A stretch of DNA of 64,000 nucleotides, taken from positions 201,491 through 265,490 of the forward strand of contig NZ_FOSS01000002.1 in assembly GCF_900114355.1 (NCBI RefSeq). Direction: 5' to 3'. Shown one piece after another: positions 1-64,000 of this stretch. The notes below the pieces were generated by a model. That model saw only the letters and a list, made by a program, of their open reading frames with translations. It was not told the DNA's origin and did no database searches. Made by a program: the position numbers and the translations under genes. How positions within the stretch are numbered: the stretch's first letter is position 1; every line of letters starts with the position of its first letter. The DNA comes from Lysobacter sp. cf310 (GTDB taxonomy: Bacteria > Pseudomonadota > Gammaproteobacteria > Xanthomonadales > Xanthomonadaceae).

Positions 1-610
1 CATGCGCAGCAGGCGGAAGCCTTTGACCTTCGGTCAGAAGAAGCGACAGCAAGGCAAAAGCAAATCCTCCCCAACCCTCCTTTTACAAAGGAGGGAGCTA
101 GAAGCACAGAGGAAGTGACCCACATGCGCAGCAGGCGGAAGCCTTTGACCTTCGGTCAGAAGAAGCAACAGCAAGGCAAAAGCAAATCCTCCCCAACCCG
201 CCCGGCCAGCAGGCATAGCCTGCCGGCGTTCACCCGTGCACGAACCTGCGGTTCGTAAGCCGCACAGCTTCACCCTTTTCCAAAGGAGGGAGCTAGGAGC
301 AAGAGAAAGTGACCCGCATGCGCAGCAGGCGGAAGCCTTTGACCTTCGGTCAGAAGAAGCTACAGCAAGGCAAAAGCAAATCCTCCCCAACCCTCCTTTT
401 GCAAAGGAGGGAGCTAGAAGCAACGGCAAGTGACCAGCATGCGCAGCAGGCGGAAGCCGTTGACTTCGTCCAGAAGTGACAACAGCAAAACAGAAGCAAA
501 TCCTCCCCAACCCGCCCGGCCAGCAGGCACAGCCTGCCGGCGTTCACCCGTGCACGAACCTGCGGTTCGTAAGCCGCACGGCTTCATCCTTGGATAAAGG
601 AGAGAGCTAG
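1..610. repeat. Tandem mosaic intergenic repeat, four units
   Basis: Four units begin with the same 21-base start (catgcgcagcaggcggaagcc) at 1, 123, 317 and 438. They alternate short (122 and 121 bases) and long (194 and about 175 bases), so the real period is a short+long pair of about 316 bases. Short units contain a palindrome, ccctccttt / aaaggaggg, around 75-97 and 391-413. Long units replace it with about 70 bases holding other small inverted repeats (caggca/tgcctg-type near 207-230 and 522-545). Units 1-3 are nearly identical and unit 4 is more diverged, including its first half. Reading frames across it merely reflect the repeat. More copies probably lie upstream of the window edge. 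Confidence 0.9.
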
Positions 611-662
611 AGCCAAAGCACCGAATATCAAATCGGCCGACAATGAAGAGCCGAGCGAGGCG
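611..662. other. Short spacer after the repeat array
   Basis: Spacer between the last repeat unit and the stop of the first gene. I see no feature in it. Confidence 0.5.
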
Positions 663-1286
663 CTAGCGCTTAGTAGTGATAGCCCGCCGCAAATTGTTGC
701 GCGCCGCCGCGTCGTAACGCAGGTGGTAAAACTCGCTCAGATAGATGCGCTCGCGCTTGAGCAGCCCCTTGAGGAAACGGCGCCGATTGAGCCGGAACAA
801 CGGCCCCGGCACCTGCCCCCGATACTCCGAAGCGATCCCCCGATCGTAAGCATCGAACGCCTCCGGCGCCGCCCCCAGGATCGCCATGTCGCCATCCAGA
901 AACAGCGCCGCCTCCTCGTCGACCTGGCTCGGATCGATCTGCCCATGGCGCGCGGTGAGATCGATCAACTCGACCACCCGCCGCACCTCGATGCCCGCCT
1001 CCGGCAGATAGCGCGCGATATGCGCCGCCGCCAGCTCGGCCGACCGCGCCTCGTTGTCGCGCCGTCCGGCCTGATAGATCGCATCGTGGTACAGCACCGC
1101 CAACGCCACCTCGACCGGCTGCCTCCAGCCCGGACCGGCCGCGACCTCGCCGTAGTGGCGCAGCACTTCGCGCACGTGATCGAAGTTGTGGTACGCCCGC
1201 GGCGGCGTCGCATAGGCGGCTTCCAGCTCGGCCCAGAGCTCGGGCGGCAGGACGATGGGCAGATCGACAGGCAATGAGGGCGACAT
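663..1286 (-). CDS. HD-superfamily predicted metal-dependent phosphohydrolase (COG4339-like)
   Basis: A 207-residue cytosolic protein. The family is predicted to bind divalent metal and hydrolyse a phosphoester; the substrate is unknown. Visible motifs are the early His pair in AYHNFDHV (H33, H37) and the HD dyad in VLYHDAIY (H67, D68), then an acidic FLDGDMAILG segment. The length suits this short HD family. The reading frame runs open to 1418, but the extra 44 residues are Arg-rich and unlike the family, so I take the ATG at 1286, where the PxxLWxxLxxAYxxPxRxYHN domain begins. It stands alone between the repeat array and the Excalibur gene. The call is based on motif reading and no function is established. 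Confidence 0.8.
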   Translation of the reverse strand: MSPSLPVDLPIVLPPELWAELEAAYATPPRAYHNFDHVREVLRHYGEVAAGPGWRQPVEVALAVLYHDAIYQAGRRDNEARSAELAAAHIARYLPEAGIEVRRVVELIDLTARHGQIDPSQVDEEAALFLDGDMAILGAAPEAFDAYDRGIASEYRGQVPGPLFRLNRRRFLKGLLKRERIYLSEFYHLRYDAAARNNLRRAITTKR

Positions 1287-1433
1287 CGACGACACGGTGA
1301 CGGAGGGCCTGCGCGCATCTTGGCACCGAACGCGTCGGCGGCGCGCGAATCGGCGGCTACGCGGCAAGACCGGCAGGAAGCGCCCCTGCCCCGCACCGCC
1401 GCGCAAGCTCGTCGCCACGCGGGCCCGGACCGC

Positions 1434-1808
1434 TCAGCGCCCGCGATACGGCTCGCAACCGATGCCGTCGTTGTCGCGATCCAGATGCGGGCCGTAGCCG
1501 GGATCGCCGCGCCGCACCGGCGCGGCGCCGGCGGCGCGCGCCTGGCTGCAATTGCGATAGGCGCCCGAGCCGGACGCCGGCGCGTAGCCCTGCGCACGCG
1601 CGGGTGCGTCAGCGTTCGCATCGGGATTCGTATGAGCGGACCGCGTTCGCGATTCCGCCGCGGGCGCGCCGCGGTGGCAGTGGTAACCGCCGTTGCGGCG
1701 GTCGTTGTGGCAGCCGTCGCGGTTGAGACCGCCGCCGTGCGCCTGCGCCGCCGGCGAGCACAGCACCGACATCAGCAGCATCGCCCAGCCCCACGACCGC
1801 CAGCGCAT
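1434..1808 (-). CDS. Secreted Excalibur-domain protein with YHCH motif
   Basis: A 124-residue exported protein. Residues 1-23 form a signal peptide ending AAQA. It is followed by HGGGLNRDGCH (24-34) and GGYHCHRG, a His/Cys motif common in small secreted proteins that carry this domain. The C-terminal part (about 84-119) is an Excalibur domain: YRNCSQARAAG, then the EF-hand-like calcium loop DRDNDGIGCE (110-119). Excalibur is a small calcium-binding extracellular domain; a cell-surface role is likely and the partner is unknown. The middle (50-80) is a low-complexity Ala/Arg/Asp linker. It lies downstream of the giant autotransporter on the same strand but behind a strong hairpin, so it is probably transcribed separately. 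Confidence 0.85.
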   Translation of the reverse strand: MRWRSWGWAMLLMSVLCSPAAQAHGGGLNRDGCHNDRRNGGYHCHRGAPAAESRTRSAHTNPDANADAPARAQGYAPASGSGAYRNCSQARAAGAAPVRRGDPGYGPHLDRDNDGIGCEPYRGR

Positions 1809-1865
1809 GCGCGCCTCCGTCAGCGCGCCCCCGGCCCGTTCGGGCCGGAGGCGCCGGAATAAAGT

Positions 1866-1899
1866 GCCGGCGCGACGTTCACGGTGACGTCGCGCCGGC
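1866..1899 (-). terminator. Hairpin terminator after the autotransporter gene
   Basis: A perfect 13-bp stem: gccggcgcgacgt at 1866-1878 and acgtcgcgccggc at 1887-1899, with an 8-base loop. Read on the minus strand it lies 47 bases past the autotransporter stop and is followed by ACTTTATTCC, a weak T-rich tail. It separates the autotransporter from the Excalibur gene. Confidence 0.75.
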
Positions 1900-1946
1900 G
1901 TTCCTGAGAACAGGCGGATGCGGTGTCGCCGCCTCCGCCTGCTCGA

Positions 1947-4900
1947 TCAGTACTTCTTCTCCAGGTTCAGCAGGATGCCATGGTCGCTGTCGTCATCGCT
2001 GCCGAACAAACCGCGGTACTCGAAGCGCAGGGTGAAGTCGCGCTCGGTGTGCAGGATCGCACCCAGTCCGAACACGAAACGGTTGCGCTCCAGCCCTTCG
2101 ATCTCGGCCCGGTAGAACGGACCGGACAGCAGGTCGGCGTAGTTCATGGTGACCGCGCTGTCGTCCTGGAAGTCGTGCTGGTACTCGAAACGCAGCTGCG
2201 GCGAGAAGGTGCCGTAGCTGACCGGGATCTCGTAGTCGAGCCGCAGGCCGACGCTGGCCGTGGTGGTGTCGACGTCCTGATCCTGGTAACGCAGCGCATA
2301 CACCGCGTCGCCCTGCTCGGTGTACCCGTCCAGACGCGCGCGGGCGATATCGACGCGGGCGTAGGGCGAGATGTGCAGGCGGTCGCGCTGGTAGTCGCCG
2401 CCGGCCGAGAACGAGGCGAACCACTGCGTGCCGTCGCGCTCGCCGCGCACGCGGCCGCCGTTGGCGGTCACGTAGCGGCGCGAGTCGAACGACAGCCACT
2501 GGTAGCCGAGCAGACCGTCGAGGAAGAAGGTCTCGCCCGGGTGGTAGCTGCCGTACAGCGCGAGCGTGTAGCTCTTGGCGTCGCTGCGGGTGCCGTTGCG
2601 GCCGATGTCGGTGTTGTCGCGGCCGTAACCGATACCGCCACCGATCGCGAACGCATCGTTGACGCGGGTGTCGATGCCGGCGCTGATGCCGGTGGTCTCG
2701 AAGTCGAAACCGGCGCTGCCCGAACGGCTGTCGCGGTCGCCGCTGTTGAGCGCGCCACCGGTCCAGATCGTGAACGAGCTCGCATCGCCGCCGCCCGACG
2801 CAGGCGCGGCGGTTTCCACCGGCGCCGCCTCGTCGCGGGTGGCGACCTGACGGCAGTCGCTGCCCGGGGTGCGGCGCACGTCGTCGGCGCAACGGCGATC
2901 CACGCCGAAGCTGATCCGATTCTGGAAGCGCGCGCCGTCGCCGTTGCCGCCGTGCATGCCCTCCATGCGCTGCTGGAAGTTGCCGATCTGCGAGGTGGCG
3001 AAGCGACGCGCGGCCGAGGTCTGCGCACCGAGCAGGCCCATGACTTCCGCATCCTGGGTCGGATCCGGACGGCCGGCGACGTCGAAGTCGATGGTCGCCG
3101 GGGCCGAGGTCGCATAGGCGTTGCTGAGCGTGAACGTGGCCGTGGCCGTGCCCGAGAACGAGGCCGCCGGAGTGAAGGTCAGGCGGTAGCTCGCGCTGGC
3201 GCCGCTGCCCGAGGACGCGATGGTCGCGGTGCCGGCACCGGCCGGCGTCAGCGAGACCAGGTTGGCGGCGGTGAACGGCCCACCGGTCGCGCCGGTGGTG
3301 AGCTCGACCGTGACCGGCGTGCCGGCGATCGCGGCGACCCGGCGCGACACCGCGACCGGCAACGGATTGACCGTGACCGTCGAGGTGATCGGCGCCGAGG
3401 GGCCGAAGGCGTTGTTCAAGGTGTAGACGATCGACACCGAGCCCGAGGCGCTGGCCAGCGGGGTGTAGGTGATGTTGGTGCCCGCCACGGTGGTGGTGCC
3501 CGTGGCCGGCGCGGTCACGATGGTGACGCCGGTATACGGACTGCCGGTGGCGCCGACCGTGGTGTCGATGGTCACCGGCTGGCCGGCCAGCGTGGTCGCG
3601 GCGCGCGGCTGTCCGACCGGCACCGGCAGCGGCGTGACCGTGATCGAGACCGTGGCCGGAGCCGACGTGCCGCCCGGGCCGATCGCGGTGTAGGTCAGCG
3701 TGTCCGGACCGAAGTACGCGGTGGCCGGGGTGTAGACGATGTTCAGTCCGCTGACCGTCGCTGTGCCGTGCGCCGGCGCCGAGGCGATCGCGATGGACGT
3801 GATCACGCCGGTGTCGTTGGCGGTGACGGCGATGGTCACCGGTTGCTGCGCCAGGGTCGTGGCGGTGTCGTTGTTGGCCACCGGCACGGCGTCGGCGATC
3901 ACGATGGTGTAGTTCACCGTGGTGTTGTAGCCGGCGTCGTCGGTGGAACGGATCGCGGCGGTGTAGCTGCCGGCGGTGGTCGGGGTGCCGCTGAGCACGC
4001 CGGCCGAGCTGAAGGCCAGACCGACCGGCAGGTTGCCCGAGACGATCGAGTAGGTGTACGGCGCGATGCCGCCACTGCTGCTCAGGCTCTGGGTGTACGC
4101 CACACCGACCGTGCCGCCGGGCAAGGTCGCCGGCGAGATCGTCACGATCGCCGGGGCGATGGTGAAGGTGTACACGCGCAAAGCCGTCTGGCTGTTGGCG
4201 TCGGTCGACTGCACGGTGATGCCGAAGTTGCCGTCCGAACGCGGGATGCCGGAGAGCGCACCGCCCGAGGTGAAGCTCATGCCGACCGGCAGCGCGCCGG
4301 ACGTCAGCGCGTAGCTGTAAGGCGCGACGCCGCCGGTGGAGCTGAACTGCACGCTATACGACACGGCCGCGGTGCCGTTGGGCAGGCTCGGCGGATCGAT
4401 CGTGATCGCCGGGGTCGCTACCACGATGGTGTAGTTCTGCTGCAACGCGAACGGCGCGCCCGCGCCGGTGCTGGCATCGGTGACTCGCACGGCGATGTTG
4501 TAGTTGCCCGGCACGGTCGGCGTACCGCTGAGCACGCCGGCGGAGCTGAAGCTCACCCCGACCGGCAGCGAACCGGCGGCCAGCGAGAAGCTGTACGGAC
4601 CGGTGCCGCCGCTGGCGGCGAAGTTGATGGTGGTGGCGACGCCGTAGTTCATCGGCAGGTTGCCGGCGGCCGGCGTCATGCTCAGCGTCGGCGCGCCGAC
4701 GGTCAGGGTGAAGGCCTGGCCGACGGTGAACGGACCGTTGCCGGTGCTGGAGTCGGTGGCGCTGGCGTTGAGCGCGAACGAACCCGCCGCGGTCGGCGTG
4801 CCCGACACGGTCACGCTGTTGGCGGTGGTGCCGGTGATGCTCAGGCCCGCCGGCAGGTTGGCGACGTTGTAGCCGGAGAACGGCTGAGTACCGCCGTTCC

Positions 4901-7900
4901 AGGTGAAGGTCTGGCTATAGGCGCCACCGATCTGCGCCGTCAGCGGACCGCTCGCGGTCACGGTGATGGTCGGGTTGGACACGGTGATGGTCACCGTGGC
5001 CGGCGCCGAAGTACCGGCGCTGTTGGTCGCGGTATAGGTGAAGCTGTCCGGACCGGCGTAACCGGCGGTCGGCGTGTAGCTGATCGTGGTACCGCTGGCC
5101 GTCGCCGTGCCATGCGCCGCCGCTGCCGCCACCGCCACCGAGGACGGAATGCCGCCGGTGATGTTCAGCGTGATCGGATTGGCGCTGCTGTCGTAGGCCA
5201 CCGTCGCCGAGACCGGGTTGGCCACCGGCACGATGTCGTTGACCAGCAGGGTGTAGCTCTGCGGCGCCGACGTGTACGGGCCGCTGCCGGTGCTGCTGTC
5301 GGTCGCGGTCAGGCTGAAGTTGTAGCTGCCCGGCGCGGTCGGCGTGCCGGTGATGCCACCGGAACTGCTGACCGACAGGCCCGGCGGCAGCGCGCCGCTG
5401 ACCAGCGCGTAGGTGTATGGCGAGACGCCGCCGGTGGCGCCGGTCACGGCCACGCCATACGCGTTGGTCACGGTCGCGTTCGGCAGAGTCGTCGGCGGCA
5501 GGATCACCGTCGCGGCCGTGATCAACAGAGTGTAGGAGTTCGAGCCCGTGTACGGGCCGCTGCCGGTGCTGCTGTCGGTGGCGGTAACGGTGAAGTTGAA
5601 GGTACCGCCCGCCGTCGGCGTGCCGCTCAGCGTGCCGTTGCTGGCCAGGCTCAGGCCGGCCGGCAAGGCGCCGGCGGTGACCGCGAAGCTGTAGCCGGCG
5701 GTGCCGCCCGAGGCGGTGATGGTCTGGCTGTAGGCCTGGGCCACGCCGCCGTTGGGCAGGGTCGCCGGGGCGACGGTGATGGTCGCCGCGCTCACGGTCA
5801 GGCTGTAGGCGCGCGAACCGGTCTGGCCATGGTTGTCGGTGGCGGTGACGGTGAAGTTGAAGGTACCGCCCGCGGTCGGCGTGCCACTGAGGGTGCCGGT
5901 GCCGCTCAGGCTGACCCCGGCCGGCAAGGCGCCGGCGGTGACCGCATAGGTGTACGGCGCGATGCCGCCCGCCGCGCTCACGGCCTGGCTGTAGGCGACG
6001 CCGATCTGCGCGCCCGGCACGGTCGCCGGCGTGATCGTGATCGTCGGCGCGGCCACCTGCAGCACATAGTTCTGCGTACGCGCGAACGGTGCGCCGGTGC
6101 CGGTGGAGCTGTCGGTCGCGCGCACCGAGAAGGTGAACAAGCCGGTGACAGTCGGCGTACCCGAGAGCACGCCGGTGTTGGCGTCCAGACTCAGGCCGGC
6201 CGGCAAGGCGCCCGCCGACACCGCATAGGTGTAAGCCGGCGTACCGCCGCTGGCGACGAAGGTCTGGCTATAGGCCGTGCCGTAGGTCGCGTTCAAGGTA
6301 CCGGCCGCCGGCGTCATGCTCAGCGTCGGCGCGCTCACGCTCAGGGTGAAGGCCTGGCCGACGGTGAACGGACCGTTGCCGGTGCTGGAGTCGGTGGCGC
6401 TGGCGTTGAGCGCGAACGAACCCGCTGCGGTCGGCGTGCCCGACACGGTCACGCTGTTGGCGGTGTTGCCGGTGATGCTCAAGCCCGCCGGCAGGTTGGT
6501 GACGTTGTAGCCGGAGAACGGTTGAGTACCGCCGTTCCAGCTGAAGGTCTGGCTGTAAGCGACGCCGATCTGCGCGGTCAGCGGGCCGCCTGCGGTCACG
6601 GTGATGGTCGGGTTGCCGACGGTGATGGTCACCGTGGCCGGCGCCGAGGTGCCGGCGCTGTTGGTCGCGGTATAGGTGAAGCTGTCCGGACCGGCGTAAC
6701 CGGCGGTCGGCGTGTAGCTGATCGTGGTGCCGCTGGCGATCGCGGTGCCGTGCGCGGCCGCCGTGCCGATCGCCACCGAGGTCGGAACGCCACCGGTGAT
6801 GTTCAGCGTGATCGGGTTGGCGCTGCTGTTGTAGGCCACCGTCGCCGAGACCGGGTTGGCGACCGGCGGGATGTTGACGATCTGCAGCGTGTAGCCACGC
6901 GGCGCCGAGCTGTAGGGGCCGGTGCCGGTGCTGCTGTCGGTCGCGGTCACGGCGAAGTTGAACGTGCCCGCGGCGGTCGGCGTGCCGGACAGCGCGCCGG
7001 TGCTGCTGCTCAGGGCGATGCCCGGCGGCAAGGCGCCTGCGGTGACGGCGTAGGCATACGGCGCGATGCCGCCGCTGGCCGGATTGAGCGTGGCGCTGTA
7101 AGCCACGTTCTGGGTGCCGTTGGCCAGCGTGGTCGCCGGCAGCAAGATGGTCGGTGCGGCGATCGTCAGCGCGTAGGCGCGCGAACCGGTGTGCGGCGCG
7201 CTGGTGCCGGTGCTGCTGCCGGTGGCGGTGACCGTGAAGTTGAAGAGGCCGCCCGCCGTGGGCGTGCCGCTCAGCGTGCCGGTGCCGCTCAGCGTCATGC
7301 CCGCGGGCAACGCGCCCGCAGTGATCGCGTAGCTGTACGGCGCGATGCCACCGCTGGCGGTGATGGCCTGGCTGTAGGCCGCCGCGACCGTGCCGTTGGG
7401 CAAGGTGGTCGGCGCGATCGCGATCACCGGCGGTGCCACCGCCAGGGTGTAGGCACGAGTGCCCGAGAAGTTGTTGGCGTCGGTCGCGCGCACCGTGAAG
7501 TTGAAGGTGCCGGCCGCGGTCGGCGTGCCGGTCAGGGCGCCGGAGGTGGTGTTGAGGCTCAAGCCGGCCGGCAAGGCGCCGGCGGTGATCGCGAAGGTGT
7601 AAGGCGCGGTACCGCCGCTGCCGGTGAAGGTCTGGCTATACGCCGCGCCCACGGTCGCGCCCGGAATGCTGGCCGGGTTGACCACGATGGTCGGCGCGAC
7701 CACCACGGTCAGGGTGACCGTCTCGACTTCGAAATAGGTGCCCGGGCCGGTGCTGCCGTCGGTGACGCGAATGCCGAAGGTGTAGGTGCCCAGGGTGGTC
7801 GGGGTGCCGCTGAGGGTCGCGCCGCTCAGGCTCAGGCCTGGCGGCAGCGGGCCGGATGCGACTTCGTGGGCGTAGCTGTGCGGGGTGACGCCGCCGGTGG

Positions 7901-8627
7901 TGCTGAAGGTCACCGAATACGGAAAGCCCTGGGCCGCGTTCGGCGGCGTGGTCGGTGCGATCTGCAGGGTCGGGTTGGCGACGTTCGGGGTGTAGGTCTT
8001 GACGCCGCTGACGCTGCTGGAGTCGGTGGCGCGGATCGAGAACGCGGTCGCGCCGCGCTGGGTCGGGGTGCCGCTGAGCACGCCACCGCTGGTCAGGCTG
8101 AGCCCGACCGGCAGCGTGCCGCTGTCGAGCGCATAGGTATAGCCGCCGCTGCCGCCGGTGGCGGTCAGGGTCACGCTGAAGGGCGTGCCGGCGGTCAGGC
8201 TGATCGTGGCCGGGCCGATCACGATGGTCGAGGCCGGGCCGATCGCCACGGTGACGGTTATGTCGCCGCCGAGATCGTCCTGGATCACGAAGGTGTCGGT
8301 GGTCGCGCTGTCGCCGTTATGGGCGTAGGTCAGCGGCAGGTTGCTGCCGCTCTGCACGCCCACCGTGCGGGTGCCGTGCGGCGTGGCCGCGGTGCCGGCG
8401 GTGATGCCGAAGCCGCCATGGCAGTGATTGACGTTGATGGTCTGCGAGCCGCTGTGCGCGACCGACATGCTCAGGGTCGGGCAGAACGTCGATGGCGCCG
8501 CCATCGCGGCCTGCGGCCACACGCTCGCCAGGCATAGCAGCGCGGTGGCTAGCCACGAGAACCAGGAAAAGAAGACGTGCGAAGGCGCACGCGGCGTCTC
8601 CACGCTATGCGCAAAATGCTGATGCAT
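1947..8627 (-). CDS. Giant autotransporter with about 14 He_PIG-type Ig repeats and a C-terminal beta-barrel
   Basis: A 2226-residue surface protein. Residues 1 to about 42 are a long signal peptide (hydrophobic ATALLCLASVWPQAAMAA). A short Cys-containing N-terminal segment is followed by about 14 putative Ig (He_PIG) repeats, each recognisable by SGG-APY-Y, LPAGLSL and SGTPT-G-FNF-V-ATD. Interspersed are bacterial Ig/cadherin-like modules (SYTPTAGYAGPDSFTYTATN). Residues from about 1951 to the end form a type V autotransporter barrel (FTIWTGGALNSGDRD, alternating strands, terminal aromatic Tyr). The stop is TGA at 1947-1949. The frame continues upstream to 9458, but that part is antisense to other genes. 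I choose ATG 8627 because the signal peptide begins there, with GGGGC upstream. It diverges from the tail-collar genes. The likely role is adhesion or surface display; no protease or passenger enzyme domain is visible. Confidence 0.92.
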   Translation of the reverse strand: MHQHFAHSVETPRAPSHVFFSWFSWLATALLCLASVWPQAAMAAPSTFCPTLSMSVAHSGSQTINVNHCHGGFGITAGTAATPHGTRTVGVQSGSNLPLTYAHNGDSATTDTFVIQDDLGGDITVTVAIGPASTIVIGPATISLTAGTPFSVTLTATGGSGGYTYALDSGTLPVGLSLTSGGVLSGTPTQRGATAFSIRATDSSSVSGVKTYTPNVANPTLQIAPTTPPNAAQGFPYSVTFSTTGGVTPHSYAHEVASGPLPPGLSLSGATLSGTPTTLGTYTFGIRVTDGSTGPGTYFEVETVTLTVVVAPTIVVNPASIPGATVGAAYSQTFTGSGGTAPYTFAITAGALPAGLSLNTTSGALTGTPTAAGTFNFTVRATDANNFSGTRAYTLAVAPPVIAIAPTTLPNGTVAAAYSQAITASGGIAPYSYAITAGALPAGMTLSGTGTLSGTPTAGGLFNFTVTATGSSTGTSAPHTGSRAYALTIAAPTILLPATTLANGTQNVAYSATLNPASGGIAPYAYAVTAGALPPGIALSSSTGALSGTPTAAGTFNFAVTATDSSTGTGPYSSAPRGYTLQIVNIPPVANPVSATVAYNSSANPITLNITGGVPTSVAIGTAAAHGTAIASGTTISYTPTAGYAGPDSFTYTATNSAGTSAPATVTITVGNPTITVTAGGPLTAQIGVAYSQTFSWNGGTQPFSGYNVTNLPAGLSITGNTANSVTVSGTPTAAGSFALNASATDSSTGNGPFTVGQAFTLSVSAPTLSMTPAAGTLNATYGTAYSQTFVASGGTPAYTYAVSAGALPAGLSLDANTGVLSGTPTVTGLFTFSVRATDSSTGTGAPFARTQNYVLQVAAPTITITPATVPGAQIGVAYSQAVSAAGGIAPYTYAVTAGALPAGVSLSGTGTLSGTPTAGGTFNFTVTATDNHGQTGSRAYSLTVSAATITVAPATLPNGGVAQAYSQTITASGGTAGYSFAVTAGALPAGLSLASNGTLSGTPTAGGTFNFTVTATDSSTGSGPYTGSNSYTLLITAATVILPPTTLPNATVTNAYGVAVTGATGGVSPYTYALVSGALPPGLSVSSSGGITGTPTAPGSYNFSLTATDSSTGSGPYTSAPQSYTLLVNDIVPVANPVSATVAYDSSANPITLNITGGIPSSVAVAAAAAHGTATASGTTISYTPTAGYAGPDSFTYTATNSAGTSAPATVTITVSNPTITVTASGPLTAQIGGAYSQTFTWNGGTQPFSGYNVANLPAGLSITGTTANSVTVSGTPTAAGSFALNASATDSSTGNGPFTVGQAFTLTVGAPTLSMTPAAGNLPMNYGVATTINFAASGGTGPYSFSLAAGSLPVGVSFSSAGVLSGTPTVPGNYNIAVRVTDASTGAGAPFALQQNYTIVVATPAITIDPPSLPNGTAAVSYSVQFSSTGGVAPYSYALTSGALPVGMSFTSGGALSGIPRSDGNFGITVQSTDANSQTALRVYTFTIAPAIVTISPATLPGGTVGVAYTQSLSSSGGIAPYTYSIVSGNLPVGLAFSSAGVLSGTPTTAGSYTAAIRSTDDAGYNTTVNYTIVIADAVPVANNDTATTLAQQPVTIAVTANDTGVITSIAIASAPAHGTATVSGLNIVYTPATAYFGPDTLTYTAIGPGGTSAPATVSITVTPLPVPVGQPRAATTLAGQPVTIDTTVGATGSPYTGVTIVTAPATGTTTVAGTNITYTPLASASGSVSIVYTLNNAFGPSAPITSTVTVNPLPVAVSRRVAAIAGTPVTVELTTGATGGPFTAANLVSLTPAGAGTATIASSGSGASASYRLTFTPAASFSGTATATFTLSNAYATSAPATIDFDVAGRPDPTQDAEVMGLLGAQTSAARRFATSQIGNFQQRMEGMHGGNGDGARFQNRISFGVDRRCADDVRRTPGSDCRQVATRDEAAPVETAAPASGGGDASSFTIWTGGALNSGDRDSRSGSAGFDFETTGISAGIDTRVNDAFAIGGGIGYGRDNTDIGRNGTRSDAKSYTLALYGSYHPGETFFLDGLLGYQWLSFDSRRYVTANGGRVRGERDGTQWFASFSAGGDYQRDRLHISPYARVDIARARLDGYTEQGDAVYALRYQDQDVDTTTASVGLRLDYEIPVSYGTFSPQLRFEYQHDFQDDSAVTMNYADLLSGPFYRAEIEGLERNRFVFGLGAILHTERDFTLRFEYRGLFGSDDDSDHGILLNLEKKY
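4670..5310 (-). repeat. Internal segmental duplication in the autotransporter, copy A
   Basis: This roughly 640-bp block is nearly identical at DNA level to 6308-6948, offset by exactly 1638 bp (546 codons, in frame). It encodes one cadherin-like module plus one He_PIG module (PVANPVSATVAY... through NLPAGLSITG...). The identity is much higher than between other repeats of the protein. Confidence 0.85.
6308..6948 (-). repeat. Internal segmental duplication in the autotransporter, copy B
   Basis: Partner of 4670-5310. Differences are scattered substitutions, for example codons giving IPSSVAVAA in one copy and VPTSVAIGT in the other. The in-frame offset points to recombination or slippage within the repeat array. 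Confidence 0.85.
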
Positions 8628-8921
8628 GTTCTGCCCCTGTTGACACCGCACGAGCTCGATCGGCCGCTGGCTGTCGAACCGTCCGGCGAGACTCGAATCC
8701 CTGTCCGCGGACATCGGGCTTGCACCCGAGCCGCACCCCTTGCGAACTGCTCCCGCCCATTCAATCAGGATTCGATCAGCAAAGAAAGTGCCTACCACTT
8801 CACAGATTCGCATGTTGCACTGCCACAAAAAATTAGCTTGTACCGCATGCGGCCTGTGAGCGAGAGTAACGGCCGCACCGGACATGACGTCCCGTGCCAC
8901 CATCCTTTTGGGGGAAAAGGT
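8628..8921. promoter_or_regulatory. Divergent control region between autotransporter and tail-collar cluster
   Basis: 294 bases without a gene, between two divergent starts. It is locally AT-rich at 8824-8837 (acaaaaaattagct), preceded by ttgcac at 8815-8820, a possible -35 for the tail-collar side. No good -10 is visible, so I make no firm promoter call. The Shine-Dalgarno for the first tail-collar gene (gggggaaaagg) lies at its 3' end. Confidence 0.4.
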
Positions 8922-9446
8922 ATGACCGAAGTCTTCCTCGGGCAGATCATGCTCACGGGGTTTGCGTTTGCGCCCAAGGGCTTTGCCCTGTGCAACGGAC
9001 AACTCCTGCCGATCGCTCAGAACCAAGCGTTGTTTTCCTTGCTCGGCACGACCTACGGCGGCAACGGCACCACCAACTTCCAGCTGCCGAACATGCAGTC
9101 GCGGACGCCGGCAGGCTTCGGCAACTCGGTCGACGGCGGCTGGAACCCGGCGCCCTACCAGCAGGGCGAGATCGGCGGCGTCGAGAGCGTGACCCTGCTG
9201 CAGACCCAGATGCCCGGCCACAACCATCTGGTCAACGGCACCAGCGCCACCGGCGCCATCCGTAACCCGACCAACGGCCTGTACGGCACCAACAGCACCT
9301 CTATCTTCGGCCCCTCCAACGGCGCTCTGGTGCCGCTGCAAGGCATGGGAATGGCGGGCGGCAATCAGCCTCACGCGAACATGCAGCCCTACACCGTGAT
9401 CAATTTCGTGATCGCACTGAACGGCATCTATCCGTCGCGTAACTGA
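8922..9446 (+). CDS. Phage tail-collar domain protein, MdpB-like (copy 1)
   Basis: A 174-residue protein of the tail-collar/microcystin-dependent protein family. The collar domain starts at once (FLGQIMLTGFAFAPKGFALCNGQLLPI), has the usual FSLLGTTYGGNGTTNFQLPNM turn, then GNQPHANMQPYTVINFVIALNGIYPS at the end. In phages this fold forms part of the tail or fibre attachment. In chromosomal MdpB-like proteins the role is not established. No signal peptide is present. Start ATG 8922 is preceded by gggggaaaagg. It is the first of three tandem paralogues transcribed away from the autotransporter. No other tail, baseplate or capsid gene is present, so it is not a prophage remnant in any obvious sense. 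Confidence 0.9.
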   Translation: MTEVFLGQIMLTGFAFAPKGFALCNGQLLPIAQNQALFSLLGTTYGGNGTTNFQLPNMQSRTPAGFGNSVDGGWNPAPYQQGEIGGVESVTLLQTQMPGHNHLVNGTSATGAIRNPTNGLYGTNSTSIFGPSNGALVPLQGMGMAGGNQPHANMQPYTVINFVIALNGIYPSRN

Positions 9447-9476
9447 GCCTCCGGCCAACCTTTACAGGAGTTTCCT

Positions 9477-10007
9477 ATGAGCACCCCTTACGTCGGAGAA
9501 ATCCGCATGTTCGGCTTCGGGCGCACCCCGAACGGTTGGTTCAACTGCGACGGTTCGTTGAAGTCCATCGCCGAATACGAAGTGCTGTACACCCTGATCG
9601 GCACCACCTATGGCGGCGACGGCCAGAGCACCTTCGCCGTGCCCGATTTGCGCGGCCGCGTGCCGCTGCACCAGGGCACCGGCCCGGGCCTGAGCACCCG
9701 CGTGATCGGCGAGATGAGCGGCACCGAGAGCGTCACCCTGATCCAGACCCAGCTGCCGCAGCACAACCACCCGCTGATGGCGACCACCGCCGCGGCCACC
9801 ACCGGCACCGTCGGCGCCACCGTGCTACCCGCCGCGGTGGCGGGCGACACCATGTACGTCACCGACATCGCCGGTGCCACCCCCGCCGTCATGTCTCCCC
9901 TCGCGACCACGGCGATCGGCGGCAACCAGCCGCACGACAACCTGATGCCGACCCTCACGGTGCAGTACTGCATCGCCTGGGCGGGCGTCTTCCCGTCGCA
10001 GAGCTGA
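9477..10007 (+). CDS. Phage tail-collar domain protein, MdpB-like (copy 2)
   Basis: A 176-residue paralogue of the preceding gene, 30 bases downstream with its own caggag ribosome site. The N-terminus (YVGEIRMFGFGRTPNGWFNCDGSL) and the TYGGDGQSTFAVPDLRGRVPLHQG core are standard tail-collar sequence. The end is GNQPHDNLMPTLTVQYCIAWAGVFPS. It is diverged from copies 1 and 3 (residues in the core and variable loop differ widely), so the three are old paralogues and not a recent amplification. The central Ala/Thr-rich loop (MATTAAATTGTVGATV) differs in each copy and is the likely ligand- or partner-facing part. It is probably co-transcribed with both neighbours. Confidence 0.9.
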   Translation: MSTPYVGEIRMFGFGRTPNGWFNCDGSLKSIAEYEVLYTLIGTTYGGDGQSTFAVPDLRGRVPLHQGTGPGLSTRVIGEMSGTESVTLIQTQLPQHNHPLMATTAAATTGTVGATVLPAAVAGDTMYVTDIAGATPAVMSPLATTAIGGNQPHDNLMPTLTVQYCIAWAGVFPSQS

Positions 10008-10042
10008 GCGGCCGTCGCGCATACAGAATCGAGGACTACGAC

Positions 10043-10576
10043 ATGACCGAACCTTTCATCGGCGAAATCCAGCTGTTCGGATTCAACTTCGCCCCGCGCG
10101 GCTGGGCCTCCTGCAACGGCGCCACCCTGGCCATCCAGCAGAACACCGCACTGTTCTCGCTGCTGGGCACCCAGTACGGCGGCAACGGCCAGACCACGTT
10201 CCAGCTGCCCAACTTCGTCAACCGCGCCGGCTGCAACCAGGGCCAGGGCGGCGGCCTCACCCCGCGCACCACGGGCGAGGTGTTCGGCTCCAACAGCGTG
10301 ACCCTGACCCAGTCCACGATGCCTTCGCATAGCCATACGCTGACCCTGTACAACCAGCCGGATAGCAACAAGCGCACCAACACGCCGGCAGCCGGCAACT
10401 ACCTGGGCGTGCCGACGGCCAGCAATCCGTTCGTCACCAACCCCACCGCCAACGCGCAGTTCGCCCCCAATATGTGCGGTCCCACCGGCGGCGGCCAGCC
10501 GCACGAGAACCGTCAGCCCTACCTCGCGTCGAACTTCTGCATCGCGTTGCAGGGCATTTTCCCCAGCTTCGGCTGA
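10043..10576 (+). CDS. Phage tail-collar domain protein, MdpB-like (copy 3)
   Basis: A 177-residue third paralogue. It begins FIGEIQLFGFNFAPRGWASCNGATLAIQQ, contains LLGTQYGGNGQTTFQLPNFVNRAG, and ends with GGQPHENRQPYLASNFCIALQGIFPSFG. The start is ATG 10043 after gaggactacgac. The GNAT gene begins 4 bases after its stop, which suggests translational coupling and a shared job. The variable loop here is Asn/Thr-rich (YNQPDSNKRTNTPAAGNYLG). No secretion signal is visible, so if it is displayed it must use another route. Confidence 0.9.
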   Translation: MTEPFIGEIQLFGFNFAPRGWASCNGATLAIQQNTALFSLLGTQYGGNGQTTFQLPNFVNRAGCNQGQGGGLTPRTTGEVFGSNSVTLTQSTMPSHSHTLTLYNQPDSNKRTNTPAAGNYLGVPTASNPFVTNPTANAQFAPNMCGPTGGGQPHENRQPYLASNFCIALQGIFPSFG

Positions 10577-10580
10577 GGCC

Positions 10581-11144
10581 ATGCAGGCACCGTCGCAGCC
10601 GCTGCCGTTCCCGCGCAGCGACGATAGGCAGGGCCGCGACGGCCGCCTGGCGACACCCGCGCTCCTGAGCGAGCGCGGGTTCGCATTGCGCCCCGCGCGC
10701 GACGACGATCTGCCCTGGCTGCGCGCCCTGTACGCCAGCACCCGCGCCGAAGAGCTCGCCACGATCCCTTGGCCCGACGAGGCCAAGCGCGCCTTTCTCG
10801 ACAGCCAGTTCGCGCTGCAGCACCAGCACTATCTGCTGCACTACGCCGATGCCGACTTCCTCGCGATCGAACGCAACGGCGCTCCGGTCGGCCGCTATTA
10901 CCTGCAAAGGGGCGCGCCCTATCACCTGATCGTCGATATCAGCCTGCTGCCCGCCGCGCGCGGCCACGGCATCGCCAGCGCCTTGATCGAACACAGCCAG
11001 CGCGATGCCGCCGCGCTGGGCCGCGGCCTGCACCTGCACGTGGCCTCGGACAACATCGGCGCGCAGCGCTTGTATCGGCGCCTGGGTTTCGTCCAGATCG
11101 AAGACAGCGGCGCTCACCGGCGCCTGTGCTGGCCGGCGCCCTGA
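10581..11144 (+). CDS. GNAT family N-acetyltransferase linked to the tail-collar genes
   Basis: A 187-residue GNAT-fold acyltransferase that should transfer an acetyl group from acetyl-CoA. The pyrophosphate-binding motif A is visible as LLPAARGHGIASALI (R-G-x-G at about 127-130), followed by the motif B region NIGAQRLYRRLGF. Residues 1-32 are an unusual N-terminal extension before the domain start (FALRPARDDDLPWLRALYASTRAEELA). The gene starts 4 bases after the third tail-collar gene, so it is almost certainly in the same operon. The target is unknown. Its position suggests it may acetylate one of the tail-collar proteins or a surface molecule, but that is inference. Confidence 0.85.
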   Translation: MQAPSQPLPFPRSDDRQGRDGRLATPALLSERGFALRPARDDDLPWLRALYASTRAEELATIPWPDEAKRAFLDSQFALQHQHYLLHYADADFLAIERNGAPVGRYYLQRGAPYHLIVDISLLPAARGHGIASALIEHSQRDAAALGRGLHLHVASDNIGAQRLYRRLGFVQIEDSGAHRRLCWPAP

Positions 11145-11282
11145 CCCTCGCGATCCGCTCAGGATGGGCGGCGTAAGCCGCGACCGCGCACCGTGCCGCA
11201 CGATCGGCGCCCGCGCTCACGATGACTCAGATCAGGCTTGCGGGCATCCAACCGCCAAACGGACCCTGGGCCCGCTCCGCCC

Positions 11283-11579
11283 TCAGTTGAATATCGCCTG
11301 ATACAAAAAGCCTTCGCGCTCGCGCGCGATCGGCACCAGCATGATCCCGATTTCGCCCACGCTGTCGTGGCGCATCAGATAGGTCTGCTGCGGGAACAGG
11401 AACGAGGAGGTATTGCGGAACAGCAGCGAGAACGGCGCGCGCGCCGCCCCCGGCATGGCCTGGCGTGGGTCTAGCGCCCGCGCCTCGACCAGTACGAACG
11501 GCACTTCGCCGTCGTTCAAGGCCGCCGAGAAGGTCTCGTTCACGTAGCGGGCGAAATGATCCAGCGTCAGCAATTCCAT
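11283..11579 (-). CDS. DUF6916-like small protein
   Basis: A 98-residue protein starting MELLTLDHFARYVNETFSA and ending in the pattern GEIGIMLVPIAREREGFLYQAIFN, which I recognise from small DUF6916-type proteins that often sit near tail-collar genes. No catalytic motif, signal peptide or membrane segment is seen. The fold is likely all-beta. It converges with the tail-collar/GNAT operon, with about 138 bases between. A gggg ribosome site sits 7-10 bases upstream of ATG 11579. The family assignment is from memory of the sequence pattern and was not searched. Confidence 0.7.
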   Translation of the reverse strand: MELLTLDHFARYVNETFSAALNDGEVPFVLVEARALDPRQAMPGAARAPFSLLFRNTSSFLFPQQTYLMRHDSVGEIGIMLVPIAREREGFLYQAIFN

Positions 11580-11654
11580 GCGGGTTCCCCTAAAACCTGG
11601 GAACCATGGTCGCCGCGCCGCACGCGCGATGCAAGCGCGCGCGGCGCGCCAGGC

Positions 11655-12164
11655 TCAGTACTGGCCCATGTAATCGCGCTTGCCGACCTCGACGCCGTTG
11701 TGGCGCAGGATCGCGTAGGCGGCCACCACATGGAACTGGAACTGCGGCAGGCCGTAGTGCAGCAGATAGCCGTGGCCGACGAAGCGACGCTCCTTGGGCG
11801 TGCCCGGGCGCAGCACCACCTCGCGCTCGTGGGCGCCGTCGAACAGCACCGGCTCCAGGCTGTCGATGAAGGCGGTGGTCTTGGCGACCAGCGCCTGCAA
11901 CTGCTCCAGGGTGCGCTCGGAGTCGTCGTACACCGGCACTTCCGCATCGGCCAGACGCGCGCTCACGCCCTTGGCGAAGTCGCAGGCGATCTGAACCTGG
12001 CGCAGCAGCGGAAACATGTCCGGGTACAGGCGCGACTGCAGCAGCACCTCCGGATCGATTTTCTTCTCGGTCGCATAGGCCTGGGCCTTGTCCAGCAGCG
12101 CGCTGAGGCTGCCGAGGAACTGCTTGAACACGGGAACGGAGGCGGCGTGCATGGAAACGGTCAT
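11655..12164 (-). CDS. DUF1993 family protein
   Basis: A 169-residue cytosolic protein with the DUF1993 layout: an N-terminal helical part (VPVFKQFLGSLSALLDKAQAYATEKKIDPEVLLQSRLYPDMFPLLRQVQIACDFAKGVSARL), then a C-terminal helix ending YAILRHNGVEVGKRDYMGQ. The fold resembles DinB-like four-helix bundles; the biochemical role is unknown. The open frame runs to 12287, but the conserved part begins at MTVSMHAASVPVFKQ, so I choose ATG 12164. It may share a transcript with the DUF6916-like gene 75 bases downstream. Confidence 0.85.
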   Translation of the reverse strand: MTVSMHAASVPVFKQFLGSLSALLDKAQAYATEKKIDPEVLLQSRLYPDMFPLLRQVQIACDFAKGVSARLADAEVPVYDDSERTLEQLQALVAKTTAFIDSLEPVLFDGAHEREVVLRPGTPKERRFVGHGYLLHYGLPQFQFHVVAAYAILRHNGVEVGKRDYMGQY

Positions 12165-12322
12165 GGCGGGACTCGTGGGGTGAATCCGCCATGGTACGAC
12201 GGCGCCGGCGTCCGACCACGCCCGCAAGGATGGATCGATGCGTCCTGCGGGCGGTGGCGTATGGGATGCGCGCTGGGGCGAGCGCATCGAAGCGTGGGCG
12301 GATCGTCTACGCAGCGGCTGTG

Positions 12323-12363
12323 AAGCAAATCCCTCTCAATCCCCCTTTTCCGAAGGGGGAAGT
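12323..12363 (-). repeat. Solo copy of the short palindromic intergenic repeat
   Basis: The core aagcaaatcc...caatcccccttttccgaaggggg matches the pattern of the units at 1-610 (aagcaaatcc, then two Y-rich arms with CCTTTT). The palindrome is ccccctt (12341-12347) / aaggggg (12353-12359). It lies directly after the soxR stop and could act as its terminator. Confidence 0.7.
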
Positions 12364-12369
12364 TGCCCG

Positions 12370-12819
12370 TTACTCCCCCGCATGCTCCCAGCGCTGCGCG
12401 CCCTGCCCGTCCTCGGCCAGTACGTCGCCCGGGTTGGCCAGGCGGCAGCGGTCGATCGACAGGCAGCCGCAGCCGATGCAGTCGTCCAGGGTGTCGCGCA
12501 TCTGGCTCAGTCTCTGGATGCGCTCATCCAGTTCCTCGCGCCAGGTCGCCGACAATCGCTCCCAGTCCTTGCGCGTGGGCGTGCGTCCGTCGGGCAGGGT
12601 CGAGAACGCCGCCAGGATCGTCGCCAGCGGCATGCCCACGCGCTGGGCGACCCGGATGATCGCGATCCGGCGCAGCATGTCGCGCCCGTAGCGGCGCTGG
12701 TTGCCGGCGGTGCGTTGGCTGTGGATCAAGCCTTTGGCCTCGTAGAAGTGCAGCGTCGACACCGCCACCCCGCTACGCTGCGCCATCTGCCCCACGCTCA
12801 GTTCGGTAGTCGCGCCCAA
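12370..12819 (-). CDS. soxR: Redox-sensitive MerR-family activator SoxR
   Basis: A 149-residue regulator. Residues 6-40 form the MerR winged helix ([26 protein letters not shown]). A dimerisation helix follows, then the [2Fe-2S] ligands [12 protein letters not shown] (C114, C117, C119, C125), the exact CX2CXCX5C spacing of SoxR. Oxidation of the cluster by redox-cycling compounds switches on target promoters. The chosen start is TTG 12819, needed to keep the first helix; an ATG ten codons further in would cut it. The gene is divergent from the oxidoreductase-MFS operon, with the operator between them. It is the regulator of that operon by analogy with other non-enteric SoxR systems. Confidence 0.93.
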
Positions 12820-12823
12820 CCGC

Positions 12824-12854
12824 TTGACCTGAAGTTAAGTTGAGGTCCTATCCT
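12824..12854 (+). promoter_or_regulatory. SoxR-controlled promoter with SoxR box
   Basis: The -35 TTGACC (12824-12829) and -10 TATCCT (12849-12854) are separated by 19 bases, the over-long spacer that MerR-family activators correct by DNA distortion. The spacer holds the operator ACCTGAAGTTAAGTTGAGGT (12827-12846), a near-perfect palindrome close to the known SoxR box. It drives the oxidoreductase-MFS operon 28 bases downstream. Confidence 0.92.
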
Positions 12855-12882
12855 GCGCGTCCCCACTCTTTCCGGTCAAGCC

Positions 12883-13932
12883 ATGGACAACCGCAACGCG
12901 CGCGAGGACGACCTCGACCGCTCCAGTGCCCGCCTCGATCGCGACGCCGACCTCGGCGGCGACGACCGCGGCGACGACGGCCTGATGCAGGCCGTGCACT
13001 TCGATCGCTACGGCAGCCCCGACGTGCTCTACCCCACCGTGCTGCCGCTGCCCGAAGCCGCACGCGGCGAACTGCGCGTGCGCGTGCGCGCGGCCGGCGT
13101 GCAGCCGGCCGACATCGCGCGCCGCAACGGCGAATTCGCGCGCCGCGGCATCGATGCCGACGCCGCCTTCCCGCAGCGCCTGGGCTACGAATTCGCCGGC
13201 GTGGTCGACCAGATCGGCGACGGCGTGCGCGGCTATTACCACGGCCAGGAAGTGCTGGGCTGGTGCGACGGCGGCGCCTACGCCGAAGTCCTGGCCGTGC
13301 CGGCCGCCCAGGTCGTGGCCAAGCCGCCGATGATGTCCTGGGCGGTCGCCGGCGCGCTCTCGGCCTCGGGCCAGACCGCCCAGGTCGCCCTGCGCGCGCT
13401 CAACGTCGGCCGCGGCGACACCCTGCTGGTGCACGGCGCGGCCGGCGGCGTGGGCTCGATCGCGGTGCAGCTCGCGCGCCTGGCCGGCGCGCGCGTGATC
13501 GGCAGCGCCAGCCGCGAGAACCACGCCTACCTGCGCACCCTCGGCGTCGAACCCGTGCTGTACGGCGAAGGCCTGGTCGCCCGCGTGCACGAGCTGGCGC
13601 CGCAAGGTGTGAGCGTGGCCCTGGATGCGGCCGGGCGCGGCGCGATCGCCGCCTCGCTGGCGCTGGGCGCCGCGCGCGAACGCATCGGCACCCTGGTCGA
13701 CGCCGACGGCGCGCGCGAACACGGCGTGCTGCGCCTGCGCGGCGAATGCGACCGCGACCGCCTGCGCCAGCTGGTCGAGCTGTACGAACACGGCCGCCTG
13801 CACGTGCACGTGCGCGAGATCTACCCGCTCGCGCACGCCGCGGTCGCGCACCGCGACGTCGAGACCGGCCACGGCCGCGGCAAGGTGGTGCTGATGGTCT
13901 ATCAGACCGGCGACAGCGGCTTCGGCCCATGA
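12883..13932 (+). CDS. NADPH:quinone oxidoreductase-type zinc-independent MDR enzyme, SoxR target
   Basis: A 349-residue medium-chain dehydrogenase/reductase of the quinone oxidoreductase branch. After an acidic, charged N-terminal extension of 34 residues the core begins MQAVHFDRYGSPDVLYP. The GroES-like half has LGYEFAGVV, and the Rossmann half has LLVHGAAGGVGSIAVQLARLAGARVIG (about 184-210) for NADPH. Structural-zinc cysteines are absent. The expected role is reduction of quinones or other electrophiles during redox stress. ATG 12883 follows the SoxR promoter directly. An alternative start is ATG 12985 at the core, but no ribosome site favours it. Its stop overlaps the MFS start (ATGA). 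Confidence 0.88.
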   Translation: MDNRNAREDDLDRSSARLDRDADLGGDDRGDDGLMQAVHFDRYGSPDVLYPTVLPLPEAARGELRVRVRAAGVQPADIARRNGEFARRGIDADAAFPQRLGYEFAGVVDQIGDGVRGYYHGQEVLGWCDGGAYAEVLAVPAAQVVAKPPMMSWAVAGALSASGQTAQVALRALNVGRGDTLLVHGAAGGVGSIAVQLARLAGARVIGSASRENHAYLRTLGVEPVLYGEGLVARVHELAPQGVSVALDAAGRGAIAASLALGAARERIGTLVDADGAREHGVLRLRGECDRDRLRQLVELYEHGRLHVHVREIYPLAHAAVAHRDVETGHGRGKVVLMVYQTGDSGFGP

Positions 13933-15332
13933 GCGACGCCGACACCGCGGCCGACGCTCTCGCGCCCTTGCGCGCGCACGACGCCGACGGCGCCGCGAGC
14001 GGCCTGTTCGATCGCCGCTACCGCGCGCTCACCGTCGGCGCCATCGCCCTGGTCGCGCTTGCCGCCTTCGAGGCGCTGGCGGTCGCGACCGCGATGCCGA
14101 CCGTGGCCGAAGCGCTGAACGGTCTGCCGCTGTATGCGCTGGCCTTCGGCGGCGCGCTGGCGGCCAGCGTGGTCGGCATGGTCGCGGCAGGACGCTGGGC
14201 GGATACGCGCGGCCCGGCCGCGCCGCTGCGTCAGGGCATCGTCTGGTTCGCGATCGGCCTGTTGCTGGCGGGCCTGGCGCCGTCGATGGCGTGGCTGCTG
14301 CTGGGCCGCGTCGTCCAGGGTTTCGGCGGCGGACTGATGTCGGTCGCGCTCTACGTGGTGGTCGGCCGCAAGTATCCGCAAGCGCTGCGCCCGCGCATCT
14401 TCGCCGCGTTCGCCGCGGCCTGGGTGGTGCCGGCGGTGATCGGACCGGCGATCAGCGGCGCCATCGTCGAACACTGGGGCTGGCGCTGGGTGTTTCTGTC
14501 GGTGCCGTTGATCGCGCTGGCCGCGGCGGCGCTGGTGCTGCCCGCGGTGCGCGATCTGGGCGCGCCCGAACACGCCGACGCCTGCGACGACGCCACGCCC
14601 GCGCGCATGCCTTGGGCGATCGGCGCCGCCGCCAGCGCGCTGCTGCTGCATATCGCCGGCCAGCAGCGCGGCGCGCTCGCGGCGGTCCTGCTCGCCTTGG
14701 CCGCGCTCGGCCTGGTGGTGTGCGCGCTGCGCCTGCTGCCGACCGGCACCTTGCGCGCCGCGCGCGGCCTGCCGACCGTGATCGCACTGCGCGGCATCGC
14801 CTCGTCGGCGTTCTTCGGCACCGAGGTGTTCCTGCCGCTGCTGCTTTCGCACGAGCGTGGCTGGTCGCCGACCGCGGCGGGGCTCGCGCTTACCGTCGGC
14901 GCGGTCGGTTGGTCGACGGGTTCCTGGTACCGCGGACGTCCGGTGCAGCGCTACGCCCCGGCGCGGCTGCTGCAGATCGGCATGAGCCTGATCGCGATCG
15001 GCATCGCGGCCATCGTCGCGATACTGGTGCCGACGGTGCCCACCGCCGTCGGCGTGTCGGGCTGGGTGCTGGCCGGCCTGGGCATGGGCGTGACCTTCCC
15101 CAGCCTGTCGGTGCTGACCCTGGAGCTGTCGCCACCGGCGCAGCAAGGGCTCAACTCCTCGGCACTGCAGCTGTGCGACGCGCTGTTCACCGCCAGCGTG
15201 CTGGCGATCGGCGGATCGCTGTTCGCGGCCTTGTTGCCGCACGGCCACGCCGGGGCTTACCTGGCTGGGTTCGCGATTTCGCTGGCGCTGGCCGTGCTCG
15301 GCGCGCTGCTGGCGCGGCGCGTGCAGCCGTAG
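13929..15332 (+). CDS. MFS efflux transporter, SoxR-operon partner
   Basis: A 467-residue major facilitator protein with at least twelve hydrophobic segments. The MFS loop motif lies between TM2 and TM3 (GRWADTRGPAAPLRQG), with LGRVVQGFGGGLMS after it and GPAISGAIVEHWGWRWVF, the antiporter motif C-like stretch of the DHA2/drug efflux group. It probably exports redox-active compounds or antibiotics by proton antiport. The start ATG at 13929 overlaps the stop of the oxidoreductase in ATGA, so the two are translationally coupled under SoxR. Efflux pumps are a classic output of SoxR outside the enterics. Confidence 0.9.
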   Translation: MSDADTAADALAPLRAHDADGAASGLFDRRYRALTVGAIALVALAAFEALAVATAMPTVAEALNGLPLYALAFGGALAASVVGMVAAGRWADTRGPAAPLRQGIVWFAIGLLLAGLAPSMAWLLLGRVVQGFGGGLMSVALYVVVGRKYPQALRPRIFAAFAAAWVVPAVIGPAISGAIVEHWGWRWVFLSVPLIALAAAALVLPAVRDLGAPEHADACDDATPARMPWAIGAAASALLLHIAGQQRGALAAVLLALAALGLVVCALRLLPTGTLRAARGLPTVIALRGIASSAFFGTEVFLPLLLSHERGWSPTAAGLALTVGAVGWSTGSWYRGRPVQRYAPARLLQIGMSLIAIGIAAIVAILVPTVPTAVGVSGWVLAGLGMGVTFPSLSVLTLELSPPAQQGLNSSALQLCDALFTASVLAIGGSLFAALLPHGHAGAYLAGFAISLALAVLGALLARRVQP

Positions 15333-15344
15333 GCGGCTGCGACC

Positions 15345-15415
15345 ACCGCATCGGCTTCGTCGCGTTCGTGCGTGGAGTTGCGATGCGGTGCGCCTTTGGC
15401 TTACCGCATCCTACG
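15345..15415. repeat. Intergenic palindromic repeat, unit 1
   Basis: A 71-base unit from accgcatcggcttcgt to accgcatcctacg. The inner gatgcggt is complementary to both outer accgcatc arms, so it can fold. It is homologous to 15451-15521. Confidence 0.85.
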
Positions 15416-15430
15416 AGAACGCTGCGCATA

Positions 15431-15521
15431 AACCGTAGGATGCGGTGATAACCGCATCGGCTTCATTGCGTTCGCTCGTGGCGATGCGATGCGGCGCGCT
15501 TACGGCTTACCGCATCCTGCG
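15431..15521. repeat. Intergenic palindromic repeat, inverted half-arm and unit 2
   Basis: 15431-15448 (accgtaggatgcggtgat) carries the reverse complement of the end of unit 1. 15451-15521 is a second 71-base unit. Both lie between the MFS gene and the convergent glycosyltransferase gene, and are likely members of a dispersed genomic repeat family. Confidence 0.8.
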
Positions 15522-15532
15522 TAGCGATGGGT

Positions 15533-16744
15533 TCACGAACTGGCTTCCGCGGTCATCGGCGCGGCGACGGCGCGCGGGCGCGCGATCTGCTCGTACAAGG
15601 CGACCACCTGCTCCATCAGCCCGTCGGTGCTCCAGGCGCGCGCGTCCTGCGGCCCCGCGGCCGACAAGGCAGCACGCGTCTCGGGCGAGCGCAACACCTC
15701 GGCCACATGGCCCGCGAACGCGGCCTCGTCCTCGGCGCTGACCACCGCGCTGCGCACGTCGCGCAACACCGTGGCGGTGCCCATGACCGCGGTCGAGACG
15801 ATGGGCACACCCAGCGCCATGGCTTCGATCAACACCAGGCCCTGGGTTTCGGTGGGCGAGGCGAACACGAACACGTCGCCGGCGCGATAGGCGTCCAACA
15901 AGGTGGTGCGGCGGTCGAGATTGCCGAAGAAGCGCACGTGGTCCTGCAGCTTCAGTTCGACGCTCAGGCGCTTGAGGCGTTCGGCATCCGGGCCCTCGCC
16001 CGCGATCAGGAACAGCAGCTGCGGAAACTCGTCGATCAGCCGCTTCGTCACCCGCAGCAGGAACGCGATGTTCTTCTCGACCGCCAGCCGACTCACCGTT
16101 ACCAGGGTCGGCCGCTGCGGCGCGATCCCGTGCTCGGCGCGAAAGCGCGCGCCGTCGCCGCGCGCGAACTCGCTCAGGTCGATGCCGGTCGGCAGCACCG
16201 TCGACGGCGTGGTGATGCCGTAGCGGTTCAGCACGTCCACCATCTGCGCGGTCGGCACGATCAGATGATCCACGCCATGGCACAGCGAGCGCGATGCGCG
16301 CCGCGCGAACGCGCGCAGCAGCGGCGCCGGCAGCCACGGCAGGTAGTGGCCCACGTATTCCTCGAAATAGGTGTGATAGGTCTCCACCGTCGGCCGCCCG
16401 CTCCGACGCGCCAGGCGCACGCCCAGGCTGTGGGCGCGGAACGGCGTGTGGATGTGGATCACGTCCCAATCGCGTGCGGCCAGGGTCTCCAGCACCTCGC
16501 GCAGCGCGGACGCGCGGATCAGTCTGTCCTCGGGATCGAAGAAGATCACCCGCGACGGCAGCCGCAGGATCTCGAACTCGCCGTGGCCGTCGTGCTGTTC
16601 CTGGCCGCTGTCGGGGCCGTAGTCCGGCACCACCAGAGTCACCGCATGCCCCATGCGTGCCAGCGACTGGGCGAAGGTGCGGATCGACGTCGAGACGCCG
16701 TTGACCCGTGGGAAGTACACGTCGGACAGCATCAGGATGTTCAT
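15533..16744 (-). CDS. GT4-family glycosyltransferase
   Basis: A 403-residue GT-B glycosyltransferase. The N-terminal Rossmann domain begins MNILMLSDVYFPRVNGVSTSIRTFAQSL, typical of GT4 enzymes that use nucleotide-activated sugar. WDVIHIHTPFRAHSLGVRLAR and TYHTYFEEYVGHYLP follow. The C-terminal domain has TVSRLAVEKN, LLFLIAGEGPD and the donor-binding E-x7-E region SPTETQGLVLIEAMALG. The family includes diacylglycerol and mannosyl glycosyltransferases; the TYHTYFEEYVGHY stretch recalls glycolipid enzymes. The acceptor cannot be fixed from sequence. It is monocistronic, convergent with the MFS gene and divergent from the esterase. Confidence 0.9.
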   Translation of the reverse strand: MNILMLSDVYFPRVNGVSTSIRTFAQSLARMGHAVTLVVPDYGPDSGQEQHDGHGEFEILRLPSRVIFFDPEDRLIRASALREVLETLAARDWDVIHIHTPFRAHSLGVRLARRSGRPTVETYHTYFEEYVGHYLPWLPAPLLRAFARRASRSLCHGVDHLIVPTAQMVDVLNRYGITTPSTVLPTGIDLSEFARGDGARFRAEHGIAPQRPTLVTVSRLAVEKNIAFLLRVTKRLIDEFPQLLFLIAGEGPDAERLKRLSVELKLQDHVRFFGNLDRRTTLLDAYRAGDVFVFASPTETQGLVLIEAMALGVPIVSTAVMGTATVLRDVRSAVVSAEDEAAFAGHVAEVLRSPETRAALSAAGPQDARAWSTDGLMEQVVALYEQIARPRAVAAPMTAEASS

Positions 16745-16965
16745 GGCCGCCAGACTATGGCGGGGCGATGACGGATTTATGGCGGCCGCCTGAACCAGCT
16801 TCGGTGCCCCTGCCTCGCCTCATGCTGCAGCGCAGCTTGCCCCATCGGACGATGGTGAGCCGCGCACCGGCGTGGCCTACTCCGCCGGCATCGGGCGCAT
16901 CCGGGGGCCCCATGGCCGCCCGCTCCGCGTCATCCGCAGGATCCTCGTCCGTAGGAGTCGACCGC

Positions 16966-18792
16966 ATGTCCGTCCCAGCCCTCGCCGCCGCCGCGCGCAC
17001 GCGTCGCGCCCGCCGCCTCACCCTCACGCTGGCCGGCCTGTTCGCGCTCGCGATCAGCACCCCGGCCCTGGCCCTGACCGAGGTCACCGGCTTCGGCAGC
17101 AACCCCGGCAACCTGCGCATGTTCAAGTTCGTGCCGCCGGGCCTGCCCGCGAACGCGCCGCTGGTGGTCGCCCTGCACGGCTGCGCCCAGAGCGCGGCCA
17201 GCTACGACGCCGAAACCGGTTGGGAACTGCTGGCCCAGCGTTGGCAGTTCGCGCTGCTGCTGCCGCAACAGCAGAGCGGCAACAACGCCAGCAGCTGCTT
17301 CAACTGGTTCGAGAACGGCGACCTCACCCGCGGCCAGGGCGAAGCGCTGTCGATCAAGCAGATGGTCGACCGCATGCGCAGCGACCACGCCAGCGCGGCC
17401 GACCGCGTCTACGTCACCGGCCTGTCGGCGGGCGGCGCGATGGCCTCGGCGATGCTGGCGACCTACCCCGACGTGTTCGCCGGCGGCGCCATCGTCGCCG
17501 GCATCCCCTATCGCTGCGCGACCAGCCAGAGCGCGGCCTTCGGCTGCATGAACCCCGGCAGCGACCTCACGCCCGCGCAATGGGGCGACAAGGTGCGCGC
17601 GGCCAGCCCCCACGCCGGCCCCTGGCCCATCGTCTCGATCTGGCACGGCGACGCCGACTACACCGTGCGCCCGGCCAACCAGACCGAAAGCCTGCAGCAA
17701 TGGACCAACGTGCACGGCATCGACCAGACCCCGGACGTGCAGGACACCATCGCCGGTTATCCGCACAAGGTCTATCGCGACGCCGCCGGCCGCGCCCTGG
17801 TCGAAACCTACACGATCACCGGCATGGGCCACGGCACCCCGGTCGATCCCGGCAGCGGCGAAAGCCAGTGCGGCACCGCCGGCGCCTACCTCCTCGACGT
17901 CAACATCTGCTCCAGCTATTACATCGCGCGCTTCTGGGGCCTGGACAACCTGGACGGGATCGCGCCGCAGGTCGCGCTGACCGCGCCGGCCGACGGCGCC
18001 AACGTCAGCGGCAACGTCGCGCTCGCCGCCGATGCCAGCGACAACGTCGCCGTCGACCGGGTCGAGTTCCTGCTGGACGGCAACCTGATCGCCAGCGACG
18101 CCAGCACCCCGTACACCGGCGCCTGGAACAGCGCCAGCAGCAGCGACGGCGCGCATAGCCTGCAGGCGCGCGCCTACGACCTGGCCGGCAACGTCGGCAG
18201 TTCGGTCGCGGTCGGCGTCATCGTCAGCGGTGGAACCGGCGGCGGCAGCGGCGGCGTGCTGAACTTCGACAACGAAGACGCCAACGACGGCTACGTCAAA
18301 GCCGACGCCAACGGCGGCGCGCCCGCGGTGGGCACGCTGGAAGCCAGCTATGGCCTGGCTTCCGGCCGCGGCGCCGACGGCAAGTACAACCGCAGCCTGC
18401 TGTCCTTCGACACCGCCGCGATTCCCGACGGCGCCACCGTCGTGTCCGCCACCGTCAGCGTGGTCTATCGCAGCGCCTACGGCGACCCCTGGAGCAATCC
18501 GGCCGGCAACACCCTGCTGATCGACGTGCGCAACGGTTGCTACGGCGCCTGCACCATCGAGGCCGCCGACTACGCCGCCGCCGCGAGCGCCACCGCGGTC
18601 GCTCAGTTGCCGCCCTTCACCGGCGGCAGCCAGGCCAGCACCGCCTTCGACGCCGCCGGCCTGGCCGCGATCAACCGCGGCGGCCGCACCCAGCTGCGCC
18701 TGCGCTACGCCAGCCCGCAGACGGCGACGAACTATCTGTGGATCGATCGCGGGGCGAGCGCGAAGCTGCGGGTGGAGTATGTGATGCCTTGA
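16966..18792 (+). CDS. Secreted PHB-depolymerase-family esterase with Ig-like and DNRLRE-type C-terminal domains
   Basis: A 608-residue exported esterase. The signal peptide is residues 1-36 (LTLAGLFALAISTPALA). The catalytic domain (about 40-330) has VALHGCAQS (oxyanion region), lipase box GLSAGG with Ser154, WHGDADYTV (Asp) and GMGHGTPV (His), as in the PHB depolymerase/feruloyl-esterase group. An Ig-like domain follows (PQVALTAPADGANVSGNVALAADASDN), then a Gly-rich linker and a C-terminal DNRLRE/CBM96-like module. The layout suggests attack on a polymer, with the accessory domains binding substrate or surface. gtaggag precedes ATG 16966; the open frame extends to 16708 but lacks family sequence. 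The real polymer is undetermined. Confidence 0.87.
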   Translation: MSVPALAAAARTRRARRLTLTLAGLFALAISTPALALTEVTGFGSNPGNLRMFKFVPPGLPANAPLVVALHGCAQSAASYDAETGWELLAQRWQFALLLPQQQSGNNASSCFNWFENGDLTRGQGEALSIKQMVDRMRSDHASAADRVYVTGLSAGGAMASAMLATYPDVFAGGAIVAGIPYRCATSQSAAFGCMNPGSDLTPAQWGDKVRAASPHAGPWPIVSIWHGDADYTVRPANQTESLQQWTNVHGIDQTPDVQDTIAGYPHKVYRDAAGRALVETYTITGMGHGTPVDPGSGESQCGTAGAYLLDVNICSSYYIARFWGLDNLDGIAPQVALTAPADGANVSGNVALAADASDNVAVDRVEFLLDGNLIASDASTPYTGAWNSASSSDGAHSLQARAYDLAGNVGSSVAVGVIVSGGTGGGSGGVLNFDNEDANDGYVKADANGGAPAVGTLEASYGLASGRGADGKYNRSLLSFDTAAIPDGATVVSATVSVVYRSAYGDPWSNPAGNTLLIDVRNGCYGACTIEAADYAAAASATAVAQLPPFTGGSQASTAFDAAGLAAINRGGRTQLRLRYASPQTATNYLWIDRGASAKLRVEYVMP

Positions 18793-18817
18793 GCTAACGG
18801 CGGGCGCGATGCGGCGA

Positions 18818-19294
18818 TCAGTTCTCCACCACCGACGGATCGCCCACGTTCACCCTGCCGGACCCGCCGACCCCACCGCCGCTACCGCCGCTGCTCCAAG
18901 CCGGGTTGTAGCCGCCGCTGCCGCCGGTTTCGGCGCCGCCGCCGCCGCCGTAGCCGCTGCCGGCGCCGCCGTCTGTGCGCGTCATGCGGCCGTCGGTGGT
19001 GCCGTAGAGGCCGAAGTTGTCCGTGATGTAGTACTTCGCGCAGTAGTCCGCGTTGCAGATGATGTAGATATCGCCCTTGTTCCAGAACACCTCGCCGAAC
19101 CATTGGTTGAACAAGGGTTTCATCTGCTCCACATACTCCGCCGTTTCTTCATCCGGCAAGGGATGCGCGATTTGGCAGCCGTTATCGCATATGAAGGGGC
19201 CGCGCTCAGCAGCAACCAGCCAGACCCCGGCAATCGCCAGCGGCACGGCGACGCCCATGATCAGACACCATTTCTTAAGGCTTACAGCACGCAT
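18818..19294 (-). CDS. Unknown membrane-anchored protein with Gly-rich tail (duplicated copy A2)
   Basis: A 158-residue protein of no family I recognise. Residues 8-28 form one N-terminal membrane segment or uncleaved signal. The conserved middle has ICDNGCQIAHP, then MKPLFNQWFGEVFWNKGDIYIICNADYCAKYYITDNFG, with four Cys that may pair outside the cytoplasm. The last 55 residues are a Gly/Ser-rich tail ending RVNVGDPSVVEN. Its paralogue at 20680-21156 has the same tail almost unchanged. The gene overlaps the Sel1-like gene upstream by 20 bases. Function unknown; the pairing and envelope location suggest it works with that protein. Confidence 0.85.
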   Translation of the reverse strand: MRAVSLKKWCLIMGVAVPLAIAGVWLVAAERGPFICDNGCQIAHPLPDEETAEYVEQMKPLFNQWFGEVFWNKGDIYIICNADYCAKYYITDNFGLYGTTDGRMTRTDGGAGSGYGGGGGAETGGSGGYNPAWSSGGSGGGVGGSGRVNVGDPSVVEN

Positions 19295-20177
19295 CGTAGA
19301 TATCCCTTCCCTGTTGGGTAGCCGTCGCCAGTTGCGTTGAATTCAATAGATCGGCATAGGCCTGAAGACGCTTCTGGCCGTAGGCGCTGGGTGCGGCCAG
19401 GTCCTTCGCGTAGTAGTAGGCATAGGCCCTGATCGGATCGCGCCGGGTAATCACGCCGTAGTGGTAGGCATCGCCGAGACTCATCAGCCCTTCGATGCTC
19501 CCGCCCGCAGCGGCCTGCTGCATGTAGTGCATGGCTTTACGCCTGTAAGCGATGACCTTCTCGGGATCGGAAAGCATCTGAGAGGAATTGCCGATCACCG
19601 CTTCCGCATTCCGTGCATAGCTGAGCTGGGCCATGGCGATGCCGCTGTCGGCGGCCTGCTCCAGCCAGCGCACATTGTTCCGGTACTGATCGAGGGTGAG
19701 GCCGTGGCATTGCGGCGGCGTGCGCGCAATCAGCTGGGCCTCCAGGTCGTCGCCTGCCACCGGCGCAGCCCGCGTGCCGCTGCCGCTGCCGCCGTGATAG
19801 AGCGCGTAGCGACAGCCCTCGACCTTGACGAACAGATAGAAGGCGGCGTCGTTGTCGCCCGCTTCCGCGCGCGGCTGCAGTGCCGCCACCACGTCCACCG
19901 CGCGTCCGGGCGGCGGATCGTAGCTGCGGGTGAAGGTCGACACGCGCGGCACCGTGTTCGGCCGACGCGCGCGCAACAGCTCGGCGGCTGGTCCGCCGGT
20001 GGCGGGCGCTTGGGCGGCGGTCATGTTGGGTGACTCAACGGCCTCTGCAGGGCGCTCCGCGGCGGCCGCATGCGATTCTGGCGCACGCCGGCTCCACCAC
20101 CCGCCGGCCGCCAGGCCCACCGTCAACAAAGCGATGAGCACGATCGCGATACGCGACCGGCGCTGATTGGACTGCAT
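19275..20177 (-). CDS. Membrane-anchored Sel1-like repeat protein (duplicated copy B2)
   Basis: A 300-residue protein. Residues 9-28 are a membrane anchor (IAIVLIALLTVGLAAGGWW), followed by an Ala/Pro-rich periplasmic linker. The C-terminal two-thirds are helical with Sel1/TPR-like units: RNNVRWLEQAADSGIAMAQLSYA, AYRRKAMHYMQQAAAGGSIEGLMSLGDAYHYGV and DPIRAYAYYYA. It ends IYDACCKP. Such repeats mediate protein contacts; no enzyme motif is seen. It is translationally coupled to the downstream small Gly-rich protein by overlap. A paralogue lies at 21140-22030. gaaaggag precedes ATG 20177. Confidence 0.85.
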   Translation of the reverse strand: MQSNQRRSRIAIVLIALLTVGLAAGGWWSRRAPESHAAAAERPAEAVESPNMTAAQAPATGGPAAELLRARRPNTVPRVSTFTRSYDPPPGRAVDVVAALQPRAEAGDNDAAFYLFVKVEGCRYALYHGGSGSGTRAAPVAGDDLEAQLIARTPPQCHGLTLDQYRNNVRWLEQAADSGIAMAQLSYARNAEAVIGNSSQMLSDPEKVIAYRRKAMHYMQQAAAGGSIEGLMSLGDAYHYGVITRRDPIRAYAYYYAKDLAAPSAYGQKRLQAYADLLNSTQLATATQQGRDIYDACCKP

Positions 20178-20453
20178 TCCCTCGCTCCTTTCGTTCCATT
20201 CAAGTCGCCGGCGAGCAGGCCGGCATGCTCCCGCCGGCTCGCATTCGATGAAATTGGCCTACGATTTATCAAAAAGTAAAACAGCGCCCTGATATGAAAA
20301 TCAATCCAAAATTGAAGCGCCGATGGAGCGGCGTGCTTCACGCGCACCGAAGGCATCTCCTTAGCTGATGAGGTGCGCAGAATCTGCGCCAACCCTTTCG
20401 CGGCGATCTCACGCGCTATCCGCTGCGCATCGCGGCTGCCGCATCGTCCAACG
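20178..20453. other. Leader of the second operon copy, no gene
   Basis: 276 bases matching, with divergence, the leader of the other copy (22031-22307). AT-rich islands occur (atttatcaaaaagtaaaaca near 20264-20283). Shared elements include tgatgaggtgcgcagaatctgcg here and tgatgaagtacgcagaatttgcg there, containing the inverted repeat gcagaat-tgc. The promoter of the B2-A2 pair is probably here. No open frame is credible. Confidence 0.6.
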
Positions 20454-20640
20454 ATGCGACGACCGACTTCTCTGAGCGGCAATCCCTAACCCGCGTTGGC
20501 GCGGGTGCGCGAGCTATCGCCGTCAGGTCCGCGCCCGGGTACGACACTGCCCGCGCCTTACGCGCGGGCACACGAGGCCGCAGTGCCGACGGCGCCAATC
20601 GCCCGAATACGACACCCATCGCTCAGGTTTCGCAGCAAAC
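20454..20640 (+). pseudogene. Decayed 5' fragment of the ygjP-like gene, left by tandem duplication
   Basis: The sequence from ATG 20454 aligns with the start of the intact gene at 22308. There, atgcaacgactgacctatct continues to gagcggctatccc; here, atgcgacgaccgacttctct continues to gagcggcaatccc and then reads taa. Translated it gives MRRPTSLSGNP and stops. Similarity continues after the stop (ttacgcgcgggcacacgagg here, ttacgcgcaagcgcacgagg in the gene) to about 20640 and then ends. It is offset from the gene by 1854 bases, the same offset as between the two operon copies. It marks the right end of a duplicated unit of about 1.8 kb. Confidence 0.85.
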
Positions 20641-20650
20641 CGAAAGCGAC

Positions 20651-20667
20651 GCCCGCACGATGCGGGC
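20651..20667 (-). terminator. Weak hairpin after the A1 gene
   Basis: gcccgca (20651-20657) and tgcgggc (20661-20667) form a 7-bp stem, 13 bases beyond the A1 stop on the minus strand. There is no clear T-run, so termination is only possible. Confidence 0.35.
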
Positions 20668-20679
20668 GCCGTGCGGGGC

Positions 20680-21156
20680 TTAGTTCTCCACCACCGAAGG
20701 ATCGCCCACGTTCACCCTGCCGGAACCGCCGACCCCACCACCGCTACCGCCGCTGCTCCAACCCGGGTTGTAGCCGCCGCTGCCGCCGGTTTCGGCGCCG
20801 CCGCCACCGCCGTAGCCGCTGCCGGCGCCGCCGTCTGTGCGCGGGATGCGTCCGTCGTTGGTGCCGAAGATGCCGAAGTCGTCGGTGATGTAGTACTTCG
20901 CGCAGTAGTCCGCGTTGCAGATGATGTAGATATCGCCCTTGTTCCAGAACACGTCGCCGAACCATTGGTTGAACAAGGGCTTCATGCGCTCGATGTAGTC
21001 CAAGGTGGCGGGGTCGGGTTTGGGATAGCCGATCTGACAGCCGTTGTCGCATTCGAACGGCCCGCGCTCGGCTGCCACCAGCCAAGTGCCGGCAGCCAGT
21101 AGCGGAATCGCCAGCGCAGCGACCAGCCACGCCTTGTGTTTACTTGCAGCATGCAT
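20680..21156 (-). CDS. Unknown membrane-anchored protein with Gly-rich tail (copy A1)
   Basis: A 158-residue paralogue of the protein at 18818-19294. The N-terminal anchor (AWLVAALAIPLLAAGTWLVAAERG) is diverged. The core CDNGCQIGYPKPDPATLDYIERMKPLFNQWFGDVFWNKGDIYIICNADYCAKYYITDDFG and the 55-residue Gly-rich tail ending VNVGDPSVVEN are almost unchanged. The open frame extends to 21276, but ATG 21156 has GAAGGAGAATCTACG directly before it and matches the start of the paralogue. It overlaps the end of the Sel1-like gene upstream by 17 bases. Strong purifying selection on the tail implies it is functional and not a mere spacer. Function unknown. Confidence 0.87.
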   Translation of the reverse strand: MHAASKHKAWLVAALAIPLLAAGTWLVAAERGPFECDNGCQIGYPKPDPATLDYIERMKPLFNQWFGDVFWNKGDIYIICNADYCAKYYITDDFGIFGTNDGRIPRTDGGAGSGYGGGGGAETGGSGGYNPGWSSGGSGGGVGGSGRVNVGDPSVVEN

Positions 21157-22030
21157 CGTAGATTCTCCTTCCTTGTTGAGTGGCCGCAGCCAGTTGTGAG
21201 GGATCGAGTGGTTTCGCGTAATTGCCCAGGCGGAACTGCCCGTACTGCGGCAAGGCCAGGCTTTCCGCGTAGGCATAGGCGTAGGCGCGGGCCGGGTCGC
21301 GCGGCGCTAGCACGCCGTAGTGGTAGGCATCGCCGAGGCTGTGCAAGGCACCGACGCTGCCGTTGGCAGCCGCCCGATGCAGGTAGCCCATCGCCTTGCG
21401 CCGGTAGGCGATGACCTTTTCGGGATTCGCCAGCATCTGCGAGGAGTTCCCGACCACAGCCTCGGCATTTCCGGCGTAGCTGAGCTGCGCCATGATCAAT
21501 CCGCTGTCGGCGGCCTGCTCCAGCCAACGCAGGTTGTTCCGGTAGTGCTCGGGCGTCAGGCCGTGGCAATCCGGTGACGTACGCGCGATCAATTGCGACT
21601 CGATACTGTCGCCGCTGGTCGGTGCCGCACGGCGGTTGTCGCCGCTGTGATAGAGCTGGTAACGGCAGCCCTCGATCTTGAGAAACAGGTAGAACGCTGC
21701 GTCGTTGTCGCCGGCCTCGGCACGCGGCTGCAGGGCTGCGATCACGTCCAGCGCGCGCCCGCGCGGCAGGTCGTAACTGCGCTCGGTGCTCAGATCCCGT
21801 CTCGCCGCACCGGGACGGCGTGCGCGCGCGATATCGCCAGCGGGATCGCCGCCGCCGAGGTCGGCCGGCGGGTCGACACCTGCGATCGGCACGGGCGAAA
21901 GCTCGGCCCATCGCGCGACGGGCGTCGCGTCCTGTCCGCGCCGGCCCCACCACCAGCCCGCCGCCAGACCCACCGCCAGCAGGGTTATGAGCACGATCGC
22001 GATACGCGACCCGCGCGGATTGGATTGCAT
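21140..22030 (-). CDS. Membrane-anchored Sel1-like repeat protein (copy B1)
   Basis: A 296-residue paralogue of the protein at 19275-20177. The anchor is MQSNPRGSRIAIVLITLLAVGLAAGWWWG. The linker has diverged, while the helical core (ALQPRAEAGDNDAAFYLFLKIEGCRY, NNLRWLEQAADSGLIMAQLSYAGNAEAVVGNSSQML, AYRRKAMGYLHRAAANGSVGALHSLGDAYHYGV) is well conserved. It ends IYDACCK. The open frame reaches 22201, but I choose ATG 22030 because it matches the paralogue start and has a gaaggaa-type ribosome site. It is the first gene of the operon and diverges from the ygjP-like gene. No enzymatic residues are recognised. Confidence 0.87.
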   Translation of the reverse strand: MQSNPRGSRIAIVLITLLAVGLAAGWWWGRRGQDATPVARWAELSPVPIAGVDPPADLGGGDPAGDIARARRPGAARRDLSTERSYDLPRGRALDVIAALQPRAEAGDNDAAFYLFLKIEGCRYQLYHSGDNRRAAPTSGDSIESQLIARTSPDCHGLTPEHYRNNLRWLEQAADSGLIMAQLSYAGNAEAVVGNSSQMLANPEKVIAYRRKAMGYLHRAAANGSVGALHSLGDAYHYGVLAPRDPARAYAYAYAESLALPQYGQFRLGNYAKPLDPSQLAAATQQGRRIYDACCK

Positions 22031-22307
22031 TCCTTCGCTCCTACGCCGTCTTATTCGTCCCCGGCCATCGCCGGCATGCACTCGCCGGTCCGCATCGGAG
22101 AAGCGCGCCACTTCGAGTTGCCGAAAGATAAAACACAATCCTAAATTGACAATCAAGACCAATTTAAAGTTGCGATGAAAATCGACGCGCTTTGCACGCA
22201 TCGAAGGCGCCTCATTCGGTGATGAAGTACGCAGAATTTGCGTGTTTCCACGCGCAGGGACCCCGCACGCTGGCCGTTGCGCAGCGCGACTGCCGTATCG
22301 TCTATCG
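22031..22307. promoter_or_regulatory. Divergent leader between the Sel1-like operon and the ygjP-like gene
   Basis: 277 bases without a gene. It is unusually AT-rich for this genome at 22125-22175 (gataaaacacaatcctaaattg...caatttaaag), probably the promoter zone for the B1-A1 operon. The tgatgaagtacgcagaatttgcg element is shared with 20178-20453. Exact -35/-10 boxes are not assigned. Confidence 0.5.
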
Positions 22308-22823
22308 ATGCAACGACTGACCTATCTGAGCGGCTATCCCGAACCCGTGCTGGCGCGCGTGCGCGAGTTGCTAGCGCAAGGCCGACTGGGCGCGGTGCTG
22401 CGCGAGCGTTACGCGCAAGCGCACGAGGTCCGCAGCGACCGCGCGCTGTACGAATACACCACCGAGCTCAAGGCCCGTTATCTGCGCAAGGCCGAGCCGC
22501 TGCACAAGGTGATCTACGACAACCGCCTGCAGGTGATCGGCCAGGCCCTGGGCACGCACACCGCGATCTCGCGCGTGCAGGGCGGCCGACTCAAGGCCAG
22601 CCGCGAGATCCGCATCGCCAGCGTGTTCCGCGACGCGCCGGCGGAATTCCTCAAGATGATCGTGGTGCACGAGTTGGCGCACCTGAAGGAAAGCGAGCAC
22701 AACCGCGCGTTCTACCAGCTGTGCACGCACATGGAGCCGGACTATCACCAGCTCGAGTTCGATCTGCGCCTTTACCTCACCGCGCTGGATCTGGAGGGCG
22801 CCGCCGCGGCATCGCAGGGCTGA
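22308..22823 (+). CDS. YgjP-like (DUF45) zinc metallopeptidase
   Basis: A 171-residue protein of the YgjP/WLM-like DUF45 group. The zinc motif HELAHLKESEHN gives H121, E122, H125 and a third ligand at H131. The upstream core EPLHKVIYDNRLQVIGQALGTHTAISRV and REIRIASVFRDAPAEFLKMIVV is typical. The family is predicted to be a metal-dependent peptidase; its substrate is unknown. ATG 22308 begins at MQRLTYLSGYPEPVLARVREL. A frame opens upstream at 22242 without conserved content. A damaged copy of its first 190 bases lies at 20454-20640. Confidence 0.85.
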   Translation: MQRLTYLSGYPEPVLARVRELLAQGRLGAVLRERYAQAHEVRSDRALYEYTTELKARYLRKAEPLHKVIYDNRLQVIGQALGTHTAISRVQGGRLKASREIRIASVFRDAPAEFLKMIVVHELAHLKESEHNRAFYQLCTHMEPDYHQLEFDLRLYLTALDLEGAAAASQG

Positions 22824-22844
22824 GCGCGCGCCGGGATCGCCGGC

Positions 22845-23210
22845 TCAGGGCCGCAGCAGCCACGCCGGCAAGGCCAGCACCGCCAGCAGGGCCACGATCG
22901 CGGCCACGATGGCCAGCACCCGCAAGGGTTCGCGGCGCAGGATTCCGGCGAAGGTCTCGGCGCTGCCGTCGCGCTGCGCCGCCGCGTGCTCGGCGCGCGC
23001 ACGCGCCTGACGCTCGGCCTGGTACTGCGCCATCAGCGCGCGCGCGGCGGCCTCGTCGTCGTCGGAGGCGATCCAGATGCCGCCATAGGAGATGCCCCAG
23101 CGGCTGGGCTGGGTCTCGTAGTACTCGATGCGGTGCGCGTCCAGCATCGCGCGCACGTCGGTGGCCTCGTCCTCGGGCACCTGGCGCAGATTCAGCAGCA
23201 GTTTCGACAT
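22845..23210 (-). CDS. DUF6164-like small membrane protein
   Basis: A 121-residue protein. The N-terminal domain (SKLLLNLRQVPEDEATDVRAMLDAHRIEYYETQPSRWGISYGGIWIASDDDEAAARALMAQYQ) is a DUF2007-like ferredoxin-fold segment. A charged helix and one C-terminal membrane segment (VLAIVAAIVALLAVLALPAWLL) follow, ending LRP. I choose ATG 23210, as the nine upstream codons are not conserved-looking. The N-terminal part faces the cytoplasm if the tail anchor inserts in the usual way. It converges with the ygjP-like gene, 21 bases apart. No function known. Confidence 0.75.
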   Translation of the reverse strand: MSKLLLNLRQVPEDEATDVRAMLDAHRIEYYETQPSRWGISYGGIWIASDDDEAAARALMAQYQAERQARARAEHAAAQRDGSAETFAGILRREPLRVLAIVAAIVALLAVLALPAWLLRP

Positions 23211-23345
23211 GCGTCGATGATAGCGCGTCGTCTTCAACTGGCGCTTACATCGCCCGCGCTACTTTGAGCCCTCCCGCGATCGCAAGGAGCGCCGCATGCG
23301 CCGACGCCAGCCCCCCCTTCCGTCCCCGCAGCGCGGTCGTCGCGC

Positions 23346-24479
23346 GTGAGCGAGGGCCACGACTACACCTACGGCATTGAGGAGGAGTACTTCCTGGTGC
23401 GCCCCGGCGCGCACGGCTTGGCCACGCGGGTGCCGGCCGAACTGCTCAAGCAGGCTCGGCGCGAGCTCGGCGACTCGGTCGCCAACGAGATGCTGCAATC
23501 GCAGATCGAGATCTCCAGCCCGATCCTGCGCGACGCCGCGCACGCGCAGCGCTGCCTCACCGACCTGCGCGCCGCGCTGTCGCAGGTGGCCGCGCGTTTC
23601 GACCTGGGCCTGGTCGCCGCCGGCACCCATCCCCTGGGCGTATGGCGCGAGCAGGAGCGCAGCCCGCGCTCGCGCTATCGGCGCATGATGGAGGACTTCC
23701 AGATCGTCGCCCGCCGCAGCCTGGTCTGCGGCCTGCATGTGCACGTGCAACTGCCGCCGGGCGTGGACCGGGTGCGGGTGATGAACCGGGTCATGCCGTG
23801 GTTGCCGCTGTTCCTGGCCCTGTCGACCTCTTCGCCGTTCTGGAACCGCTCGCGCACCGGCCTGCTCAGCTATCGTCAGGCCGTGTACGACGAATGGCCG
23901 CGCACCGGCATCCCGGATTTCTTCGCCGACGAGGCCGAGTACGACGCCTTCGCCGCCCTGCTCACCCGGGTCAACGCGATCAACGACGCACGCTCGCTGT
24001 GGTGGGGCATCCGGCCCTCGCTGCGCTACCCCACCCTGGAGCTGCGCATCGCCGACTGCTGCACGCGGGTGCGTGACGCGCTGGCGATCGCCGCGCTGTA
24101 CCGCTGCCTGCTGCGCTATCTGGTGCGCACGCCGCAGGACGACCCGCCGCGCAGCGCCCTGACCCGGCGCGTGATCGACGAGAACCGCTGGCGCGCCAAG
24201 CGTTTCGGCACCGAAGCCAAGTTCTTCGACGAGAGCGGCGCCGAGCCCGAACCGCTGCCGCAGGCCCTGGCGCGCCTGCGCGTGCTGTGCGCCGACGACA
24301 TCCGCGCCCTGGACTGCGCCGATGCGCTGGCGCCGCTGGATGCGATCATCGCCGAAGGCAGCAGCGCGCACGTGCAGCTGGCTCTGTACCGCGAGCAGCG
24401 CGAACGCGGTCTGACCCGGGTGGCCTCGCTGGACGCGGTGGTCGACTGGCTGCGCGCGGCCACCGTCGCTAGCGACTGA
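23346..24479 (+). CDS. Carboxylate-amine ligase, YbdK-type glutamate-cysteine ligase 2
   Basis: A 377-residue GCS2-family enzyme. YGIEEEYFLV at the start carries the glutamates that bind metal and ATP. LVCGLHVHVQLP, PLFLALSTSSPFWNRSRTGLLSYR and LRYPTLELRIADCCTRVRDALAIAAL follow in family order. YbdK proteins make gamma-glutamyl amide bonds with weak gamma-glutamylcysteine activity; the true amine substrate often differs. The start is GTG 23346 (M is read from gtgagc), close to the IEEE motif. It is followed after 23 bases by a gamma-glutamyl hydrolase-type gene, so the pair may make and break gamma-glutamyl conjugates. Confidence 0.9.
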   Translation: MSEGHDYTYGIEEEYFLVRPGAHGLATRVPAELLKQARRELGDSVANEMLQSQIEISSPILRDAAHAQRCLTDLRAALSQVAARFDLGLVAAGTHPLGVWREQERSPRSRYRRMMEDFQIVARRSLVCGLHVHVQLPPGVDRVRVMNRVMPWLPLFLALSTSSPFWNRSRTGLLSYRQAVYDEWPRTGIPDFFADEAEYDAFAALLTRVNAINDARSLWWGIRPSLRYPTLELRIADCCTRVRDALAIAALYRCLLRYLVRTPQDDPPRSALTRRVIDENRWRAKRFGTEAKFFDESGAEPEPLPQALARLRVLCADDIRALDCADALAPLDAIIAEGSSAHVQLALYREQRERGLTRVASLDAVVDWLRAATVASD

Positions 24480-24502
24480 TCGCTCCTTACACGAGGCCGT
24501 CC

Positions 24503-25288
24503 ATGTCCACTCGCAAACTGCTGATCGGCCTGTCCCCGCGCCTGATGCGCAACCTGCCCGCGCAATATGGCTTCCGCAACAAGACCCTGCAGTACCTGGA
24601 ACAGTCGATGGCGCACTGGGTGATGTCGGCCGGCGCGCTGGTGGCGATGATTCCCACCGTCGACCCGCACGGCGACGTCCAGCGCAGCGACCTGTCGGTG
24701 CGCGAGTATGCGCATTCCTTCGACGGCCTGATCCTGCAGGGCGGCGCCGACATCGACCCGGTCGCCTACGGCGAGCAGCCCAGCGAGATGCTGCAGAGCA
24801 CCGACCCGGACCGCGACCGCTTCGAGCTGTCGCTGCTGCGCGCCTTCGTCGCCGCCGGCAAGCCGGTGCTGGGGGTGTGCCGCGGCATGCAGCTGATCAA
24901 CGTGGCCTACGGCGGCAGTCTGTACCAGGACCTGGTCGCCGGCGGCGCCACCCGCAGCGTGCATTACCTGCCCGATCGCTACGACGAGCATGCCCACCCG
25001 TTGCGCGTTCAAGCCGATGGCTGGCTGGCCAGCCTGTATCCGCCGCAGGAAGGCACGCGGGTGAACTCCATCCACCACCAGGGCATCCGCCGGCTCGGCG
25101 AAGGCCTGGAGGTCGAGGCCTGGTCCGAGGACGGCATCCCCGAATGCGTGCGTGCGCGCGACGCCGCCTTCGTGGTCGGCGTGCAATGGCATCCGGAATT
25201 CCACGACGCGCGTTTTCCCGAGCTGATGCCCGGGCGCCCCTTGCTGGATGCGTTCCTGGCCGCGGCCGAGGCCGGGCGCCGCGACTAG
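24503..25288 (+). CDS. Class I glutamine amidotransferase-like gamma-glutamyl hydrolase (peptidase C26)
   Basis: A 261-residue protein of the PuuD-like C26 family. FDGLILQGGADIDPVAYGE is the substrate loop. The nucleophile elbow GVCRGMQLINVAYGGSLYQDL places Cys126. VNSIHHQGI and VQWHPEFHD supply the catalytic His and Glu. PuuD hydrolyses gamma-glutamyl-gamma-aminobutyrate in putrescine breakdown. Together with the YbdK-type ligase immediately upstream it could form a gamma-glutamylation cycle for an amine. No glutamine synthetase-like PuuA is present, so polyamine use is not shown. Probably in an operon with its upstream neighbour. Confidence 0.9.
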   Translation: MSTRKLLIGLSPRLMRNLPAQYGFRNKTLQYLEQSMAHWVMSAGALVAMIPTVDPHGDVQRSDLSVREYAHSFDGLILQGGADIDPVAYGEQPSEMLQSTDPDRDRFELSLLRAFVAAGKPVLGVCRGMQLINVAYGGSLYQDLVAGGATRSVHYLPDRYDEHAHPLRVQADGWLASLYPPQEGTRVNSIHHQGIRRLGEGLEVEAWSEDGIPECVRARDAAFVVGVQWHPEFHDARFPELMPGRPLLDAFLAAAEAGRRD

Positions 25289-25320
25289 CGCTGAGCCGCG
25301 CCGTCGCGGCACGCGAACCC

Positions 25321-25665
25321 TCAGACCGCGGCGGTCACCACGATCTCGATTTTCCAGTTCGGATTCGCCAGCGCCGCCTGCACGGTTGCGCGCGGCGGCG
25401 TGCGGCCGGCCACCACCCACTGGTCCCAGACCGCGTTCATGCCGGCGAAATCGGCGATGTCGGCCAGATAGATCTGCGCGCGCAGGATGCGCGACTTGTC
25501 GCTGCCGGCCTGCGCCAGCAGGGCGTCGATCGACGCCAGCACCTGGCGGGTCTGCTCGCCGATCTCGGCATGCTCGTCGTCGGCGATCTGGCCGGCCAGA
25601 TAGACCGTACCGTTGTGCACCGCCATTTCCGACATCCGCGGACCGACCTCGAAACGCTGGATCAT
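25321..25665 (-). CDS. RidA/YjgF family protein
   Basis: A 114-residue Rid-family protein. VYLAGQIADD, EIGEQTRQVLASIDALLAQAGSDKSRILRAQIYLADIADFAGMNAVWDQWV and GRTPPRATVQAALANPNWKIEIVVTA are in order. Arg92 matches the active-site Arg of RidA, which hydrolyses reactive enamine/imine intermediates such as 2-aminoacrylate. The ending ANPNWKIEI points to a Rid subgroup other than archetypal RidA, so deaminase specificity is uncertain. It stands alone, convergent with the C26 gene. Confidence 0.88.
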   Translation of the reverse strand: MIQRFEVGPRMSEMAVHNGTVYLAGQIADDEHAEIGEQTRQVLASIDALLAQAGSDKSRILRAQIYLADIADFAGMNAVWDQWVVAGRTPPRATVQAALANPNWKIEIVVTAAV

Positions 25666-25749
25666 GCTGCACCTCGTTCGCTGGGGAGGCGGTCATTATC
25701 GCCCGACGCGGATAGGACCGGCGCCTGCGGCGGCGATGCGTGCGCTGGG

Positions 25750-26007
25750 CTAGGACGCGGAAGCGCCCGCGGCCCGCAACGCGCTCAGCAAGCTCAACAG
25801 GTTGTCCGGCACGTCCGACTGCGCGATTTTCGCCGCGATGCCCGGATCGCTGCTGGCGACCAGACGGACCTCGCGCTCGTCGTAGACGACGTAATGCACA
25901 AGCCCGAGGTGCGAGGTTTGCGCGATGAGTTCGGCGAAATCGTCGACGCTGGCGTTGGCGACGGTCACGCCGTCGCCGAGCTCGCTGGTGTGCAGCAGGA
26001 TTTCCAT
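25750..26007 (-). CDS. Small hypothetical protein
   Basis: An 85-residue soluble protein, MEILLHTSELGDGVTVANASVDDFAELIAQTSHLGLVHYVVYDEREVRLVASSDPGIAAKIAQSD at its core, then a Leu-rich helix. It alternates strands and helices; no family, signal or membrane segment is recognised. The codon pattern (strong GC at third positions) and its tidy fit between the RidA gene and the M20 peptidase gene support a real gene. It might share a transcript with the peptidase gene 64 bases upstream. Function unknown. Confidence 0.65.
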   Translation of the reverse strand: MEILLHTSELGDGVTVANASVDDFAELIAQTSHLGLVHYVVYDEREVRLVASSDPGIAAKIAQSDVPDNLLSLLSALRAAGASAS

Positions 26008-26071
26008 GGCGTCCCCGGTGGTCGGATGGCCGCAGCGTCGTGCCGCGGCCCAGCATCATGCCCTCGCCCGT

Positions 26072-27493
26072 TCAATCCGCGGCGTCGGCGTAACGGCGCA
26101 CGATCTCGTGCAGGAAACGCCGCCCGTCCAGCAGCGAGCGCACCCGGATGCGTTCGTTGAGCCCATGCGCGCGGCTGCCCTCGGCATCGTGGAACAGCCC
26201 GGAGATGCCGTAGGTGGGAATGCCGGCGGCATTGAGGAAACGGCCATCGGTGGCGCCGGTGGACATGGTCGGCACGATCGCGACGCCCGGCCAGATCGTA
26301 TCGGCGACGTCGCGCACCGGGCCCAGGATCCGCGGCGACAGCGGCGGCGCGGCGGTGGTCATGCCCGCCTCGCCGCGCGCGACGACCGCGATGCGCTCGT
26401 CGCCGAGCACGCGCACCAGGGTCTGGCGCACGTCCTCGACCGGCACGCCGGGCAGGATGCGGCAGTTGACGTTGGCATGCGCCTGCTGCGGCAGCGCATT
26501 GGGCGCGTGGCCGCCCTCGATCTGGGTCGCCACGCAGGTGGTGCGCAGCGAGCTGTTCCAGCCCGGATTGATCGTCCACAGCCGCTCGGCCGCGGCCTCG
26601 TCGGCCGGATCGGCGAGCACCGCGCGCATGTCGGTGGCGATCGCCGGCGCGGACAGGCGCGCCTGGGCCTCGAAGTAGCCGCGCGTGGTCGGATTCAGGG
26701 CGATCGGAAAACGGTAGGCGCCCAGCCGCTCCAGGCCGATCGCCAGGCGCGTGATCGGGTTGTCGCGGGTCGGCCGCGAGCTGTGGCCGCCGCCGTCCTG
26801 GGTGCTCAGCGCGAAGTCCTGATAGACCTTCTCGCCGGCCTGGATCTGCAGCGCCAGCGGCTTGCCGTCGCGCAGCTCGCCGCCCGCGCCTTCGTTGAGC
26901 GCGAACTCGGCGGCCAGCGCTTCGGGCTGGGTCTGCATCAGCCATTTGACGCTGTTGAATACGTCAGGGGTTTCCTCGCCGCAGGTCAGGGCGAGCTTGA
27001 TGTCGCGACGCGGCACATAGCCGGCCTGGCGGTAGCGCACCAGGCTGTCGGTGAAGATCGCGGCCATGGCCTTGTCGTCGCTGGCGCCGCGCGCGTAGAA
27101 CCAGCCGTCCTCTTCGACCAGGGTGAAGGGATCGCGCTGCCAGTCCTCGCGCCGGGCCTCGACCACGTCGATATGCGCCAGCAGCAACAGCGGCTTGAGC
27201 GTACGCTCGCGGCCGCGCAGCACCGCGACCAGGGCGCCGTCCTGCGGGCGGTCGGCCGGCGCGAGGATGCGCGCATCTTCGGCCGGCAATCCCGCCGCCA
27301 GCAGGCGTGCCTGCATCGCCTGCGCCGCGCGCGTGCAGCTGCCGACCGAGCGGGTGGTGTTGATCTCGACCAGCTCGCGGTACAAGGCGCGGAACGCGGC
27401 CTCGTCGGCCGCCGGCGCGGCCGGGCTGGGGCCGGACCACAAGGACGCGGCGATCGCCGCAACGAGGCTCAAGGCCGATAGCGCACGCGACAT
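26072..27493 (-). CDS. Exported M20 family metallopeptidase
   Basis: A 473-residue di-zinc hydrolase. Residues 1-25 are a signal peptide ending in PSPAAPA, so it acts in the periplasm or outside. Metal and catalytic motifs are LLLLAHIDVVEA (His, Asp), GRG-like ARGASDDKAMAAI (bridging Asp), CGEETPD (general-base Glu) and a lid/dimer domain with GGHSSRPTRDN. Paralogues cleave dipeptides or N-acyl amino acids; specificity is open. GLFHDAEGSRAHGLNERI near the end supplies the last His. It may be monocistronic. Confidence 0.9.
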   Translation of the reverse strand: MSRALSALSLVAAIAASLWSGPSPAAPAADEAAFRALYRELVEINTTRSVGSCTRAAQAMQARLLAAGLPAEDARILAPADRPQDGALVAVLRGRERTLKPLLLLAHIDVVEARREDWQRDPFTLVEEDGWFYARGASDDKAMAAIFTDSLVRYRQAGYVPRRDIKLALTCGEETPDVFNSVKWLMQTQPEALAAEFALNEGAGGELRDGKPLALQIQAGEKVYQDFALSTQDGGGHSSRPTRDNPITRLAIGLERLGAYRFPIALNPTTRGYFEAQARLSAPAIATDMRAVLADPADEAAAERLWTINPGWNSSLRTTCVATQIEGGHAPNALPQQAHANVNCRILPGVPVEDVRQTLVRVLGDERIAVVARGEAGMTTAAPPLSPRILGPVRDVADTIWPGVAIVPTMSTGATDGRFLNAAGIPTYGISGLFHDAEGSRAHGLNERIRVRSLLDGRRFLHEIVRRYADAAD

Positions 27494-27589
27494 GCCGGGG
27501 CTCTCCTGTGCAAAGCCCCGACACTGCCGCCCGGCCGCGGCGCTGACAAGTGCCGCGGCCGCGACCGCAGTCGCGACCGCGAAAGGCGC

Positions 27590-28081
27590 TCAGCCGGTGC
27601 GCCGGTAACGCACCGTCATCACCGGCTGCCACTGGCCGTCGTCGCCGAGCATGCGCGAACGCAACTCGTGGTGGTCGTCGTCGATCAGCTCGACGATGTC
27701 CTGGAACTTGCGGGTCTGCCCGCTGCCGAAGTCCGGGCCTTCGGTATCGAGCGTGAGCGTGCGCCCGTCGGCCTCGACCTTGCCTCGGTAGATCCACATA
27801 TTGGACATCATGCTGCCGGCGAACACGCCCACGTAATGGCCCTGGGCCGTGTCGTAGCCCAGGGTGATCTGCATGATATCCGCGCCGCCGTCCGGCATTT
27901 CGATGCGCGCCTCGCACTGGATCCACAGCTCGCCGATCTTGCGCACGCTCTGGAGCGAACGCCAGGTATTGGGCGCCTCGCCGGGCGCCGCCGGCATCTC
28001 GCCTTCGCCTTCCCATTCGCCGACCAGACGATGCAGCCAGCGGTGTTCGGCTTGCGGTTGGTTGTTCATTTCCATGCTCAT
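27590..28081 (-). CDS. DUF1579 family protein
   Basis: A 163-residue soluble protein with the DUF1579 pattern: HRWLHRLVGEWEGEGEM at the start, ADIMQITLGYDTAQGHYVGVFAGSMMSNMWIYRGKVEADGRTLTLDTEGPDF in the middle, and LRSRMLGDDGQWQPVMTVRYRRT at the end. This is a lipocalin-like beta barrel with no known reaction. DUF1579 genes are often found with YciI/VOC/sigma factor sets, as in the cluster starting at 28891. Its start is 34 bases downstream of the YceI stop, so both are likely in one unit. Confidence 0.85.
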   Translation of the reverse strand: MSMEMNNQPQAEHRWLHRLVGEWEGEGEMPAAPGEAPNTWRSLQSVRKIGELWIQCEARIEMPDGGADIMQITLGYDTAQGHYVGVFAGSMMSNMWIYRGKVEADGRTLTLDTEGPDFGSGQTRKFQDIVELIDDDHHELRSRMLGDDGQWQPVMTVRYRRTG

Positions 28082-28115
28082 GCTCCTGCAACGAGAGGGA
28101 GGGAGACGGCCGTCC

Positions 28116-28694
28116 TTATTTGGCTTTGGCCACCGCTTCGACCTGGATGCGCAAGGTCACGTCCATGCTGAAACCCCAGTCCTTGCCCGCGGAGATGCCG
28201 AACGCGTCGCGCTGGAAGGTGGCCAGCGCATCGGCGCCGCACAGCTCGCGCTTGAGCATCGGATGGGGGATGCACTTGAAGGAATTGATCTTCAGTTCCA
28301 GCGGCTGGGTCACCCCGTGCAAAGTGAGCTCGCCGACGACCTTGGTCGGCTTGCCGTCGACGAAGCCTTCGAGCTTGCCCTTGTAGGTCGCGGTCGGGTA
28401 CTTGGCGACGTCGAACAGATCCGCGCCGCGCGCGTGCTCGTTCATCTGGTCGTGGCCGAAGTCGATGCTGTTGACGTCCACCGTCACCTCCACCGTACCC
28501 GCGCCCTTGGCCTTGTCCAGCACGACCTGGCCGCTGGAGGAGTTGAACTTGCCGCGCCACAGCGACACGCCCATGTGCGAGGCCTCGAAGCTGGGATAGG
28601 TGTGCGAGGGGTCGATCTCGTAGGTCTCGGGCGCGGCCACCGCCGCGGTGCTGGCCAGAAAAGCAAGCGGGATCAGGTACTTGAGCGACTTCAT
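28116..28694 (-). CDS. Periplasmic YceI-family lipid-binding protein
   Basis: A 192-residue protein. The signal peptide is residues 1-21 (MKSLKYLIPLAFLASTAAVAA). The mature part follows YceI: ETYEIDPSHTYPSFEASHMGVSLWRGKFNSSSGQVVLDKAKGAG, VDVNSIDFGHDQMNEHARGADLFDVAKYP, then LTLHGVTQPLELKINSFKC and KRELCGADALATFQRDAFG. The fold is an extended lipocalin barrel that binds a polyprenyl chain, thought to bind ubiquinone precursors or other isoprenoids. I choose ATG 28694 because the signal peptide begins there. It diverges from the sigma-factor cluster. Confidence 0.92.
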   Translation of the reverse strand: MKSLKYLIPLAFLASTAAVAAPETYEIDPSHTYPSFEASHMGVSLWRGKFNSSSGQVVLDKAKGAGTVEVTVDVNSIDFGHDQMNEHARGADLFDVAKYPTATYKGKLEGFVDGKPTKVVGELTLHGVTQPLELKINSFKCIPHPMLKRELCGADALATFQRDAFGISAGKDWGFSMDVTLRIQVEAVAKAK

Positions 28695-28790
28695 CGGAGC
28701 GGGCCTGGGGTCCGTGGCGGGAGCCGGCACGCTAGCACCGGGGCCCGCCCAGGGGCAACCGCGCCCATCGCGAATTCATTTCGCGGCCCT

Positions 28791-28819
28791 TGTCGATTCC
28801 GCGTGCCCGCGTTCGTCGT
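28791..28819 (+). promoter_or_regulatory. ECF42-type promoter candidate 1
   Basis: -35-like TGTCGA (28791-28796) and -10-like CGTCGT (28814-28819) with a 17-base spacer, 71 bases before the first YciI gene. The spacer edges (ATTCCG... and ...GCGTT) also match candidate 2. This resembles the TGTCGA/CGTC form reported for ECF42 sigma factors. Confidence 0.7.
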
Positions 28820-28890
28820 CCTGAGTAAGAGCGCCGATCGACCCCGCCGAAACGCGGACGACGCTCCTCACTCGACCAGGAGACACGACG

Positions 28891-29316
28891 ATGCGATTCA
28901 TGGTGATAGTCAAATCCAACGCCGCCAGCGAAGCCGGCGAAATGCCCAGCGAAGAACTGCTGACCGCGATGGGTAAGTACAACGAGGAGCTGGTCAAGGC
29001 CGGCGTGCTGCTGGCCGGCGAAGGCCTGCATCCCTCTTCCAGGGGCGCGCGCGTGCGCTTCTTCGGCAAGCGGCGCAGCGTGATCGACGGCCCGTTCCCG
29101 GAAACCAAGGAGCTGGTCGGCGGCTTCTGGCTGATCCAGGTCAAGTCCAAGGAAGAAGCGATCGAGTGGGTGAAGCGCTGCCCCAATCCCTGCGAGGGCG
29201 AATCGGAGATCGAGATTCGCCAGGTCTTCGAGGCCGAGGACTTCGGCGCCGAACTCACCCCCGAACTGCGCGAGCAGGAACAGCGCCTGCGCGCCGAGAG
29301 CGCCGCCCGCCACTGA
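28891..29316 (+). CDS. YciI/DGPF-domain protein 1, ECF42 partner
   Basis: A 141-residue member of the YciI-like DGPF family. It begins MRFMVIVKSN, and the signature DGPF lies at 66-69 (SVIDGPFPETKELVGGFWLIQVKSKEEAIEWVKRCP). The fold is a dimeric ferredoxin-like alpha-beta domain. Some relatives have weak hydrolase activity, but most have no known reaction. ccaggaga precedes ATG 28891. It is first in the cluster that ends with the sigma factor; DGPF proteins are the hallmark neighbours of ECF42 and a likely output of the regulon. A candidate promoter lies upstream. Confidence 0.9.
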   Translation: MRFMVIVKSNAASEAGEMPSEELLTAMGKYNEELVKAGVLLAGEGLHPSSRGARVRFFGKRRSVIDGPFPETKELVGGFWLIQVKSKEEAIEWVKRCPNPCEGESEIEIRQVFEAEDFGAELTPELREQEQRLRAESAARH

Positions 29317-29343
29317 CGCGCGACGAAATCGATTCGGCGCGCC

Positions 29344-29372
29344 TGTCGATTTCGCCCGCCCTCGTTCGTCGC
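29344..29372 (+). promoter_or_regulatory. ECF42-type promoter candidate 2
   Basis: TGTCGA (29344-29349) and CGTCGC (29367-29372), again 17 bases apart, 51 bases before the second YciI gene. The aligned spacers read ATTCCGCGTGCCCGCGTT-like here and at 28797, with 12 or so positions shared. Such matched spacing inside one cluster supports a common sigma factor. Confidence 0.7.
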
Positions 29373-29423
29373 ACTTCCATACAGCGTCTAAACCCAACCC
29401 GCATCACCGCCACGGAGCCCGCA

Positions 29424-29774
29424 ATGAAGTTCCTCACCATCTACACGCCCGATCCGGACAAGCCCGCCGATTTCGGCCCGGAGCAACAGCAGCGCATGGG
29501 CGCCCTGATCGAGCAAGGCTTCAAGGACGGCAGCCTGCTGCACACCGGCGGCCTGCTCGCGCAAGGCAGCGCGCGGGTCCGGCTGGATACGGGCCGGTTC
29601 ACCGTCACCGACGGCCCGTATGCGGAAGCCAAGGAAGTGATCGCCGGCTACGCCCTGATCGAGGTCGCGTCTCCCGAGGCCGCTATCGAGCAGGCTCGAC
29701 GCTTCCTCGCCATCGCCGGCGACGGCGTAAGCGAGATCCATCGCATCGTCGAAGGCGGCGCCGGCTGCCCCTGA
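29424..29774 (+). CDS. YciI/DGPF-domain protein 2
   Basis: A 116-residue YciI-like protein: MKFLTIYTPDPDKPADFGPEQQQRMGALIEQGFKDGSLLHTGGLLAQGSARVRL, then TVTDGPYAEAKEVIAGYALIEVASPEAAIEQARRFLAIAG. The signature is DGPY (63-66), a tolerated variant of DGPF. The open frame extends to 29166 but that part overlaps the previous gene in another frame; I choose ATG 29424 by family alignment. It has its own candidate ECF promoter and is spaced 107 bases after the first YciI gene. Function unknown. Confidence 0.88.
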   Translation: MKFLTIYTPDPDKPADFGPEQQQRMGALIEQGFKDGSLLHTGGLLAQGSARVRLDTGRFTVTDGPYAEAKEVIAGYALIEVASPEAAIEQARRFLAIAGDGVSEIHRIVEGGAGCP

Positions 29775-29806
29775 TCCCAGTCCCCCAAACCACACCGGAG
29801 TCTTCC

Positions 29807-30226
29807 ATGTACGTGAGCCCCTATCTGAGCTACGACGGCAACGCCGAAGAAGCCTTTCAACGTTACGCCCAGGTACTGGGCGGCAAGATCGAACTGTTGC
29901 TGCGTTACGGCGAAGCGCCGGACGGCAGCTCCGAATCGATGGCCGCCTCGGTCAAGAACAAGGTGATGCATGTGCGCCTGGTCGGCAAAGGCTGGATCCT
30001 GATGGCCTCCGACGCCACGCCCGAATACCCCTACCAGGGCGTGCACGGCATCTCGATCTCGCTCAACGTCGACTCCGTCGCCGATGCGGAGCGCATCATC
30101 GAGGGCCTGGCCGAGGGCGGCCGCATCACCATGCCGCTGCAGCAGACCTTCTGGGCCGAACGCTTCGGCTGCGTGACCGATGCCTATGGCGTGACCTGGC
30201 TGATCAACTTCGAAAAGACGGCCTGA
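29807..30226 (+). CDS. VOC-family protein (PhnB/glyoxalase-like)
   Basis: A 139-residue protein of the vicinal oxygen chelate superfamily, PhnB-like branch: YVSPYLSYDGNAEEAFQRYAQVLGGKIELLLRYGEAP, KNKVMHVRLVGKGWILMASDATPEY, ISISLNVDSVADAERIIEGLAEGGRITMPLQQTFWAERFGCVTDAYGVTWLINF. PhnB-like proteins have the fold but usually lack the full metal site, and no activity is known. ccggag precedes ATG 29807. It sits between YciI genes 2 and 3. A hairpin follows its stop. Confidence 0.88.
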   Translation: MYVSPYLSYDGNAEEAFQRYAQVLGGKIELLLRYGEAPDGSSESMAASVKNKVMHVRLVGKGWILMASDATPEYPYQGVHGISISLNVDSVADAERIIEGLAEGGRITMPLQQTFWAERFGCVTDAYGVTWLINFEKTA

Positions 30227-30236
30227 GTCCGTTTAC

Positions 30237-30263
30237 GAGCGCGAGCGCCGCGCTCTCGCGCTC
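30237..30263 (+). terminator. Hairpin after the VOC gene
   Basis: gagcgcgag (30237-30245) and ctcgcgctc (30255-30263) form a 9-bp stem with a 9-base loop, 11 bases after the stop. No T-run follows. It may reduce read-through into the downstream half of the cluster, which ends in the sigma factor. Confidence 0.4.
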
Positions 30264-30377
30264 GCGTCGCGCCCCGCACGCGCGCCCCCCATTATTTACA
30301 CCCTCCCCCAGGCGCGCGGCGTAGCCTTGCGACGTCGCCCGCCGCTCCCAACTATCCGCCACCACCGGAGACGCACC

Positions 30378-30800
30378 ATGCGCTTCATGATGCTGATGAT
30401 TCCCCAGGGCTACGAACAGGCCGAGCCCGGCACCTCCCCACCCGCCGACCGCGTCGCGGCGATGATGGAATACAACCAGGCCCTGCAGCAGGCCGGCGTA
30501 CTGATCGCGCTGGATGGCCTGCATCCGCCGTCGATGGGCGCGCGCGTGTCCTTCGCCGGCGGCAAGCCCAAGGTCACCGACGGTCCTTTCAGCGAAGCCA
30601 AGGAAGTGCTGGGCGGCTACTGGATGATCGACGTCGCCTCGCGCGAGGAGGCGATCGCCTGGGCTCGACGCTGCCCAGGCTCCGACAACGAGACCATCGA
30701 AATCCGCCAGGTCCAGGAGCTGGCCGATTTCCCCGCCGACGTACAGGAAGCCGCCTCCGGCCTGCGCGAAATGCAGACCGGCATCGGTCAGCGCAACTAA
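30378..30800 (+). CDS. YciI/DGPF-domain protein 3
   Basis: A 140-residue YciI-like protein: MRFMMLMIPQGYEQAEPG, then MEYNQALQQAGVLIALDGLHPPSMGARVSFAGGKPKVTDGPFSEAKEVLGGYWMIDVASREEAIAWARRCPG. DGPF is at 68-71. This form, with a longer loop and the DGLHPPS motif, is the commonest ECF42 neighbour. ccggaga precedes ATG 30378. The 151-base gap before it holds no TGTCGA motif, so it is either read from upstream or has a different promoter. The SRPBCC gene follows after 15 bases. Confidence 0.9.
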   Translation: MRFMMLMIPQGYEQAEPGTSPPADRVAAMMEYNQALQQAGVLIALDGLHPPSMGARVSFAGGKPKVTDGPFSEAKEVLGGYWMIDVASREEAIAWARRCPGSDNETIEIRQVQELADFPADVQEAASGLREMQTGIGQRN

Positions 30801-30815
30801 ACCGGAACCCCCGTC

Positions 30816-31340
30816 ATGCTCGCACTCATTCTGTCGCTGCTCGCCTTGGCCGTCGTCGCCGTGCTGATCTACGCCGCGACCCGACCCAGCACCCTGCACA
30901 TCGAACGCAGCCTGCTCATCCACGCGCCCGCCGATACCATCTTGTCCCACGTCAACGACTTCCACCGTTGGCGCGACTGGTCGCCCTACGAAAAACTCGA
31001 GCCCGACATGCGCCGCGAGATCGGCGGCGCCGCCAGCGGACGCGGCGCGACCTACGCCTGGGAAGGCAAAGGCAAGGCCGGCGCCGGCCGCATGGAGATC
31101 ACCGGCACCCGCCCGGATCGCACCACCATCCAGCTCGACTTCAGCAAGCCATTTGTGAGCCGCAACATCGCCGAGTTCGCCGCGGTCGCGCAGCCCGACG
31201 GCACCCGGGTGACCTGGAGCATGCAGGGCCCGGCCGCCTACATGACCAAACTCATGGGCGTTTTCTTCAACATGGATCGTATGATCGGACGCGATTTCGA
31301 GACCGGCCTGGCCGCGCTCAAGACCGTCTCCGAACGCTGA
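30816..31340 (+). CDS. SRPBCC family (START-like) protein with N-terminal anchor
   Basis: A 174-residue protein. Residues 1-22 form a hydrophobic anchor (MLALILSLLALAVVAVLIYAA). The rest is a polyketide cyclase/START-like fold: PSTLHIERSLLIHAPADTILSHVNDFHRWRDWSPYEKLEPDMRREIGGAASGRGATYAWEGKGKAGAGRMEITGTRPDRTTIQLDFSKP and VTWSMQGPAAYMTKLMGVFFNMDRMIGRDFETGLAALK. Such proteins bind lipids or small hydrophobics. The gene lies between YciI 3 and the sigma factor gene (29 bases). Membrane attachment by the anchor is an inference. Confidence 0.85.
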   Translation: MLALILSLLALAVVAVLIYAATRPSTLHIERSLLIHAPADTILSHVNDFHRWRDWSPYEKLEPDMRREIGGAASGRGATYAWEGKGKAGAGRMEITGTRPDRTTIQLDFSKPFVSRNIAEFAAVAQPDGTRVTWSMQGPAAYMTKLMGVFFNMDRMIGRDFETGLAALKTVSER

Positions 31341-31369
31341 GCCCCTCCCTCCTCACGACGACGCACCGC

Positions 31370-32653
31370 ATGACCACCGACACCCATCGCGCCATCGACG
31401 CCGTCTGGAGGATCGAATCGCCGCGCCTGATCGCCGGTCTGGCGCGCATGGTGCGCGACGTCGGCCTGGCCGAGGAGCTCGCCCAGGACGCCCTGGTCGC
31501 GGCGCTGGAACGCTGGCCCGAGACCGGCGTGCCCGACAATCCGGGCGCCTGGCTGATGGCCACCGCCAAGCACCGCGCGATCGACCGCCTGCGCCGCAGC
31601 AAACTGCAGCAGCGCAAGTACGAGGAGCTGGGCTACGAATTGGAGGACTGGCAGGACGACGCCGAGGCCGCGTTCGAGGCGGCCATCGACGACGACATCG
31701 GCGACGACCTGCTACGGCTGGTGTTCACCGCGTGTCATCCGGTGCTGTCCACCGAGGCACGCGTCGCCCTGACCCTGCGCCTGCTCGGCGGCCTGACCAC
31801 CGATGAGATCGCGCGCGCCTTCCTGGTGCCGGAGCCGACGGTGGCCCAGCGCATCGTGCGCGCCAAGCGCACCCTGGCCGAAGCGCGCGTGCCCTTCGAG
31901 GTGCCGCGCGGCGACGAACTCGCCGAACGCCTGGCCTCGGTGCTGGCGGTGATCTACCTGATCTTCAACGAAGGCTATTCGGCCACCGCCGGCGACGACT
32001 GGATGCGCCCGGCGCTGTGCGAGGAAGCGCTGCGTCTGGGCCGCATCGTCGCCGAGCTGGTGCCGCGCGAGCCCGAGGTGCACGGCCTGGCCGCGCTGAT
32101 GGAAATCCAGGCCTCGCGCGCCCGCGCCCGCGTCGACGCCGCCGGCACGCCGGTGCTGCTGCTGGACCAGGACCGCGCACGCTGGGACCAGGTCCTGATC
32201 CGGCGCGGCCTGACCGCGCTGGAGCGCGCGGAAAAACTCGGCGGCGCGCGCGGCCCCTACGCCCTGCAGGCCGCGATCGCCGCCTGTCACGCCCGTGCGC
32301 GCACCGCCGACGAAACCGACTGGGCGCGCATCGCCGCGCTCTACGATGCCCTGGCCCAGCTCGCGCCTTCGCCGGTGGTCGAACTCAATCGCGCCGTCGC
32401 CCTGGCCATGGCCTTCGGCCCCGCCGCCGGCCTGGAGCTGGCCGACAGCCTGCTCGACGAACCCTCGATGAAGAACTACCACCTGCTGCCCAGCGTGCGC
32501 GGCGACTTCCTCGCCAAGCTCGGCCGCTATGGCGAGGCGCATGCCGAATTCAAGCGCGCGGCCTCGCTGACCCGCAATGCGCGCGAACGCGATTTTCTGA
32601 CCGAGCGCGCGGCCGCGTGCGCGCGCAGCATCGCCACGCTCAAGCGGGATTGA
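31370..32653 (+). CDS. ECF42-type RNA polymerase sigma factor with C-terminal extension
   Basis: A 427-residue sigma factor, twice the size of ordinary ECF sigmas. Residues 1-90 hold sigma region 2 (LARMVRDVGLAEELAQDALVAALERWPETGVPDNPGAWLMATAKHRAIDRLRR). About 115-175 is region 4 (LTLRLLGGLTTDEIARAFLVPEPTVAQRIVRAKRTL). From about 185 to the end is a helical, TPR-like extension (VIYLIFNEGYSATAGDDWMRPALCEEALRLGRIVAELVP... with PVVELNRAVALAMAFGP). In ECF42 this extension controls activity; no anti-sigma gene is present here. It is the last gene of the DGPF cluster and likely self-activates the promoters at 28791 and 29344. Confidence 0.92.
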   Translation: MTTDTHRAIDAVWRIESPRLIAGLARMVRDVGLAEELAQDALVAALERWPETGVPDNPGAWLMATAKHRAIDRLRRSKLQQRKYEELGYELEDWQDDAEAAFEAAIDDDIGDDLLRLVFTACHPVLSTEARVALTLRLLGGLTTDEIARAFLVPEPTVAQRIVRAKRTLAEARVPFEVPRGDELAERLASVLAVIYLIFNEGYSATAGDDWMRPALCEEALRLGRIVAELVPREPEVHGLAALMEIQASRARARVDAAGTPVLLLDQDRARWDQVLIRRGLTALERAEKLGGARGPYALQAAIAACHARARTADETDWARIAALYDALAQLAPSPVVELNRAVALAMAFGPAAGLELADSLLDEPSMKNYHLLPSVRGDFLAKLGRYGEAHAEFKRAASLTRNARERDFLTERAAACARSIATLKRD

Positions 32654-32732
32654 ATAGCGGCGCGCTGACGCTGAAGCACACGCGGCATAGATCAAGCAGA
32701 GCGCAGAGCGTCCGGATGCGACGCGCCAGGCC

Positions 32733-33455
32733 TCAGTAGGTCGGACCACCCACGTCCAGCACGTACTCGAAGTTCTGCACCATGTTGCCGTAGCCGTCGT
32801 CGTCCTCGGCGCCGCGTCCGTAGTTCGCGCCGACCACCAGGGTGTGGCGACCCGGCTTCATCGGCGGCAGCAGCAGCCAGTAGCCGTCGCTGGCGGCGAT
32901 CACCGCGTCGGCGTTACCGCCTTCATCGTCGTCGAAGGCATCGAAGCAGCGCTCGGTGCGGACCCGATAGCGTTGGGGATCGGCCACCCGCACGCCGTCG
33001 ATCAACACCACCGCGCTGCGCAATGCGTCGTTGCTCAGGGCCAGCCCGTCCAGCAGCGACTTGCAATGCGCGGGCCTGAGCCTGGCCGGAACCGGGTAGC
33101 GGCTGCGCTGGTACAGATTGATGATCGGCAGGAACACGTGCTTGTCGACCGGTACCGAACAGCGCCGCCGCACGTTCTCGCTGCCGTCGGTGCCGGCGAG
33201 AAACCACACCGGTCCGGACTGCGCGAGCTTGCACCAGCGGCCGTCGGGGTCGCGATAAGGCTCCATCCCGCCCGGAAAGCGATCGGTCCAACGCCACCAG
33301 TGCGCGCTGAGCTCGGCATAGCCCAGGCCTTCGACTTTGGCGTCCAAGGGCAGCACCGCCGAAGCAGCCGCGGACTTCGGCGGCGCGGCCAAGGCCGACA
33401 CGCCGCACACCAGGCCGGCCAGGCCCCAACCGATCAGCACCCGCCGATTGACCAT
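32733..33455 (-). CDS. Exported hypothetical protein
   Basis: A 240-residue protein with an N-terminal signal peptide (MVNRRVLIGWGLAGLVCGVSALAA). The mature part starts with ALPLDAKVEGLGYAELSAHWWRWTDRFPGGMEPYRDPDGRWC, then QSGPVWFLAGTDGSENVRRRCSVPVDKHVFLPIINLYQ and CFDAFDDDEGG... VIAASDGYWLLLPPMKPGRHTLVVGANYG. I do not recognise a family with certainty; the pattern of a small beta-rich secreted domain with several Cys is clear. ATG 33455 lies 8 bases after the stop of the esterase gene, so translation is likely coupled. The frame also runs upstream to 33749 inside that esterase gene, which I reject. Confidence 0.75.
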   Translation of the reverse strand: MVNRRVLIGWGLAGLVCGVSALAAPPKSAAASAVLPLDAKVEGLGYAELSAHWWRWTDRFPGGMEPYRDPDGRWCKLAQSGPVWFLAGTDGSENVRRRCSVPVDKHVFLPIINLYQRSRYPVPARLRPAHCKSLLDGLALSNDALRSAVVLIDGVRVADPQRYRVRTERCFDAFDDDEGGNADAVIAASDGYWLLLPPMKPGRHTLVVGANYGRGAEDDDGYGNMVQNFEYVLDVGGPTY

Positions 33456-33463
33456 CGCGCCGC

Positions 33464-34324
33464 TCACTTCGCCGGCCGCGTCGCCGCGCCCGTCTCCGGC
33501 GGGAACGCATCGCGCAGCAACTGCGGCGACAGGGTCCGATAGATAGTGCTGTGCTGCAGGTCCGGACGCGGATCGTAGCGCCAGGTCAAACCTTCGGGCG
33601 CGACCGCGCGCAGCGCGGCGGCCAGGCGCGCGCTCTGCGGCGCGATGTTGTCCTCGTTGGCCGACGACAACAACAGGGTCCGATGCCCGAACCCGCCGGC
33701 CTTCAAGCGCGACTGCGCGCCGAGCACCAGCGCATCCTGGTTCCACCACAGGCTGGGGCTCATCGCGATGTAGACGTCGAACAGCTTGGGCTGCTCGAAG
33801 AAGGTCTCGACCACGAACAGGCCCGCCAGCGACTCGCCGATGATCCCGGTCTCGTCGCCGACCCGGTAGCGCTTGCGGATCAGCGGCATCAGCTCGTCGG
33901 CGATGTAGGCGCGGAACTGCGCCGAGCCGCCCACCACCGGCGCGATCTTGCGATCCTCGGCGAACTCGGTCGGCCCGGTCATGTCGCGCCGCCGCTGGGT
34001 GTTCTCGATGCCGACCACCAGCACCGGCCGCATCTCCCCGGCCCGGATCGCCGCGTCGACATCGCTGGCCACGTGCGGGAAGTCCTCCTGCAAGCCGCCG
34101 TCGAGCACGTACAGCACCGGATAGCGCGGCCCCTTGGCTGCGTCGTAACCCGGCGGCGTATAGACGTTGATGCGCCGCGTTTCCTTCGGCGCCGAGGCGT
34201 CCATGGCGAAGCTCTCGTGCGCGGGCACGGGCTCGGTGACGACGACCGGTTCCGCGGCCAGCGCGGAGGCGCAGACACAGATCGCCAAGCAGCCAGTCGT
34301 CATCCTCTTCAAAAGCGTATGCAT
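33464..34324 (-). CDS. Exported esterase-D-like alpha/beta hydrolase
   Basis: A 286-residue exported hydrolase of the putative esterase/IroE-Fes group. The signal peptide is residues 1-23 (MHTLLKRMTTGCLAICVCASALA). The domain shows RRINVYTPPGYDAAKGPRYPVLYVLDGGLQEDFPHVA, ELMPLIRKRYRVGDETGIIGESLAGLFVVETFF (nucleophile elbow GESLAG) and a late Asp and His (LLSSANEDN, LQHSTIYRTL). Siderophore-trilactone esterases and acyl-carbohydrate esterases share this fold, and no siderophore genes adjoin it, so the substrate is open. Its start is ATG 34324; the small exported gene follows closely. Confidence 0.87.
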   Translation of the reverse strand: MHTLLKRMTTGCLAICVCASALAAEPVVVTEPVPAHESFAMDASAPKETRRINVYTPPGYDAAKGPRYPVLYVLDGGLQEDFPHVASDVDAAIRAGEMRPVLVVGIENTQRRRDMTGPTEFAEDRKIAPVVGGSAQFRAYIADELMPLIRKRYRVGDETGIIGESLAGLFVVETFFEQPKLFDVYIAMSPSLWWNQDALVLGAQSRLKAGGFGHRTLLLSSANEDNIAPQSARLAAALRAVAPEGLTWRYDPRPDLQHSTIYRTLSPQLLRDAFPPETGAATRPAK

Positions 34325-34441
34325 GCGGTGTCCCGTTGAGATGGATCGGCCTCGGCGACAGGCACGAGAGCGGATGGTTCGATTATCGACGCATCCGCCC
34401 GGCGACGGGCAGGCGCCGCGTCGTGCGCACGAGTTGCGGCC

Positions 34442-36991
34442 TCATTTCGTCGCCGCAGCGGGAGCGGTACCGGCGGAATCCGTCTTGGGTGCCGCGATAC
34501 CCTCCAAATGCTCGCGCAGGAAGCCGGCGATCCCGGACCAGGTGATCTCCCGTGCCAGCGGCTGGTCGAAGCTGTGCCCCTCGTTCGGGAACGCCAGCAC
34601 CACCGGCTGCCGCCCCTTGAGATTGAGCATGCGCACCAGGCGCCGGGTGTGTTCGAAGTCCACGCGCAGATCCTCGCGACCGTGCACCAGCATGATCGGC
34701 AGCTGCAGCTTGTCCAGGTTGTACAGGGGCGAGGTCGCTTCCATCTCGGCCAGGTCCTTGTTCGGGTCGCCGATGATGCGCTCCATCAAGGCGCGGGTCT
34801 TGGCCGAGCGCGCGCTGTCGCTGGCGGTGAAGAACAAGGCCCGATCGCTGACGCCCGAGATCGACACCACGCAGCGGAAACGCCCGGGCCAGCGCATCGC
34901 CGACACCAGGCCCGAATAACCGCCATAGCTCGCACCGACCATGCACATGCGGGTGCCGTCGACAGGATAGGACGCGATCGCGGCACGCACCGCCGCGTCG
35001 ATGTCGTCCTCGATCATCTTCCCGTGGTTGCGGTGACCGGCCTCGCGAAAAGCCTTGCCGTAGCCGTCGGAGCCGCGGAAGTTCACCTGCAGCACCGCGT
35101 AACCCAGCGAGGCCAGGTACTGCACTTCGCGGTCGAAATGCAGGCGGTCGCCGACGCCGATCGGGCCGCCGTGCGGCAGCACCACCAGCGGCCGCTTGCC
35201 CGGCGCCTCGGGCAGGGTCAGGAACGCCTCGATCGCGAGGCCATCGCTGCCTTTCACCGACAGCACCTTCGCGGGCGCGAAGCGTTTCTCCGCCAGCCAC
35301 GGCATCACTTCGTCGATCAGCGAGGCGCGCTTGGCAGCGACGTCCATGTGATAGATCTGCGGCGGGCGATCGTTGCCGTCCACCCACAGGATCAGCTGCT
35401 TGCCGTCCAGGCTGCGATCGATCACCGCGACGGTACGGCCGGGATACGCCGCCTGCAGGGTCGCGCCCAGCGCGCGGTCCTTCTCGTCGAAATACTCGGT
35501 GACCAGGCGGCCGGATTGGTAGTAGCGCACCGCCACCGGCTCGCGTCGGCGGTCCAGCACCGGCGCCGCCACATCCACGCCCGGCTTGCTGAACAAGGTG
35601 CGCGCGATCTTCTTGGTCGCCGGATCGAACACCACCAGGTCGCGCTGGTCGCGATCTTCGTCGCTGAGCCCGTAGATCAGATTGCCGTCGTAGGACAGCG
35701 CCAAGGGTTGGAACCCACCCTCCTTGCCCAGCTCCAGCACCTCCTGGTACTGCCCGGCGATGCCGTGCAGCAACACCATGCGCTCCTCGCGCTTGACGAT
35801 GGCCGCGCGCAAGCGCCCCTGCCCGTCGGCGTACCAGCCCAGATCGTTGCTCATGCCCTTGTTGAGCCGATCGCGCGAGGCGGCGGTGGAGAAACTGCGG
35901 ATGTCGCGATCGCCGACGGTGAGGTCGATGCGATGCACCACCAGAGTGCCGCGGCTGTCGTAGCCCTCGAACAGGATCGCGCCGGGCTCGTCGGGCAACA
36001 GATCGACGATGGCGCCCTTGCCGTCCAGCGCCAGCACCTGCGCGGTGCGTTTGCCGTCCTTGGCCTCGCCGATGCGGGCCACGGTGTAGCTGCCGCTGCC
36101 GTTACCGGCCAGGAGGATGCGATCGCTGTCCCAGACCAGGGAGTCGATGGCTTCCTTGCGGGTCGTCAGGCGCTGCACGCTGCCGGCGACCAGGTCGATC
36201 AACTCCAGCCCGTAGCGGTCCTCGCCTTCGCGCACCACTTCGGCCAGCAGGTCGCCGCCGGGATTGAGCGCGATATCGACCACCCGGTCGGGCTTCCACA
36301 TCTGCTCGGCCGGAATCGGCAACGTCCCCGGCTTGGGCGGTTCGCGGCCGGCATTGAGTTTGGCCGGCTCTTCGGCGTTGGACGCTCGCGCACTGCGGTA
36401 CAAGGCGGGGAACGGATCGGGATAGCGGCCAACGAAGGACAGGCCGTGCTGCGTGTAAACGGCCGGATGCTGGGCCTCGAGCCAGTCGATCACCGGCAGC
36501 GAGCGATTCGACACGTGCATGAAGATGCGCAGAAAGCCGGTCGCGCGCAGCACCAGATCGCCGCCGTAGTTCAACTTGCCGGCCTCGACCTTGAAGCGGT
36601 ACTCCGGATCGGTGATCGAGTAACGCGCGTGGTAGTCGCCACCGTAAAGATTGACCTCGGCCCACTCGTACTCGCCGGCTTTCAGCGCATACAGCTGCAG
36701 GTTGCGGCCGCCCTCCATGCGGTTGAGCACGCCCTCGATCGGGCCATGCCCGGCTTTGCGCACGTGCACGCTGCTGATGTAGGCGCTGGTATCCACCACC
36801 AACACCAGCAGGCCCTCGTCCGGCGCCAGCTTGGGCGCTTCGCCCGGATCGATCTTGCGCATCGCCGCGGCGTCGAGCGCCAGCGACATCAACAGCAGGG
36901 CCGCCAGCCAATACGCGCCCCATTTCCATGCCCGCCGCAGGCCGCGCGCCTTCACTCGACCGCTGCCGCGGCCATCCGCCAGTTTCGCCAT
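34442..36991 (-). CDS. Membrane-anchored S9 family prolyl oligopeptidase-like peptidase
   Basis: An 849-residue serine peptidase. Residues 22-43 form an N-terminal anchor or signal (WKWGAYWLAALLLMSLALDAAA). A large N-terminal domain (about 50-590) contains beta-propeller repeats (LNPGGDLLAEVVREG, LALSYDGNLIYGLSDEDRDQRDLVVFDPATKK). The C-terminal hydrolase has RPLVVLPHGGPIGVGDRLHFDREVQYLASLGYAVLQVNFRGSDGYG, the nucleophile elbow MVGASYGGYSG (Ser near 690), HGREDLRVDFEHTRRL (Asp) and NEGHSF (His). It cleaves short peptides, probably in the periplasm. The true start is ATG 36991; the same frame runs antisense through the acyltransferase gene and is discounted. Confidence 0.9.
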   Translation of the reverse strand: MAKLADGRGSGRVKARGLRRAWKWGAYWLAALLLMSLALDAAAMRKIDPGEAPKLAPDEGLLVLVVDTSAYISSVHVRKAGHGPIEGVLNRMEGGRNLQLYALKAGEYEWAEVNLYGGDYHARYSITDPEYRFKVEAGKLNYGGDLVLRATGFLRIFMHVSNRSLPVIDWLEAQHPAVYTQHGLSFVGRYPDPFPALYRSARASNAEEPAKLNAGREPPKPGTLPIPAEQMWKPDRVVDIALNPGGDLLAEVVREGEDRYGLELIDLVAGSVQRLTTRKEAIDSLVWDSDRILLAGNGSGSYTVARIGEAKDGKRTAQVLALDGKGAIVDLLPDEPGAILFEGYDSRGTLVVHRIDLTVGDRDIRSFSTAASRDRLNKGMSNDLGWYADGQGRLRAAIVKREERMVLLHGIAGQYQEVLELGKEGGFQPLALSYDGNLIYGLSDEDRDQRDLVVFDPATKKIARTLFSKPGVDVAAPVLDRRREPVAVRYYQSGRLVTEYFDEKDRALGATLQAAYPGRTVAVIDRSLDGKQLILWVDGNDRPPQIYHMDVAAKRASLIDEVMPWLAEKRFAPAKVLSVKGSDGLAIEAFLTLPEAPGKRPLVVLPHGGPIGVGDRLHFDREVQYLASLGYAVLQVNFRGSDGYGKAFREAGHRNHGKMIEDDIDAAVRAAIASYPVDGTRMCMVGASYGGYSGLVSAMRWPGRFRCVVSISGVSDRALFFTASDSARSAKTRALMERIIGDPNKDLAEMEATSPLYNLDKLQLPIMLVHGREDLRVDFEHTRRLVRMLNLKGRQPVVLAFPNEGHSFDQPLAREITWSGIAGFLREHLEGIAAPKTDSAGTAPAAATK

Positions 36992-37074
36992 CGCTACGCA
37001 CGCCCTAACGGGCGCCCCCTGTCCACGCGTATATCCGCTACCACCCCTCATCGAAGCATAGCCCACGACCCGGC

Positions 37075-38217
37075 TCAGCCGGCAGGCGCGATCGCGGCCG
37101 CAGCGCGCGCCTCGCGCCGCAACCAGCGCTCCCGCAACCTCAGGAACGGCCGCTCGACCGAATAGTGCAGCAAGGCGCCCGCCACCAAGGTCGCTGCCGC
37201 GTACACCGCAAACGCGAGCAAGCCCTTCCCCTCCAACTGCGCGCCCAAATGGGTCTCCACCAGGCGGAACACCGGCTTGTGGATCAGGTACAGGCTGAAC
37301 GAGGTCAGCGCGATCCAGCCCGCGCCGGGCACGCGCCAGCGGCCGAGCCAACCGCTGGTGCTGGCGCCGGCGGCGACCAGCAGGGCCAGACCGATCGACA
37401 GCAGCGGGTAGCCGATCACGGTCGGCAGCAAGGCGGTGCGCTCGTCGAACAAGGCGATCGCCACGGCGACCACGGCCAGGCCGGCGATCAGCAGCAGGTT
37501 CGCGCGGCGCTGCAGGCCGGCCCACAGCTGCGGGCGGTAGACCTGGATGCTGGCCAGCACCACCCCGCAGAGCAGGCCATCCAGGCGCATCCAGGTCGGG
37601 TAGTAGATGTCCTCGACGAAGCGCTGACCGAAGCTGCGCTCGACCTGCTCCAGGCCGCGCACCGGGGCCATTTCGTACAACCAGACATAGCCGCGCAGGG
37701 CCAGCCCGGCGATCAGGACCGCGACGCACACGCTCACGAACTTGGCGGTCGAGGGGCGCCGCGTCATCCACCAGGCCAGCCAGGGGAAGACCAGGTAGAA
37801 GTGTTCTTCCACGCACAGCGACCAGGCGTGCGAGAAGGCCTTGTTGTGCTGGTAGTCGATCAGCAGGTTCAGGCTGAAGGTCAGGAACTGCCATAGCGGC
37901 TGGATGCCCGGCGCCTCGCGGAAGCCCGGCACGGTGAAGTACAGCGCCAGTACCGCCAGGAACGCCGGCAGCACGCGGAACGCGCGGCGCAGGTAAAAGT
38001 CGCCGGGCCGGAACGGCTGGCCCTGGCTCAAAGGCTTGAGCAACTGGCCGCCGATCAGGTAGCCGCTGAGGACGAAGAACAGGTCCACGCCCATCCAGCC
38101 GTGCGTGATTCCCGCCTGCCAGAACTCGCCCATTCCGCCGACCAGGTAGGAGTGGAACAGCATCACCCAGACGATGGCGATGGCGCGCAGCAGATCCAGA
38201 CCGGGAAGACGACCCAT
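37075..38217 (-). CDS. Acyltransferase 3 family membrane protein
   Basis: A 380-residue polytopic membrane protein of the acyltransferase-3 (OafA-like) family. GRLPGLDLLRAIAIVWVMLFHSYLVGG (conserved D and His) opens the first helix. FFVLSGYLIGGQLLKPL, FYLRRAFRVLPAFLAVLAL (R-x10-R motif) and SHAWSLCVEEHFYLVFPWLAWW follow, with about ten membrane segments. It transfers acyl groups (often acetyl) to surface polysaccharides or lipids. I choose ATG 38217 by the family start. The S9 peptidase gene follows 83 bases on. No polysaccharide cluster surrounds it. Confidence 0.92.
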   Translation of the reverse strand: MGRLPGLDLLRAIAIVWVMLFHSYLVGGMGEFWQAGITHGWMGVDLFFVLSGYLIGGQLLKPLSQGQPFRPGDFYLRRAFRVLPAFLAVLALYFTVPGFREAPGIQPLWQFLTFSLNLLIDYQHNKAFSHAWSLCVEEHFYLVFPWLAWWMTRRPSTAKFVSVCVAVLIAGLALRGYVWLYEMAPVRGLEQVERSFGQRFVEDIYYPTWMRLDGLLCGVVLASIQVYRPQLWAGLQRRANLLLIAGLAVVAVAIALFDERTALLPTVIGYPLLSIGLALLVAAGASTSGWLGRWRVPGAGWIALTSFSLYLIHKPVFRLVETHLGAQLEGKGLLAFAVYAAATLVAGALLHYSVERPFLRLRERWLRREARAAAAIAPAG

Positions 38218-38611
38218 CGAAGACTCGTATAGCGTCGCGGCGCGCAGCGATCGCGGCGCGCGACAGTGGGAGGGATTGGGGGATTGCGGGCGCCGTCGCA
38301 AGCACCGGCTGCGTCCGCGGCATCAGCATAGAACCGCGGCGCGATCCTGCCTATCCCCGACGACGGCGTTGCGGCAAATCGTTTCGGCGCGGATAACGAC
38401 GCGCTGCCGATGCCCTCCCGGGCGGCTCGCGCGGCAACCGCGATGACGAGGCGCCCTACCGCCCCGGACAGCCCTCAGGCCAGGCCCGGATCCGGGCCAC
38501 CGGCGGCGGCACCGATCCGCCGGCCGGTACCTCCGCTAACCGCAAAACCATGGACAATGCGCGCAACCGCGGCGCGACCGCGGCCCGTGCCGGATCGGAG
38601 GGGAGACACCG
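38218..38611. other. 394-bp gap without a gene
   Basis: Divergent upstream region of the acyltransferase and the small membrane protein. It contains short palindromes such as ggcccggatccgggcc near 38484-38499. I see no credible ORF and no strong promoter. ggaggggag just before 38612 is the ribosome site of the next gene. Confidence 0.5.
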
Positions 38612-38935
38612 ATGCAGCGGATGCTGGTGGGATTCATAGCGATCGTCGTAGGCGCCCTGCTCGCCTTGGCCAGCCATTGGCTGATCGGCCTGGCGGTGCT
38701 GATCGTGGGCGTGCTGATCGCCAACAGCGCGCGCCGCAACTCGCCGGCCCTGGCCGCCGACACCGGCTCGGGCTACGACGGCGGCAGCAGCTGGAGCAAC
38801 AGTTCCAGCAGCGACTGGAACGCGTCCAGCAACGGCAACGACGACAACCGCGACTGCAGCGCCAACGACAGCGATGGCGGCGGCGACAGCGGTGGCGACT
38901 GCGGCGGCGGTGGAGACGGCGGCGGCGGCGACTGA
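38612..38935 (+). CDS. Small membrane protein with Ser/Asp/Gly-rich tail
   Basis: A 107-residue protein. The first 43 residues contain one or two membrane helices (MLVGFIAIVVGALLALASHWLIGLAVLIVGVLIANSA). The rest is low-complexity: SGYDGGSSWSNSSSSDWN, then Asp/Asn/Cys and a poly-Gly end (CGGGGDGGGGD). It resembles small proteins with a CGGGG-type end (cf. DUF-type Gly-rich membrane proteins), but I cannot name a family. A clear ribosome site (ggaggggag) supports the start. Cys and Gly may point to metal or redox use, which is speculative. Confidence 0.65.
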   Translation: MQRMLVGFIAIVVGALLALASHWLIGLAVLIVGVLIANSARRNSPALAADTGSGYDGGSSWSNSSSSDWNASSNGNDDNRDCSANDSDGGGDSGGDCGGGGDGGGGD

Positions 38936-39043
38936 GCACTGCGGCCGCTGGATAGGCGCCAGTCGTCTTTCGCGGCTGCGCGGTCGCAGCCGGTGAGACG
39001 CAGGCGACGCATCGTGAGGGGTCGAGTCCGACCGAGCGCCGTC

Positions 39044-39244
39044 ATGCCCAGCTACTACCTCAACCGGACGCCGCAGCCCAATGGCGCTTACGAAGTGCAT
39101 GCGCTGGGCTGCCCGCGCCTGCCCCTGTATCGGGTCCACCTGGGCGAGTTCGCGCAGGCCCGCGACGCCCTGCACCTCGCGCAGCGCCACTACGCCCCGG
39201 CCCAGGTCTGCGCGCGCTGCGCCGCCGAGCCGGCGCGGCGCTGA
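39044..39244 (+). CDS. Small conserved protein of the YYLNR-NG-YEVH type
   Basis: A 66-residue protein: MPSYYLNRTPQPNGAYEVHALGCPRLPLYRVHLGEFAQARDALHLAQRHY, ending CARCAAE. The pattern YYxNRxxQxNGxxEVHxxGC-xLP-x-LGEFxxxxxAxxxAxxxY-x-C-x-C is a widespread family of tiny proteins I know only by sequence, with no function. Here the C-terminal pair is CARC, so the Cys motif of the family is kept with the first Cys at GCP. The start is ATG 39044 inside a longer open frame. Confidence rests on the family match. Confidence 0.75.
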   Translation: MPSYYLNRTPQPNGAYEVHALGCPRLPLYRVHLGEFAQARDALHLAQRHYAPAQVCARCAAEPARR

Positions 39245-39256
39245 GGACCGCGCCCG

Positions 39257-41446
39257 TCAGTGGTGGAAGGCCTCGAACTTCACCGTCACGGGCTCGCCCG
39301 AGGCGGCGCCCACCAGCACCAGGTAGTACTTGCCCGGGCGTATCGGCCCCGAGTACAGGTCCGAGCAGATCGCCAAGGCCTTGGACAAGGCGCGGCCGTC
39401 GGCATCGAACAACTGATAGCCCGGCGATTTGCCGTCGTAAGGGTCGCCGATGCAGCTCATCTGATGCGACAGCACGAACAGGTCGCCGACATCGGGCTTG
39501 CCGATATCGATCAGGTAGGTCGTGTGCTGTCCGGCCGCGACCGCGACGCTGCGGGTGTTGCCGTTGGCCAGCGCCTCGGCGCCCTCCACCTCCGGTGTCC
39601 ATTGCGCTTCGAAGAACACCGTTGGGCCGGTCTTGCGCGCCGGCGTGGTCGCCGGCTTGGTCATCCGGCCCAGGGCCTGCGACCCCAACTGATGCGAACG
39701 CAGGAAACCGCGCTCGCCGGTGACCGCCAGATCGAAGGCGCAGGCGTCCAGCAGTAGCGCGGCCACCCCGGCGGCGGCGCAGGCCTCGCGTGCCTGCGCC
39801 AGCGCGGCGGCCGTGGGCGCGGCCGGCGTGCGCGGGAAGTCGCGCAGCTCGTAGCTGGCCGCGTTGCGCCCGGGTGCGTAGTCGAACAGCGACTCGTCGG
39901 CCCGGATGCGCCAGCTCTGCACGAAGCCGTCGATGCCGGCCGCGTCGGGCTGCGCGAGCGCGTCGCCGGAACGCGACACGAAATCGTGGCGCGGCTCGTC
40001 GTCGACGCGCCCGATCAGGCCCGCGTCGCCGGCCGTATCGACGCCAGCCATCAGCCGGTAGTCGACGTCCAGCCAACTGCCGTGATGGACCACGCGCAGG
40101 CTGCTGCCGTCGGCCCACATCACCGCGACCACCTCCGGCTGGGCCGGCGCACCCCACACGCCCAGCGCGTGTCCGTCGCCCAGATCGTGCTGGACGAACG
40201 CGCCCTGCCACTGCAGCGGTCGGCCGTCCACGCGCACGCCGTCGGCATAGACCCCGACGCGGCGCGCGCCGATCCGCATCGCCACTGCGGTGACCGCGGC
40301 CACCGAGTCGCTGCCGTGCCAGGGCTCCTGGCGCACCTGGATCTGGGCGTCGCGCGTGCTGCGCAACAACCAGAACTCGCCCGCGCGCTGGGTGCTGAAC
40401 ACCGCGCCGCTGGGCGCGATGTAGTGCGGTTCGCCGAGCACGCCGCGGCGGCGCTTGGTCGCATGCGCATCGGGCGTGGCGGTGGAGGCCGGCACGGTCG
40501 GCGGCGTGGGAGGCGCCGCGGCGGTCGGCTTGCGGCATTCGTCGATCGCGTTGTTGCGCGTCGGCGCGGGCGTCGGGCTGCCGTTGGCCGCGGGCCGCAG
40601 GCAGACTTGGTCGTACAGCGCCACCCGTTCCAGCAGCGCGTCCTGCTGCCGCTTCAGGGCCTCGCGCCGGGCCGGATCGTCGGCGCCGTCGCGCTCCCCG
40701 CACCAGGCCGCGATCGCCTGCTGGTTCTGCGCCAGCTCGCGCTCGGTGGTGTCGCGACGCTCGGCGATGCCGCGCAAGGCCTCGTCGATGTTGTCGCGGG
40801 TTTCCTGCTTGTACTTGTCCGGGTCGGCACGCATTCGCGACGACCAGCCGGTCGCGCCCAGGTGTTGCAGGAACTCGTCGATGCCCGGCGTGCCCGACTG
40901 GGCCATGGCCTTGAGTTTCTCGGTATAGGAAGGGCGGAATGCCAGGTACTCGTTGGCGGCATCTTTCAGGCTGGGATAAGAGGGAAAGCACACCGTGACC
41001 ATCTGCATCGATTGACCGTTCTCGATCCAGCACGGCGTGGCCACGGGCGATGCCAGGGCCTCCTTTTTGGACCCCGCCAAGGGCTTGGACTGGTTGCTGG
41101 CCTTGCAGTTGACGACGGTGGACTGCGCGCAGCCCTTCTTCGCGTCGTGCTGCACGTTCCACAGGTTGTAGCTCGGCTTGATCGTGTGATTGCCGGCCTG
41201 ATCGACCTTGCCGCCCAGGCCTTCCGCGCGCGCCTGGCCGGCGATGTAGGCCCACAGCACCGGCCCCAGACCGCCCACGTTGTTGCGGACCAGCGGTTCG
41301 GTGACGTTCTGGGTGAAGCCTTCGTTGATCTTGCGCAGCTTGTCGCCGGCCGCACGCGGCGACGGACACTGCACCTGCGCATACGCAGGCACGCAGGCCA
41401 GCGCCAACGCGACCAGCAGCACTGCGCGCCAGGCGCCCGCGCTCAC
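39257..41446 (-). CDS. Secreted protein with putative glucosaminidase-like domain and VWD-like domain
   Basis: A 729-residue exported protein. The start is GTG 41446, overlapping the upstream stop in GTGA. Residues 1-23 form the signal peptide (LLVALALACVPAYA). About 35-230 resembles a FlgJ-type glucosaminidase: GPVLWAYIAGQARAEGLGG, with Glu75 where the catalytic Glu sits, SYNLWNVQH, then FPSYPSLKDAANEYLAF and LGATGWSSRMRADPDKYKQETRDNI. A coiled linker follows. From about 338 it looks like a von Willebrand type D-like domain: GEPHYIAPSGAVFSTQRAGEFWLLRS, with VVHHGSWLDVDYRLM. The C-terminal part has CIGDPYDGKS. If right, it cuts peptidoglycan of itself or prey. Confidence 0.65.
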   Translation of the reverse strand: MSAGAWRAVLLVALALACVPAYAQVQCPSPRAAGDKLRKINEGFTQNVTEPLVRNNVGGLGPVLWAYIAGQARAEGLGGKVDQAGNHTIKPSYNLWNVQHDAKKGCAQSTVVNCKASNQSKPLAGSKKEALASPVATPCWIENGQSMQMVTVCFPSYPSLKDAANEYLAFRPSYTEKLKAMAQSGTPGIDEFLQHLGATGWSSRMRADPDKYKQETRDNIDEALRGIAERRDTTERELAQNQQAIAAWCGERDGADDPARREALKRQQDALLERVALYDQVCLRPAANGSPTPAPTRNNAIDECRKPTAAAPPTPPTVPASTATPDAHATKRRRGVLGEPHYIAPSGAVFSTQRAGEFWLLRSTRDAQIQVRQEPWHGSDSVAAVTAVAMRIGARRVGVYADGVRVDGRPLQWQGAFVQHDLGDGHALGVWGAPAQPEVVAVMWADGSSLRVVHHGSWLDVDYRLMAGVDTAGDAGLIGRVDDEPRHDFVSRSGDALAQPDAAGIDGFVQSWRIRADESLFDYAPGRNAASYELRDFPRTPAAPTAAALAQAREACAAAGVAALLLDACAFDLAVTGERGFLRSHQLGSQALGRMTKPATTPARKTGPTVFFEAQWTPEVEGAEALANGNTRSVAVAAGQHTTYLIDIGKPDVGDLFVLSHQMSCIGDPYDGKSPGYQLFDADGRALSKALAICSDLYSGPIRPGKYYLVLVGAASGEPVTVKFEAFHH

Positions 41447-41814
41447 GGCGCCGCTCCGGCGTCGGCCACCGTCTCGCGCCCGTCGCGGCCGATGTAACGC
41501 GAGGGCGCGGACCGCGGGTGCCACCAGCGCTCGAGGCTGCCGTCGGGCCAGCGTTGCTCCAGCACCTCGTCGCCGTCGCGGTACAGGGCCTTGCTCAGCG
41601 ACACCGCGCCAGGATCGGGCTTCAACGCCACGCGCAGCGCGTCGCCTTGCGGCCAGCCCGGTGCCAAGGGCGCGCTGGCGCCGTCGGCGCCCGCGATGAC
41701 CGACGTCGATACCGAAGCCGGCGAAGGCTCTGGCCGCGATGCGGACCCGCGCCAGAACCAGTAACCGAGCAGGCCCAGCAGCGCTATCAACAACAGCCAG
41801 AACGCCTTCTTCAT
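41443..41814 (-). CDS. Small membrane-anchored protein, operon partner
   Basis: A 123-residue protein. MKKAFWLLLIALLGLLGYWFW is a single membrane anchor or uncleaved signal, followed by a Ser/Pro/Ala linker and a small folded part DALRVALKPDPGAVSLSKALYRDGDEVLEQRWPDGSLERWWHPRSAPSRYIGRDGRETV. I do not know the family. I choose ATG 41814 (ribosome site gggag 8 bases upstream) in preference to GTG 41820. Its stop overlaps the glucosaminidase-VWD start (GTGA), so the two proteins are made together and this one may anchor or assist the other. Function unknown. Confidence 0.75.
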   Translation of the reverse strand: MKKAFWLLLIALLGLLGYWFWRGSASRPEPSPASVSTSVIAGADGASAPLAPGWPQGDALRVALKPDPGAVSLSKALYRDGDEVLEQRWPDGSLERWWHPRSAPSRYIGRDGRETVADAGAAP

Positions 41815-41931
41815 GGTCACACTCCCTGTGATGGCAGGCCGACAGCCCGCGTCGCGCCGTTCACGGCGCCATCGATCATCAACGCGCCGCGCGCGACAAT
41901 CAGGCCAGGCAGCGGACCATGCCTGCCGGGG

Positions 41932-42600
41932 CTACTTCGATCCCAACGCCAGGGCTGAGCCGGTGAACGGCACCGCCAGCTTGTAGCCGACCGGCACCGG
42001 CGCCGAGGTGGCGGCGGCGGTGCCGAACTGGGTCACGCCCGCGCCCAGGATCTGGGCCAGATCGTAGCGGCGCCCGCCGAATTCGAAGGAGCGGCTTTCC
42101 AGCAACCAGGCCGAAAACACGTTCGACGCCAACAACGGCGTCTGCGCCGGGCCGATGCCCTGCTCCACGGTGGTGCCCACGACCAGGCCGGTCCTGCGCA
42201 GCGTGGCGATGCGCTCGCCGAGAGCGAACGAGGCCGGATCGTCGAAACTGGCCGCCGGCTCGCGTTGCAGGTACACCGAGAACTCGCCGACCGGATCCAG
42301 CCCCAGGCTCAAGGCGCCGTTGACCACGCTGCCCGCTTCGAAGGGACGCGCGGCGAAAGTGAAGTGCGCGGTGGTGTCGCCTTGCGCGCCGTCGAACAGC
42401 GGCGCGTCGATGCCGGACAGATGCAGGAAGTAGCCGTAGTCGGCCAGGCGGTTATCGTTGTCCAGATAAAAGCGCCCGGTCGCGTACCAGGCCAGTTCGC
42501 CCGGCATCAGCCGTTGGGCGCGCACTTCAGCGCGGCGCGACGGCCGCGCGATACGGCGACGGCCGGCGCTGCGCGCGCCAGGATGACGGGGCGGGTTCAT
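41932..42600 (-). CDS. Hypothetical beta-rich protein
   Basis: A 222-residue protein. A basic N-terminal stretch of 31 residues (possibly not translated) precedes MPGELAWYATGRFYLDNDNRLADYGYFLHLSGIDAPLFDG. The body has YLQREPAASFDDPASFALGERIATLRRTGLVVGTTVEQGIGPAQTPLLASNVFSAWLLESRSFEFGGRRYDLAQILGAGVTQFG. It reads as alternating beta strands; no family is recognised and no signal peptide is seen. ATG 42600 has ggagtcg upstream; ATG 42507 is an alternative matching the conserved-looking start. Function unknown. Confidence 0.65.
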   Translation of the reverse strand: MNPPRHPGARSAGRRRIARPSRRAEVRAQRLMPGELAWYATGRFYLDNDNRLADYGYFLHLSGIDAPLFDGAQGDTTAHFTFAARPFEAGSVVNGALSLGLDPVGEFSVYLQREPAASFDDPASFALGERIATLRRTGLVVGTTVEQGIGPAQTPLLASNVFSAWLLESRSFEFGGRRYDLAQILGAGVTQFGTAAATSAPVPVGYKLAVPFTGSALALGSK

Positions 42601-42699
42601 GCGATGACGACTCCGGTTCGGGCGCCACCGATGGTAAGCCTCAAGCTCGTCGCGATGCCACCCGGCGACCGCGCGGCGGCGACCGCGGGATTCGACGCC

Positions 42700-43185
42700 T
42701 CAGCGCCGCAGCGCGCGCCTGGCGAACACCACGCAGATCACGCCGAACAGCATGTGCGCGAGCACGCTCCAGGCGATCCAGTCCGGATGCTTCAGCGATG
42801 GCGTGGCGTTGACGCGCGACAGCGGCAGCACCACGAAATTCATCACCAGGTACAGGACCACGCCGTAGGGAAGGCCGTAGGCCCAGATGCGCGACACCAG
42901 GCCGGTGTAGCGGCGCGCGACCAGGGTGTAGATCAGCACGAACAGGGTCGCCATGAACAGGTGCAACACCGCGCCCAACCCAGCCGACTGCAGGCCGCCG
43001 TCGAAGCTGGCCGGCCCCAGCACGCCCACCGCGATGGTCTGGAACAGACGCACCATGCCGGCGGCATCCCAGCCGAACCACAGCGTGGCCGCGAAGCTCA
43101 TGTCGCCCAGCGCCACCAGCAGGCCGCCCAGCAGGACCTGCGCCCAGGCAGGCGAGCGCGAGGCGTGATTGAGACTGGAAGGCAT
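42700..43185 (-). CDS. Four-helix membrane protein of unknown function
   Basis: A 161-residue protein with four hydrophobic segments: VLLGGLLVALGDMSFAATLWFGW, LGAVLHLFMATLFVLIYTLVAR, AYGLPYGVVLYLVMNFVVLPLS and IAWSVLAHMLFGVICVVFARR. The last segments are reminiscent of DUF1440/YagU-like proteins, but I do not fix a family. ATG 43185 has gggga upstream and starts PSSLNHASRSPAWA; the alternative ATG 43200 adds five residues. It is alone between a hypothetical gene and the phospholipase-like gene. Function unknown. Confidence 0.75.
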   Translation of the reverse strand: MPSSLNHASRSPAWAQVLLGGLLVALGDMSFAATLWFGWDAAGMVRLFQTIAVGVLGPASFDGGLQSAGLGAVLHLFMATLFVLIYTLVARRYTGLVSRIWAYGLPYGVVLYLVMNFVVLPLSRVNATPSLKHPDWIAWSVLAHMLFGVICVVFARRALRR

Positions 43186-43398
43186 GCCGGAACTCCCCAC
43201 GTTCGGATGGTGGCCGGATCATAGGGGCCGATCGGCGCGCGCGTATGTGCCGAAGGCAGGGGTTCGGGCGAGCGGCCACCGGCGCAAGCCCGTCAGGGCA
43301 CTGGACGAACGCGTGCTCCGACGTGTCTCCACGCTCGCGTCTGCACGGCCATCAACCGGCGTAGCCTTAGCTCACCGTCTCGCCCCAGCGAAACGCCG

Positions 43399-44502
43399 TC
43401 ACTTGGCGAAGCGGTCCCCTGAAGTCGCATCGCGCGGCGCTTCGTTCAAGGCGTAGACGCACTCGAAGAACGGCTTGACCTCTTCCCAGGCCCGCTCTTG
43501 CTTGTACGCCTTCAACAGCTGACGCCCCAAGTCCACGACATCGGGGTCGTCCTGCAAGTGGGCCTCCAGCGCGCCTCGGCTGTCGGCCTGCGCATGCAGG
43601 TCGTGATCCTGGCGGTTGTAAGCATGGAACTCGACAATCAGGCCTGGAGCGTCCATCTGGGCGCCGCCTATCGAGCACGCACGCGAGGGCACCGCGCTAG
43701 CCCGATCCACGTGCCCTTCCGCGAAGCTGTCCTGCAGCGTGTGCAGAATGCTGCCGAAGGCCATATCGCGGACGTGCTGACGCAAACCGGGACTGCCCAG
43801 CGTGTAAAGATCCTGCACGTACCAGTCCGTGCGTCCGAAACGACTGCGTATCGTTTCGTTGGGCACGTCCTTCAGGCGGGTTTCCAGCCGATACTCGCCG
43901 CGCATCACGCGCCAGTTGAATTCGGCCCAATCGATCATCAGTCCGCGGGTTTGCGCGGCCGACACACCGTCCGCAGCGGCCATGGCGTGCAGGAACTGCA
44001 GGTCGCCGAAATGCGTGCGGTACAGCATCGCCGAGCGCGACTGGGCGTCGAACACGGCCCCGGTTGCGGCGCGGTCGTTGGCGTCGTCGAAAAGCTGGTA
44101 CCAGCAATAGGGCTGGGTTTGGAAACGGATGGTCTGAGTCACCTTGCAATTGGTGCCCTTGCCTTCGCCGCTGCTGATGCGGAAAGGCGGGTCGTCGTTC
44201 CAGCGCACTCCCGCCAGCACCCCGGCGGGGGCGCGCGTGCTGTCCAGGCCGTCGCAGATATTCCCGTCGCAGCCGTAGATGCGGTTGGTGATTTCCTCAT
44301 GCACCGGCTCGCCGAACGCCTTGAGTCCGAAGCTCGCGGCACTGCGCTCCAGGCTGGATATCCAACTGCCCTGCACGCCGCTGAGGCGGCGCTCTTCCGA
44401 GGTTCCGGTGGGCGAGAGCTTGTGCGCTCCCACCGTCGGGCTCGCTGCGGCTACGACCAGGAACACGAGAGCGGACGCCCTCGCGCGTGCGTTACGGCCC
44501 AT
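43399..44502 (-). CDS. Exported zinc-dependent phospholipase C/P1-nuclease-like protein
   Basis: A 367-residue protein. The signal peptide is residues 1-26 (ALVFLVVAAASPTVGA). The zinc-binding layout of the phospholipase C/S1-P1 nuclease superfamily is suggested: PVHEEITNRIYGC near the N-terminus, DLQFLHAMAA, IDWAEFNWRVMRGEY and the HTLQDSFAEGHVDR signature (H-x3-D-x6-H type) around 245-260. It contains several Cys pairs (YGCDGNICDG, RACSIGG). The family cleaves phospholipids or nucleic acids outside the cell. gggggaaagt precedes ATG 44502. No immunity or secretion partner adjoins it. The call is a superfamily match, not a demonstrated activity. Confidence 0.65.
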   Translation of the reverse strand: MGRNARARASALVFLVVAAASPTVGAHKLSPTGTSEERRLSGVQGSWISSLERSAASFGLKAFGEPVHEEITNRIYGCDGNICDGLDSTRAPAGVLAGVRWNDDPPFRISSGEGKGTNCKVTQTIRFQTQPYCWYQLFDDANDRAATGAVFDAQSRSAMLYRTHFGDLQFLHAMAAADGVSAAQTRGLMIDWAEFNWRVMRGEYRLETRLKDVPNETIRSRFGRTDWYVQDLYTLGSPGLRQHVRDMAFGSILHTLQDSFAEGHVDRASAVPSRACSIGGAQMDAPGLIVEFHAYNRQDHDLHAQADSRGALEAHLQDDPDVVDLGRQLLKAYKQERAWEEVKPFFECVYALNEAPRDATSGDRFAK

Positions 44503-44667
44503 ACTTTCCCCCTGTGTTCGCGGTGCCATGCGGCCGATGCGGCGCGAGCTCGCGCGTGCACGGACGGCGCCGCCTTCCCATGCTTGGATGGACAGCGTGT
44601 TCAGATTATCACCGCGCATGCGCGCGGCCTTGTTGCGGCGCGGAAAGACGCGCGGGCCGGCAACGCC

Positions 44668-44934
44668 TCAGCGCAGCTGGCTGTCCTTGCTGCCGCGTCG
44701 GTTGTAGCCACCGACGCCGCCCTGCTCGCGGTCGCGCGCTTCCTGGCAGCTCACGCACAGACGCACGCCCGGGATCGCCTTGCGGCGCGCTTCGGGGATG
44801 GGCGTGTCGCATTCCTCGCAGCGCTCCAGACCGGGGCCCTGCGGAAGTTGGTCGCGGGCGCGCTTGATCGCGTCCTTGATGGTGGCGTCGATCTGGTCCT
44901 GCACGGCGCCGTCGCCTGCCCAGCCGGTTGCCAT
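44668..44934 (-). CDS. DksA/TraR-type zinc-finger protein (YbiI-like)
   Basis: An 88-residue protein with one C4 zinc finger: CEECDTPIPEARRKAIPGVRLCVSCQEARD, ligands C39, C42, C60 and C63. The N-terminal 38 residues lack the long coiled coil of DksA, so it belongs to the short TraR/YbiI group, which can bind RNA polymerase or is of unknown role. The tail GGVGGYNRRGSKDSQL is basic. I choose ATG 44934 (MATGWAGDGAVQDQIDATIKDAI); the frame extends upstream to 45225 without family content. Confidence 0.87.
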   Translation of the reverse strand: MATGWAGDGAVQDQIDATIKDAIKRARDQLPQGPGLERCEECDTPIPEARRKAIPGVRLCVSCQEARDREQGGVGGYNRRGSKDSQLR

Positions 44935-45267
44935 GGCCGCCTCCGGGTACGGTGGAAGGGGGAACCAGCATAGCCGAGCGTAGCTGAGCGCCGCACCACT
45001 CTGGACCCCGCTCCCGGGGGCGGGCGCGACTGCGCAAGCGGACCTGGGTCTCCTCTTACGATACGCCGGCGTGTGTCGACAGCGTGCCTGCGCTACCATC
45101 GGGCGATGCTCATGCCGGCGATGGACCGCGGCGACGGTCTCCAGGGGAGGAGGGAAATGGGTCCAATACCAGGCCAGGGCGCAGCGCCCCGCTCGCGCGG
45201 ATGCACCTGCGCCCCAGGCCGTCACGACGGTCCCGATCCGGACCGCGCCGCCCGCCGCCGCACTCCG
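44935..45267. other. 333-bp gap with a possible alternative start
   Basis: No separate gene. Within the gap, ATG 45157 follows ccaggggaggaggg, a stronger ribosome site than that of the chosen lipoprotein start, and would extend that protein by 37 residues ahead of its signal peptide. Otherwise I see only GC-rich intergenic sequence. Confidence 0.5.
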
Positions 45268-45876
45268 ATGCCGCCCCCTCGTCCGCGTCTGGCCGCCCTG
45301 GTCCGCGCGCTCGCGCTTTCCGTCCTATTCGTAACAGGATGCCAACCCGCCATGTCCACCCAACCTGCCTACGTCGCGCCCAACAAGACCGACGCCAGCC
45401 GGCCGTTGACCTTCGCCCAGCACGATTTCGGCGCCGCGGCCTACGACACCTTCGGCTGCAGCGTGCTCTACAACGGCGAGTACGCCCTGCGCGACTCCGA
45501 TGAGACCAAGACGCCGTCCTCGGCCTCGCTGGGCAGCGACTACCGCAAGCACATCGCCGCGCCCTGGGCGGCGATCCGCAACTTCCCCGGGCCGGCGCAG
45601 TTGAACTGGCGGTCCAAGGACGGCAGCGCCCATGAGGCCACCATCGACATCCCCGGCCTGTTCGAGGACCGCGTGATCCGCCACAACGTGCCCAGCGCCG
45701 AGCTCGCCGGCGCCGGCGTGATCGCCGAGGACCCGGAGATCCTGATCGAGATCAACGACCGCACCGTCAACGTCTACATGCGCGCCATGGTCCATACCCG
45801 CGAGCTGCAGATCCCCGGCAACAAACACAGCGACTTCCGCAACGATCCGGTCCTGGTGTTCAGCCATACGTACTAA
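45268..45876 (+). CDS. DUF3304-like lipoprotein, candidate immunity protein
   Basis: A 202-residue lipoprotein. MPPPRPRLAALVRALALSVLFVTGC is a lipoprotein signal with lipobox VTGC (Cys25). The mature part has DFGAAAYDTFGCSVLYNGEYALRDSDETKTPSS and NFPGPAQLNWRSKDGSAHEATIDIPGLFEDR, then DPEILIEINDRTVNVYMRA. This resembles DUF3304 proteins that accompany Tle lipase effectors and bind them in the periplasm. It is followed after 12 bases by the lipase gene. I choose ATG 45268 by signal-peptide length; ATG 45157 has a stronger ribosome site. An immunity role is inferred from location and pairing. Confidence 0.75.
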   Translation: MPPPRPRLAALVRALALSVLFVTGCQPAMSTQPAYVAPNKTDASRPLTFAQHDFGAAAYDTFGCSVLYNGEYALRDSDETKTPSSASLGSDYRKHIAAPWAAIRNFPGPAQLNWRSKDGSAHEATIDIPGLFEDRVIRHNVPSAELAGAGVIAEDPEILIEINDRTVNVYMRAMVHTRELQIPGNKHSDFRNDPVLVFSHTY

Positions 45877-45888
45877 AGGAGTAGTGCG

Positions 45889-47346
45889 ATGACGGACGAC
45901 AAGAAGAAGAAAGGCCCGGACGGGGTCAGCACCTACCCCGCCGACGCGCACGACCTGGCCAGCTACGAGCAGGCCAGCGAGGCGCTGTCGCGCTTGTCCA
46001 CGCCGGTGCTGCTGCACAGCTCGAACCCGCACGAGCGGCTGTTCATCGCCGCCTTCGACGGCACCGGCAACAGCATGCTCAAGGACGCGCCGAGCAACCA
46101 CACCAACATCGCCGACGTGGTGCGCCAGACCGCGGCGGCCAACAGCCGCGGCATGTCCAACATCCGCGTCGACTATATGGAAGGTCCGGGTACCCAGGAC
46201 GGCGCGATCAAGAGCGGCCTGGACAGCATGACCGGCGGCACCTACGACGACCGCGTCGAAGAGATGTACGTGCGCCTCACCACCCAGAGCAAGAAGTGGC
46301 TGGCGGAGGATCCCGACGCGCAAATCCGCGTGGTCAGCGTCGGCTTCAGCCGCGGCGCCGAACAGGCGGCGGGCTTCACCCGCCTGGTCGACGAGCGCGG
46401 CATCGGCGATCCGAAGGAGCGCGTGGAGGATCGCAACCTGTTCGGCAAGCTCAAGGGCGTGCACTACAGCGGCGAGCCGCTGGTGCCCCCGCACGAAGTG
46501 CCGCAGGCCGTGGCCCTGTTCGACCCGGTCGGCACCGGCGAGCCGCGCAAGCACGACCGTCGCCAGCCGCCGTCGGTGCTGTCGGGCTTCCAGATCACCG
46601 CCGAGGACGAACGCCGCAACCTGTTCAAGTCCACCAGCATTCTGGACCCGGGCGTGAGCGACAACGGCCGCTTCCTCAACGTCACCGTCGGCGGCGCCCA
46701 CAGCGACATCGGCGGCAGCTACGCGCTCAACGGCCTGTCGGTGCGCAGCGGCAACCTGATGGTGGATTACCTCAACTCGCTCAGCGACCAGCCCTTCCTG
46801 GCCAAGCGCCCGCTGCCCACGGCGCCGGAGATGAACGTCGTTCATCGCTCCGAAGAGCACCAGTGGTTCTACCGCACCTCGGATTTCGACAAGGACGGTC
46901 AGCGCGACCGCATGACCCAGCTGACCCCGAACAAGCGCGTGGCCGACCAGCACAACAACGAGCCGCGCAACGAAGCCATGAACGAACGCTTCCCGCAGCG
47001 TCCGGTCGCGATCGGGCCGGTGCCGCCGGAACGGCCCTCGCCCGAGCCGCGCCTCACCGCCGAGCCCGCGCCGATCGCCGCCGCGGACACCCGCGCGTTG
47101 TTCCAGCGCCTGGGCCAGGCCGCGGTGAACGGCGACGTCGACGGCGCGCGCGCGGTCGGCGGCAGCTTCCTCGCTTCCGAGCAGGGCCAAAGCCTGCAAC
47201 GCCGCGGCGGCGAGCAGGCCCAGGCCGCGGCCGCACCGCCCGAACGCCAGCAGGACAAGCCGGCCGATCCGACAACGCCCACGCCGCCCACGTTGCCGCC
47301 GACCGGCCACGACGGCCCCGAACGCCGCATGACGCCGCGGCTCTGA
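45889..47346 (+). CDS. Tle/DUF2235-type phospholipase effector candidate
   Basis: A 485-residue protein of the Tle/DUF2235 alpha/beta hydrolase group. FDGTGNS (56-62), the nucleophile elbow VGFSRGAEQA with Ser154, VALFDPVGT (Asp) and GGAHSDIGGSYAL (His271) are the hallmark motifs. Type VI Tle effectors with these motifs hydrolyse membrane phospholipids of rival cells; type IV secretion is an alternative in this bacterial group. The C-terminal 110 residues are Pro/Gln-rich and may be a delivery signal, but no XVIPCD or known tag is certain. aaaggag precedes ATG 45889. The lipoprotein before it is the likely immunity gene. Confidence 0.85.
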   Translation: MTDDKKKKGPDGVSTYPADAHDLASYEQASEALSRLSTPVLLHSSNPHERLFIAAFDGTGNSMLKDAPSNHTNIADVVRQTAAANSRGMSNIRVDYMEGPGTQDGAIKSGLDSMTGGTYDDRVEEMYVRLTTQSKKWLAEDPDAQIRVVSVGFSRGAEQAAGFTRLVDERGIGDPKERVEDRNLFGKLKGVHYSGEPLVPPHEVPQAVALFDPVGTGEPRKHDRRQPPSVLSGFQITAEDERRNLFKSTSILDPGVSDNGRFLNVTVGGAHSDIGGSYALNGLSVRSGNLMVDYLNSLSDQPFLAKRPLPTAPEMNVVHRSEEHQWFYRTSDFDKDGQRDRMTQLTPNKRVADQHNNEPRNEAMNERFPQRPVAIGPVPPERPSPEPRLTAEPAPIAAADTRALFQRLGQAAVNGDVDGARAVGGSFLASEQGQSLQRRGGEQAQAAAAPPERQQDKPADPTTPTPPTLPPTGHDGPERRMTPRL

Positions 47347-47368
47347 CAGCAGGACGAGAAAGCGCACG

Positions 47369-47956
47369 ATGGAGAAACAGGATCTGGAGTTGTTCGCCGT
47401 CCAGTTGATGGGCGTCGCCAAGATGTTCGAGGTGGTCTGCGACAAGGCCACCGAACGCTTCACCCAAAGCGCGACCGAACTCAAGCGCACCGCCGACATC
47501 TGGGAGACCAACGCTCAACTGTTGACTCGCGACCTGGTCGCCAGCGTCGGCGAGCAGACCCGCGGCGCCATCGAACAGGGCGTGGGCTCGGCCTCGGCGC
47601 AGTACGGCCAGCAGTTGCAGAACACCGCCGCGGCGCTGCGCGAGGTGTCGCGCAACGCCGAGAAGACCCTGCAGCAGATGGACGAGCAGCGCCAGGCGCT
47701 CAAGCGCGAGCAGAAGTCGCTGATCTGGACCGGCCTGATCGGCCTGGGCCTGGGCGCCCTGCTCGCCGCCAGCGGTGCCGGCTATCTGATCTGGCAGAGC
47801 GGCCGTGAGGTCAAACGCGCCGAGTTCGCCAGCGACATCCTGCGCGCGACCAAATCCGGCGCGCTGAGCCGTTGCGGCCAGGCGCTGTGCGCGCGCGTGG
47901 ACGCCAACGCCAAACGCTACGGCCCGAAGGGCGAGTACCTGCTGCTGGAGCAGTAA
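47369..47956 (+). CDS. Coiled-coil protein with one membrane segment
   Basis: A 195-residue protein. Residues 1-116 are helical and coiled coil (FTQSATELKRTADIWETNAQLLTRDLVASVGEQTRGAIEQGVGS... RNAEKTLQQMDEQRQALKREQKS). TM is 117-142 (SLIWTGLIGLGLGALLAASGAGYLIW). A short tail includes RCGQALCARVDANAKRYGPKGEY. The arrangement resembles mobilisation-associated or effector-accessory membrane proteins; I cannot name it. It starts 22 bases after the Tle-like gene, so it may be its chaperone, a second immunity factor or a delivery partner. Function unknown. Confidence 0.8.
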   Translation: MEKQDLELFAVQLMGVAKMFEVVCDKATERFTQSATELKRTADIWETNAQLLTRDLVASVGEQTRGAIEQGVGSASAQYGQQLQNTAAALREVSRNAEKTLQQMDEQRQALKREQKSLIWTGLIGLGLGALLAASGAGYLIWQSGREVKRAEFASDILRATKSGALSRCGQALCARVDANAKRYGPKGEYLLLEQ

Positions 47957-47963
47957 GCCCGCC

Positions 47964-47989
47964 CCAGGGCGGCGCCAGACGACCGCCCT
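47964..47989. terminator. Hairpin between convergent genes
   Basis: cagggcgg (47964-47971) and ccgccctg (47982-47989), loop 10, in the gap between the coiled-coil gene and the convergent GST gene. No T-run; a possible two-way terminator. Confidence 0.4.
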
Positions 47990-48004
47990 GCCCCCGCGCA
48001 CGAC

Positions 48005-48622
48005 TCAGTCGTGGGTCTCGCCCGACAACGGCGTCGCCCGCATCGACGGCCGCGTCTCGAACGCATCGAACCAGGCGCTCAAACGCGGGCGCCCGGCGCG
48101 GAAGTCCGGCAAGGCGCGAAACTCCAGCCAACTCAGCACCGTCGCCAGCGCGATGTGACCGACGTGAAGGGCGCCGTCGGTATCGAGCTCGCTTTCCAGC
48201 CAGTCGTAGCTGGCGACCAGCTTCTCGGTATAGCCTTCGCGCAGGGCCGGATAGCGCAACGCCTCCGGCCGCCGCACCGTTTCCCAACGCACCTTGATGC
48301 CGGCATCGCCCAGGCCCTGCGCGATCGCCTGCACGCGCAGCGCCTGCCAGCGCGCCTCGCCCTGGTCCGGGATCAGGCGTGGACCGGCGTGCACCGTGTC
48401 CAGATAAGCGCAGATCACGTCGGAGTCGAACAAGGCCGGCAGACCGGGGCGCAACAACACCGGCACCTTGCCCAAGGGGTTTTCCGCGTAGACCTCCTCG
48501 TTGCGCAAGGTCGGGCTGGTTTCGTGGTGCACGACCTCGATGCGATCGGCGATGCCGGCCTCGTGGGCGAACACCAGCGCCTTGCGCGCGTACGGGGAGT
48601 GGGTTTGGTAGAGCAGCTTCAT
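48005..48622 (-). CDS. Glutathione S-transferase family protein
   Basis: A 205-residue GST-like protein. The thioredoxin-fold domain begins MKLLYQTHSPYARKALVFAHEAG (Ser-Pro-Tyr near the glutathione site), with NPLGKVPVLLRPGLPALFDSDVICAYLD (cis-Pro and Asp-Ser). The helical C-terminal domain is VGHIALATVLSWLEFRALPDFRAGRPRLSAWFDAFETRPSM. The role is glutathione conjugation or a related thiol step. ATG 48622 overlaps the stop of the M20 peptidase (TGATG), so the two are coupled. It is probably not a detox enzyme for the SoxR set, being far from it. Confidence 0.9.
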   Translation of the reverse strand: MKLLYQTHSPYARKALVFAHEAGIADRIEVVHHETSPTLRNEEVYAENPLGKVPVLLRPGLPALFDSDVICAYLDTVHAGPRLIPDQGEARWQALRVQAIAQGLGDAGIKVRWETVRRPEALRYPALREGYTEKLVASYDWLESELDTDGALHVGHIALATVLSWLEFRALPDFRAGRPRLSAWFDAFETRPSMRATPLSGETHD

Positions 48623-50094
48623 CACAGGACTCCGGAAGTCAGGGGGAGCATCCGAGCGCGCTCGGCGGACGCCGCATCGCCGACCGGGGCCAGGCGCGCA
48701 TCGTGCAACAGCCGCGCGACCACGGCGGTGATGCGTTGCGCGGTCGGAAGATGCAGAAACTCGTTGGGGCCGTGCGCGTTCGATTGCGGGCCGAGCACGC
48801 CGGTCACCACGAACTGCGCGGAGGGAAAGCGCTGGCCCAGCATCGCCAGGAATGGGATGCCGCCACCGCCGCCGATCAGGGCCAGGCCGGCGCCGAAGTG
48901 GGCCTGCGACGCACGCTCCAGACTCGCCTCCAGCCAGTCCGCGGTCTCCGGCGCATGCCAGCCCTGCGACACCATGTCGATGCGGAAGGCGACCTCGCTG
49001 CCGTAGGGCGGCTCCGACTCCAGCAGCGTCTGCAGCCGCACCGCGGCGTTGTGCGCATCCAGCGTCGGCGGCAAGCGCAGGCTGAGTTTCAGCGTGGTCG
49101 CCGGCTGCATGACCGCTGCCGCGTCCGCCACCGCGGGCAGACCGTCCACGCCGGTGATCGCCAGTTGCGGCCGCCATGCGCGATTGAGCAGGACTTCGGC
49201 GGAGTCGGTATGTACGGGGCGCATCCCCGGCAACAGCGGCAGCTGCGCGTGCAGGCCGTCGCCCAGCGCACTCGCGGCGATGTGCGCCTGCGCGCGGCGC
49301 GAGGGTGGAATCGCGGCATGGAACTCACCGACGATCTCGCCGCTGTCGGGATCCTCCAGACGCGACAGCAGCATGCGCGCGATCCGGAACGACGACGCCA
49401 CCACACCCGAGGCATCGCCCGAATGCACGCCCTCCTCCAGCACGCGCACGCTCAGCGCGCCGGCAACCTGGCCGCGCAGGGACGTGGTCAGCCACAGCTG
49501 CTCGTAGTTGCCGCAACCGGCGTCCAGGGCGATCACCACGGCGGGCGCCCCCATGCGCGGCGCCAGGTGTTCGACGTAGTGAGGCAGATCGCCGCTGCCG
49601 GATTCTTCGCAGGCCTCGATCAGGACCGTGCAGGCCGCATGCGCCAGTCCCTGATCGCGTAAGGCCTGGATCGCCAGGATCGCGGCGAAGATCGCGTAAC
49701 CGTCGTCGGCGCCGCCGCGACCGTACAGCCGTTCGCCTTCCAGCGACGGCGTCCAGGCCTCGCGCCCCTGGGTCCAGCCCGACATCGGCGGCTGCTTGTC
49801 CAGATGCCCGTAGATCAGCACCGGCGCCGCGCCTTCGCCTGGAATCTCGATGTAGATCACCGGCGTGCGTCCCGGCAGCGTCACTACCTCCACGCGCGCG
49901 CCGGGTACGTCCGCCAGGCGCGCGCGCGCCCAGTCGGTCATCAGCGTCACCGCGCGCTGCATGTGGCCGCGCTCGGCCCAGTCCGGCTCGAACGCGGGCG
50001 ACTGGCAGGGAATGGCGATGTAGTCGGTCAGCACCGGCAGCAGGTCGTCCTGCCAGCGGCGCTCGATGAAACGGTGCAATGCGGAGAAATCCAT
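48622..50094 (-). CDS. Cytosolic M20 family dipeptidase
   Basis: A 490-residue M20 peptidase without signal peptide. VLIYGHLDKQPPM (His, Asp), LYGRGGADDGYAIFAAILAIQALRD (bridging Asp), ACEESGSGDLPHYVEHL (general-base Glu), DAGCGNYEQLWLTTSLRG and NAHGPNEFLHL (last His) follow the carnosinase-like dipeptidase pattern. It cleaves a dipeptide or N-acyl amino acid. It is divergent from the Lrp regulator gene and coupled to the GST gene downstream. With the ammonia-lyase-like gene across the divergent region, the set suggests breakdown of an unusual amino acid or its dipeptides. Confidence 0.9.
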   Translation of the reverse strand: MDFSALHRFIERRWQDDLLPVLTDYIAIPCQSPAFEPDWAERGHMQRAVTLMTDWARARLADVPGARVEVVTLPGRTPVIYIEIPGEGAAPVLIYGHLDKQPPMSGWTQGREAWTPSLEGERLYGRGGADDGYAIFAAILAIQALRDQGLAHAACTVLIEACEESGSGDLPHYVEHLAPRMGAPAVVIALDAGCGNYEQLWLTTSLRGQVAGALSVRVLEEGVHSGDASGVVASSFRIARMLLSRLEDPDSGEIVGEFHAAIPPSRRAQAHIAASALGDGLHAQLPLLPGMRPVHTDSAEVLLNRAWRPQLAITGVDGLPAVADAAAVMQPATTLKLSLRLPPTLDAHNAAVRLQTLLESEPPYGSEVAFRIDMVSQGWHAPETADWLEASLERASQAHFGAGLALIGGGGGIPFLAMLGQRFPSAQFVVTGVLGPQSNAHGPNEFLHLPTAQRITAVVARLLHDARLAPVGDAASAERARMLPLTSGVL

Positions 50095-50210
50095 GGCCCG
50101 GGTCTGTGTTTTGGAGCTAGCATCCTAGGAGCGCAACCTGGCGGTTTGGCCGCAAACCGATGGCGTCCAGCGCTTTTTTTCCGCGTTGTCGGCAAGCTCC
50201 GGAGCTCCGC

Positions 50211-50687
50211 ATGTCCCTAGACCGATTCGATCGCCAACTCCTGAACCTGGTCCAGGAGGACGCCGGCCAGACCGCCGAGCGCCTGGCCGAACAAGTGTTC
50301 CTGTCGCCGTCGGCGGTGCAGCGCCGGCTGCGTCGCCTGCGCGAGCAAGGCGTGATCGTGCGCGACGCGGCGGTGGTCGATCCCAGGAAAGTCGGACGCC
50401 CGACGTTCTTCGTGGTCTCGCTGCAGGTCGAGCGCGAGCGTCCCGAATTGCTGGCCCAGTTGCGGCAATGGCTGGCAGCGCAGGAACACGTGCAGCAGGC
50501 CTTCTACGTCACCGGCGAAGCCGACTTCGTCCTGATCATCACCGCGCCCGATACCGAAACCTACGACGCGCTGATGGCGCGCCTGGTCGGCGACAACCCC
50601 AACGTGAAGCGCTTCACCACCAATGTCGCCCTGGGCGTGGTCAAGCGCGGGCTGACCATACCGATACCCTTGGACGAAGACGAATGA
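50211..50687 (+). CDS. Lrp/AsnC family transcriptional regulator
   Basis: A 158-residue regulator. Residues 3-55 are the AsnC helix-turn-helix (LDRFDRQLLNLVQEDAGQTAERLAEQVFLSPSAVQRRLRRLREQGVIVRDAAVVDPRKVG). The C-terminal RAM domain (FFVVSLQVERERPELLAQLRQWLAAQEHVQQAFYVTGEADFVLIITAPDTETYDAL) binds amino-acid effectors. ccggag precedes ATG 50211. It diverges from the M20 dipeptidase gene with 116 bases between starts, and is followed by the ammonia-lyase-like gene. It is likely to control both in response to an amino acid. Confidence 0.92.
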   Translation: MSLDRFDRQLLNLVQEDAGQTAERLAEQVFLSPSAVQRRLRRLREQGVIVRDAAVVDPRKVGRPTFFVVSLQVERERPELLAQLRQWLAAQEHVQQAFYVTGEADFVLIITAPDTETYDALMARLVGDNPNVKRFTTNVALGVVKRGLTIPIPLDEDE

Positions 50688-50799
50688 AGCCCCGGCGCGG
50701 CGCCGGATTTTCGCGTACTCGCAGGCCTACGCGCGTTTTTCCCGCATCCGCGCCCCCACAACGCGGCCAGGCCGCAGGCGCGACGCGCACACTGCAGTC

Positions 50800-59863: not shown

Positions 59864-60796
59864 TCATCCGGCCGGAAGCGCCTGCGTGGAGACGACGGTG
59901 ATGCCGCCATCCTTGTTGTAGAGATAGGCGTAACCGCCCTCCTGCTTCCATACGCGGCCGGGAAAAGTCCGGACCGTTCCGCCTACCTGCAGGCGCGCCA
60001 CCTCCTTGCCGGGAACCTGAGGCACCTCGAGCGTCTCGTCCCACACCATCGGCAGTAGCTGCTGCAGGCCCGATTCGAGCTGAGCGATGAATGCAGCACC
60101 GTCGTGGTCCGACCAGTAAGCCAAGGCATCGACGCCCGCGGGCGCGCCCTGGCCGACGAAGCGAACCGAGCGCCGCCTCACCTCGCGTATCGGCATACGC
60201 TCGCTGCCGTTATGCCTGTAGAAGCGGACATCCAGGGACAACAGCAAATGGCGGTCGTCCCAGCTGAGCGTGACCAGATGAGCGGCCGGGTACGTCTGCA
60301 CGGCAACGCAAACACCGTCCGCGGGCTTGCTGAGCACCCGTGACACCGCGCCCTGCCGGAGAGTCGGGACCTGTACCGTCCGGCTCACGGCATAGCCATT
60401 GGCCTGCATCGATGCGCGTAGCGCTTCTTCCATACGTTGCCGCAGTCTGTCGTCGCGTTCCATCGCGCGACGCAGTCCGGCGATGGAATCGTTACGCAGC
60501 GCCTGCATGCGTCCTTCGGCATAACCGGCGCCGGCCGCCGCACCCATCGCACCACCCGCCAGGCCGCCCAGCACCGTGGCCGCTATATCGCCCCTGCGAC
60601 CTCCCTCCTCCACCCAGACAGCGAGCTCGCCTTCGGCCGGAAGCCGATCGAAGCCGACTCGTCCGCGCGCGCCCGCGACGTAGCTTACGGAAGCATCGAA
60701 CATGAGCACGGCCGGCTTGTCCTGCCCCTGGGCCAGGCCGGAAACCGCGGCGAAAAGCAGTGCCGGCACGGCCAGCGCCCGCGCTCTGGAAATCAT
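59864..60796 (-). CDS. Exported hypothetical envelope protein
   Basis: A 310-residue protein. The signal peptide is residues 1-25 (LAVPALLFAAVSGLAQGQ). The mature part: KPAVLMFDASVSYVAGARGRVGFDRLPAEGELAVWVEEGGRRGDIAATVLGGLAGGAMGAAAGAGYAEGRM, a hydrophobic Gly-zipper-like segment, then a beta-rich part (TQVPTLRQGAVSRVLSKP, LSLDVRFYRHNGSERMPIREVRRRSVRF). It resembles bacterial proteins with a Gly-zipper of unknown function. ggagaggaac precedes ATG 60796. It lies downstream of nothing on its strand and precedes the MACPF gene, 141 bases apart, so co-transcription is possible. Confidence 0.72.
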   Translation of the reverse strand: MISRARALAVPALLFAAVSGLAQGQDKPAVLMFDASVSYVAGARGRVGFDRLPAEGELAVWVEEGGRRGDIAATVLGGLAGGAMGAAAGAGYAEGRMQALRNDSIAGLRRAMERDDRLRQRMEEALRASMQANGYAVSRTVQVPTLRQGAVSRVLSKPADGVCVAVQTYPAAHLVTLSWDDRHLLLSLDVRFYRHNGSERMPIREVRRRSVRFVGQGAPAGVDALAYWSDHDGAAFIAQLESGLQQLLPMVWDETLEVPQVPGKEVARLQVGGTVRTFPGRVWKQEGGYAYLYNKDGGITVVSTQALPAG

Positions 60797-61006
60797 GTTC
60801 CTCTCTCCCCTTGGATCTAGCAGCCTCATGCTACGCGGCGGGTGGCGCTACCGAAAGGCGGCAATCACGCGCAAATGAAGCTCATTGCGAGCGTCCAAGA
60901 GCACGGCCTTGCCCATAGGTGCAATACCCAAACCCTGTCCCGCAGGTTCACCATCATCCGATCCGGCTTTCGTTGTGATCGAACTGACACCCTGGGGAGG
61001 GCTCTC

Positions 61007-62206
61007 ATGTTTCGCAGCACGCTGAAGTTCGTTGGCTCCGGTCTTGCCCGGTCGTGCGCCGCCGTGGCCCTGACATCCACCCTCACTCGCGCCCGCCTGT
61101 CCGGCTTGGCCCTGGCGGCGCTGCTACCGGCGCTCGGCGGCGCGGCCCTGCTCGCACCGGCGACCGCACTAGCCCTGGATTGCGGCAGCAACAACGGCTA
61201 CACCTGCCTGGGCACGGCCAGCCAGTACGCGGGCGGATTCAGCCCGGGCGTGGGCAGCGGCGGTTTCGGCGGCGGCAGCTGCATCGCCACGCGCACGCCG
61301 GTGGTGTTCATCGCCGGCAACGGCGACAGCGCGATCAGTTTCGACATGCCACCCGCGGCGGTCGCCGGCTACACCACGCCGGCCAACTCCATTTACGACG
61401 AGCTCAAGGCGCGCGGCTACAACGACTGCGAACTGTTCGGCGTGACCTACCTGGACGCGGACGAGCGCGCCGCCCCGCAGTACAACTATCACGAACCGGC
61501 CAAGTACCAGATTCTCAAGACCTTCATCGATAAGGTGAAGGCCTACACCGGCCGCAGCCAGGTCGATATCGTCGCCCATTCGCTGGGCTCGTCGATGAGC
61601 CTGGCCATGCTGCGCTACTACGGCTATCAGGGCAGCGTGCGCCGTTTCGTCAACATCGGCGGCGGCCTGCGCGGCCTGCAGACCTGCCTGAGCACGGGCT
61701 ACCAGTCGCCCTACGCGCCTACCTGCAACGCCGAGGCCTACGTCTTCCCTTACGACTACTACACCTTCGGCCTCTACCCGAGCAGCGGCGCGGTCTACTA
61801 CGGCTACAACCGCTGGACCGGCAGCGGCAGCAACAGCCTGCGCGCGATGCCGACCCTGCTCAGCACGATCTCGTTCTACACCATCACCGGCGGCCTCTAC
61901 GACCAGGTCCATTGCTTCACCACCAGCTACTCGGGTGGCTGCAGCTCCGGCGCACTGTTCAATGCCGCCAGCAACGTCAAGGCGCAGGTCGACATCGGCA
62001 CCGGCAGCAGCGCCTATGCCTACGACTGGGACTGGTCGGACGGCAGCCCCTACAACGCCGGCGGCGGCGATACCAGCAACGGTGTCGGCCACTTCCGGTC
62101 CAAGAGCAATGCCGGCCGCATCGTCTACAACATGCTGGCGACCACGTGCACTACCGGGTGCGCGAACGGCTATGTGGGCGTGAACGGGCCCTCGGTGAAC
62201 CGCTAG
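61007..62206 (+). CDS. PhaZ7-like extracellular poly(3-hydroxybutyrate) depolymerase
   Basis: A 399-residue exported hydrolase. Residues 1-57 hold a long signal peptide region (LALAALLPALGGAALLAPATALA). The mature protein starts DCGSNNGYTCLGTASQYAGGFSPGVGSGGFGGGSC and has FIAGNGDSAISFDMPP, the nucleophile elbow VAHSLGSSMSL (Ser192), GGLYDQVHC (Asp299) and NGVGHFRS (His362). I recognise this as the PhaZ7 family of Paucimonas lemoignei; the triad spacing matches what I remember for that enzyme. PhaZ7 cleaves native, amorphous PHB granules. ggggaggg precedes ATG 61007. Activity on PHB here is inferred from homology. Confidence 0.87.
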   Translation: MFRSTLKFVGSGLARSCAAVALTSTLTRARLSGLALAALLPALGGAALLAPATALALDCGSNNGYTCLGTASQYAGGFSPGVGSGGFGGGSCIATRTPVVFIAGNGDSAISFDMPPAAVAGYTTPANSIYDELKARGYNDCELFGVTYLDADERAAPQYNYHEPAKYQILKTFIDKVKAYTGRSQVDIVAHSLGSSMSLAMLRYYGYQGSVRRFVNIGGGLRGLQTCLSTGYQSPYAPTCNAEAYVFPYDYYTFGLYPSSGAVYYGYNRWTGSGSNSLRAMPTLLSTISFYTITGGLYDQVHCFTTSYSGGCSSGALFNAASNVKAQVDIGTGSSAYAYDWDWSDGSPYNAGGGDTSNGVGHFRSKSNAGRIVYNMLATTCTTGCANGYVGVNGPSVNR

Positions 62207-62224
62207 TCCCGGGCAGTCCAGCAG

Positions 62225-62249
62225 GCGAGCGCGCACAAGGCGCGCTCGC
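62225..62249 (+). terminator. Hairpin after the PhaZ7-like gene
   Basis: gcgagcgcgc (62225-62234) and gcgcgctcgc (62240-62249) form a perfect 10-bp stem with loop acaag, 18 bases after the stop. No T-run follows. Probable terminator. Confidence 0.6.
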
Positions 62250-62268
62250 ATCCACGCCGCCCCTGCGT

Positions 62269-62290
62269 CGTCGACCGCGAGCGGTCGACG
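62269..62290. promoter_or_regulatory. Palindrome of unknown role
   Basis: cgtcgaccgc (62269-62278), ga, gcggtcgacg (62281-62290): a 10-bp-arm palindrome with a two-base centre, too tight for a good RNA hairpin but typical of an operator. Confidence 0.4.
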
Positions 62291-62309
62291 CAACCGTGCT
62301 CGCCTTCGC

Positions 62310-62339
62310 CGTATCTGCATGGTTAACCGCACAGATACG
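62310..62339. promoter_or_regulatory. Inverted repeat upstream of the iminopeptidase-like gene
   Basis: cgtatctg (62310-62317) and cagatacg (62332-62339), 14 bases apart, ending 80 bases before the next gene. Operator-like. Confidence 0.45.
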
Positions 62340-62419
62340 AGCGGCCGGTCTTGCACCCGTCGCCTCAGTCCAGTACATCGTGCGGCCGCGCGTTCCGTTT
62401 CCACGCATGAGGCCCGCCT

Positions 62420-63532
62420 ATGAAAACACTGTCGCTGCTGTTCGCCTTGTCGCTGTTCCTGAGTCCGGTCGCTCAGGCGGCCGAATGCAAGGACACCTCC
62501 AAGTACGCGGACGCCCGCCTCGTCATCCAGGACCTGGGCCGCATCCTCAACCCCGATGGCGTGCAGGAGGCCTACGCCGTGAAAGCCGGCGGCATCGAGC
62601 AATGGATCAACGTGCGCGGCCAGGACAAGGCCAACCCCATGATCCTGTTCGTGCACGGCGGACCCGCCTCGCCGCTGATTCCGGGCATGTGGCAGTTCCA
62701 GCGCCCGATCGAGGAATACTTCACCGTCGTCAACTGGGACCAGCGCGGCGCCGGCAAGACCTACACTCAGCAGGATCCGAACGGCTACGCCGACACCCTG
62801 CGCATCGAGCGCTACGTCGACGACGCCATCGAGGTCGCCGAGCACCTGCGCAAGCGCTACGGCAAGCGCAAGCTGGTGCTGATGAGCCATAGCTGGGGCA
62901 CCATCGTCGGCATGCGGGCGGCCCTGAAGCGGCCCGACCTGTTCTACGCCTACATCGGCATCGGCCAGGTCATCAACGTGCGCGAGAACGAGCGCATCAG
63001 CTTCGAACACGGCCTGCGCCAGGCCACCGCCGAGGGCAACCTGGAGGCGATCAAGGAAATGCAGGCTATCGCCCCCTACCCCGGCGACCAGCCCATCACC
63101 CGCGAACGCATCATCGCCGCACGCAAATGGGCGCAGCACTACGGCGGCCTGAGCGCCTATCGCGACAGCTCGCTGTACTACTACCGCGCGCCGCTGCTGT
63201 CGCCGGACTACGACGACTGCGACCGCGCCGCCGTGGACCAGGGCAACGTGTTCTCGCTGGGCCGGCTGCTGCCCGAGTTCCTGACCGTGAACATGAGCGA
63301 CGTGCGCGAATTCCCGATACCGGTGCTGATGTTCATGGGCCGCCATGACTACACCACGCCGTCGGAACCGACCGATGCCTGGCTGTCGCGAGTCAAGGCG
63401 CCCTACAAGCAAGGGGTCTGGTTCGAGCGCTCCTCGCACATGGTGCCCTGGGAGGAGCCCGGCAAGCTGCTGACCAGCCTGCTCACCTACGTGCGGCCCC
63501 TGACCGACGAGGGCGCCGGCGACAAGCGTTGA
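62420..63532 (+). CDS. Exported proline-iminopeptidase-like alpha/beta hydrolase
   Basis: A 370-residue protein. The signal peptide is residues 1-20 (MKTLSLLFALSLFLSPVAQA). Motifs: ILFVHGGPASPLIPGMWQFQRP (oxyanion HGGP), VNWDQRGAGKTYTQ, LVLMSHSWGTIVGMRA (Ser in SHSWG), LMFMGRHDYTTPSEPTD (Asp) and ERSSHMVPWEEP (His). This is the S33/proline iminopeptidase-like layout. It would remove N-terminal residues or act on small esters in the periplasm. ATG 62420 follows an operator-like inverted repeat region. A strong terminator follows. Confidence 0.88.
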   Translation: MKTLSLLFALSLFLSPVAQAAECKDTSKYADARLVIQDLGRILNPDGVQEAYAVKAGGIEQWINVRGQDKANPMILFVHGGPASPLIPGMWQFQRPIEEYFTVVNWDQRGAGKTYTQQDPNGYADTLRIERYVDDAIEVAEHLRKRYGKRKLVLMSHSWGTIVGMRAALKRPDLFYAYIGIGQVINVRENERISFEHGLRQATAEGNLEAIKEMQAIAPYPGDQPITRERIIAARKWAQHYGGLSAYRDSSLYYYRAPLLSPDYDDCDRAAVDQGNVFSLGRLLPEFLTVNMSDVREFPIPVLMFMGRHDYTTPSEPTDAWLSRVKAPYKQGVWFERSSHMVPWEEPGKLLTSLLTYVRPLTDEGAGDKR

Positions 63533-63552
63533 CACTCGAGCACGGCTGAAGT

Positions 63553-63592
63553 GCGGAGACGTTCGGATGAGAGCGTCTCCGCTTTCATTTTT
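63553..63592 (+). terminator. Rho-independent terminator
   Basis: gcggagacg (63553-63561) and cgtctccgc (63574-63582), 12-base loop, followed by TTTCATTTTT. The clearest intrinsic terminator in the window, 20 bases after the iminopeptidase-like stop. Confidence 0.9.
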
Positions 63593-63654
63593 GGCAAGCC
63601 CAAGCCCATCCTTAAACAGTCGTCGCCCTATCCCGAATGACGGCCTTCGCTTTT

Positions 63655-64000
63655 CTATGGCGCGGGATCCTGAGCGACGAATTTCAGGATCAAGCGACGA
63701 TGGAACACGCTTTCGTAGCCCGCGTACGGCAGCGGCTGCGCCTTCAGCGTGGCGGCCATGATGGATTGCCTGCCGGCCGCATCGTATTCGCAGTCCGACG
63801 CCACGTCCACGCTCGCGACGATGCCGCCGGGGAGCTGGCGCACGTCCAGAACGCAACGCTGACCGACGGCCACCGACTGCGGCCGCGTCCAACGCTTGAG
63901 AATGGCGCTTTGCACGGCGCGCGCGTATTCGTGCACCAGCGGATCGGGCGACTCGGACGCGCGTTCCTGTGCGGAAGCGATGCCCACGCTCAGACCGAGC
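63655..64000 (-). CDS. TonB/TolA C-terminal-like exported protein, truncated by the window end
   Basis: At least 115 residues; the gene enters from beyond base 64000. The visible part ends the signal peptide (LSVGIASAQ) and then gives SPDPLVHEYARAVQSAILKRWTRPQSVAVGQRCVLDVRQLPGGIVASVDVASDCEYDAAGRQSIMAATLKAQPLPYAGYESVFHRRLILKF. The pattern of a helix, R-W-x-R-P, and a central C-x-V-x-x-L-P-G-G-x-V-x-x-V is the TolA/TonB C-terminal-like domain found in small periplasmic proteins. The stop is TAG at 63655-63657. The true start is outside the window. Confidence 0.75.
   Translation of the reverse strand, partial: LGLSVGIASAQERASESPDPLVHEYARAVQSAILKRWTRPQSVAVGQRCVLDVRQLPGGIVASVDVASDCEYDAAGRQSIMAATLKAQPLPYAGYESVFHRRLILKFVAQDPAP

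Follow-up and report, generated by a model that had tools for sequence, protein, structure and literature searches.

The window, meaning the whole 64,000-nucleotide stretch of DNA that was analysed, corresponds to C2:201491-265490 of its genome. It carries a giant Ig-repeat autotransporter of 2226 aa, the presumed surface stalk, at positions 1947-8627 on the minus strand. This protein has a signal peptide (by inspection), a passenger with 14 He_PIG stretches and a C-terminal beta-barrel at residues 1954-2204 (Pfam Autotransporter, E 3e-59), the arrangement that defines type Va autotransporters and that it shares with the adhesins of this type, for which we know of no accessory set of collar, GNAT and DUF6916 genes. 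The longest frame is 2503 aa, with a TTG start at 9458 and an overlap with the first collar gene, but the 2226-aa version, which begins at an ATG (8627) and has the signal peptide at its start, is likely to be the real gene. An intergenic region (8628-8921), presumed to hold both promoters, separates the autotransporter from a divergent plus-strand operon that encodes three collar subunits of 174 aa (8922-9446), 176 aa (9477-10007) and 177 aa (10043-10576). Each has a PxHxH motif and matches PF07484 (E 5e-26 to 2e-25; 88.8-90.9 bits against a curated cut-off of 24), and a search of the whole genome gave no PF07484 match besides these three. A GNAT acetyltransferase of 187 aa (10581-11144, plus strand; Pfam) follows collar 3 after 4 bases and is convergent with a 98-aa DUF6916 protein (11283-11579, minus strand), a true member of PF21880 (E 3e-29; 101 bits, curated cut-off 27). 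Comparison of the six genes with a congener locus (L033) gave dN/dS values of 0.21-0.52, and all six are under purifying selection.

The collar domain, and the matches of the window collars to PHROG tail families, could be read as the leftovers of a prophage or tailocin. Against this, Terminase_6N and Phage_portal have no match in the whole genome, and the sole match to Phage_sheath_1 lies on contig C6 whereas the window is on C2. The four nearby genes scanned with Pfam are ordinary: three encode Excalibur/YHYH, DUF1993 and SoxR proteins, and the fourth matched no family and looks HD-like by eye. Phage records gave 243 collar matches at 276 places, about one place per record, with none at 60% identity or more and at most 35.8% among the 25 listed, and the window DUF6916 protein used as query had no match in 50,697 phage records. 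With the purifying selection and the ancient subunit classes described below, these results make a phage remnant extremely improbable, while the collar fold itself is possibly of ancient phage origin. An earlier note on this DNA had described the autotransporter, three collars, GNAT and DUF6916 and had held that they were not prophage leftovers; translation and Pfam place all of these genes where it had put them, and neither the three phage marker families, searched genome-wide, nor the four neighbours give any sign of a prophage or tailocin. The sheath match (C6:396115-396561, in an 801-aa frame) may mark a tailocin or contractile injection system at another site of the genome.

The same gene set and order was found again in other genera of the family. 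Among 119 family genomes, the source genome included, collars occur in 38 and DUF6916 in 31 (one of these below the curated cut-off), and all 31 belong to the 33 genomes with a collar triplet, a count that takes in one triplet split over contigs (G014) and one cut by a contig end (G049). Two triplet genomes (G064, G118) are without DUF6916, and the five further collar genomes have a single collar match. DUF6916 is sited away from the triplet on another contig in G061 and about 14 kb off in G089. When the window and 34 family loci were mapped, 20 of the 35 showed a barrel homologue divergent from collar 1, then collars 1-2-3 and GNAT; this counts 19 of the 34 loci other than the window. A convergent DUF6916 gene is present in 19 of these 20 (exception L052), and in L043, L055 and L057 the He_PIG part is the only part of the autotransporter visible. 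In another lineage of the family (e.g. L044, L045, L054, L058) the giant, about 1800-2600 aa long, is a different one and sits immediately upstream in the same orientation. At the level of the phylum (249 genomes) collars were found in 67 genomes and DUF6916 in 34 (33 over the cut-off), with both in 33 of the 34. Three neighbouring collar matches occur in 26 of the 67 collar genomes, including one with partly fused genes (G207) and one with atypical frames (G264), and in G246 three matches fall in one frame; the remaining collar genomes have one or two matches, some within long phage-like frames. DUF6916 without a linked collar was seen in G188 (L191), the exception above, which has no collar match in its genome, and in G168 (L192, L193), where the two are about 46 kb apart.

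Outside the phylum survey, plasmid records gave 69 matches, with three places in 34 of the 40 listed; the triplet hosts among the matches listed included Rhizobium, Ensifer, Deinococcus, Paenibacillus, Spirosoma, Azospirillum, Comamonas, Ruegeria and Aminobacter. The cassette is also carried by a strain of Sinorhizobium meliloti. From a scan of genome contigs the best 80 of 589 relatives were kept; these 80 stem from nine phyla and are biased towards the triplet-derived query. Together with the window, 34 family loci and 10 plasmid loci, these best 80 of 589 make up a collection of 125 loci mostly picked by collar similarity, in which 118 have exactly three clustered collars and none has a larger cluster. 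The 118 triplet loci, best 80 of 589 included, represent eight named phyla among the genome loci plus Deinococcota (L069). The non-triplet loci have collars at or near a contig end (L040, L041, L048, L142, L144), two collars separated by roughly the length of a collar (L147) or one collar (L076). GNAT lies within 4 kb in 106 of the 118 triplet loci and DUF6916 within 4-5 kb in 93, again in a set including the best 80 of 589 relatives. That the genes form a real module, conserved in bacteria, is strongly supported.

The three collars are not interchangeable. In a FastTree phylogeny of 285 collars from 95 triplets (loci including the best 80 of 589), 27 changes of position label were required, compared with 134.6 for shuffled labels, and a value as low was reached in none of 200 shuffles. 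Class profiles for positions 1, 2 and 3 were made from 66 Pseudomonadota and family triplets and applied to 43 triplets of other phyla (best 80 of 589 included), where one subunit per class was found in 43/43 against a random expectation of 6 of 27. The order was 1-2-3 in 33 of these triplets, 2-1-3 in 7 and different in 3, so the gene order shuffles while the set of three is retained. The classes are therefore ancient and conserved across phyla.

Fusions and arrays follow the same rule. L198 encodes one collar and a 559-aa collar-collar-GNAT fusion, and L199 a collar and a collar-collar fusion; both contain classes 1, 2 and 3, in L199 with small margins. A 730-aa protein in L197 combines three collar cores with RTX-like repeats (RTX by eye). 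Two contigs of unsettled origin from viral collections carry six collars in L207 (class order 2-1-3-2-1-3) and nine in L211 (3-2-3, then 1-2-3 twice). Exceptions to the rule are L208, L212 and L213, whose triplets do not score as one of each class, and the first set of L211. L207 also carries collagen-CBM96 genes, and since the collagen repeats match PHROG tail families as well, its viral or bacterial origin is unsettled. Three collars are not obligatory, as single-collar loci (L177-L185, L188-L190, L202) and two-collar loci (L186, L187) occur, several of the former with giant, GNAT and DUF6916 (e.g. L178, L179, L183). Seven single collars scored nearly equally against all three classes, which would fit a homotrimer. 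Such systems, and the central loops that differ among the window collars, could mean that the triplets form three separate homotrimers of different specificities; this is unlikely in view of the 43/43 triplets with one of each class, the arrays in multiples of three, the fusions across classes 2 and 3 and the purification of a virophage triplet as a heterotrimer, according to the accessible part of that report (PMC12724248).

The collars are related to the heads of phage fibres. A profile of 64 collars matched a long tail fibre (8kec, E 5e-9) and T4 gp12 (1ocy, E 1.2e-4; also 1pdi and 5iv5) in the PDB, and T4 gp10 weakly (E 0.13). Of 354 collars (loci including the best 80 of 589 relatives), 351 carry a PxHxH-like motif; conservation covers the first ~90 and the last ~25 residues, and the stretch after the motif is variable. 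In phage fibres the HxH-type motif binds metal, and the title of the T4 gp12 structure paper speaks of a 'knitted trimeric metal-binding fold'. The window collars resemble gp12 in profile homology and in their HxH-type motif. The gp12 head is the homotrimeric end of a longer phage protein, whereas the window encodes, in a bacterium, free subunits of ~175 aa of three kinds. AlphaFold modelled one collar alone poorly (pLDDT 56).

COG4675 is presumably the COG of the collars. RhiB of the Rhizobium rhiABC operon is tabled there as 'microcystin-dependent protein' and RhiA and RhiC as 'not in COG', in the portion of the source available (PMC6969944). The label falls on a single rhi gene, with RhiA and RhiC as its neighbours, compared with three collars in the window. 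A closer parallel to the triplet is virophage DSLV2. As described in the accessible sections of its report, three consecutive PF07484 proteins co-purify as a ~55-kDa 1:1:1 heterotrimer, the tripartite tail proteins form ~16-nm fibres, and the trimer binds Synechococcus cells in ELISA, which an anti-LPS antibody blocks (PMC12724248). The window likewise has three consecutive PF07484 genes, a likeness of domain and description rather than of aligned sequences. The DSLV2 triplet is viral and stands next to a minor capsid gene, whereas that of the window has the autotransporter and GNAT as neighbours and no adjacent minor capsid gene; GNAT, DUF6916 and a giant adhesin are features of the window, and none is seen for DSLV2 in those sections (PMC12724248). 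A heterotrimer of the three collars is well supported in general and would be expected in this genome too. The trio very likely forms the head of a fibre, with three subunits.

Position and fusions both link the GNAT to the collars, and the nearest other match to the window GNAT in its own genome is 30% identical. As residue 2, 324 of 354 collars (best 80 of 589 included) have S, A or T, compared with 195 of the 398 genes predicted in the family loci, a count that takes in those of the module; such a residue would suit N-terminal acetylation. DUF6916 is joined to GNAT in a fusion alongside three collars in L206. The window DUF6916 protein is predicted to be a small all-beta fold of six strands (pLDDT 94.5) whose resemblance to PilZN/YcgR-N-type domains is no more than weak.

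A giant, taken as a T/S/N/G/D-rich frame of at least 1000 aa within 4.5 kb, was sought in loci with 6 kb on both sides. It was present in 71 of 88 triplet loci (set including the best 80 of 589 relatives), and compared like for like in 24/28 family loci versus 0/20 control windows of family genomes (0/60 centres); with the composition filter dropped, long frames were common in the controls as well (10/20). Five of the 17 triplet loci in which the filter found no giant have one by length alone. Ten giants besides that of the window were scanned for domains, and their anchors and repeats differ between lineages: the autotransporter barrel (window), SLH in Paenibacillus (L070, L147), a T9SS tail in Dyadobacter (L089), CWB2 in Desulfosporosinus (L109), RTX in Caulobacter (L155), DUF4347 in the single-collar L178 and cadherin or Big repeats elsewhere. 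IPTL- and LPXTG-like tails were recognised by eye in L127 and L145. The autotransporter is accordingly one lineage's version of a variable giant partner, and the core is broader than the earlier note had thought. Two of its other points were borne out, while modification of the assembly by the GNAT and its display by the autotransporter are still candidate roles. The co-occurrence it had suggested looking for was found, with all 31 DUF6916 genomes of the family having a triplet and 33 of 34 in the phylum a collar, and the multi-part assembly it had read from three paralogues is backed by the usual count of three, the three ancient classes, the fusions and, in the accessible part of its report, the virophage heterotrimer (PMC12724248). 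In the autotransporter and its listed homologues (19, window included) a similar cysteine-bearing stretch follows the signal peptide, as judged by eye, and is a candidate docking tip.

Export signals differ between loci. A simple filter detected signal peptides in 0/354 collars of the triplet set (loci including the best 80 of 589 relatives), but found a Sec signal on each of the six collars that L208 and L213 encode. In both of these a secreted frame, cut by the contig end, follows the triplet within 14 bases, with a YDG-domain protein in L213. L208 and L213 are filed as viral (IMG/VR), yet their Sec-signal collars followed by a secreted frame look bacterial. Of the 23 gaps over 300 nt between collar 3 and GNAT, 13 contain a gene with a twin-arginine start, and such genes are present in 25 of 118 2-kb segments downstream of the triplet (best 80 of 589 included) versus 24 of 360 controls. 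DUF6916 proteins with Tat- or Sec-type signals account for some of these genes and for further ones close by; most of the DUF6916 proteins found have no export signal. Folded collars could plausibly be co-exported with a Tat partner. In the window no Tat gene lies in the 4-base gap between collar 3 and GNAT, and as the collars have no signal peptide either, the export route there is unexplained.

These observations bear on whether the collars, GNAT and DUF6916 instead form a cytoplasmic or periplasmic complex for folding, modification or export quality of the giant, outside the displayed fibre. The signal-free triplet-set collars (0/354, best 80 of 589 included) and most DUF6916 proteins are compatible with it, as are giants that are diverse in domains and common only in being huge and secreted-looking, and RhiA, encoded beside rhiB, is cytoplasmic and serves as a cytoplasmic marker in the part of the source available (PMC2275737). 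It is nevertheless rather unlikely, given the Sec signals on the six collars of two loci, the RTX-like fusion of L197, the homology to receptor-binding heads, the variable stretch after the PxHxH motif and a PF07484 protein, from a triplet or not, that is reported in the accessible text as a potential interaction protein in the exoproteome of Ruegeria pomeroyi (PMC4949626).

The module is probably a surface-binding device working with the giant stalk. The three collars would assemble 1:1:1 into a compact trimeric knob resembling the receptor-binding end of T4 gp12 or gp37. We infer that this knob would be exported and would dock on, or act next to, the giant surface-anchored repeat protein, in the window the Ig autotransporter, so that a head binding glycans or LPS would sit on a long stalk and may serve adhesion or cell-cell contact. 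The GNAT would act on proteins of the module itself, the most likely target being the conserved S/A/T N-termini of the collars, and DUF6916 may have an accessory part in assembly or export. Homology to phage receptor-binding heads, and virophage trimer binding that is LPS-dependent according to the available text (PMC12724248), would also suit fibre heads that face competitors or phages, as a receptor-masking or phage-decoy coat over the cell's own or a neighbour's LPS. This is very unlikely, as the six window proteins have no match in PADLOC (2023 library) and most triplet loci have a giant adhesin-like partner, which would be superfluous for masking. A non-phage surface-binding system with an exported heterotrimeric head, a giant stalk and GNAT and DUF6916 as accessories is the best explanation of the whole, with a probability of roughly 0.55. 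A wider proposal is that a domesticated phage-fibre head, built as a heterotrimer of three ancient paralogues and matured by a dedicated GNAT and DUF6916, is common to bacteria of at least nine phyla and carried on each lineage's own giant stalk, as a trans-phylum modular organelle of adhesion or recognition; we put this at somewhat less than even.

No description of the bacterial system was found in searches of an open-access library; the idea of a heterotrimer is already known from the virophage, in the portion of the report available (PMC12724248). Many bacterial genes annotated as 'tail fiber protein' or 'microcystin-dependent protein' may be subunits of one recurring complex and not prophage debris or lone proteins. 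If so, this would connect the receptor-binding folds of phages with giant adhesins and with an acetyltransferase dedicated to the complex, and collar proteins of the triplet type and DUF6916 would have a testable function. COG4675 proteins, members of a triplet or not, are made in nature, as they are listed in soil metaproteome tables of proteins with preferred abundance in the accessible part of the source (PMC5579227).

In two family loci (L053, L066) and on an Azospirillum oryzae plasmid (L073) the triplet and GNAT adjoin lasso-peptide-like genes, with no giant. The annotated neighbours in L073 are PqqD, a lasso B2 protein, asparagine synthetase and 2OG-Fe oxygenases, and the lasso-like reading of L053 was made by eye.
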